Shown here: one piece after another, positions 1-31,567 of the stretch
Layout of the letters: every line of letters begins with the position of its first letter
Position numbering within the stretch: position 1 is the stretch's first letter
Notes under the pieces: model-generated
What the model was told of the DNA's origin: nothing
Database searches by the model: none
The model's input: only the letters and a program-made list of their open reading frames with translations
Position numbers and translations under genes: made by a program
DNA from: a virus
Strand: one strand, 5' to 3'
Length of the DNA stretch: 31,567 bases
IMG/VR virus record: IMGVR_UViG_3300042887_003996
Location: 1 to 31,567 of that record

Positions 1-2
1 GC

Positions 3-1904
3 TCCGCCGACAGCCGCATCCGCCTCGCCGATCTCGTCTGCAACCGCGAGGCCCAGCTTTGCCTCACCGCCACCTTTGCCGCCCGCTTGCAAATGATGCC
101 GGTCGAATCCTCCGACGCCCTTTCCCGCACCGCCGCCGAGGCCGTGTTGAAGTGGATGCTCTTCACTCACTGCGCCAGCGACCTCCGCCGCGAACTCGAA
201 CTCGCCCTCAACATCCGCGCCACCTACGGCATCGCCATCATGGGAGTGTTTTGGAAAACCACGACACGCATCGAGGAAAAATCCGTCAGCCTCGAAGACC
301 TCATCGTCATGGCCCAAGAGCAGGGCGACCCCGCCTCGCCGCTCGCCATGCTCATCGGCGCAATCCTTGACCCGCTCCAAGAAGAAATCGCCATCGAACT
401 CGCCGAGCAATTCGCCCCCGGCACCGGCACCGCCGCCAATGTCCGCAAGCTCCGCGAAGGCGGCACCGTGGAATACACCGAGCCCTACATCTTCGAGAGC
501 AAGCCCGAGTGGACGGCCCTCGAACCTTTCAACGACATCATTTTTCCCACCGCGACCTACGACCTCCAACGCGCCCCCTGGATCGCCCGCCGCGAAATGG
601 TGACTTGCGAGGAGCTGGAAGAGCGCACCGTCACCGAAGGCTACCCCTACGAATTTTACGAGAAGGCCGAGAACTACAAAGGCACCAGCCTTTGGCCGAT
701 CTACGCCCACCAGAACACCAACCGCCGCGACTCCATCCTCTGGCAAGACCACCGCGACCTGGTGGAAATCTGGCATGTCTATTCCAAGGAAACCGACGAG
801 AAGACCGGAGCCACGAAAATCATGTGCCGGGTCATGCACCCGAATGTGGACATCTTCGCCAAAGAAGAAATCTCCCCCTACTCGCACGGCGAATATCCTT
901 TCATCGAACTCCCCCGCGAGCGCGTCACCCGCTGCCTCATCGAAGCCCGAGGCATCCCCGAGATCGTCAGCACCATGCAGGCGGAAATCAAAACCCAGCG
1001 CGACTATCGCACCGACCGCGCCGGAATCGCCATCCTGCCGCCCATGCGCGTGCCCGCCAACCGTGGCAAGCTCGACATCATCCTCGGCCCCGCCGTGCAA
1101 ATCCCCGAGCGCCGCCCCAACGAAATCGGCTGGATGCAACCCCCGCCATTCGACCAGGGAACCATCGAGATCGAACGCGCCGTCCGCCGCGATGTGAATG
1201 AATACTTTGGAATGGCAGGCGAGGGGGTGGACCCCAACTACACCGCCCTCGTCCAGCAGCACACAGTCGATCGCTGGCTCCGCGACTTTAAAGCCATCAT
1301 CACGCAGACCTACCAGCTCATGCAGCAATACATGCTGCCCGTCCAAATCCTCCGCGTCTCCGGTGGCCAAGTCCTCCCCTTCCAAGCCGACCGCGAAAGC
1401 ATCCAAGGCAAGTTCGACCTCATCGTGGATTGGGACGCCAAGAACCTCGACGCCGAAGCCCTCGGCGTGAAGCTCGATTACATCTCCAAAGCGGTTGTCC
1501 CCATGGACACCGCCGGAGTCATCGACCGCGCCGGGCTCATCAAGTTCATCATGGCCGCCGTCGATCCCGTTTTGGCCGACCTCCTCGTCCGCGACCCCGG
1601 CCCCGCCGCCGCCATGGAAGCCAACGAAGAACAACTCGCCTTCACGAAGATCGCCGCAGGCACCGAGCCCGAACTTCCCACAGAAGGCCAGAACCACCAG
1701 CTCCGCGCCCAAGTCCTCCAAGGCATCATCCAGGCCAACCCCGCGCTGCAACAGCGCATCCAGCAAGACCAAATTTTCCGCGACATGATCGAGGCCCGCA
1801 TGAAGGGCTTCAACTTCCAGCTCCAACAACAACAAAACGCCCAGATAGGCCGCCAAGGCACCCTGCCCGCGTTGCAATCCCCCCAACAACCCACCCCCCA
1901 ATAA
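3..1904 (+). CDS. Phage portal protein (5' end outside window)
   Basis: The reading frame is open to the left edge, so the start codon lies upstream; 633 residues are visible. Portal proteins form the dodecameric ring at one capsid vertex through which DNA is packaged and ejected and onto which the tail adaptors dock. The sequence reads like a podovirus-type portal. A long charged alpha/beta body is followed by a segment around TMQAEIKTQRDYRTDRAG and the ILPPMRVPANRG stretch, then a helical part (VRRDVNEYFGMAGEG, then a Gln/His/Leu-rich helix) typical of the portal stem and crown. The C-terminus is Gln/Pro-rich and low in complexity. It is followed after 6 nt by the adaptor gene, the usual portal-adaptor order, but no capsid or scaffold gene lies between. 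Assignment is by overall pattern and position. Confidence 0.75.
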   Translation, partial: SADSRIRLADLVCNREAQLCLTATFAARLQMMPVESSDALSRTAAEAVLKWMLFTHCASDLRRELELALNIRATYGIAIMGVFWKTTTRIEEKSVSLEDLIVMAQEQGDPASPLAMLIGAILDPLQEEIAIELAEQFAPGTGTAANVRKLREGGTVEYTEPYIFESKPEWTALEPFNDIIFPTATYDLQRAPWIARREMVTCEELEERTVTEGYPYEFYEKAENYKGTSLWPIYAHQNTNRRDSILWQDHRDLVEIWHVYSKETDEKTGATKIMCRVMHPNVDIFAKEEISPYSHGEYPFIELPRERVTRCLIEARGIPEIVSTMQAEIKTQRDYRTDRAGIAILPPMRVPANRGKLDIILGPAVQIPERRPNEIGWMQPPPFDQGTIEIERAVRRDVNEYFGMAGEGVDPNYTALVQQHTVDRWLRDFKAIITQTYQLMQQYMLPVQILRVSGGQVLPFQADRESIQGKFDLIVDWDAKNLDAEALGVKLDYISKAVVPMDTAGVIDRAGLIKFIMAAVDPVLADLLVRDPGPAAAMEANEEQLAFTKIAAGTEPELPTEGQNHQLRAQVLQGIIQANPALQQRIQQDQIFRDMIEARMKGFNFQLQQQQNAQIGRQGTLPALQSPQQPTPQ

Positions 1905-1910
1905 ACCACA

Positions 1911-3074
1911 ATGAGAACCGTCACATTCCAATCCGTCCTCGACGGAGCCGCCGCCCGCATCGGGCTTGACCCCACACAGACCATCGCCGCCTCGACAGCC
2001 TCCGCGCTGACCGAATACATCAACACCCGCATCCGCTTTGCTTGGGAGGCTTACAAATGGCCCGAACTCAGCACCGTGGAGCGCCGCCGGTTTCGTGAAA
2101 ATTATAGTTCATCCGAAGTTTATCCCGTCGGTTCTGAAATCTATTTTGAAAACAACTACTGGCGCAAAGTCCTCACGACTGAGGCCGGTGTCGGGCCAGA
2201 CACCACTTTCAGTTTCACGCTGCACGACAAGACTAAGACCTACGCCGTCAACGCAATCGTCCTCAAAGATAAAATTTATTACGAAGCCAAAAAAGCCGTC
2301 ATTGTAAATATCGAGGTTACTAACACAGCGTATTGGGAGCCTTACAATCGGGCGCTCGGCGCAGAGGCTTGGCAAATAGCGACAGATCCCGATGACTCCA
2401 CTTATCCAGTGTGGAGTGCAGCGACCGCTTACAAGCAAAGCTCACAAGTCCTCCATAACGGCAAATTTTATTTTGCCCGTAGCAACATGGTTGCTGGCGT
2501 CGTCCCTGGCGCAACCGGCTCAAACAATTTCTGGGTGCTAATCAAAGTTTACTCGGACTTTATCCGGTCCGTCAACTTTGAGCAGCAATTCACGCTCACC
2601 AGTTCCTCTACCCCGGCGACGCCAATCGGCGAAGTCATCCATGTCTATGCCCAGGACCCCCGCATTGCCCGCTACGCGGAGCGCGTGAATTTCTGGGTCA
2701 CCGACGCTGGCATCATTTGCGGCTCGACGCAGTTCACCAACCTCACACCCGACGAGGTTTACATCGAGTTCACGAAGCGCCCGAACCTCTACAACACCAA
2801 TTCCGGCGACGCCGACTTCCCACGCGTTCTCAGCGAGTATGTCAAATTCTCCGCCGCCGCCGACGCGCTGCGCGAAGATGGTCAGTTTGACAAAGCCGCC
2901 TACATGGACGGTCTCGCCGCCGACGCCCTCCAAAAAGAGATCGACATCATCGAACTCAAGCAGGGCCAAACTCGCCTGCAAGGCAACCGGCGCGACCTGT
3001 TCCCCAGCACGCCTATGCAACGCGCCTCGTCCAGCCCCATCGCTAGTGTTCTCGACAGAGCCCCCCGTCAGTAA
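1911..3074 (+). CDS. Head-tail adaptor-like protein A
   Basis: 387 residues. The N-terminus (MRTVTFQSVLDGAAARIGLDP, then a helix ending EAYKWPE) and the C-terminal helices (AAADALREDGQFDKAAYMDG, then a Lys/Gln-rich helix) have the layout of phage adaptor or gatekeeper proteins that sit under the portal. The middle is beta-rich. It includes a short Tyr/Trp segment around residues 165-205 (AYKQSSQVLHNGKFYFA ... W) that resembles a small carbohydrate-binding-type hairpin module. It lies directly after the portal and is followed after 3 nt by a paralogue with a matching N-terminus. The start is ATG with no visible Shine-Dalgarno. The exact role (adaptor versus tail tube) is inferred from order and architecture. 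Confidence 0.5.
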   Translation: MRTVTFQSVLDGAAARIGLDPTQTIAASTASALTEYINTRIRFAWEAYKWPELSTVERRRFRENYSSSEVYPVGSEIYFENNYWRKVLTTEAGVGPDTTFSFTLHDKTKTYAVNAIVLKDKIYYEAKKAVIVNIEVTNTAYWEPYNRALGAEAWQIATDPDDSTYPVWSAATAYKQSSQVLHNGKFYFARSNMVAGVVPGATGSNNFWVLIKVYSDFIRSVNFEQQFTLTSSSTPATPIGEVIHVYAQDPRIARYAERVNFWVTDAGIICGSTQFTNLTPDEVYIEFTKRPNLYNTNSGDADFPRVLSEYVKFSAAADALREDGQFDKAAYMDGLAADALQKEIDIIELKQGQTRLQGNRRDLFPSTPMQRASSSPIASVLDRAPRQ

Positions 3075-3077
3075 CCG

Positions 3078-4040
3078 ATGAAAACAATCCGCCTCCAGCA
3101 ACTCATCGACAGCATCGTGGCACGGGCGGGGATCGACCCCGCCCTGCCCGAAGCCGCTTCGAAAGTGCATGGCCGCCTCTCCAGCGGCCAGGCCATGCTG
3201 GTTGCGGATTACATCTCCTCGGCTCTTGATACAGCTTGGACATTTTTCGATTGGCCCGAAATCTACCTTGTCGAATCCCGCACCCCGCTCGGCGCGGGAT
3301 TCGTCGAAGGCGGTTACACCTACGAGGCCGATTATGTCGGCACCATCTCCTACATTGGCCGCGCCATCGAAGGCTCCGCGCCAGACCAGCCCCTTTGGCG
3401 TATCAAGCGAATCACGACCACGGAAAGTGGTGATCTTCTCAATATCGATACCGCCAACGATGTCGCATGGACCCAGCGCCTCGATGTCTCCTATTTCGAA
3501 GATAGTGAGAACGACCCCGCCTCCGAGATTCCCTACATCTACCTGGCCAATGCCGGAGCCACTCCTATTGGCGAAATCACCGCCGTCTGGTCTTCCGACC
3601 CCTCCGGCCTCGCCAACAAGCTCCGCTACACCCTCACCGCCGACCGCATCCTCATCACCGATACCGCCTACTCATCCGGCCCCGTCTTTGTCGAATTTGC
3701 CCTGCCGCAGCCGGAATTTGCGTTGTCGGACTATGACAGCAACCGCATTTATCAACCAGGCACACTTGTTTATTCTGCCGAAAAAGGCGACTGCTACAAA
3801 GCCCTCATCGCGTCCCAAGGCGAGCCCCCCGGCACCTCAGCCTGGCAAAAGCAAACCATCCCCGCGTTCCTTGCTGACTATGTGAAAGAAAAAGTCATCG
3901 GCGAGCTTTTGCTTGCCGCCGACAAGCCCGACCGCGCCGCTTACCAATTCACACGCGCCGAAGGCGTGCTGCTCCGCAAAATGGACGACGCCTGGCTCCG
4001 CAAAGGCGAAGTCCGCCGCTGGTCCGCTTCCTTCCAATAA
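3078..4040 (+). CDS. Head-tail adaptor-like protein B, paralogue of A
   Basis: 320 residues. The N-terminus (MKTIRLQQLIDSIVARAGIDP) aligns by eye with that of the preceding protein (MRTVTFQSVLDGAAARIGLDP). Both continue with a helix ending in a WP dipeptide (FFDWPE versus YKWPE), a beta-rich middle containing TPIGE, and a helical C-terminus with AAY...A...L. It also carries the small Tyr/Gly/Trp module (IYQPGTLVYSAEKGDCYKAL ... SAWQK, about residues 225-265). The pair probably arose by tandem duplication and may form successive rings of the neck. A TTGACA-containing motif lies just downstream of its stop codon. Confidence 0.5.
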   Translation: MKTIRLQQLIDSIVARAGIDPALPEAASKVHGRLSSGQAMLVADYISSALDTAWTFFDWPEIYLVESRTPLGAGFVEGGYTYEADYVGTISYIGRAIEGSAPDQPLWRIKRITTTESGDLLNIDTANDVAWTQRLDVSYFEDSENDPASEIPYIYLANAGATPIGEITAVWSSDPSGLANKLRYTLTADRILITDTAYSSGPVFVEFALPQPEFALSDYDSNRIYQPGTLVYSAEKGDCYKALIASQGEPPGTSAWQKQTIPAFLADYVKEKVIGELLLAADKPDRAAYQFTRAEGVLLRKMDDAWLRKGEVRRWSASFQ

Positions 4041-4047
4041 CCCCCTA

Positions 4048-4079
4048 TTGACACCCCTACCGATAATTAAATTACCGAT
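4048..4079 (+). promoter_or_regulatory. Candidate phage promoter motif TTGACACCCCT (copy 1)
   Basis: TTGACACCCCT starts 32 nt before the ATG of the next gene and is followed by an AT-rich block (AATTAA 11 nt after TTGACA) in an otherwise GC-rich region. The same 11-mer with the same AT-rich follow-up occurs at 8798, 31 nt before another structural gene. TTGACA matches a sigma-70 -35 box, but no good -10 box is present at 16-18 nt. The element may be an atypical or phage-specific promoter. Confidence 0.35.
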
Positions 4080-4367
4080 ATGAGCAACCCCACCGTCCAG
4101 ATCGCCGCCCGCAGTTCCGCAGGCATCGTGCAGCCCGTCCAAGCCACATCAGATGGGGCTCTGCGAGTTACCACCGGATTTCCAGTCCCTCTTTACGACA
4201 AGTTTGAAGTCTTCAAAGTCGGTGCCACGAACAACACCGATTACACCGAATACAGCTTTGGCGGAACCGCAGTCGCCCGCATCCGCATGACCTATTTCGG
4301 CGGCGTTCCCGCGACCGACAACGCCCAACTCAAAACCTCCTTCGTTCAGTATCCCCCCTTCGCGTAA
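4080..4367 (+). CDS. Small structural protein, unknown
   Basis: 95 residues (MSNPTVQIAARSSAGIVQPV...). I do not recognise a family. The sequence is predicted beta-rich with a Phe-Gly-Gly turn (TYFGGVPATDN). Its place between adaptor-like and fibre-like genes, with only 2 nt to the next gene, suggests a virion decoration or baseplate/fibre accessory protein. The start is the ATG 32 nt after the TTGACACCCCT motif; no Shine-Dalgarno is visible. Confidence 0.65.
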   Translation: MSNPTVQIAARSSAGIVQPVQATSDGALRVTTGFPVPLYDKFEVFKVGATNNTDYTEYSFGGTAVARIRMTYFGGVPATDNAQLKTSFVQYPPFA

Positions 4368-4369
4368 CC

Positions 4370-4642
4370 ATGTCGCAAGTTTCGTTCGATCCCCTCACCG
4401 GAAACATGATCAGCACGACCGCCCAGGTCGCGCAGCTCGACTCCTCGGGCCAAATCTCCGGCACGATGATCCCCGACGATTTCGACGATGTGCAGCGGTT
4501 CCCGACCCTAGCCGACTTCCCGCAAGTAGGCGTCGTCGCCCGCATCTATTTTTCCGCAGACAACAATGTCCCGCACCGTTGGGACCCCGACACACTTTCC
4601 TATCTACCCATCGTCGCCGACTCCGACGGCGGTGAGTTTTAG
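4370..4642 (+). CDS. Small tail-fibre-associated protein
   Basis: 90 residues. The C-terminal half (FPTLADFPQVGVVARIYFSA followed by NNVPHRWDPDTLSYLPI) fits the short beta module, F-P-x-x-G-x-x-x-x-I-Y ... Y/H-R-W ... Y-x-x-I, that is widespread in phage tail-fibre and structural proteins. The N-terminus (SFDPLTGNMIS ... GQISGTMIPDDFDDV) also resembles fibre linker sequence. It is probably a small fibre or chaperone-like component; the precise role is unknown. Confidence 0.6.
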   Translation: MSQVSFDPLTGNMISTTAQVAQLDSSGQISGTMIPDDFDDVQRFPTLADFPQVGVVARIYFSADNNVPHRWDPDTLSYLPIVADSDGGEF

Positions 4643-4686
4643 GATTAACCCCGCAGTAACAACCCCCAATACCCCCTAATAACATT

Positions 4687-5478
4687 ATGGCAAATATCAG
4701 AATCAAACGCCGCTTGACCGGCGCAGCAGGAGCCCCCGTTCTTCTTTCGGGTGAGCCGGCGTATAACAAAGTTGACGGCATCCTCTACATCGGCGACGGC
4801 GACCAGAGCGTGCCAGTTGGCGGAAGCCACTTCGCGACAGCAGCCGCTCTCTCGACCGAGACCAGCAATCGCACCTCGGCGATCTCCGCAGAGGCTTCCC
4901 GCGCCACCGCAGCGGAAGCCGCCCTCGGAACCCGCATCGACAATGTGTTGAGCAATGTTGACGGAGCCGCCCTCGACAGCCTCACCGAAGTTGTCACAGC
5001 CTTCCAGGCCGCTGACTCCAACCTCAACGGAGCCATCACCTCCCTCGCCAGCTCGGCCACCAGCGCCCTCAACTCCGCCGTAGCGACTCTCGAAGCCGCC
5101 GACAGCGCCCTCGACGGACGCCTCGACACCGCAGAGAGCGACATCGACGCCCTTGAGAGCCGCGCCACCAGCATCGAAGGTGCCGCCTCGACCCTCGCGG
5201 GCCGCGTCACCACAGCCGAAGGCGACATCGACGCCCTTGAGAGCCGTGCAGGCACCATCGAGAGCGCCGCAACGACCCTCGCCGGTCGTGTCACCACAGC
5301 CGAGTCGGACATCAACGCCATCGAGTCCGCAGCGACCACGCTGGCTGGCCGTGTGACGACCAACGAAGGCGACATCGACGCCCTCGAGTCCCGCGCAGGC
5401 ACCATCGAATCCGCAGCCACAGCTCTCACCTCCCGCGTTAGCGCGTTGGAGACCGAGATCGACGGCGGCAGCTTCTAG
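4687..5478 (+). CDS. Tail-fibre/stalk protein with coiled-coil repeats
   Basis: 263 residues. The first 45 residues (MANIRIKRRLTGAAGAPVLL, then GEPAYN and LYIGDGD) match the virion-anchoring head of many phage fibre proteins (I-R/K-x-K-R-R ... G-x-P ... GE-x-A-Y-N ... D-x-x-L-Y-I-G-D-G). Residues 50-260 are a nearly uninterrupted Ala/Ser/Thr/Glu-rich heptad pattern expected to form a trimeric coiled-coil stalk. The unit RVTTAEGDIDALESRAG + TIESAATTLAG recurs with 28- and 21-residue periods. There is no globular receptor-binding tip, so a partner protein (perhaps the next fibre genes) may supply it. Confidence 0.7.
   Translation: MANIRIKRRLTGAAGAPVLLSGEPAYNKVDGILYIGDGDQSVPVGGSHFATAAALSTETSNRTSAISAEASRATAAEAALGTRIDNVLSNVDGAALDSLTEVVTAFQAADSNLNGAITSLASSATSALNSAVATLEAADSALDGRLDTAESDIDALESRATSIEGAASTLAGRVTTAEGDIDALESRAGTIESAATTLAGRVTTAESDINAIESAATTLAGRVTTNEGDIDALESRAGTIESAATALTSRVSALETEIDGGSF
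5128..5460 (+). repeat. Heptad-multiple tandem repeats in the fibre stalk
   Basis: The DNA shows imperfect tandem units. GACATCGACGCCCTTGAGAG occurs at about 5141 and 5224, with a close variant at about 5371. The encoded period is 28, 21 and 28 residues, all multiples of seven. Such arrays are prone to unit gain or loss, changing stalk length. Confidence 0.75.
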
Positions 5479-5497
5479 TAGCTCCCTCCCCCCAATA

Positions 5498-5547
5498 GCG
5501 GTGGCGCGGTTCCATCCCGCGCCATCGCTCCACGGGGCCCCTTTCTT
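5498..5547 (+). terminator. Strong GC hairpin, possible terminator
   Basis: GCGGTGGCGCGG (5498-5509) pairs with CCGCGCCATCGC (5517-5528), one position being G-U, around a 7-nt loop. GGGGCCCC and a short T-rich run (TTTCTT) follow. It lies in the 102-nt gap between two fibre genes. The U-tract is weak and displaced, so attenuation or mRNA processing is as likely as full termination. Confidence 0.4.
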
Positions 5548-5580
5548 AAAACTTAATCCTTAAAACTTAAAACTTCCTCA
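5545..5580 (+). repeat. AT-rich direct repeats CTTAAAA before a start codon
   Basis: The element (T/C)TTAAAACTTAA is iterated three times in 36 nt immediately upstream of the ATG at 5581, in sharp contrast to the GC-rich surroundings. It could be an unstructured translation-enhancing leader or a promoter element; function unknown. Confidence 0.45.
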
Positions 5581-5949
5581 ATGGCCACGGTCATCCAGCT
5601 CCTCCGCTCCACGGTTCCCGGCCGAGTGCCCACCGCCGCGCAAGTGGCTCAGGGCTCCCTGGCCCTCAACCTCGCCGACCGGCGTCTTTTCAGCAAAGAC
5701 CACAACAACGAAGTTTTTAGAATAGCCCGCCCCCGCGACCCCAGCGACTACCAGCTCCTCCACGCTGCGGACGGTAACCACCTCTACCTCGGCCGCCTCG
5801 CTTGGGCAGACTTCCCCGCCTCCGGCCCCGCCGAGGACTCCACTGCCTGGACCATCTACAAAATTTCCACCAACTCCGCAGGCGATGTCGTCTCGGAGCA
5901 ATCCGCCACCGGCGCGTGGTCGAACAAGGGGAATCTGACCTATGCTTAG
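5581..5949 (+). CDS. Tail-fibre N-terminal/anchor protein
   Basis: 122 residues. The first 50 residues (TVIQLLRSTVPGRVPTAAQV, then GSLALNLADRRLFSKD) are the classic fibre-anchor pattern: L-x-R-S-x-x-x-G-x-x-P-T-x-x-Q-x-x-x-G-x-L-A-x-N-x-x-D-x-x-L-x-x-K-D. The C-terminus (AWTIYKISTNSAGDVVSEQS ... WSNKGNLTYA) matches another common fibre module that usually ends in W-x-N-(R/K)-x-x-L-x-Y. It overlaps the next gene by 8 nt, so anchor and receptor-binding parts are encoded by separate, coupled genes. Confidence 0.7.
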   Translation: MATVIQLLRSTVPGRVPTAAQVAQGSLALNLADRRLFSKDHNNEVFRIARPRDPSDYQLLHAADGNHLYLGRLAWADFPASGPAEDSTAWTIYKISTNSAGDVVSEQSATGAWSNKGNLTYA

Positions 5950-6745
5950 CCCGTTATACGGCCAACTCTCCCCCCTCCGCGTGCCGACCTCGATGCGCTT
6001 CATCTCGAATGATGCCGATGTCGTCGCCTATGTCCTCGCCGTCGAGGCCGCTGACGGCGACCGCTTGGAAGACAGCGTGATTTCGGCTTACGACGCATTT
6101 ATCACCGGTTGCAAGTCTGACAGCATCTGGTCCGCCCTCAAATCCTCCTGCATTCTCGCTGGCGCTCGCACTCTGTCCGGCGCACTTGTCCCACTCGTCG
6201 GCACGGCACCGACCAACGCGAATTTCGTGAGCGGTGATTACAATCGAGAAACAGGACTGCTTGGAAACGGCTCCACTAAGCATCTAAATTCCAATCGAAA
6301 TAACAACGCAGAGCCTCAAAATTCAAAGCATTTAGCTTGTTATATTTCTCAAAATTCAACCGTTACTGGCAATTTGTTGTCTTCAAACACTGGAGTCGGA
6401 AGTTCTCTTTTATTAGAAATCCCATCGACTACTCAAACTCGATGCATAATAAATGGTTCAAACACAACAGGAATAAATCGCTCGTTTGCAACTGGATTTG
6501 TAGGGGCTAGCAGACCAAATGGAACGCAAATGATAACGCGGCAAAGCGGCTCCTCCATAACACACACTTACTCGTCCGCCACTCCATTAAATTCCACGAT
6601 TAGTGTTTACACAAGAGGTGGCTCAATCGCTGCCGTCTCCAATGGAAGATACTCATTTTACTCAATCGGAGAACACCTCGACCTCGCCGCCCTCGACACC
6701 CGCGTCAGCACTCTCATGACCGCCCTCGCCGCTGCAATACCATGA
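5942..6745 (+). CDS. Receptor-binding/tail-fibre tip protein
   Basis: 267 residues. The N-terminal 110 residues contain AVEAADGDRLEDSVISAYDA, then SIWSALKSSCILAGARTLSG, then NGSTKHLNSNRNNN. I recognise this order from phage fibre proteins that place a helical linker before a beta-sandwich, lectin-like receptor-binding domain. From about 6250 to 6660 the DNA becomes clearly AT-richer than its neighbours, and the encoded protein is rich in Asn, Ser and Thr, as is common in exchanged receptor-binding tips. It overlaps the next gene by ATGA. Confidence 0.65.
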   Translation: MLSPLYGQLSPLRVPTSMRFISNDADVVAYVLAVEAADGDRLEDSVISAYDAFITGCKSDSIWSALKSSCILAGARTLSGALVPLVGTAPTNANFVSGDYNRETGLLGNGSTKHLNSNRNNNAEPQNSKHLACYISQNSTVTGNLLSSNTGVGSSLLLEIPSTTQTRCIINGSNTTGINRSFATGFVGASRPNGTQMITRQSGSSITHTYSSATPLNSTISVYTRGGSIAAVSNGRYSFYSIGEHLDLAALDTRVSTLMTALAAAIP

Positions 6746-7059
6746 CACTCGCCGACATCATCACCCAGCCTATTAGCTACGCCGCCGCGAAAGACCTCGC
6801 GCTCGTCTTCTCGCCCGAACTCGCCGAGCAACTCTCCGCCGTCCAATCCGAGCACGGCAACCCCCGCCATGTCGCTTCTCCGGTCGATCTCGTCGATGGC
6901 CGAAAAATGCTCTGCGCGGATTTACTGACCGAAATCGGCCCCGGCGGCCTCTACTCCGGCGGATTTGCGCACCTGCCCGCCGAGCTTTTCCCATCCGTGG
7001 AAGTCCTCCCGATGTCCGAAGTCCTCCCGCTCCTGCCCCAACCCGAAGAAGAAATCTAA
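6742..7059 (+). CDS. Small protein, fibre-associated, unknown
   Basis: 105 residues. The ATG overlaps the stop of the receptor-binding gene (ATGA). This arrangement is typical of a fibre assembly chaperone or of a tip-associated protein, but no family is recognisable. The sequence is mixed alpha/beta, ends in an acidic PQPEEEI tail, and has no membrane segment or cysteine pair. Confidence 0.6.
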   Translation: MTLADIITQPISYAAAKDLALVFSPELAEQLSAVQSEHGNPRHVASPVDLVDGRKMLCADLLTEIGPGGLYSGGFAHLPAELFPSVEVLPMSEVLPLLPQPEEEI

Positions 7060-7072
7060 CCCACCACCACCC

Positions 7073-7741
7073 ATGCTTGAACAAGTATCCACATCCGTTA
7101 AGTTCCTCGCCTTCTACACGGCGAGCAAACAAGGCAAGACCGGCCTCACCGTTACCGTCGATCTCTACGACCCCAGCGGCACGCAAATCGTCACCGGCGG
7201 CAGCGCCACCGCAGTCGGCGGCGGATTGTATAGCTACACGCTCTCCTCCAACAATTCCTCGGAAGGCGAATACGCTGCCATTTTCAAGACCACCGATTCC
7301 ACCGTGGATTCCCAACACATCCCCTCCCTGTGGGTCCTAGGCCGCGCCGGAGTCGAAAACCTCGACGCCGCCACCAGCACCCGCCTCGCTTCCTCGGGTT
7401 ATACCGCGCCAGCAAACTCGGACATCTCGGCCATCAAGAGTAAGACAGACAGCCTCCCGAGCGATCCAGCAGACCAAAGCCTCCTCGAAGCCGCCATCGC
7501 CGGAGTCACCGCCCCATCAGCCAGCACGGTGGCAGCAGCCGTGCGTTCCGAGCTCTCCACTGAGCTGGCCCGAGTAGACCAAGCCATCAGCACCCGCCTT
7601 GCTGGATCGTCCTACACAGCGCCAGCAAACAGCGACATCTCGGCCATCAAAGCAAAGACAGATTTGCTCGAAACCACCCGTTTGGCGCAGTGCTCGACCG
7701 TTGCAACGACTGGAGCCCAAATCGCCGCCGCCCTCAGCTAA
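7073..7741 (+). CDS. Tail/baseplate protein with beta-sandwich head and internal repeat
   Basis: 222 residues from the ATG at 7073; an upstream in-frame extension would run through the previous gene and is rejected. The N-terminal 85 residues (SVKFLAFYTASKQGKTGLTV, then YDPSGTQIVTGG) look like the Ig-like domain found in phage baseplate and upper-fibre proteins. The C-terminal half carries two copies of STRLAxSxYTAPANSDISAI, at about residues 102 and 177, followed by K-x-K-T-D. This is a well-known repeat of phage tail proteins, probably a short helical or trimerising element. Its stop codon overlaps the next start (TAATG). Confidence 0.65.
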   Translation: MLEQVSTSVKFLAFYTASKQGKTGLTVTVDLYDPSGTQIVTGGSATAVGGGLYSYTLSSNNSSEGEYAAIFKTTDSTVDSQHIPSLWVLGRAGVENLDAATSTRLASSGYTAPANSDISAIKSKTDSLPSDPADQSLLEAAIAGVTAPSASTVAAAVRSELSTELARVDQAISTRLAGSSYTAPANSDISAIKAKTDLLETTRLAQCSTVATTGAQIAAALS

Positions 7742-7923
7742 TGGACGCGCACCAAGCCACCGCAAGTTTCACCGGCCTGCTTGCTACCGCAACAGGGCTT
7801 ACCGTTTCGATGCTCCCTGAGCTGGAAGCCTGGCTCCGCATTGCCTCACTCCTCATCGGCTGCGCCGTCGGTCTCGCGTCCCTCTACGCCATCCTCAAAA
7901 ACAAAAAACACCCCCATGAATAA
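7741..7923 (+). CDS. Small membrane protein, candidate holin
   Basis: 60 residues from the ATG of the TAATG overlap. Hydrophobic segments at about residues 10-25 and 32-52 (LRIASLLIGCAVGLASLYAI) are followed by a charged KNKKHPHE tail. The size, topology and place at the head of a lysis block fit a holin, which forms lesions in the inner membrane at lysis. Small holins are too diverse for a family call by eye. Confidence 0.6.
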   Translation: MDAHQATASFTGLLATATGLTVSMLPELEAWLRIASLLIGCAVGLASLYAILKNKKHPHE

Positions 7924-8083
7924 AATCCTCTCCCACCTCAAACAGCCCTCCACTTTTCGCGGCCTCGCCGTCCTCGGCGGCCTCGCCGGATTAAGCCTCT
8001 CTCCCCAACATTGGGAAGCCATCGCGTCCGCCGTGGCTGGAGTCATCGGCCTCATCGAGGTTTTCCGCAACGAGAAGAAATGA
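7916..8083 (+). CDS. Second small membrane protein, holin/antiholin-like
   Basis: 55 residues, overlapping the previous gene by 8 nt and the next by 4 nt. It has one or two weak hydrophobic segments (LAVLGGLAGLSLS and WEAIASAVAGVIGLIEVF) and a charged FRNEKK end. It may be a co-holin, an antiholin or an unrelated membrane protein of the lysis cassette. Confidence 0.55.
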   Translation: MNKILSHLKQPSTFRGLAVLGGLAGLSLSPQHWEAIASAVAGVIGLIEVFRNEKK

Positions 8084-8244
8084 CCAGCCCCGCCCAAGTC
8101 GCCGCAAGCGCCCTGCTCCTCGGCTACATCTTCCTGACGATCTCGTTCCTCACCGGCTGCACCACGCTGGGCGTCAGTCTCGAAACCGATTACGGAAGGT
8201 TCACCTACCAGCTCCCAGAAATCCCCGCGCTCAAAGACAAGTGA
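8080..8244 (+). CDS. Small lipoprotein, possible outer-membrane spanin
   Basis: 54 residues. A hydrophobic signal (LLLGYIFLTISF) ends in the lipobox LTGC with Cys at about residue 27, leaving a mature peptide of about 28 residues. Small lipoproteins next to holin genes often act as the outer-membrane half of a spanin pair. The inner-membrane partner would be one of the two preceding proteins, but neither has the usual long coiled coil. This one also lacks the Pro-rich Rz1 composition, so the spanin role is only a guess. The lipobox indicates a Gram-negative-type host envelope. Confidence 0.6.
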   Translation: MTSPAQVAASALLLGYIFLTISFLTGCTTLGVSLETDYGRFTYQLPEIPALKDK

Positions 8245-8255
8245 GCTAACTCCCC

Positions 8256-8801
8256 ATGCTCCCCCCGAGCCGCCCACAACAAGCGAAGTCCAAAACGCAA
8301 GCCTTGCTTACAAAAGCTCGCGTGGCCGATGAGGTCGCTCTGGTGGGCATCCGTGGATACTACCGAGACACCATGGGCAAGCCCGGCGAGAACGACCGAG
8401 GCATCTACGACGACGCCATCTTTCTCGTTTCGCCCAACGCCTACGCCACCTTCAACGCCAACACCGATCCGAGCGTGAAACGCCAAGGCATTGCCGTCCT
8501 CAAGCCGGGAGTCCACCGCTACCGCAAAGGGAAGCACGGCCTGTCGAAACCCGGCGGCGGATACCCAGCGCTCCGCCCCGCCACGCCTGGCGAACAGCTC
8601 CCCGTGACACGCGACGAGACAGGCGACTCCATGGGCATCGCCCTCAACATCCACCGTGGCGGCTTCCGCACTACCAGCAGCGAAGGCTGCCAGACGATCC
8701 ACCCATCCCAATGGAGCGCGTTCGTGGCTCTCGTTTATTCCGAGATGGACCGCGCCAATCAGAAAACCATCCCTTACCTACTCGTGGAGGAGCCCACTTG
8801 A
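8256..8801 (+). CDS. Cell-wall enzyme candidate (L,D-transpeptidase/endopeptidase-like)
   Basis: 181 residues, no signal peptide. The distinctive part is GIALNIHRGGFRTTSSEGCQ, with His133 and Cys145 in an H ... S-x-G-C arrangement reminiscent of the L,D-transpeptidase (YkuD-type) catalytic motif, followed by TIHPSQWSAF. Its position directly after two holin-like genes and a lipoprotein argues for an endolysin-type role, cutting or remodelling peptidoglycan at lysis. A structural cell-wall hydrolase is possible. The family is not certain; the Cys/His pair is what I see, the activity is inferred. Confidence 0.5.
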   Translation: MLPPSRPQQAKSKTQALLTKARVADEVALVGIRGYYRDTMGKPGENDRGIYDDAIFLVSPNAYATFNANTDPSVKRQGIAVLKPGVHRYRKGKHGLSKPGGGYPALRPATPGEQLPVTRDETGDSMGIALNIHRGGFRTTSSEGCQTIHPSQWSAFVALVYSEMDRANQKTIPYLLVEEPT

Positions 8802-8828
8802 CACCCCTCCGCAGAATAAAAGGTAGCG
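8798..8828 (+). promoter_or_regulatory. Candidate phage promoter motif TTGACACCCCT (copy 2)
   Basis: Same 11-mer as at 4048, 31 nt upstream of the next ATG, again followed 11 nt later by an A/T block (AATAAA). An AAGG just before the ATG could also serve as a weak Shine-Dalgarno. It overlaps the 3' end of the lysis enzyme gene. Confidence 0.35.
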
Positions 8829-11800
8829 ATGCCCGATGACCAAACAATAGTCGAAGGCGATGCCGGATTCCTCGGTATGGCCTCCCGCTTGAACCCGCTC
8901 CAGTTGCAGCCGGGCATGGTCCAGTATGTCGAAAACATGCGGCTCGACCGAGGCGTCGCCCAGACACGCAAAGGAGCGAAGCGGGTTGCTAATGAGATTT
9001 CGTTGCCGGGAGATTTTCAGATTGTCCGGTCTATAGGAGCCTCGATGACTCTTGGCGCGGATCGTTCCGTCACAATCACCCGCAGCGGCACGACGGCCAC
9101 CGCCACCATTGCCTCTGGGCATGGCTACGCGACCAATGATCTCCTCAACATCCGAGGAGCCGCGCCGGATGATTACAATGGCGATTGGTATATCACCAAT
9201 GTCACCGCCACCTCGTTCAGCTACACGCTGCCAAGCGATCCGGGAGTAAATGCCAGCGGCTCGATTTTTGCCAACAAAGGGCCGATCATCAAGCAGGTCT
9301 ATGAGGGCGGCATTTTTGCCAGTGGCCTCTACTCTTCGCCGCGTCTGGATAATGCCAGTGAATACATCGTCCTGGTCGGGCCAAGCTCGGCTTTTTTGTG
9401 GAAGCAAAATGGGAGTGTCATTTCCAAAAGCTACCCGACCACCGACACCATCCTTTCCACAGACGATGTGTCAATTTTGCAAGCCTTCGACAAACTCTAC
9501 ATATTGCGCGACCGGTCGGAGCCAAAGATTCGGATTAGCGCCATCACGCAGACCGGTGGCACGCTCAATACCCTGCGCGACATCTGGCTTTTCAGCACCA
9601 CCAGCATGATTGCCGTGGGCGACCTCGGGACAATTCTTTCCTACAACGGCAAAATCTGGGCGGCACAAGTGACAGGCACTGACGAAGGGCTCAATGCCAT
9701 CTGGGCGGCCAACGCCACGAATGCTTGGGCCGTGGGCAACAACGGCACCATCTTAAAATGGGATGGCGCAGCCTGGACTGCCCAGACCAGCGACACGACA
9801 GAAAACCTTCTCGCCGTGTGGGGCACCAGCGCCTCCCATGTTGTCGCGGTAGGGACTAACGGGACGATTTTAATTTACAACGGAACCTCCTGGTCGCCGC
9901 AAACGAGCAACACTGCTTCCACTTTGCGTGGCGTGTGGGGCACGGCGGCCAACAATGTTTACGCCGTGGGCGACTCCGGCACCATCCTGCGCTGGAACGG
10001 CACGGCATGGGCGGCGCTCACCAGCGGCACGACCGATTCCCTTAATGCCGTGTGGGGCACGGGCAGCACAAACATCTACGCCGTGGGAGCCTCGGGGCGC
10101 ATCGTTCGCTCGACGAATGGCACGGCATGGACCTTGCTTACCAGCGGCGTCACCGACACGCTCAACGCCGTTTGGGGCTCTGGCACGACAAACATTTTTG
10201 CGGCTGGTAATGGAGGCCGATTGCTGCGCTCGACGGATGGCACCACTTGGGCGGCTCTCACCTCCGGCACAACGGGCGACCTCTACGGCGTGCGAGGTAG
10301 CGCCTCGACGAACCTCGCCGCCGTGGGCTCTGCTGGCACAATTCTCCTCAGCACCAACAGCACGACCTGGACCGCTGTGGTGCGTGGAGTGGCAACCGCC
10401 ATCAGTGCCGCACCCCATGGCTACAAGGTCAACGAGGCCGTGCGAATCAGCGGAGTGGTCGATCCGGCCACATTGCCGGAGGGCGTCACGACCTCCGAAG
10501 CATACAACGGCGAATTTATTATCCGCTCGGTGCCCAGCACGACCACCTTCACCTACTCGGTGCCGGGCACGACTTTCGCCTTGGCGGCGGGAGCGATGTT
10601 CAGCCAGCGCGTGCAGCCTTCGCTGGTGTGGGATGGCGACCCCGATACGAATTTCACCCGCGTCAACATTGGCACTCTGGCCTCGCTCAATTCGCTTTCA
10701 TTTATCGGTATGCCATCCACGGCGATTGCGGCGTATTTCAACAACCAAGTGGTAGTGGCGCGTGGGCGCGACGAGATTTTGGTTTCGGATGTTTTCGATG
10801 GCGAGACCTACGACAGCATTCTCAAAACCTTCCGCGCCAATGCGGGGTCGAACGATTACATCGTGGCGATTCACCCATTCGCCGAGCAGCAGCTTCTTAT
10901 TTTCTGCCGGAACTCAATTTACCTAGCGACTGCTGCCTTGGATGTTTCGGGCAACATCGATCCGGTCAACAGCTCGCTCATGCTGCTCACCAACGAAGTC
11001 GGCTGCGCGGCTCGCCGGTCGGTGGTGACAGCAGGCACTGCGGTATTTTTCCTCAGCGACCGGGGAGTTTTTCGACTCGATAGCCAGTTTGACCTCAAGC
11101 TGCGAGGGAATACCAAGCCTCTCTCGGATGAAATCAGCGACCAGATTGCCAAGATCAATACCAACGCCATTACCAAATCCTGCGCGGCCTATTACGACAA
11201 CCGTTTCTACTTGGCCGTGCCACTCATGGGCGACGACAAGCCGGTGACTTCGCTGATCCGCCCGAATCTGGCGACCAATACTGCCCGCGCCACGGTGGCC
11301 AAGCATGGCTACAAGGCCGGTCAATTCATCACCATCAGCGGCGCGGTGCAGGATGCCTACAATGGCACTTGGGCGATCAGCAATGTGACGACGAACACCT
11401 TTGATTTCGTCGTGCAAAACCTGCCGGATTCCCCGGCCACCGGCACGATCCTCGCCAATCGCGGAGCTACTGCGCCGGCGACGGTCTTTATTTACAACAT
11501 GCTCAACCAACAATGGGAGAGCAAGGACACCTACAATTTTCCTCTCGACGGGTTCATTGTCGCAACCTTCGGCAAGGAGCGCCGCCTTTTTGCCAACTCG
11601 CTCAATGGTCGTCTCTACCTGCTGGACGAAAGCGCGGATGGATACGACGACACCCAGACCGCCGACGATCAGTTCGAGTTTGTGGAAGGCACGCTGCTGA
11701 CCCGGCGCTACACCTGGGGCACTCCGAGCCCGAAGCGCATCCACCGCCTGCAAGCCAATATCCTCACCACCACGGACCACGACGATATGGCGTTCGATGC

Positions 11801-12017
11801 CATCACGCTCGACCCAGACACCGACGAGCAAGCCTTGGCATTGAGCGAGCCTAACTACGAAGGACCGGAAGATTATTCGCTGAAAGCCTCCGTGCGACTC
11901 CGCGCCTCTGGATTTGAAGCTCGCTACCGCACGCTGCGAGGCCGCCCCACACTCCGCCAAATCACCGCTGACGCCCAAATCTCTCCCGGCGCGATGCGAA
12001 CCCACACCATCAAATAA
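8829..12017 (+). CDS. Large tail tube/nozzle-like protein with beta-propeller insert
   Basis: 1062 residues. The N-terminus (GFLGMASRLNPLQLQPGMVQ, then NMRLDRGVAQTRKG) is the pattern of podovirus nozzle/tail-tube proteins (T7 gp12- or P22 gp10-like), which form the distal DNA channel. Residues about 80-140, 516-590 and 810-880 are three copies of a small beta module (H-G-Y ... I-x-G ... YNG-x-(W/F) ... F-x-(Y/F)). Residues about 247-516 form at least six blades of the type L-x-(A/G)-V-W-G-(T/S) ... (A/V)-V-G-x-x-G-T-I-L ... W, predicted to fold as a beta-propeller. The C-terminal part (FLSDRGVFRLD, then RRLFANSLNGRLYLLDE) is also beta-rich. This would be a nozzle carrying an extra, possibly glycan-binding, propeller. 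Confidence 0.6.
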   Translation: MPDDQTIVEGDAGFLGMASRLNPLQLQPGMVQYVENMRLDRGVAQTRKGAKRVANEISLPGDFQIVRSIGASMTLGADRSVTITRSGTTATATIASGHGYATNDLLNIRGAAPDDYNGDWYITNVTATSFSYTLPSDPGVNASGSIFANKGPIIKQVYEGGIFASGLYSSPRLDNASEYIVLVGPSSAFLWKQNGSVISKSYPTTDTILSTDDVSILQAFDKLYILRDRSEPKIRISAITQTGGTLNTLRDIWLFSTTSMIAVGDLGTILSYNGKIWAAQVTGTDEGLNAIWAANATNAWAVGNNGTILKWDGAAWTAQTSDTTENLLAVWGTSASHVVAVGTNGTILIYNGTSWSPQTSNTASTLRGVWGTAANNVYAVGDSGTILRWNGTAWAALTSGTTDSLNAVWGTGSTNIYAVGASGRIVRSTNGTAWTLLTSGVTDTLNAVWGSGTTNIFAAGNGGRLLRSTDGTTWAALTSGTTGDLYGVRGSASTNLAAVGSAGTILLSTNSTTWTAVVRGVATAISAAPHGYKVNEAVRISGVVDPATLPEGVTTSEAYNGEFIIRSVPSTTTFTYSVPGTTFALAAGAMFSQRVQPSLVWDGDPDTNFTRVNIGTLASLNSLSFIGMPSTAIAAYFNNQVVVARGRDEILVSDVFDGETYDSILKTFRANAGSNDYIVAIHPFAEQQLLIFCRNSIYLATAALDVSGNIDPVNSSLMLLTNEVGCAARRSVVTAGTAVFFLSDRGVFRLDSQFDLKLRGNTKPLSDEISDQIAKINTNAITKSCAAYYDNRFYLAVPLMGDDKPVTSLIRPNLATNTARATVAKHGYKAGQFITISGAVQDAYNGTWAISNVTTNTFDFVVQNLPDSPATGTILANRGATAPATVFIYNMLNQQWESKDTYNFPLDGFIVATFGKERRLFANSLNGRLYLLDESADGYDDTQTADDQFEFVEGTLLTRRYTWGTPSPKRIHRLQANILTTTDHDDMAFDAITLDPDTDEQALALSEPNYEGPEDYSLKASVRLRASGFEARYRTLRGRPTLRQITADAQISPGAMRTHTIK
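9571..10378 (+). repeat. Beta-propeller blade repeats inside nozzle-like gene
   Basis: Six to seven units of about 40 codons with the core NAVWGTGSTNIYAVGASGRI followed by W-x-x-L-T-S-G. The blades resemble the YCF48/BNR-like class. The unit boundaries are clear at protein level and only partly conserved in DNA, so the array is old rather than freshly duplicated. Confidence 0.7.
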
Positions 12018-12019
12018 CC

Positions 12020-12652
12020 ATGGCCACACTCACTAAAGGTAAAACTTTCACATCCAACGAAGTCGTCACACCGACTAAGCTCAATGATCTGGTCGATAAG
12101 GCAACCATCTCGGGAATCGTCAACGCGGACATCTCGACCTCCGCTGCCATTGACCAGGCAAAACTAGGCACCATTTCCACCGCTGGGAAAGTCAGCGGCA
12201 CAGCGATCACCTCTGGCAATATCTCGACGACTGGCAGCATCACCACTTCCAGCAACCTATCGGTCTCGGGCACCTCGACCCTCACGGGAAATGTCACCAT
12301 TTCCACCGGCAATCTCAGCGTCGGAAGCGGCACGATCTCAGGCAAAATCAATCCGAACTGGATCAGCAAAACCAACGCCAACAACAACGAAACCGTCTCC
12401 GCCGGAGAACTCATCTCCGCCGATACCCGTTCAGCGGCCTTTACCCTCAAACTTCCTGCCAACCCCTCAAAATTCCACCAAGTCGTATTTGCCGACCACT
12501 ACAAGACTTGGGACACGAAAAACCTGACCATCGACCGCAACACCAAGCTCATCGAAGGACTGGCGGAAAACCTTACCTGCAATGTGGGCGGGAAGCAATT
12601 CACTCTCCGCTACGAAGAAGCCACGATTGGCTGGAGAATCTACACGCTATGA
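12020..12652 (+). CDS. Tail-fibre protein with T7-fibre-type C-terminal domain
   Basis: 210 residues. The N-terminal 50 residues are anchor-like (TLTKGKTFTSNEVVTPTKLN). Residues 50-125 are a Gly/Ser/Thr-rich beta-stalk (TSGNISTTGSITTSSNLSVS). The last 75 residues (FTLKLPANPSKFHQVVFADH ... KNLTIDRNTKLIEGLAENLT ... QFTLRYEEATIGWRIY) are the widespread fibre tip domain. Its usual signature is F-T-x-x-L-P-A ... V-x-F-A-D ... N-L-T-x-x-R-N-G-x-x-I-x-G ... W-x-x-x. It overlaps the following gene by ATGA. Confidence 0.7.
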   Translation: MATLTKGKTFTSNEVVTPTKLNDLVDKATISGIVNADISTSAAIDQAKLGTISTAGKVSGTAITSGNISTTGSITTSSNLSVSGTSTLTGNVTISTGNLSVGSGTISGKINPNWISKTNANNNETVSAGELISADTRSAAFTLKLPANPSKFHQVVFADHYKTWDTKNLTIDRNTKLIEGLAENLTCNVGGKQFTLRYEEATIGWRIYTL

Positions 12653-13203
12653 AACTGAACTCTTACTATCCAGAGCCTATCACGGCTTGGGCGGTCATAA
12701 ATGCAAATTTTCCAGATATTCCAACTTCTGGAACAACATTTTCCAAAGTGAGCTCCAATGTTGTGCAAGTTAATAGGACTGCACACGGGCTCACAAATGG
12801 CATGTGGGTATCTTTCGACGGGTTGACTTCTACGCAAGCATATCTAAACGGCACATGGGAAGTATTTAATGTATTGTCCAACAGCTTTCAATTTACCGTC
12901 ACGGTAACTGTCCCGGAAGCCCCGACGCAAGCCATTATCAGAGCCACCAAACTCCTAAAAAAATTTAATGTATCTAAAGTTGGGAAATTAGCCCTCGGGA
13001 AATATCGAGTTTATTTTGATAAACTTATGGATGACACCGACTATGCAGTATTATCCAATGCCCTGCTTTTGCAAACCCCCGCTGGATCAGTTTCGATTTT
13101 AGAAAATAATTCCTACTGTGATATTCAAACTACTGATACTTCAACAAAAGCAGGGGCGGATATTGCCAAACTCCATGTCGCCGTCATCGGCGGGATTAAC
13201 TAA
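12649..13203 (+). CDS. Tail-fibre accessory/tip protein (AT-rich)
   Basis: 184 residues starting at the ATGA overlap. Residues 30-95 hold a fourth copy of the small beta module seen three times in the nozzle-like protein (VVQVNRTAHGLTNGMWVSFD ... AYLNGTWEVFNV ... SFQFTV). The C-terminal half (KLALGKYRVYFDKLMDDTDY) resembles fibre-tip domains that follow a G-x-Y-x-V-x-F-x-x-x-M-x-D-x-x-Y-A-V pattern. The DNA is markedly AT-richer than either neighbour, pointing to recent exchange of a host-range module. Confidence 0.6.
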   Translation: MKLNSYYPEPITAWAVINANFPDIPTSGTTFSKVSSNVVQVNRTAHGLTNGMWVSFDGLTSTQAYLNGTWEVFNVLSNSFQFTVTVTVPEAPTQAIIRATKLLKKFNVSKVGKLALGKYRVYFDKLMDDTDYAVLSNALLLQTPAGSVSILENNSYCDIQTTDTSTKAGADIAKLHVAVIGGIN

Positions 13204-13595
13204 TGCTCCCCTGGGAACGCGCCCGCAACTGGCATGACGAACACACCTCCGAACCCTTCGAGTCCCTCCTCGCCTGGCACATGGCCCACGGCCTCGTTTT
13301 CAACACCCCGCAAGTCTTCCTCCTCGCCCACGAAGTCCACTACTCCGCAGACACCAACACCATGACCTACGACCTCCCCTCCAACGCCTGGTTCGTCGAG
13401 CTCGCCTCCGCGACCAACCACGCGAACCCCGTCCGCGAATTCATGCGCGTCGCCACGCACCCCCAAGAGTGGGCGATATGGCACCGCCGCAATTCCTTCC
13501 AACCCCACGCCTACCCATGGGCAAAACTCGCCCGCCGCGTTGGTCTTGGAGGGGCGACCTCCGTGTCGTCCGTAGATGAAAGGGGGATAGAGTAA
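13203..13595 (+). CDS. Conserved-looking phage protein, unknown
   Basis: 130 residues, joined to both neighbours by TAATG overlaps and therefore translated with them. Trp/His-rich, with HTSEPFESLLAWHMAHGLVF and a later HPQEWAIWHRRN segment. No catalytic pattern that I can name. The His/Trp content and tight linkage to the internal virion protein gene suggest a small virion or assembly protein. Confidence 0.6.
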   Translation: MLPWERARNWHDEHTSEPFESLLAWHMAHGLVFNTPQVFLLAHEVHYSADTNTMTYDLPSNAWFVELASATNHANPVREFMRVATHPQEWAIWHRRNSFQPHAYPWAKLARRVGLGGATSVSSVDERGIE

Positions 13596-14884
13596 TGGGA
13601 GGCGGTTCAGCACAAAAACCCAAGGAGCAAGCCGCGCCTCCTCAAGCGCAGCCTATCGACTATGGGGCGCTCATGGCCCAATCAAGCAAAGTTGCCAAAG
13701 AGCAATACCGCGACCAGCTCGCCGCCCAGATCGAAGCCTACCCAAAATATGAGCGGCTTCAGCTCGGCACGGTCTCCAACTTCGCTTCCAACCTTTCCGG
13801 CGAAGGCGGCACTCTCTACGAAAACAAGTGGATTCCCGGAGAAACCACCGGCAAAGGCAAGAATAAGCAAACCACCGATGGCCGCTGGGAAAAAGTCGCC
13901 ATCGGAGAATCCGCGCCGAACCTCTACACCAAACGCGCCACCGACCAGCTCATCGCCGCCGAAGGCCAGGTCGCCGCGCTCGGAACTATCGGCGACTACA
14001 CCGAGCAGCTCGGCTACCAAGCTGCCCGCGACCTCGAAGGCACCGACATCGAGCGCGAGCTACAACGCCAAGCCACCAGCGAACTCGCTCTAGGCCGCGC
14101 CCTCAGCCCCGAGCAGGAGCGCCAAGCCACCCAGCAAGCCCGCGCCGGAATGGCCGCCCGTGGCCTCGGCGTCGGCAACTCCGCCCTCGCCGCCGAAGTC
14201 CTCAACCGCGACGCCTACGCCTCCGCCCGCGAAGCCGACCGCCGGAACTTTGCAGGTTCCACAAACCAACTCCTCGTCTCCAATCGGCAAAACCGCATCG
14301 GCCAAGTCGGCAACATCCTCGGCCAATCCGCCAACACCCGGATGAACCAAGCCAACCTCCGCAGCAGCCTCGCCGGAGCCAACATCACCATCGACCCCTA
14401 CGCCCGCGCCATGAACCCCGCCCTCGGCATGGGAGCCAGCACCCTCGGCCAATCCGGCCAAATGATCGGCAACACCTACAACAACGCCACGCAGATGGCC
14501 GGCAATGTCGCCGCCGTCAACGCCTCCATGCTCGATAGCCGCTGGAACACCGTGCAAAACAACAACGCCTCCCTTATGAGCGCCTACATGGGAGCCAAGG
14601 CCAGCGACAATGCCGCTAACATGGGCCTCCAGGGAGCCGCCATGGGAGCCAGCGCCGTCATCGGAGCCGCCGCCTCTGCCTGTTGCTGGATCGCCCGCGC
14701 CGCCTTCGGCACGGCCACCGCCCGCTGGAAGGACTACCGCCGCGCCATGCTCCGCCATGCCAGCGACCGCACGATCCGACTCTACTGCCGCCACGGCCAA
14801 GCCCTCGCCGCCGCAATCACCACCCCCCTCCGCCGTTTCGCCGCCCGCCTCACACTCCGCACGCTCGAATGGTCCTGGAACTAA
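13595..14884 (+). CDS. Internal virion/ejection-type protein with C-terminal CxIAxxxFG domain
   Basis: 429 residues. The N-terminus is MGGGSAQKPKEQAAPPQAQP; the body is Ala/Gln/Asn-rich with helices (RQATQQARAGMAARGLGVGN, then NRDAYASAREADRRNF) typical of phage internal or tail-needle proteins, then a Gly/Ala-rich hydrophobic stretch (GLQGAAMGASAVIGAAASA). At residue 363 a separate basic C-terminal domain begins with CCWIARAAFG and continues through WKDYRRAMLRHASDRTIRLY, RHG and several Arg-rich helices to the end. This fits a C-terminal domain I recall from other phage and bacterial proteins (C-(F/W)-(I/V)-A-x-x-x-(Y/F)-G, sometimes called the CFI box). The last 16 nt overlap ycaO. I propose it as the likely substrate of the YcaO/ThiS/TfuA set; that is inference. 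Confidence 0.65.
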   Translation: MGGGSAQKPKEQAAPPQAQPIDYGALMAQSSKVAKEQYRDQLAAQIEAYPKYERLQLGTVSNFASNLSGEGGTLYENKWIPGETTGKGKNKQTTDGRWEKVAIGESAPNLYTKRATDQLIAAEGQVAALGTIGDYTEQLGYQAARDLEGTDIERELQRQATSELALGRALSPEQERQATQQARAGMAARGLGVGNSALAAEVLNRDAYASAREADRRNFAGSTNQLLVSNRQNRIGQVGNILGQSANTRMNQANLRSSLAGANITIDPYARAMNPALGMGASTLGQSGQMIGNTYNNATQMAGNVAAVNASMLDSRWNTVQNNNASLMSAYMGAKASDNAANMGLQGAAMGASAVIGAAASACCWIARAAFGTATARWKDYRRAMLRHASDRTIRLYCRHGQALAAAITTPLRRFAARLTLRTLEWSWN

Positions 14885-16041
14885 CAGAGAAAATCCGGCT
14901 CGAAGGAGCCCAACGCGCCTGCACGCCAGAAGAAACTCTGGAGCGCATGCGCCCGCATTTCCACACCGCAGGCATTACCCGCCTCGCCGAGATCACCGGG
15001 CTCGACCGCATCGGCATTTGTGTGGCTCAGTGCATGCGGCCCGACGCCATCGTTCTGGCCGTGGATTCCGGTAAAGGAGCCACCATCGAAGCCGCCAAAT
15101 GCTCGGCCATGATGGAGGGCTTCGAGCGCCATGTCGGCGAAACCAGCCACCCGCCCCACACCCTGGCCTCTGCCGCCCAACTCGGCGACCTCGCCGAGAC
15201 CCGCCTGCCCATGATCAAAGGCGCGGTCTTCCACCCCTATGCCGTCATGCCCTGGACCGAGGTTTTGGGTCTGCGCAGCGCAGCGCCCCGCATGGTGCCC
15301 ACCGACGCCGTGCGACTCATCGCCCGCCCCGACCCCGCTCCGCTGACCAGCATGCCCTTTGCCTACACCAGCAACGGCCTTTCCTCTGGCAATACCTACG
15401 CCGAGGCCGTCGCCGGGGGGCTCTACGAGTGCATCGAGCGCGACTGCACCGGCATCGCCCAGCGCCGCTTGCAGGATTTTCCCCGCGTCGATCTTGATAC
15501 CATCACCGACCCCACCGTCTCCCGCCTCGTCCGCACCTTGCGCGAGGCCGATGTCACCCCGGTCCTCATCGATGTCACCAGCGACATCGGCGTGCCCGCC
15601 TACATTTGCTACCTCATCGACTGCGACAAAGGATTTGGCGTCAACAAAGGCTACGCCGCCCACCTTGACCCCGCCATCGCCCAAGCCCGCGCCATCACCG
15701 AGACCATCCAAGCCCGCGCCGTCTGGATCGCCGGGAGCCGTGACGATTTTTTCCATCACCTCCATGAGAAGGTCAAATCCACCGACTCCGCTGCGGTCCT
15801 CGCCCGCCTCTACAAGCACGCCACCATCAGCGCCAACGCCCACCCCGACCGCTCCGGCGAGACCTTTGAGGCCGACATCGACACCCTCCTCTCCATGCTT
15901 GAAGCCGCCGACATCCCCGAGCCGCTGGTTTACGAATTTGACCACCCCTATCCCTGCTCCGTCGTGCGAGTCATCGTGCCGACCCTTGAAGGCTACACCT
16001 TCGACTACGCCCAACCCGGCCCCCGCGCTCTTTCCAAATGA
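14869..16041 (+). CDS. YcaO-domain backbone-modifying enzyme (TfuA-associated type)
   Basis: 390 residues from the ATG at 14869, 16 nt inside the preceding gene; a start further upstream would give an Arg/Pro-rich out-of-frame sequence. YcaO enzymes use ATP to activate a peptide backbone amide; with TfuA they install a thioamide, alone they usually make azolines. The ATP/Mg signature is intact: SGKG at 67-70, S79-x3-E83-x2-E86-R87 (CSAMMEGFER), and the second acidic block SNGLSSGNTYAEAVAGGLYE followed by CIERD, with E179, E187 and E190. The length is that of a stand-alone YcaO without a fused E1-like or recognition domain. Translation is coupled at both ends (16-nt overlap upstream, ATGA downstream). 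The base composition matches the neighbouring structural genes. Confidence 0.93.
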   Translation: MVLELTEKIRLEGAQRACTPEETLERMRPHFHTAGITRLAEITGLDRIGICVAQCMRPDAIVLAVDSGKGATIEAAKCSAMMEGFERHVGETSHPPHTLASAAQLGDLAETRLPMIKGAVFHPYAVMPWTEVLGLRSAAPRMVPTDAVRLIARPDPAPLTSMPFAYTSNGLSSGNTYAEAVAGGLYECIERDCTGIAQRRLQDFPRVDLDTITDPTVSRLVRTLREADVTPVLIDVTSDIGVPAYICYLIDCDKGFGVNKGYAAHLDPAIAQARAITETIQARAVWIAGSRDDFFHHLHEKVKSTDSAAVLARLYKHATISANAHPDRSGETFEADIDTLLSMLEAADIPEPLVYEFDHPYPCSVVRVIVPTLEGYTFDYAQPGPRALSK

Positions 16042-16256
16042 CACCACAGCTCATCGCCTACCCGCCCACCCATGAAACGACTTACCATTACCGCATCGAC
16101 GGCATTGAGCATTTGTCGCCGTGCGATGTGCGAATTTTGTTTCGAGACGGGAAATTTATCCGCACGGCCCTGCCTTTTCCCGAACCCTACGACTTAGAGC
16201 ATTGGAAAGTCCTCGGTCTGGTCGCCCAAGAAATCGAAAAGCTCGCATCCAAATGA
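16038..16256 (+). CDS. Small protein in YcaO cassette, unknown
   Basis: 72 residues, overlapping ycaO (ATGA) and the ThiS-like gene (ATGA), so it is co-translated with the modification enzymes. The sequence is YHYRIDGIEHLSPCDVRILF, then RDGKFIRTALPF, then a C-terminal helix (DLEHWKVLGLVAQEIEKLAS). Predicted topology is about three beta strands plus a helix. One Cys is present. It is not a recognisable RiPP precursor (no leader-core layout) and not clearly a PqqD-like recognition element, although size and place would suit a substrate-recognition or adaptor subunit. Confidence 0.75.
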   Translation: MTPQLIAYPPTHETTYHYRIDGIEHLSPCDVRILFRDGKFIRTALPFPEPYDLEHWKVLGLVAQEIEKLASK

Positions 16257-16519
16257 CACTCAAAGTTGCTGACTTCCACACCCGCTTCACCGACGGCCTG
16301 CGCGAAATCATTTGCCCTGCGAAATCCATGGAAGAGCTCATGGATCACTTGGCAAAAATTTTCCCAGCCTACCACGCCGCCGTTTACTCCGACGGGAAAA
16401 TCCCACGCTTTTACATAGTTTTCCGAAACGACGACGACATCCGCTACCTCGATGGCATGAAGACCTCCCTCTCCGAAAACGATACCGTCACCATTATGAC
16501 CGCATTCGCCGGAGGCTAA
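16253..16519 (+). CDS. ThiS/MoaD-like sulfur-carrier protein
   Basis: 88 residues from the ATG of the ATGA overlap. It has the ubiquitin-like sulfur-carrier layout: an N-terminal strand pair (FTDGLREIICPAKSMEELMD, a helix HLAKIFPAYH), a middle strand IPRFYIVFRN, an acidic loop DDIRYLDGMKTSLSENDTVT, and the terminal IMTAFAGG. The L-x-(D/E)-x-D-x-V-x-I-x-x-x-x-(A/S)-G-G ending is the family hallmark. The terminal Gly is adenylated by an E1-like enzyme and converted to a thiocarboxylate. In methanogen thioamidation, thiocarboxylated ThiS is the sulfur donor that TfuA hydrolyses. No E1 (ThiF/MoeB) is visible in the window, so the host's would be used. Confidence 0.85.
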   Translation: MTLKVADFHTRFTDGLREIICPAKSMEELMDHLAKIFPAYHAAVYSDGKIPRFYIVFRNDDDIRYLDGMKTSLSENDTVTIMTAFAGG

Positions 16520-16522
16520 CCC

Positions 16523-17542
16523 ATGAAAATCTTTTTCGGCCCCACACGCCCCAGCAACATCCCCGCCGATGCCGACCTCCGGCCCCCGGCCCAGCAAGGC
16601 GACATTGCCGCCGCCGCGCTCGAAGGGCCAGACACCCTCATCCTCCTCGACGGATTCTTTCACCAAAGTCTCGCGCCCTGGCACAAAGAAATCCTCTTCG
16701 CCATCGAGCAGGGTTGCCGCGTCATTGGCGCAGGCAGCCTCGGAGCCCTCCGCGCTGTCGAGTGCGCCCGCTACGGAGCCGAGCCCGTCGGCCTCATCGC
16801 CGAATGGTATGCCGACGGCACCTGCACCGACGACGCCGATGTCGCTGTCGCCCACGGCCCAGCCAGCGAGGACTACAAAAGCTACACCATCCCTTTGGTG
16901 AACATCCGCGCCACGCTCGACGCCCTCTCCGCCGATGGGTTCCTCCCCACCGCCGAAGCCCGCAAGCACCTCGCCACCATCTCCCGCATCTACTACCCCG
17001 AGCGCACATGGTCCGCCATCGAGGCCGTGCTACCGGCCTTGGATTTCCAAGCCCTCAAGCACAACCTCATCGACCAAAAAGCCAAAGACGCCGAAGCCGC
17101 CATCCGGCACGCCCAGCAGGCTCCACCCCCCGCCACCCGCGATCTCCCCCGGCACATCCACACCGCCTATTTCACCGCCCTCCTAGCCAACGACCTCCCG
17201 ACCAGCAACGGCCAACGCCAGCACCACCTCGCCAGCGAGGCCGACCGCACCATCGCCACCGACCGACACCTCGTCTCCGAGCTTGCCCAAATGCTCGGCA
17301 TCGTCACTACACCAGACGACATCTTCGCCGCCAGCACCCGCATGTGGCACCGACTCGGAATCACCGACTCGGAAACCGCAAAAGCCTGGCTCACCGCCAA
17401 TTCATGGACCGACCAGCAATGGTTCGCCCACGCCCAACGCGAAGCCCTCCGCCAAGCCGCCCGCGATTGGCACGCCGCCAGCGGAGCCTGCCTAGATACC
17501 GTCCCACTCACCCTCGCCCACAACCTCCTCAACCCCGCCTAA
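16523..17542 (+). CDS. tfuA: TfuA-like thioamidation partner
   Basis: 339 residues. The N-terminal 130 residues are a full TfuA domain: MKIFFGPTRPSNIP, then PPAQQGDI, ILLDGFFHQSLAPWHKEIL, then GAGSLGALRAVECARYGAEP, GLIAEWYADGT, DDADVAVAHGP and NIRATLDAL. TfuA is required with YcaO for backbone thioamidation; work on the methanogen protein showed that it hydrolyses ThiS-COSH and helps YcaO bind substrate, using a Ser-Lys pair. Candidates here are Ser72 and Lys55, an assignment I make from the conserved motifs. The C-terminal 200 residues are helical and more divergent. The gene starts 3 nt after the sulfur-carrier stop and ends 3 nt before the next virion gene. Confidence 0.92.
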   Translation: MKIFFGPTRPSNIPADADLRPPAQQGDIAAAALEGPDTLILLDGFFHQSLAPWHKEILFAIEQGCRVIGAGSLGALRAVECARYGAEPVGLIAEWYADGTCTDDADVAVAHGPASEDYKSYTIPLVNIRATLDALSADGFLPTAEARKHLATISRIYYPERTWSAIEAVLPALDFQALKHNLIDQKAKDAEAAIRHAQQAPPPATRDLPRHIHTAYFTALLANDLPTSNGQRQHHLASEADRTIATDRHLVSELAQMLGIVTTPDDIFAASTRMWHRLGITDSETAKAWLTANSWTDQQWFAHAQREALRQAARDWHAASGACLDTVPLTLAHNLLNPA

Positions 17543-17545
17543 CCC

Positions 17546-18043
17546 ATGCAATACGCCCCCGCCGTCACCGACCGCTCCGCCGAGATTTACGCCCAAGGAG
17601 CCAACAACGCCACGAACATCCGAGCCCAAGGCCAAGCCAACTTCCAGAACTCCCTCACCTCGTCCTTCAACACCGCCATGGGTATGGTAACTAAGCGCAT
17701 CGAGAAGAACGAAACCGACAACGCCAAGATGCAGCAATCCATGGCCAGCGGCCAGGCCATGATGAGCCTCTCCGACAACTATGGAGAGCAAGGCCAGAAA
17801 TTCAAAATGTCTCTTGGTAAAGCTCTCGAAGACACCAAAGGCAACCCGGATAAAATGTCCGGCGCAGTCATGGCCCACGCCGCTGAGTTTGAAAACATGC
17901 AGCAAATAGCCCGCCAAAATGCCCAATACGACCGCGCTTATCAACTAGCTCAACAGAAAGCCGCCCTCGGCATCGGCGGAGGCGGGGGGTCTTCGCCCAT
18001 GTTTAGCGTCGATGTGGCGGATGGCATTGACTTGAGCCAGTAA
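17546..18043 (+). CDS. Internal virion protein, small
   Basis: 165 residues, rich in Ala, Gln, Asn and Met (FNTAMGMVTKRIEKNETDNA, then MMSLSDNYGEQGQKFKMSLG), almost entirely helical, with a Gly-rich linker (GIGGGGGSS) and a short C-terminal tail. This composition and its position in a run of ejection-type genes fit a small internal core protein that leaves the capsid with the DNA. No enzyme motif is visible. Confidence 0.6.
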   Translation: MQYAPAVTDRSAEIYAQGANNATNIRAQGQANFQNSLTSSFNTAMGMVTKRIEKNETDNAKMQQSMASGQAMMSLSDNYGEQGQKFKMSLGKALEDTKGNPDKMSGAVMAHAAEFENMQQIARQNAQYDRAYQLAQQKAALGIGGGGGSSPMFSVDVADGIDLSQ

Positions 18044-18052
18044 AATCTTTCC

Positions 18053-19060
18053 ATGGCCTCCCCTGCCCAAAACGCTTACGCCAACGCCGTGCCGCTCCCG
18101 GTGGCAAACCCTCCTTTGGACCCCGATCCAAACGACATCATGCAAACCGGCGCGGCACTTTCGGCTTTCGATCCCGCTACCCAGCCCCAGGTTGGCCCAG
18201 CCCTTGATGCCGTGTCGGGCCAAGACGAGGAACCTTACGATGCCGTCGCCGCCCGCCTCGCCCAGGGAGCCCGCGTTCGCATCACCAGCCAAGAGCAATG
18301 GAATGCCCTCTCCCCGCATGAGAAGGAGGTGATCCGCGCCACCAAAGCCTCGGGCCGCAGCGTCCCCGCCCGCGACGCCCTCCGCGTTTACCAAGACAGC
18401 GTGAAGCGAGCCCGCGCCTCGCAAGTCCAGACCGTGGCCCTGCCCGATGGCCGCACGGTGTATTTTGCAAATAACCAGCGAATTGAAGAAGCCAAACAAC
18501 CCGAGGCGGTGAAGATGGAAATCAAGCAAGCCGAGGATGGCACGATGGTGATGATCGACCCGCTCACGGGCCGCAGCTTCCCGGCATGGAATGAAAGCAC
18601 CGGGGAAGCCGTTCGCGGCCCCGCGAAACTTTCCCCCGCGCAAGAGGAAAAAATCAAATTACTTCAACTAAACAGCGAAGACAAAGGAGCCAGGTTGGCC
18701 GACCTGACGCGTTTTACAGAATCCGATTCTGTCCAATACAACGACGCTACCGGAGGCTATGAGCCTGCTGGTTTTTTTGGAGGGTCTAAAGTCAAAGATT
18801 TAAGGAAAGAAATCGAAACTGAAAAAGACAAATACGATAAGCAAATTGAAATGGCCCTGCGCCCCGTGAACCGCTCCTCCAAATCCTCCCCCGCGCCCGC
18901 AGCCACGCCAGCGCCGCCGCCTGCCACCCGCTCCGCCGCCCCTTCCCAAACCCCCCGGCCCAACCCCATGCCCACGCCCGACCAATTCCAACCAGGCAAA
19001 CGCTACCGCGATGCCGCTGGCAATGTGAAAACCTACCGTGGCAACGGAGCTTGGGAATGA
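18053..19060 (+). CDS. Internal virion/ejection protein
   Basis: 335 residues. A Pro/Asp-rich start is followed by a helical part (LSPHEKEVIRATKASGRSVP ...) and a beta pair (VQTVALPDGRTVYFANNQRI). A second segment (EDGTMVMIDPLTGRSFPAWN) precedes a coiled-coil stretch (KVKDLRKEIETEKDKYDKQI). Then come a Pro/Ala-rich linker and a terminal motif GKRYRDAAGNVKTYRGNGAW, which resembles short C-terminal tags seen on other phage internal proteins. The stop overlaps the giant downstream gene (ATGA), suggesting the two products are made and assembled together. Confidence 0.55.
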   Translation: MASPAQNAYANAVPLPVANPPLDPDPNDIMQTGAALSAFDPATQPQVGPALDAVSGQDEEPYDAVAARLAQGARVRITSQEQWNALSPHEKEVIRATKASGRSVPARDALRVYQDSVKRARASQVQTVALPDGRTVYFANNQRIEEAKQPEAVKMEIKQAEDGTMVMIDPLTGRSFPAWNESTGEAVRGPAKLSPAQEEKIKLLQLNSEDKGARLADLTRFTESDSVQYNDATGGYEPAGFFGGSKVKDLRKEIETEKDKYDKQIEMALRPVNRSSKSSPAPAATPAPPPATRSAAPSQTPRPNPMPTPDQFQPGKRYRDAAGNVKTYRGNGAWE

Positions 19061-22000
19061 GTTTCGATCCCTCCACTGCCGTCCTTATCGAGGACGAACC
19101 GGCTGATTTCGATGCCGCCTCTGCCGTGCCGGTGGAGGAGGAGTCGATGGGATTCGATCCCACCACCGCCGTTCTTGTCGAGGACGAGCCCGCCTTGCCA
19201 TCCGCCACGCCTTCGCCTGTTCCCACGCCGAACCCCGAACTCGATGCCGCCCGCGATGCCGGGATGCGCGAGGATCAACTTATCCGCGAGGAGGGGATTT
19301 TCCCCGAGGGCAGCCAATCTTGGAAAGTCCTCGATGGCCGCATCTACATCGACCCCGCCCGCTACAACTCCGCCGTCGAGAATCTGTGGTCCGCCGGGGT
19401 GATCGACTCCGACTCCTACACCCAGCTCCAGAAAGGCACCGTGGATCAATGGGACGAAGCCACCCGCACCGTGATCCCATCGGTGGAGAAAGCCACCGCC
19501 GCCCGCCGCGACCTGGAGCGCCGCGCCGGAGCTTTCCCCGAAGCCAAAGCCGCCGCCTCTGGCCTGCTCAAAGGAGCCATGCAAACCGGAGCCGCCATCG
19601 TGGGAGGGGGAGCCGCCGCCACGGCCACCGGCTTTACTGGACCGGGAGCCATCGCCGTTGGTATTGGCGCAGGCACCGCCGCCGCGCTTGGCACCGGCTA
19701 CGCCTACGACAAAGCCCTTGAACTCTCCTCCAAGGAAAGCGACCTGCTCGATAGCTTCTACGCCGCGAACCAACTCAAGCCCGGCTACAACACCGGCGGA
19801 CAGCTTGTCTCGATCCTCGCCCCAACGCCCGTTTCCATCTCCCGCCTGGCGAATGCCGCCAATCTCATCCAAGCCGAGAAGGGCAGCGCCGCCGCCGCCA
19901 AGTTTGTCACCGGAGCCTTTGGCGCAGGCGCTGGCATCGGCGTGGCCACCGACGCCACGATCCAAGTCGCCAACCTCGGCCTCGATAAACTCCTGCATCA
20001 AGACATCAGTAAGGAAGTGGCGATGGAGCATTTCCGCCAGACCGGCGAACAACTCGCCCCCCGCCCGCAATACAACCCCGCCAGCACCGGCATCTCCGCC
20101 ATCTTCGGCGGCCTCGGCGCGGGCCTCGGGGTAAAGGCTCGCAATAAAACCTACGCCCCCGAGGAATTGGTCACACTTGAATCCCAAGTCAAAACCGGAC
20201 GCGCCACCCGCCAAGAGGCCGAGGACTACCGAGTCATGCGCCAAGCCGTGGATACCCTTCGCGCCGATGAACGCCTCCTCGATGCCCAAGCCATCCGCCG
20301 CGCCACCGTGGACGCCGCAGGCTTCCGCTTCCTCGATACCACCGAGATCATCAACCCCCGCTTCCAGCGCGAGCTTTTGGCTTACGCCGCCGAGAATCCT
20401 GCCGCCGCCGTGCCGCTTTCTGGAAGCCCCGCCGCCTACACCGGCCAAGCCTTCATCAACCGAGGCGGCGCAGCGCCAGCCTTCCAAGGCGGCACCAACG
20501 CCCTGCCCGGCCCCGAGGGCGTGCCTGCCCTGCCCGCCCCGGCAGTTAACCTACAGGTTAACCCGCCCGTGGTATCAAATGATACCGTTCCGGGTTGGAC
20601 TGGTCGGGTAGATATGGAGCCGGGGCTTTCTGGTGACATGATGGATGATATGTCAGGTTGGATATTAGAATCTTGGAAGGACAAACAAGGTAAACCAAGG
20701 TTTCAATCTGCGGAAGAAGCATGGAATAATTACACCGCTTACGATCAATCACGGGGAGTTTTAGTGCCAGGCAAACAATATTTTATTCAAAGCCTTTACC
20801 CGCAACTAACTCAAACAGCCCCCGCACCCGTGGTATCAAATGATACCTTCGACCCCACCACCGCCACGCTGGTTGACGACATTCCCCCGAACACCTCTAC
20901 GGCCCCAGCCGCCGCAAGTGGAGCGCCTGAACCGACAGGCTCACCCGAACTGATCGCCGGGGAGGGGGCCACCACTTCGCCGCCCGCCAAGCCCAAGCGC
21001 CAGTTCCCCCGCATCTCCTACGATCCCGGCACATTTCCTATCCTTTCCGCGCTTCAAGAAAGCCCGATGCGCCCAAGCTCTAGCGGCACAGCGGGCGGAG
21101 AGAATGATTTTTGGAACGAAATCCGCCGCACCGGCAGGCACTTCGCCGAGACCCACCGCTCGACAGGCCAACCCTACGATGTCCGCGCCCAAGAACTCTT
21201 CGAGCGAGGTTTATTGCCCGACCCCTCGCCGGATACTTTGTTCAATGCCTATATGTCGGAGGTCAATAGCTACCGCCAAATCAAGGATGGCGACCCCACC
21301 GAGGCCGAGCAAAATAAAATCCAGAAGCAATACGACACCTTCACTAAGCAAGCCCTCGACCCCTCGAAGACCAAGAAATCCAACCTGCAACCGGTCACAA
21401 CCAGCGACCTCAAGATCGGCGACCGCGTGAAGATTGCAGACGAATGGCTCAATGTGAAAGCCATCGACCCCGAGACCTTCACCATTTCCCTGGAAGACGG
21501 CGCAAAGTTTGGCCTCCAGAAAGTGGAAGACGGCACGCAAATGTGGGTGCAGGAAACCGAAATCTCCCCCTCACAGGATGATGGCTTCTCATTTCTCACT
21601 GAGACCGCCGCCCCGCCCGCCGCCGCCCAGCAGGCCGAACCCTTCTCTGGCAATCTTTTTACCCCTGGCGAAATGCCATTCAGCCTCGACCGCCCGCTGG
21701 ATGACGACAGCTTAAAGCTGCAACGCGAAGCCGACGAAGCCAACCGCCAGCAAGCGGCGGAGGAGGAGGCGCAGAAGAGCCAAACCAACATGGCCTTCGC
21801 CGATGCCGGACCCCCTGCCAAATCCTCCCGAGGCGGCAAGTCAATGGCCGACGCCGGGCCGCCCACCCCGCTTCTCTCCACCACCGCTACGCTCCCTAAG
21901 CCACCGCTCGAAACCTACAACGACGCCCAGGTCTTCGCCGACTTCCCCGATGCCGTGGGCGTGGTGCGGTCCTCGAAGGGAAGCGGTTGGACGATGCCTC

Positions 22001-25000
22001 TGATCCTCGGCGGCACGGACAAGGTGCCCGTCATGGAAATGCCCGAGCTGGTAGAAATGGTGCGCTCCCTCACCGGCAACGACCCGAAGTTGAAACGAAT
22101 GCCCAAAGCCCTCGGCACATTCAACCCCGGCTCCGGCATCATCACGCTCCGGCCTGACCTTTTCCAAAACGAATCCAGCGCCATGATGACCTTCGCCCAC
22201 GAGATCGGCCACCTGGTGAGCTGGATGGATGAACGCAACATCAAGCTCGGCAACCTCGGCGGCCACATCATGAATGTGGGCAACTATCTTAAGAGCACCT
22301 TTCCAATAACGCCGGGCGCAGGCCCGGCCCTTACCACTGCCGACCGCCGCAAGCTCCAAGCTCAAGCCAAGGCCGAGAATCCTTCCGATCCCGACGCCCG
22401 CACCACCCGCTACCGCGAGCTTGTGCAACAAACCATGGACACTCGGAACCTTGGCGCTGTCTCCGAGAAGCAGGGCGGCTACTCGCCGAACATCCGCGAA
22501 GAACTCATCAACCTCTCCGAATGGTGGAAGCCTTTCAGCTACGACGACGCCAAGGATAGCTATGTGGACTACCGCCACAGCGCCGAAGAACTCTACGCCG
22601 ACGCCATCAGCGTGCTCTTCAACTCCCCGGCGGACCTCGAAGCCCGCGCCCCCGTATTTTACAAAGCCTTCTGGAACTACGCCGACGCCCGCCCGCAGGT
22701 GAAGGCCAGCATCTTTGAAATCCAAAACCGCATCCTCATGGGCCGCGATGCTGTGCTGGATAAGCGCCTCGCCCGCGACCTGGAATCCTTCAAGGCCGGG
22801 GCCGAGGTTTTCGTCGGCAAGCAGGCCGCCGCTGCCGAGCGCCGCGCCAGCCTCACGGGCTGGTGGGAAAACCTCAAAGACCAATACTGGAACCGCTACC
22901 AACCTCTCATCGAATCCGCCGCCAAGGCCCGCGCCGCTGGCACCATCACCAAGGCGGAGGAGGACGGCATCCGCTGGCTCACCGAGGAGCACCCGCTGGC
23001 CGATAGCAAGCTCCAGCTCAAGCTCGCCGACATTGGCCGCCTCTACCAAAGCCTCGATGCGGCAGGCGTGCCGCGTGATTATTTCGGCGTCTGGCTCAAG
23101 CATCACCGCATCGCCAACGAACGCTACGAAGTCACCGAGAAAATTAAGGGAATGGATCTCACGGTTGAGAAAGGCCGCGCCGTGATGGCCAACCCTGGCG
23201 GCGAGACCGCCCGCACTTCCGCCGAAATGCTCGCCTCGCTCCAGCAGCGCCTCGGCCCTGAGAAAACCGCCGCCCTCGAATCCGCCGTCGCGGGATTCCG
23301 CGATGTTGTTTTCACCATCATGGAGGATGCGAACGACGCCGGGCTTTTCTCTGCCGACCTCTGGGAAATCATCAGCGCCAACCGCGACAACTACGCCGCC
23401 TTCACCCCGCTGGAATATGTGCAGGAGTATCTACCCTCAGCCATCCGCAAGCAGGTGGGAACCTTCAAGGAAATCGCCGATCCGCTTCAGCAAACGGTGC
23501 TTAAATCCATCAGCATCCACCGCGCCGCGCAGAATAACCGATTCAAACGCGCTGCCGTGGAGGCCATCCGCCAGACCGCACCGGAGCTAGTGAAGCCAGC
23601 GCCGATGAAATACAACGGCAAGGCGATGGTGCCGCAGGAGTCACAAGAAACCGGCCTTACCCTGGTGCAATGGAAGGAGGACGGCCAACTCACCGGCGTT
23701 CACCTCCCCGACCGCTACGCCCGCATGTGGGAGGATCAATCCCCCGCCGAGCGCGACGCCATCCTCAAGCTCCTCTCGACGGGATTCCAGCGCCTCGTCT
23801 ATGGCGCGATCATCCGCTACAACCCGGCCTTCCAGCTTTTCATGTCGCCCGCCCGCGACCTTCAACGCTCCATCACCAACATGCCCGGCGGCATCCAAGG
23901 CCGCGCCCGTTTCCTCCAGCGCCTCCTCGATCCCGAAACCTGGGGAGCCTCCGTGGAATGGGCGAGGGGAGACATCGGCAAGACCGAACTCCTCCGCGAG
24001 ATGATCGAGAACGCCGCCACAGGCGGGCCGCACAGCGCCTTCGGTGGCCGCATGGGGAGCGACGACGACAGCCTCGACGCCATCCTCCGCAAGTATCACC
24101 TGCAAGATCAGCAATCCCGAAATGGTTTTGTCCGCGCCCTCATGGCCCCACTCAAAGGCATCGAGTTTGCCGGGCAAGTCCTGCAACTCCTGCCCAAAGC
24201 TGCCGCCTACAAGGTTCTGGTCAAAGATACCGGCATCCCCGCGCCGCAAGCCGCCAACACCATCCGCAACCACATCGGCATCCCGAACTACTACAAGAAA
24301 GGCCGCCACGCCCAAGCCGCAGGTGCGCTGGTGCCGTTTCTCAACATCTTCCTCCGCTCCTACGACTCCCTGCAACGCAACCTCCGAGGAGCCGAGCGCA
24401 ACATGGGCGGCAGGGAATGGTGGCTGGCCTGGGCGCTCACCGGTGGCGGCCTTATCGCTATCCTGCAAACCCTCGCCAAAGAAGGACTCTTCGGCAAAGA
24501 CCTCGAAAAGCTCTACTCCCGCGTGCCTACTTGGGACATGACGAACTTTGCCGTGCTGCCCCTCGGCGAAGTCCCCACCGGCGAGACCGGCGGCAAGACC
24601 GTCTATGCCCGCCTTCCACAAGATGAAGGGCTCCGCGTCATCAACGGCGTCGTGAGTAAAATGCTCACCTCGGCCATCCGCTCCGCCAAAGGCGATCCCT
24701 CCGCGCCACAACTCGGGGAGGTTTTCGCAGGTATCAGCTCTCAAGTTCCCGGCACCAACACGCTCGTCGAACTCGGCCAGAACTGGACAACTTTCCTGGC
24801 GGGCCGCAATCCGCGTGATGATTTCCGCAACCGCTACATCCTTTCCGACGACCAATGGCTCGCCGGGGGATGGGAGGCCACCAAGCCCATGCTCGGCTGG
24901 ACGCTGGAGCAAACCGGCATCACCAACTTTTTCACCTACGATCCCAAGGCCGACACGCTCACCGAAACAACCCTCAGCGCCGCGCCTATTCTGAATCGCT

Positions 25001-25320
25001 TTATCAAGATCAGCGACCGAGGCGTTTATCAAAGCGAAGCCAAAGCCGACGAAGCTGACAAGCGCGACATGGCCAAGGTCCGACTCTCGCTCCCCGACCA
25101 GGTGAACGGCCTCCGCACCGAATACAACTACCTCAAAAACCGAGGCGAGAACCGCAGCGACCGCGAAACTTTGCGCTACTACGAACTCGGCCAATGGTAT
25201 CGCACCTACCGGCAAGCCATGGACGAAGTGGAAACCAACATGGAATTTGGCAACCGCGCCGCCGCGCAATCCGCCGTCCGTGGCCTAGCCCAAGACAGCA
25301 AACTCTACAAAGCCCGCTAA
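19057..25320 (+). CDS. Giant polyvalent/ejection protein with HExxH peptidase motif
   Basis: 2087 residues from the ATG in the ATGA overlap (an in-frame TTG six nt upstream is less likely). N-terminus: three 15-residue acidic repeats FDPSTAVLIEDEP/FDAASAVPVEEES/FDPTTAVLVEDEP, with a fourth FDPTTATLVDDIP at residue 598. Residues about 165-235 include a Gly/Ala-rich hydrophobic segment. Residues about 1040-1060 contain MTFAHEIGHLVSWMDE, a zincin HExxH with His1048; a downstream YRHSAEELYADAISVLF supplies a likely third Glu ligand. The last 700 residues are helical (IRYNPAFQLFMSPARDLQRS, GRHAQAAGALVPFLNIFLRS) and resemble domains of the large polyvalent proteins carried in phage particles. Probably ejected into the host with the DNA; the peptidase could open peptidoglycan or process partners. 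It converges with integrase, overlapping 4 nt. Confidence 0.7.
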   Translation: MSFDPSTAVLIEDEPADFDAASAVPVEEESMGFDPTTAVLVEDEPALPSATPSPVPTPNPELDAARDAGMREDQLIREEGIFPEGSQSWKVLDGRIYIDPARYNSAVENLWSAGVIDSDSYTQLQKGTVDQWDEATRTVIPSVEKATAARRDLERRAGAFPEAKAAASGLLKGAMQTGAAIVGGGAAATATGFTGPGAIAVGIGAGTAAALGTGYAYDKALELSSKESDLLDSFYAANQLKPGYNTGGQLVSILAPTPVSISRLANAANLIQAEKGSAAAAKFVTGAFGAGAGIGVATDATIQVANLGLDKLLHQDISKEVAMEHFRQTGEQLAPRPQYNPASTGISAIFGGLGAGLGVKARNKTYAPEELVTLESQVKTGRATRQEAEDYRVMRQAVDTLRADERLLDAQAIRRATVDAAGFRFLDTTEIINPRFQRELLAYAAENPAAAVPLSGSPAAYTGQAFINRGGAAPAFQGGTNALPGPEGVPALPAPAVNLQVNPPVVSNDTVPGWTGRVDMEPGLSGDMMDDMSGWILESWKDKQGKPRFQSAEEAWNNYTAYDQSRGVLVPGKQYFIQSLYPQLTQTAPAPVVSNDTFDPTTATLVDDIPPNTSTAPAAASGAPEPTGSPELIAGEGATTSPPAKPKRQFPRISYDPGTFPILSALQESPMRPSSSGTAGGENDFWNEIRRTGRHFAETHRSTGQPYDVRAQELFERGLLPDPSPDTLFNAYMSEVNSYRQIKDGDPTEAEQNKIQKQYDTFTKQALDPSKTKKSNLQPVTTSDLKIGDRVKIADEWLNVKAIDPETFTISLEDGAKFGLQKVEDGTQMWVQETEISPSQDDGFSFLTETAAPPAAAQQAEPFSGNLFTPGEMPFSLDRPLDDDSLKLQREADEANRQQAAEEEAQKSQTNMAFADAGPPAKSSRGGKSMADAGPPTPLLSTTATLPKPPLETYNDAQVFADFPDAVGVVRSSKGSGWTMPLILGGTDKVPVMEMPELVEMVRSLTGNDPKLKRMPKALGTFNPGSGIITLRPDLFQNESSAMMTFAHEIGHLVSWMDERNIKLGNLGGHIMNVGNYLKSTFPITPGAGPALTTADRRKLQAQAKAENPSDPDARTTRYRELVQQTMDTRNLGAVSEKQGGYSPNIREELINLSEWWKPFSYDDAKDSYVDYRHSAEELYADAISVLFNSPADLEARAPVFYKAFWNYADARPQVKASIFEIQNRILMGRDAVLDKRLARDLESFKAGAEVFVGKQAAAAERRASLTGWWENLKDQYWNRYQPLIESAAKARAAGTITKAEEDGIRWLTEEHPLADSKLQLKLADIGRLYQSLDAAGVPRDYFGVWLKHHRIANERYEVTEKIKGMDLTVEKGRAVMANPGGETARTSAEMLASLQQRLGPEKTAALESAVAGFRDVVFTIMEDANDAGLFSADLWEIISANRDNYAAFTPLEYVQEYLPSAIRKQVGTFKEIADPLQQTVLKSISIHRAAQNNRFKRAAVEAIRQTAPELVKPAPMKYNGKAMVPQESQETGLTLVQWKEDGQLTGVHLPDRYARMWEDQSPAERDAILKLLSTGFQRLVYGAIIRYNPAFQLFMSPARDLQRSITNMPGGIQGRARFLQRLLDPETWGASVEWARGDIGKTELLREMIENAATGGPHSAFGGRMGSDDDSLDAILRKYHLQDQQSRNGFVRALMAPLKGIEFAGQVLQLLPKAAAYKVLVKDTGIPAPQAANTIRNHIGIPNYYKKGRHAQAAGALVPFLNIFLRSYDSLQRNLRGAERNMGGREWWLAWALTGGGLIAILQTLAKEGLFGKDLEKLYSRVPTWDMTNFAVLPLGEVPTGETGGKTVYARLPQDEGLRVINGVVSKMLTSAIRSAKGDPSAPQLGEVFAGISSQVPGTNTLVELGQNWTTFLAGRNPRDDFRNRYILSDDQWLAGGWEATKPMLGWTLEQTGITNFFTYDPKADTLTETTLSAAPILNRFIKISDRGVYQSEAKADEADKRDMAKVRLSLPDQVNGLRTEYNYLKNRGENRSDRETLRYYELGQWYRTYRQAMDEVETNMEFGNRAAAQSAVRGLAQDSKLYKAR
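20545..20562 (+). repeat. Perfect 7-bp-arm palindrome GTTAACC/GGTTAAC
   Basis: GTTAACC (20545-20551), spacer TACA, GGTTAAC (20556-20562), inside the linker of the giant gene, 8 nt before another long palindrome. Unusual AT-containing palindrome in GC-rich coding DNA. Confidence 0.6.
20566..20847 (+). repeat. Direct repeats with internal palindrome flanking an AT-rich in-frame block
   Basis: A 21-bp sequence is present identically at 20566-20586 and 20827-20847. Its 3' 16 bp, GGTATCAAATGATACC, form a perfect inverted repeat (7-bp arms, AA centre). The copies are 261 bp (87 codons) apart, keep the frame and encode PVVSNDT twice. The DNA between them is AT-richer than the rest of the gene. Confidence 0.75.
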
Positions 25321-26411
25321 AGCGGCTTCGGCCTCTCCAGCAGGGCGTGGTAGTGCTTCTCGACGACATCCATCGAGTCGCGCAGCAGCTTTGCCGCAAC
25401 CTCCAGGCCGTCCCGCTGGGCGATCCGGCTGCCGTATTCCTTTCTCAAATTATAGGCTCCCTTCGCGCCATCGGGGATGAAGCGCCGCACAAAATCATTG
25501 ATGCCGTCGTGGGTCAGGTCGTCGGCCTCGGTCTTGTGAGCGCGGGGAATGACATACTCGCCCTCGCCAAGCGCGGCCTTGATCGCCCGCATCAGGCGGA
25601 GATTCGCAGGCACTCGGCCATATTTTCCATTTTTGCTGTGGAAGTCGGGGCGTTTGATGAGAACCAAATCGACGCCGCGCTTGTTGGGAAGCCAATCCAC
25701 CCAATCCCACCGCAGCTTGGCCACCTCGGAGTTTCGCAACCCCGCCCGCCGCATCAGCCAGTAAATCGCCCACACTCGAGGATTTTCCCGCCGCAGGGGA
25801 ATCCTCGCCGCCGCATCCATCCGCCGCAGGATGTCGCGGGGAATGGGCTCATAGCTTTGATCCTGGGCTTTTCCGCCCGAGACTTTCCAGAACTCGGTCA
25901 AATCCGGCAGCGTCAAATCCGCGAAGAGGTGCATCCGCCGCTGGGCCACCACTTGCTTGACCGTCTGCACACTCGATCTCACGCCCGCCTCGGTGCAGCC
26001 CGCCGCCAGCCGCGCCGTGATCCAATTCCTCAAGACCGGAGCCGTGAGAACCGAATGAGAGGACACGCCGCGCCAATCCGCCTTGCCGCTCGCCTCGGCG
26101 ACATACTTGGCAAAGCCGCTCGCAGCCTTCACCGCCGATCCGCCGGGGCCATGGAGCTTGAACCGGTCCACAATCTCGCCCGCCGTGGCATAGCCTGGAC
26201 GCCGGACGACCTTCGCCAGCTCCTCCTCGTTGCCCGAGCGCAATCCCTCGGCGATCTTTTTCGCCTTCGCCTCCGCTGCCGCCCGACCGGCTTTGTTGTT
26301 GATCGAAACCCCCGTCGCCTTCTCGACCCGCTTGCCGTCAAGCTGCACGCGGTAATACCAGCCATTGCGTGATTCTTTCCAGTAAACCGAAACCTCGTTG
26401 TGTTTTCTCAT
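25317..26411 (-). CDS. int: Tyrosine recombinase (phage integrase)
   Basis: 364 residues from the ATG at 26411; a GTG 36 nt further upstream is possible but would start in the repeat array. The N-terminal AP2-like arm-binding part (VSVYWKESRNGWYYRVQLDG) is followed by a core-binding helical region and the catalytic domain. The first catalytic Arg lies in RRAGLRNSEVAKLRW (Arg226). The usual H-x-x-R box reads AYNLRKEYGS, with Tyr in place of His. The nucleophile is the Tyr of EKHYHAL (Tyr354), close to the C-terminus as expected. It inserts and excises the phage at the attP just upstream. It is on the opposite strand from the structural genes. Confidence 0.92.
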   Translation of the reverse strand: MRKHNEVSVYWKESRNGWYYRVQLDGKRVEKATGVSINNKAGRAAAEAKAKKIAEGLRSGNEEELAKVVRRPGYATAGEIVDRFKLHGPGGSAVKAASGFAKYVAEASGKADWRGVSSHSVLTAPVLRNWITARLAAGCTEAGVRSSVQTVKQVVAQRRMHLFADLTLPDLTEFWKVSGGKAQDQSYEPIPRDILRRMDAAARIPLRRENPRVWAIYWLMRRAGLRNSEVAKLRWDWVDWLPNKRGVDLVLIKRPDFHSKNGKYGRVPANLRLMRAIKAALGEGEYVIPRAHKTEADDLTHDGINDFVRRFIPDGAKGAYNLRKEYGSRIAQRDGLEVAAKLLRDSMDVVEKHYHALLERPKPL

Positions 26412-26414
26412 ACG

Positions 26415-26670
26415 GTCGCCACTTTTGTCCGCCACTTTGTCCACCACTTCAATGTGAAATTCTTTGGATGGGGTAAACGCATTAGACAGTCAAAAGCTGG
26501 AAGTTTCTGACAAGTTACCTAGGGAAACCGGAGATGGTCGCCACTTTGAGGGGGTGAGGGGAATGCAGCCGGAAAGACTCGAACTTTCAACCTTCTGATC
26601 CGTAGTTTCTGAATCTATCATTATGTTGCAATAATTTAAGTTGTGCGTCCGCCACTTTGGTCGCCACTTT
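26415..26670 (+). repeat. Direct repeats GTC(C)GCCACTTT, candidate integrase arm sites/iterons
   Basis: Six copies in the same orientation: 26415-26425, 26427-26438, 26439-26449 (variant GTCCACCACTT), 26537-26547, 26647-26658 and 26660-26670. They flank the tRNA-like core on both sides, as expected of arm-type integrase sites; the outermost left copies abut the integrase start codon. A replication iteron role cannot be excluded. Confidence 0.7.
26564..26605 (-). other. attP: attP core: 3' half of a tRNA-Arg(ACG) gene
   Basis: Read on the minus strand, 26605-26564 gives anticodon loop CTACGGA, 3' anticodon stem TCAGA, variable AGGTT, T-stem GAAAG, T-loop TTCGAGT, T-stem CTTTC, acceptor CGGCTGC and discriminator A. 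The 5' half of a tRNA is absent: the bases before the loop do not pair with TCAGA. This is the normal form of an attP that recreates the 3' end of the host tRNA gene on integration. It lies 150 bp upstream of the integrase start. Confidence 0.8.
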
Positions 26671-26902
26671 ACATTTTAATTCGGCGGCGTTCTTCTTCGG
26701 TGGGTTGGGTGGGGCGTCCGGTGGCTTGGTTGAGTTGCTGGCGTATCCAGGCGCTTAATTTTTCGGGCTTGGCGGCGCGGACCCAGGCGTTCTTTTCTTC
26801 GGGGTAGCAGAAGAAGAGGACTTTGGCGGTCATGTTTTCGGCTTCGGGGTCGCGGGCGGCGTGCCGGTTGCCGGTGTTGCCGTGGAGTTGTTGGTCGTTC
26901 AT
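26669..26902 (-). CDS. Small protein, possible ribbon-helix-helix DNA binder
   Basis: 77 residues. The central part (KVLFFCYPEEKNAWVRAAKP then EKLSAWIRQQLNQA) resembles small phage and plasmid proteins with a strand followed by two helices, the second ending in S-x-W-I-R-x-x-L. This fits a ribbon-helix-helix fold, but it is short of a firm match. The start overlaps the stop of the upstream gene by ATGA, and its stop codon touches the last arm-type repeat. Located next to attP, it could assist integration or excision. Confidence 0.6.
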   Translation of the reverse strand: MNDQQLHGNTGNRHAARDPEAENMTAKVLFFCYPEEKNAWVRAAKPEKLSAWIRQQLNQATGRPTQPTEEERRRIKM

Positions 26903-27129
26903 TGTGTGGTTGGATATTTGATTAGGATTGTCTCGGCGTTTTCGATGGCAAGAACAAGAAACTGGATGTTGATTTTTGTGGCAATGGGGTTCTCGATCTC
27001 TTGGGTGACGCGTTTGGCGGAGTCGGTGAGTAGGGCGAGGCCGGTGTAGAGTTTATGGGGGAAATTTTGCGTCCGTCCGCAGGGTTGTTTTCGACGGGGG
27101 CTGAGGGTGATTCGTGAAGTTGCTTTCAT
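26899..27129 (-). CDS. Small early protein, unknown
   Basis: 76 residues (MKATSRITLSPRRKQPCGRT ... TKINIQFLVLAIENAETILI). Basic N-terminus and mixed C-terminus; no known family. Its ATG is preceded, 8 nt upstream, by a CCGG-stem hairpin and a leader nearly identical to that of the gene starting at 28208. This supports it as a real, regulated gene. Confidence 0.6.
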   Translation of the reverse strand: MKATSRITLSPRRKQPCGRTQNFPHKLYTGLALLTDSAKRVTQEIENPIATKINIQFLVLAIENAETILIKYPTTQ

Positions 27130-27137
27130 GGTTCGGT

Positions 27138-27154
27138 GCCGGAAGCCGTCCGGC
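27138..27154 (-). promoter_or_regulatory. CCGG-stem pentaloop hairpin before a start codon (copy 1)
   Basis: On the minus strand GCCGGA-CGGCT-TCCGGC, a 6-bp perfect stem with a 5-nt loop, ending 8 nt before the ATG at 27129, where a Shine-Dalgarno would lie. It is preceded by CAACCCGC, also conserved in copy 2. Confidence 0.6.
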
Positions 27155-27218
27155 GCGGGTTGAATTTTTATGGGGGTGGGTTGGTTTGGTTTTAATTTTC
27201 GCGGCCATCCGCTTTGTT

Positions 27219-27386
27219 TTATTCCGGCTCGGGGGTAGTTACCGGCTGGCCGTCCACCAGGGCGGGGAGGATTTCGGCGTCGTCCTGGGCAAGCTGGGCC
27301 TCGGTGGTGTGGCCGGGCTGGAGGTCGAGACGGGCAAGCGCCGCCTCTAGTTGCGAGGCGGCGCAGGTGAGTTGGTCGGGGGTCAT
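27219..27386 (-). CDS. Small acidic protein, unknown
   Basis: 55 residues (MTPDQLTCAASQLEAALARL ... PVTTPEPE). Its ATG overlaps the stop of the upstream gene (ATGA), which is the main support for it. Predicted helix then acidic/Pro tail. No family recognised. Confidence 0.5.
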   Translation of the reverse strand: MTPDQLTCAASQLEAALARLDLQPGHTTEAQLAQDDAEILPALVDGQPVTTPEPE

Positions 27387-27649
27387 TTGAAAACCTGATC
27401 GTGGCGGAGGATTTCGGCGTCGAGGTGGTAGGCTAGATTTGTGGCGCTGCCGAAATTTAACAGCGTGGCGGCTGCGGCGTGGGTCCAGTCGATTTGGGCG
27501 GGTTCGCCGAGCATGGCCGGGACTAGGTTCAGAAATTTCCCGGCTTTTTTGACCAGGCAAATTTCGTTGATGCTGCGCGGTCGGTGCGTTTCCATCGTGG
27601 AAAGATATTTTTCGGCAAGTTCGGCGGGGTTTTCTATTTCGGTTTTCAT
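27383..27649 (-). CDS. Small early protein, unknown
   Basis: 88 residues (MKTEIENPAELAEKYLSTME ... ILRHDQVFK), predicted largely helical. Joined to both neighbours by ATGA overlaps, so it is part of one translational unit with the genes at 27646-27921 and 27219-27386. No catalytic or DNA-binding motif visible. Confidence 0.6.
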   Translation of the reverse strand: MKTEIENPAELAEKYLSTMETHRPRSINEICLVKKAGKFLNLVPAMLGEPAQIDWTHAAAATLLNFGSATNLAYHLDAEILRHDQVFK

Positions 27650-27921
27650 TTTGTTGGAACGATAAATTTTGCAACCAGTTTTCCGAGCGTCAGGGTTTGA
27701 AAAGCGGGGTCTTCGTCCTCGCCGTCCCATTTGTAAATCTCATATTCGTGGCGGGTGTTGCTTAATCTTCCGCCGTTATCGTCCCAGTCCCAGCGCCGGA
27801 GCACTGCGAGCTCTCCCCATATTGCCTGGCCTGCGTTGTGAGGGTTGCCCTGGTCTTCCGGTGGCGTTATGTAGGTGAGGCTTTCGATTTCGTCTTGTTC
27901 TTGTGGTGATAGTGTTTTCAT
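27646..27921 (-). CDS. Small acidic Trp-rich protein, unknown
   Basis: 91 residues. An acidic N-terminus (LSPQEQDEIESLTYITPPED) is followed by WGELAVLRRWDWDDNGGRLS and YEIYKWDGEDEDP. The acidic, aromatic composition resembles DNA-mimic or nuclease-inhibiting small phage proteins, but that is only a compositional hint. First of three genes chained by ATGA. Confidence 0.6.
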   Translation of the reverse strand: MKTLSPQEQDEIESLTYITPPEDQGNPHNAGQAIWGELAVLRRWDWDDNGGRLSNTRHEYEIYKWDGEDEDPAFQTLTLGKLVAKFIVPTK

Positions 27922-27943
27922 CTTTTGGGTTGGTTTGGTTGGT

Positions 27944-27982
27944 GGTTGGGTTGTTCTGGGGGGAATGGGGTTTAGTGGTTGA
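27944..27982 (-). repeat. Intergenic 39-bp repeat (copy 1 of 2)
   Basis: The 39-bp segments 27944-27982 and 28245-28283 match at about 34 positions. Each begins within the end of an upstream minus-strand gene (stop codon included) and runs into the leader of the next. The core on the + strand is GGTTGGGTTGT(T/C)CTGGGG. It may be a duplicated gene-boundary cassette. Confidence 0.6.
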
Positions 27983-28208
27983 GGATTTCGGGTTTTAATG
28001 TGAGCCGGCCTTGGTGGGCTAATTGTTGCACATACGCCATGCCGCCGAAATGCGAAGGTAGATAGCCTTTTTCGGGTTCTAGGGGGATGGCGGCGCAATC
28101 GCCTGTTTCGTTATGGCAGATAATCCAAGGGCCATGGTCGGCGATGTGGTGCGGGTAGTTCCTGCGGTTGTAGAAGCTGAAAAGCATGGATTTGGTTTCG
28201 GGTGTCAT
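27972..28208 (-). CDS. Small early protein, unknown
   Basis: 78 residues (MTPETKSMLFSFYNRRNYPH ... GPWIICHNETGDCAAIPLEP ... LTLKPEILNH). Compact, with His and Cys residues, no known family. The ATG is preceded by the second copy of the CCGG-stem hairpin. It follows ardA on the same strand with a 64-nt gap. Confidence 0.6.
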   Translation of the reverse strand: MTPETKSMLFSFYNRRNYPHHIADHGPWIICHNETGDCAAIPLEPEKGYLPSHFGGMAYVQQLAHQGRLTLKPEILNH

Positions 28209-28217
28209 GGTCTTGAT

Positions 28218-28234
28218 GCCGGAAACCGTCCGGC
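28218..28234 (-). promoter_or_regulatory. CCGG-stem pentaloop hairpin before a start codon (copy 2)
   Basis: Minus strand GCCGGA-CGGTT-TCCGGC, 9 nt before the ATG at 28208; differs from copy 1 only in the loop. The leader CAACCCGC and the following ACC-ATG are also shared. Confidence 0.6.
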
Positions 28235-28244
28235 GCGGGTTGTT

Positions 28245-28283
28245 GGTTGGGTTGTCCTGGGGGGAACGGTGTTTAGTTGGTGA
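28245..28283 (-). repeat. Intergenic 39-bp repeat (copy 2 of 2)
   Basis: Second copy of the boundary repeat described at 27944. It includes the stop codon of ardA. Confidence 0.6.
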
Positions 28284-28791
28284 AGAAATAAATGGTGCCG
28301 TCTGCTGATTCGCTGGTGGTGTAGTCGTAGCGGAGGGAGCGGTTCCAAGCGGCTTCCCAATCAATCGCCCCGGCGATCCAGTCGGGGAGGTCTTTGGGGA
28401 TGTCGCCGCATTCTTGGGCGATGTTCTCGGCGAAGTCTGCGCCGGTGTCGGCAGTGCCTTGGAAGCGGTCGCGGGCTTGCTCAATGGTGGCGTCGGCTTC
28501 TCCGGTGGCGTCGCAATAGCGGGCGAGGAGTTCACGGTCGTCGTCGCTGAGGTCGAGCCATTCCCAAAGCTGGGGCGAAAGGCTGCATTCCCCGTAGAAC
28601 TCGCGGGGGAACCCCTGGAAATCTTGATACATCAGCTCGGGGTCGGCTTCGTCGGCGTGGAGCTGGGCGCAGGCGGCGCGGAAGGTTTCTTGGTCGTGAC
28701 CGTCAAGGACTAGCCAAGCGCCCTTTAGGTTGCCGTCATTATATTTTGCGTAGGTGCCCACATAAACGCGGGCCTCGGTTGTTGTTGTCAT
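28273..28791 (-). CDS. ardA: Antirestriction protein ArdA
   Basis: 172 residues, the usual length of single ArdA proteins. The N-terminus RVYVGTYAKYNDGNLKGAWL is diagnostic, followed by ADPELMYQDFQGFPREFYGE, DDDRELLARYCDATGE, ARDRFQGT, NIAQECGDIP and a terminal W ... YDYTTSESADGTIYFF. The protein is strongly acidic. ArdA dimers mimic bent B-form DNA and block type I restriction-modification enzymes, protecting incoming phage DNA. Two hairpins precede its start codon. Confidence 0.93.
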   Translation of the reverse strand: MTTTTEARVYVGTYAKYNDGNLKGAWLVLDGHDQETFRAACAQLHADEADPELMYQDFQGFPREFYGECSLSPQLWEWLDLSDDDRELLARYCDATGEADATIEQARDRFQGTADTGADFAENIAQECGDIPKDLPDWIAGAIDWEAAWNRSLRYDYTTSESADGTIYFFTN

Positions 28792-28800
28792 TTTTTGGTT

Positions 28801-28846
28801 CCCGGATTCGCCGGGCCGAGGTCTTTATTTTTTCCAGATTCGCTGG
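28801..28846 (-). promoter_or_regulatory. Tandem pentaloop hairpins in the ardA leader
   Basis: Minus strand CCCGG-CGAAT-CCGGG (28815-28801), 9 nt before the ardA ATG, and CCAG-CGAAT-CTGG (28846-28834) further upstream. Between the copies one stem pair changes from G-C to A-T on both sides (compensatory), and the loop is identical. Related to the hairpins at 27138 and 28218. T-rich DNA between the copies reads as an A tract on the mRNA. Confidence 0.6.
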
Positions 28847-28990
28847 ACCGTGGCGGGCCTGTTGTGGCTCGCTTGGTTTTGAATGTATAAAGGAACAAAA
28901 GGGGCGCAAGGGTATTTTTGTTTTTTGCTGAAACTTTTTTTGAGATTTTTGTTGACAGGCGCGGAGGCAGATGGAATGGGGCTCGGCGGG

Positions 28991-29419
28991 TCAGCGGGTT
29001 TTTTTCTGCGTGAGAGTTTTTGCGTCGGCTCGGAGGGAATCGAGGAGGGGATTGGCTGCGCCAGGGCAAACGATGGCGATGTGCTGCGGGGGCATTTCGG
29101 CGGGCTGGAAAAGCTCGAATGCACGGGCTCCGTTGGGCCAGCGGGCGCGGAAATAGTGAGTTAAAGCTCCGGTCTCGGGCCAGCGTGGGCGGCCTGCGAA
29201 AGTGGTGTCGGGGCGGATTTTTAAAGTGACGGGGGCAGCGCCAAGAACATTCCCGTTCCAATCGACAATTCCGCCGGGTGGGCTGGTGTGGATGGTGATT
29301 TCGATGGGGGGCTGGGCGGCGATGGCGCGGGGTGCGTAGGTCTCGCGGGGGTCGGGCTGGGTGGCGCAGCCGGTGAGGAAAGCGGCGAGCAGGGCGAGAA
29401 ATGTGTTCTTTGCTTTCAT
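28991..29419 (-). CDS. Phage-encoded lipoprotein with PEGA-like segment
   Basis: 142 residues. A signal peptide (MKAKNTFLALLAAFLTGC) with a clear lipobox LTGC places Cys18 as the lipidated residue. The mature protein contains PPIEITIHTSPPGGIVDWNG, resembling the start of a PEGA-type surface domain, then RWPNGARAFELFQ. It is the first minus-strand gene left of the regulators, so it is plausibly expressed in the lysogen. A surface-exposed lipoprotein in that position suggests superinfection exclusion or lysogenic conversion (inference). The downstream gap 28792-28990 holds the ardA leader and an A/T-rich stretch but no gene that I can support. Confidence 0.65.
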   Translation of the reverse strand: MKAKNTFLALLAAFLTGCATQPDPRETYAPRAIAAQPPIEITIHTSPPGGIVDWNGNVLGAAPVTLKIRPDTTFAGRPRWPETGALTHYFRARWPNGARAFELFQPAEMPPQHIAIVCPGAANPLLDSLRADAKTLTQKKTR

Positions 29420-29429
29420 AAATAGCTTA

Positions 29430-29455
29430 ATGATAGCAATCTAACCCCCCCCCCC
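29430..29455 (-). promoter_or_regulatory. Poly-C/G tract next to a -10-like box upstream of the lipoprotein gene
   Basis: The + strand has eleven consecutive C (29445-29455). On the minus strand this is an 11-G run followed 9 nt later by TATCAT (29435-29430), a good -10 box, 10 nt before the lipoprotein ATG. The G run falls inside the spacer where a -35/-10 distance would be set. No clear -35 hexamer is visible. Confidence 0.35.
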
Positions 29456-29493
29456 GCCTAGCGGTAGGGGCATTTGAATGATTTTGCATTGAT

Positions 29494-29727
29494 CTACCCG
29501 GCGGCGTGCTTTTTCTTTCGCGGAATATGCCCAACCTGTTGAGATTGGGCTGGGTCTTTTCCCTGGTGAATAGGAGTGTCCGTCACGGTTTGGCCGAATA
29601 GATGGAGTAAAGCCCGCTCGACAACCTGGCCGCGACTCAGGCGCGAGGCTTGCGCGTGGGCATCGACTAAATCGAAGAGCACTTGATCTAAGCGCACATC
29701 GATCTTTTTTGTCTTTTTTAATTTCAC
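29494..29727 (-). CDS. Ribbon-helix-helix regulator (repressor candidate)
   Basis: 77 residues if started at the GTG at 29727; a TTG at 29796 would give 100 residues. The GTG start is preferred because the operator-like palindrome then lies upstream. The core TKKIDVRLDQVLFDLVDAHA followed by SRLSRGQVVERALLHLF is a typical MetJ/Arc fold: beta strand, helix, S-R-(G/S)-x-x-V-x-x-A-L helix. The C-terminus is basic (IPRKKKHAAG). It diverges from another RHH gene at 29818, the position where classical phages keep cI/cro, so this pair may form the lysis-lysogeny switch. Confidence 0.7.
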   Translation of the reverse strand: MKLKKTKKIDVRLDQVLFDLVDAHAQASRLSRGQVVERALLHLFGQTVTDTPIHQGKDPAQSQQVGHIPRKKKHAAG

Positions 29728-29735
29728 ACGGGCAA

Positions 29736-29805
29736 TGTCGGACAATCTCCGGCGGTTTGCAAATAAGTATTTTTCCCCACTTGACACCAACGACAATGTC
29801 AGACA
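29736..29805 (+). promoter_or_regulatory. Paired palindromic operators TGTCNGACA in the divergent promoter region
   Basis: TGTCGGACA (29736-29744) and TGTCAGACA (29797-29805), both perfect 4-bp-arm palindromes with one central base, both preceded by CAA. They flank the 90-nt region between two divergent RHH genes, 8 nt before the GTG at 29727 and 12 nt before the ATG at 29818. TTGACA at 29781-29786 is a possible -35 box for the rightward gene. Confidence 0.55.
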
Positions 29806-29817
29806 AGGTCGGCGCTC

Positions 29818-30009
29818 ATGAAGATACCACCCAAAGAAATCAAACTCTCTGCGCGGCTTCCAGAGCCGCTCGGCGGGCTACTAGCTGATGAGGCGAGGCG
29901 GCGGTTGTGCAGCCATTCGGATGTCGTTCGGGAAGCGTTGTTGCTTTTTTTGCGCCCCGAAAGTCAGACAAAGTCAGATGATGTCAGAAATCAGGAGGCG
30001 GCACTATGA
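29818..30009 (+). CDS. Ribbon-helix-helix protein (Arc/CopG-like)
   Basis: 63 residues. EIKLSARLPEPLGGLLADEA, then RRRLCSHSDVVREALLLFL, shows the short strand (L-S-A-R-L), first helix, S-x-S-D-V-V-R-E-A-L second helix of Arc-like repressors. The 3' end of the gene carries three 10-bp units with GTCAGA. It overlaps the next small gene by ATGA. Probably a Cro-like or activator partner of the divergent RHH gene. Confidence 0.75.
   Translation: MKIPPKEIKLSARLPEPLGGLLADEARRRLCSHSDVVREALLLFLRPESQTKSDDVRNQEAAL
29961..29990 (+). repeat. Three helically phased GTCAGA repeats
   Basis: AAGTCAGACA, AAGTCAGATG and ATGTCAGAAA are consecutive 10-bp units (GTCAGA at 29963, 29973 and 29983), one DNA turn apart, within the last codons of the RHH gene. 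GTCAGA is the half-site of the upstream operator candidates. Confidence 0.6.
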
Positions 30010-30158
30010 AACGGCGTCGCCTTTTTTTTGTTGAGGGTTTAAATGCCTTTCGGCATCGGGTCGGGGAATATTTCTGGGCTTTCACCTCGGGCGAGGCTCG
30101 GGCGCTCTTTTTTGCTCAATTCGGCAGCTACCCGAACAAGGTGGAGGTGGAGAAATGA
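30006..30158 (+). CDS. Tiny basic/aromatic protein
   Basis: 50 residues (MKRRRLFFVEGLNAFRHRVG, EYFWAFTSGEARALFFAQFG, SYPNKVEVEK). Joined by ATGA overlaps to the RHH gene before it and the next gene after it, which is the main evidence that it is real. Rich in Arg and Phe; function unknown. Confidence 0.5.
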   Translation: MKRRRLFFVEGLNAFRHRVGEYFWAFTSGEARALFFAQFGSYPNKVEVEK

Positions 30159-30262
30159 GCGGGGCGGATTTTTTACGCTTGGCCGGGTATGCCTGGGAAT
30201 TTGCCTGGGCAATCAGTCCGGCGCTTTTTTTGGCGGGGTTGACCTGGAGGGTGTCGAGATGA
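30155..30262 (+). CDS. Tiny membrane protein
   Basis: 35 residues (MSGADFLRLAGYAWEFAWAI, SPALFLAGLTWRVSR), with one hydrophobic segment of about 20 residues and a terminal Arg. Chained by ATGA overlaps at both ends. Too short for family assignment; a single-span membrane peptide is likely if expressed. Confidence 0.4.
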   Translation: MSGADFLRLAGYAWEFAWAISPALFLAGLTWRVSR

Positions 30263-30489
30263 TCGAGAAACATTATTCGCCGACTGAGCTGGCGAAGATC
30301 TTGGGCATTTCGCGGGCCGGGATGCATCTCCGGCTGCACGATGGCACATTCGGCCATGTCCGCCTCGGGGATCGGGTCTTGATTCCTGAGAGTGAGGTCC
30401 AAAGGGTGCTGGATCAGTGCCGGGTCGAGGGTGCTGATGCCCGGCCGGCGCGGCCTGCCCACCGGCGCAATCTTTTTGCCCACGCCTAA
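30259..30489 (+). CDS. Excisionase-like winged-helix DNA-binding protein
   Basis: 76 residues. HYSPTELAKILGISRAGMHL, then GHVRLGDRVLIPESEVQRVL, is the standard excisionase/MerR-like pattern: helix-turn-helix start (x-x-P-x-E-x-A-x-x-L-G-I-S), beta wing (x-R-x-G-x-R-x-x-I-P) and a final helix. The Arg/Pro-rich tail is probably disordered. A role in excision with the integrase is likely; a transcriptional role is possible. The ATG overlaps the preceding stop (ATGA). Confidence 0.75.
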   Translation: MIEKHYSPTELAKILGISRAGMHLRLHDGTFGHVRLGDRVLIPESEVQRVLDQCRVEGADARPARPAHRRNLFAHA

Positions 30490-30492
30490 TCC

Positions 30493-31410
30493 ATGCCGGA
30501 CCTTGCCGCCGATCCGGCTTTTTTTTGCGCCAAAAATTCTGACGGGGTGAATACCCCAGAGGGAAACACCCCATTGCAGGCCGTGGAAGCTGCCGCCCTC
30601 GCCGCGCCTTTTCTTTTTTCTGAGGAGGAAATCGGGGCGGAGAGATTGGAAGCCACGGGAGAGTTTAGCGGGGAAAGGCTACTGGCGCGGAGGCCGGAGG
30701 TTTATCGGGCAATCTGCCGGATGAGCGCCGAGGGATTGAGCATGTCGGCCATGGCTCGGGCTCTCGGGGTGAGCCGGAACACGGTGGCGGCTGTCCAGGA
30801 GCGTGAGGGAATTTCTATAGAGCAGCACAAAAAGGAGTTGTTGCGGAATGTCCGCACGGCTGCCCGGCTGTCTGTCGAGCGGGTCGTTGAGTTGGTGCCT
30901 ACGATTAACAACGCCAAAGATGCCGCCATCGTGGCGGCTGTCATGGTGGACAAACTCCAGCTCCTCAGCGGTGAGGCTACCGCCCGCGTCGAGCGGGTCG
31001 AGGTCAACCAGGACAAGCTGGCCGAAATGCTGGCCAGCCTGCCGATCCTAGAGGCCGAGGTCGTCGCGCTAACCGGTCCAAGCGACGCCGCGCCGGAACA
31101 AAAGGGGACCGCTGCCCTGCCTGGCGTGATGCCTGCCGGGCTTGGCTCTGATTCGTTATCAGAAGGTCTAGCCTCGTTTACAGATAGAGGCTCGGCGATG
31201 TCCGCCACTTTGTCAGCCACTTCGCCCGACGCCGCCGGTGCCGAGCCGGTCGAGGCCGTGGCCGGGCTGGTCGATCAGGAGGGGGGGGAGGGGGTCGAGA
31301 ATTTCGAGGCCCCCCCATCACAACCCACTGGTTTGGGTGCACAGAAAATTTTTGACAAAGGGGTCTCGTCTGCCCCGCAGGACGCTTCGGATTCATCAAC
31401 CCTACCATGA
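30493..31410 (+). CDS. Terminase small subunit-like protein
   Basis: 305 residues. Residues about 70-115 (RPEVYRAICRMSAEGLSMSA, then MARALGVSRNTVAAVQERE) form a helix-turn-helix. They are followed by helices ending in NAKDAAIVAAVMVDKLQLLS-GEAT, a layout I associate with terminase small subunits, which bind the packaging site. The last 120 residues are Pro/Gly/Ser-rich and of low complexity, with homopolymeric G and C tracts near 31280-31315. It overlaps the next gene by ATGA. An alternative is a generic HTH regulator. Confidence 0.6.
   Translation: MPDLAADPAFFCAKNSDGVNTPEGNTPLQAVEAAALAAPFLFSEEEIGAERLEATGEFSGERLLARRPEVYRAICRMSAEGLSMSAMARALGVSRNTVAAVQEREGISIEQHKKELLRNVRTAARLSVERVVELVPTINNAKDAAIVAAVMVDKLQLLSGEATARVERVEVNQDKLAEMLASLPILEAEVVALTGPSDAAPEQKGTAALPGVMPAGLGSDSLSEGLASFTDRGSAMSATLSATSPDAAGAEPVEAVAGLVDQEGGEGVENFEAPPSQPTGLGAQKIFDKGVSSAPQDASDSSTLP
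31200..31222 (+). repeat. Two further GTCCGCCACTTT-type repeats inside the terminase-like gene
   Basis: GTCCGCCACTTT (31200-31211) followed directly by GTCAGCCACTT (31212-31222). The first is identical to arm-type repeats near attP 4.5 kb away. It encodes S-A-T-L-S-A-T. Confidence 0.6.
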
Positions 31411-31567
31411 GCACTAAAAAACAAAAAAACGCCGCGCCGGAGCCTGCTCTGGCTCAGGACACGCCGACGCCTCCCGCGCCGGAATACATCAATGCCCGCC
31501 TCCTTGGGCATGAGCTAAACAAGCAGTTCCTCACGCTCTCCGTTCCCGATGGGTCGGGGGGCTTCAC
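31407..31567 (+). CDS. Start of next gene (3' end outside window)
   Basis: 53 residues visible (MSTKKQKNAAPEPALAQDTP, TPPAPEYINARLLGHELNKQ, FLTLSVPDGSGGF). The ATG overlaps the terminase-like stop (ATGA). Position suggests a packaging or early gene, but the visible Lys/Pro/Ala-rich N-terminus is not diagnostic. Confidence 0.6.
   Translation, partial: MSTKKQKNAAPEPALAQDTPTPPAPEYINARLLGHELNKQFLTLSVPDGSGGF

Follow-up and report, generated by a model that had tools for sequence, protein, structure and literature searches.

In phage lambda, the immunity region places divergent regulators with the operon bearing the integrase on one side and a replication operon on the other, and supplies them with a related operator set. 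In phage P22, mnt and arc-ant are transcribed divergently. In the immI region of P22, Mnt represses arc and ant, and Arc represses mnt and moderates ant (PMC11016777, PMC7549136). In SSV1, the small ribbon-helix-helix (RHH) protein F55 is described as keeping the carrier state and binding short repeats at early promoters and at its own (PMC9608457). The RHH protein YosL of SP-beta is tied to lytic/lysogenic control beside the master repressor MrpR (PMC10516654), and an Arc-like gene of Pf phages stands in the place of the repressor gene, its role being offered as a possibility (PMC7549136). The literature seen in searches on RHH control of phage lysogeny describes no RHH pair acting as a main switch, a statement that we confine to that literature.

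Here we analyzed a virus record of 31,567 bases from IMG/VR (IMGVR_UViG_3300042887_003996), the whole of which we refer to as the window. It lacks an exact terminal repeat of 10-399 bases. Its first bases fall within a portal-like gene and its last bases within an early operon. The portal-like gene matched no Pfam or PHROG family; a search against phage records gave four distant matches, in which it shares 28% identity with a gene of phage C75C1 that lacks annotation and 21% with proteins annotated as portals. A preliminary description of this DNA had proposed a lysogeny switch made of two divergent RHH proteins, with two palindromes in the gap between their genes. The open reading frames confirm the divergent genes, termed A and B below, on either side of a 90-nt gap when A is taken from its GTG at 29727. 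The two palindromes are likewise confirmed, TGTCGGACA at 29736-29744 and TGTCAGACA at 29797-29805, and these are the only exact occurrences of TGTCNGACA in the window. Two elements had been overlooked: the candidate operators number three rather than two, and the gap has a conserved core of 30 nt. The features of the locus are listed here.

29494-29727, minus strand: gene A, RHH protein of 77 aa from GTG; first gene of the leftward operon; proposed CI-like lysogeny repressor.
29729-29751, no strand assigned: O1, which contains TGTCGGACA; adjoins the GTG of A, or lies over the first codons of A if the start is at 29745.
29757-29786, no strand assigned: conserved core TTGCAAATAAGTATTTTTCCCCACTTGACA, nearly identical in the alignment of close contigs.
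29797-29812, no strand assigned: O2, which begins with TGTCAGACA; directly before the ATG of B.
29818-30009, plus strand: gene B, RHH protein of 63 aa; first gene of the rightward operon; proposed Cro-like early regulator.
29963-29987, no strand assigned: O3, with GTCAG boxes at three positions (29963, 29973 and 29983).

When A, B and the alignments of each were used to search IMG/VR, 14 other contigs were returned, all with the divergent pair. A search with the gap core returned seven contigs, all already among the 14. Across these and the window (15 contigs), the distance from the GTG of A to the ATG of B is 86-91 nt. Twelve contigs, the window included, are close to one another and amount to nine distinct sequences; in the three distant contigs, A is 41-42% identical. 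Alignments A1 and A2 comprise seven sequences out of a working set of nine. Where we refer below to 13 records, these represent 13 of the 15 contigs, the short contigs of L007 and L025 being left out. A scan of bacterial genome contigs gave a single weak match, 29 residues long and from a Burkholderiales MAG, which we did not count as evidence, and a search of phage records with A gave no match. Two of the records, G003 and G004, look like circularly permuted, near-complete genomes of ~41 kb, because both ends of each break within the same element. In G004, this element is a GCCACCA tandem repeat beside A; in G003, it is the gene for a 305-aa protein, with diverged copies. The heptanucleotide repeat lies between A and the adjacent lipoprotein gene, and its copy number varies among contigs. 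It was seen at L038:1-80 and at the far end of L028 (both of which are G004 contig ends), at ~1870-1942 in L003 and at ~6368-6400 in L004. Immediately downstream of A in the window is a run of 11 C residues (29445-29455), which is 14 long in the nearest relative.

Assignment of A to the RHH fold is firm. The ORF matches Pfam PF01402 (RHH_1) with E 4.7e-4 and 20.4 bits, against a cut-off of 20.5, and the open frame in which it lies scores 21.7 bits, over the cut-off. A also matches PHROG_876, 'transcriptional repressor' (E 1.9e-4), and the sole match of its profile among solved structures is the antitoxin Rv0298 (8u12, E 0.0082). For B, which is 63 aa long in all 15 contigs, the evidence for an RHH protein is indirect. 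The B sequence of the window alone matches no Pfam or PHROG family. A distant homologue (G003:1282-1389) scores 23.3 bits for RHH_1, over the cut-off, and other B homologues match below it. When the profile of B was compared to that of A with hhalign, the RHH cores aligned over 42 columns (E 1.6e-4, probability 50.7); compared to solved structures, it matched a designed helical protein alone (E 1.2).

AlphaFold monomer models of both proteins, of low confidence (pLDDT 65.4 for A and 65.5 for B), show an extended N-terminus followed by two helices, with a third, C-terminal helix in B and no strand assigned in either. RHH proteins (CopG, Arc, AmrZ, antitoxins) were frequent among the Foldseek matches listed for A and B, all of them weak (E >0.8). 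The top-ranked match for A was an Arc mutant, at the lowest E-value for this protein (0.88), while E-values begin at 1.5 for B. At the presumed DNA-reading strand, A keeps K-I-D-V-R-L in the alignments (the distant group has K-I-D-T-R-L), and in B the conserved residues are S/T-A-R-L. In RHH structures, residues of this kind at the strand read DNA. Neither protein has an obvious damage-sensing domain. The tail of A is variable and probably disordered. It ends in -AG or -TG in seven aligned sequences and not in the three distant ones; that this end matters for turnover we offer as a lead only.

Two start codons are candidates for A, GTG 29727 and TTG 29745. An in-frame GTG at the position of 29727 is common to all 15 contigs. 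Six codons upstream, a second start codon is present in 12 of the 15 (ATG in six, TTG in three including the window, GTG in three), and the remaining three have AAA there. In the window, a start at TTG 29745 would reduce the gap to 72 nt, and the first palindrome would then overlie the first codons of A. Hence, the palindromes lie symmetrically before the two starts, as had been claimed, for the GTG start only. A still longer version of A, from TTG 29796, is not favored, as no start codon at that position is common to the set and only GTG 29727 is found throughout.

Alignment of the operators shows that each consists of tandem GTCNG boxes, one DNA turn apart. O2, when extended, reads GTCAGACAAGGTCGG (29798-29812), an exact consensus with two GTCNG boxes 10 bp apart, and it takes the form GTCNGACANNGTCNG, directed towards B, in 12/12 close contigs. 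O1 is the mirror image of O2, directed towards A. In the window it reads GTCCGACATTGCCCG (29743-29729), one mismatch from the consensus. Both boxes of O1 are present in six of the 12 close contigs and one box in the other six, among them the window, which has one good half-site of two. The conservation of O1 could come in part from coding, since the upstream start of A overlaps it in 12 of the 15 contigs. O3 is situated within gene B at its 3' end, shortly ahead of the GGAGG that precedes gene C, and its three boxes are found at +145, +155 and +165 of B in all 12 close contigs, including the window. The three distant contigs all retain TGTCNGACA ahead of B and at position +144 of B, and two have it at A; the third has GTCNGAC at A, without the last A. 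These distant members (L023-L025) have an additional GTCNGAC at +98 in gene B, where it overlaps conserved coding sequence.

To what extent are these sites specific to the locus? Under a first-order Markov model, TGTCNGACA is expected 0.22 times in the whole window, and finding two in the gap corresponds to a Poisson P of ~1.6e-7. In the 13 records (347,678 bases), the exact motif occurs at 26 places, 25 of which are at this locus (the exception is G002:41370), and its reversed control occurs at none. The extended operator GTCNGACANNGTCNG gave 32 exact matches, in 11 of the 13 records, every one at this locus. With one mismatch allowed, the number rose to 56; of the 24 added, six are elsewhere (G000:6115, G002:7369, G002:24859, G007:22872, G009:15579 and G012:3036), and the reversed control gave one match in all 13 records. 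The Poisson P value and the confinement of the motif to the locus in the 13 records together rule out a chance origin of the palindromes.

The position of O3 inside a gene raises the question of whether its conservation is that of coding sequence. Its letters are invariant at 15/15 positions, compared to 7/36 neighboring letters of the same tail (P 5e-8), and at its third codon positions 5/5 are invariant, compared to 15/58 elsewhere (P 0.002); because the sequences are related by descent, these P values are guides rather than strict tests. The counts come from the nine distinct sequences of the 12 close contigs, with the three distant contigs left out. Within the fixed GTCNG boxes, the encoded residues vary, being S, C or G at codon 49 and Q or P at codon 50 (for example, S-Q to C-P). 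Coding conservation as the mere cause of O3 is disfavored, because the letters stay the same while the codons change meaning.

The core of the gap contains a –35-like hexamer for each gene, TTGACA (29781-29786) for B and TTGCAA (29762-29757) for A. In the window, each of these lies 17 nt away from a weak –10-like hexamer overlapping or adjacent to O2 or O1. TTGAC is found 37-38 nt ahead of the ATG of B in 15/15 contigs, and TTGC is found 34-35 nt ahead of the GTG of A in 14/15. A consensus scanner called no sigma-70 promoter at 29300-30300. From their sequence and placement, these hexamers may represent the divergent promoters of A and B. If so, the message of B, and also that of A when started at the GTG, would have almost no leader.

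The genes flanking the pair are as follows.

25317-26447, minus strand: tyrosine integrase, with which the leftward operon ends (PHROG_1, E 4.1e-16; PF00589 below cut-off in the window).
28273-28791, minus strand: ArdA antirestriction protein, leftward operon (PF07275, E 1.8e-20).
28991-29419, minus strand: PEGA-domain-like lipoprotein, next after A in the leftward operon (PF08308, E 0.0031, below cut-off).
30006-30158, plus strand: gene C, 50-aa protein with no Pfam family; in L003 and L004, B is followed by a counterpart of 48 aa.
30259-30489, plus strand: HTH_17 excisionase-like protein, rightward operon (PF12728, E 4.1e-8; PHROG_66 'excisionase and transcriptional regulator', E 5.9e-6).
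30493-31410, plus strand: 305-aa protein with weak HTH, rightward operon (GcrA, small-terminase and invertase-like matches).

Leftward from A, all on a single strand, come the lipoprotein gene, ardA, small ORFs and the integrase gene. Rightward from B come gene C and the genes for the HTH_17 protein and the 305-aa HTH protein, and the window then soon ends. The window itself covers the integrase side only, its contig ending before the replication genes. In relatives, the integrase lies on one side of the A/B pair and replication genes lie on the other. Integrase was found in nine of the 13 records (in two of them over the Pfam cut-off), always on the strand of A and past A, at a distance of ~3.8-4.9 kb in eight records and across the contig ends in G004. 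DnaB was also found in nine of the 13, always on the strand of B and past B, ~4.4-4.9 kb away in eight records and across the contig ends in G003. In the relative G002 (locus L012), the B side encodes an RNase_T exonuclease, a replication initiator (PHROG_2509, E 2.3e-32) and DnaB. In the related contig L004, the integrase-side operon includes a gene for a RadC-like JAB protein. Elsewhere in the window, downstream of the virion-gene region, a stretch at 14683-17542 encodes a YcaO cyclodehydratase (PF02624, E 7e-62), a ThiS-like protein (E 8.6e-8) and TfuA (PF07812, E 2.9e-36), resembling a cassette for thioamide or peptide modification carried on a phage. YcaO is present in four of the 13 records of the lineage and was not found in the other nine, some of which are fragments. 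A literature search on YcaO, TfuA and phage returned no title on such a phage cassette.

The locus is real and conserved; it is very likely a regulatory switch, and probably the lysis-lysogeny switch. With respect to the switch put forward in the preliminary description, the layout and its conservation lend support, and DNA binding and control of lysogeny are what we would predict from them. We consider it reasonably probable that a temperate tailed phage has its early control region at this locus, where A is a CI-like repressor and B is a Cro-like early regulator, both built from RHH parts. From sequence features we infer which protein binds which site, where the promoters lie, in which direction regulation runs and what part the locus plays in lysogeny. 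Two divergent promoters would be covered by matching GTCNG operators, O1 at the start of A and O2 before B. Both RHH proteins would bind O1-O3, presumably as dimers that line up along the sites. In the prophage, A, which heads the integrase operon, would keep the lytic promoter off and tune its own expression. B heads the operon that encodes the excisionase-like protein and that, in relatives, also includes the genes for the replication initiator and DnaB helicase; B would shut off A and then, in the fashion of Cro, its own early promoter. O3 may modulate, or block, the transcription that enters gene C and the genes after it.

A more ambitious version of this reading is possible, though we hold it tentatively. 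The entire lysis-lysogeny decision might be made by two RHH proteins competing for a three-part operator set, without an HTH repressor or an autoprotease. The locus might then represent a CI/Cro circuit re-invented in another fold, with a third operator inside the coding sequence of the Cro equivalent and the first operator perhaps inside the first codons of the CI equivalent.

Such a version presupposes that the phage has no conventional repressor, and the preliminary description had indeed seen no cI/cro-type pair. Our searches of the 13 records, two of which are apparently near complete, are consistent with this. HTH_3 gave no match over the cut-off in any of them. Sub-threshold HTH_3 matches were seen in 8/13 records, where they scored 15.4-16.3 bits (cut-off 23) and lay in frames of 249-317 aa; the one in the window is in the early-operon HTH protein of 305 aa. 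No match to HTH_19 or Peptidase S24 was obtained in the 13 records. These data argue against a conventional repressor elsewhere in the phage, although one of an unrecognized family could have escaped the searches. Were there such a protein, it might be the main lysogeny repressor, and A and B might form a secondary immunity module like immI of P22, controlling an accessory early gene and each other. Several small genes of these phages are without family, the HTH_17 and 305-aa HTH proteins are possible regulators, and the Mnt/Arc RHH pair of P22 has such a secondary role (PMC11016777, PMC7549136). We nonetheless find this arrangement unlikely. The A/B pair lies between the integrase and replication operons and heads both, the exact operators occur at no other place in the 13 records save one palindrome, the searches for HTH_3, HTH_19 and S24 came out as described, and no antirepressor gene was recognized with Pfam or PHROGs among the scanned proteins after B.

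Other roles for a pair of RHH proteins fit the locus less well. The frequency of antitoxins among the listed fold matches, together with Rv0298 as the only solved-structure match to the profile of A, might indicate two antitoxin-like autorepressors, relics of toxin-antitoxin systems that control themselves alone. The genes adjoining A and B encode the lipoprotein, the 50-aa protein and the excisionase-like protein, with no match to a toxin family in Pfam or PHROGs, and it would be unusual for antitoxin genes to stand back to back, share operators and head integrase and replication operons; we therefore regard this as very unlikely. Equally, A and B could serve as an early/late timing switch that orders early expression, with lysogeny depending on integration and host control. 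The lack of a sensor domain in A or B, the location of O3 between B and later genes, and the replication operon headed by B in relatives would all suit such a timer. It is nevertheless very improbable, given that A heads an integrase-bearing operon rather than late genes and that the exact operator set is confined to a single locus. Finally, RHH centromere-binding proteins of the ParG or omega type act on iteron-like repeats in partition or plasmid-maintenance loci. A phage that has iterons together with an RHH protein resembling ParG has been reported (PMC6669507). In favor of such a locus, three of the half-sites here lie 10 bp apart. However, a match to the ParA-type ATPase family AAA_31 is absent from 13/13 records at E <= 1, which rules against a partition locus; moreover, integrase is present in 9/13 records and the sites are located at two divergent gene starts. 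We give this explanation almost no weight.

If the favored reading, with A as a CI-like repressor and B as a Cro-like regulator, is true, then phages have come to the same bistable design by way of another DNA-binding fold, the design being one of divergent repressors that share operators and are flanked by integrase on one side and by replication on the other. Annotation that seeks CI-like proteins could call such temperate phages repressor-less, because B matches no curated family and A does so only at the borderline. The lineage could be recognized by its conserved operator, which is sufficiently specific for use as a marker, and the small parts of the system would be suited to testing why CI/Cro-like circuits recur.

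How, then, does the locus compare to described systems? F55 of SSV1 is a single RHH protein with sites at several promoters, and it belongs to an archaeal spindle virus (a fusellovirus) rather than to a tailed phage. The Pf phages are filamentous. The closest parallel is immI of P22, which similarly has two RHH proteins in opposed roles at one phage locus, but is a secondary region that controls the antirepressor Ant, with C2/Cro as the main switch of P22. Here, in contrast, no Ant or C2-like gene was recognized, and the B side leads to replication genes. The GTCNG sites differ from the operators of Arc and Mnt both in their sequence and in their tandem 10-bp half-sites. Between Arc/Mnt and A/B, the RHH fold is the only relationship that we found. 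In terms of sequence features, the likeness to CI/Cro of lambda lies in the divergent regulators with shared putative operators at both gene starts, and in the integrase operon on one side and the replication operon on the other. Unlike lambda, the third operator here is inside the gene of the Cro equivalent. The regulators of lambda are HTH proteins and those here are RHH proteins, with no match to the S24 autoprotease (0/13 records). The preliminary description had held that a switch of two RHH proteins would differ from classic phage logic; our comparison suggests instead that the logic is classic, as in lambda and P22, and that the unusual part is the fold of the proteins.
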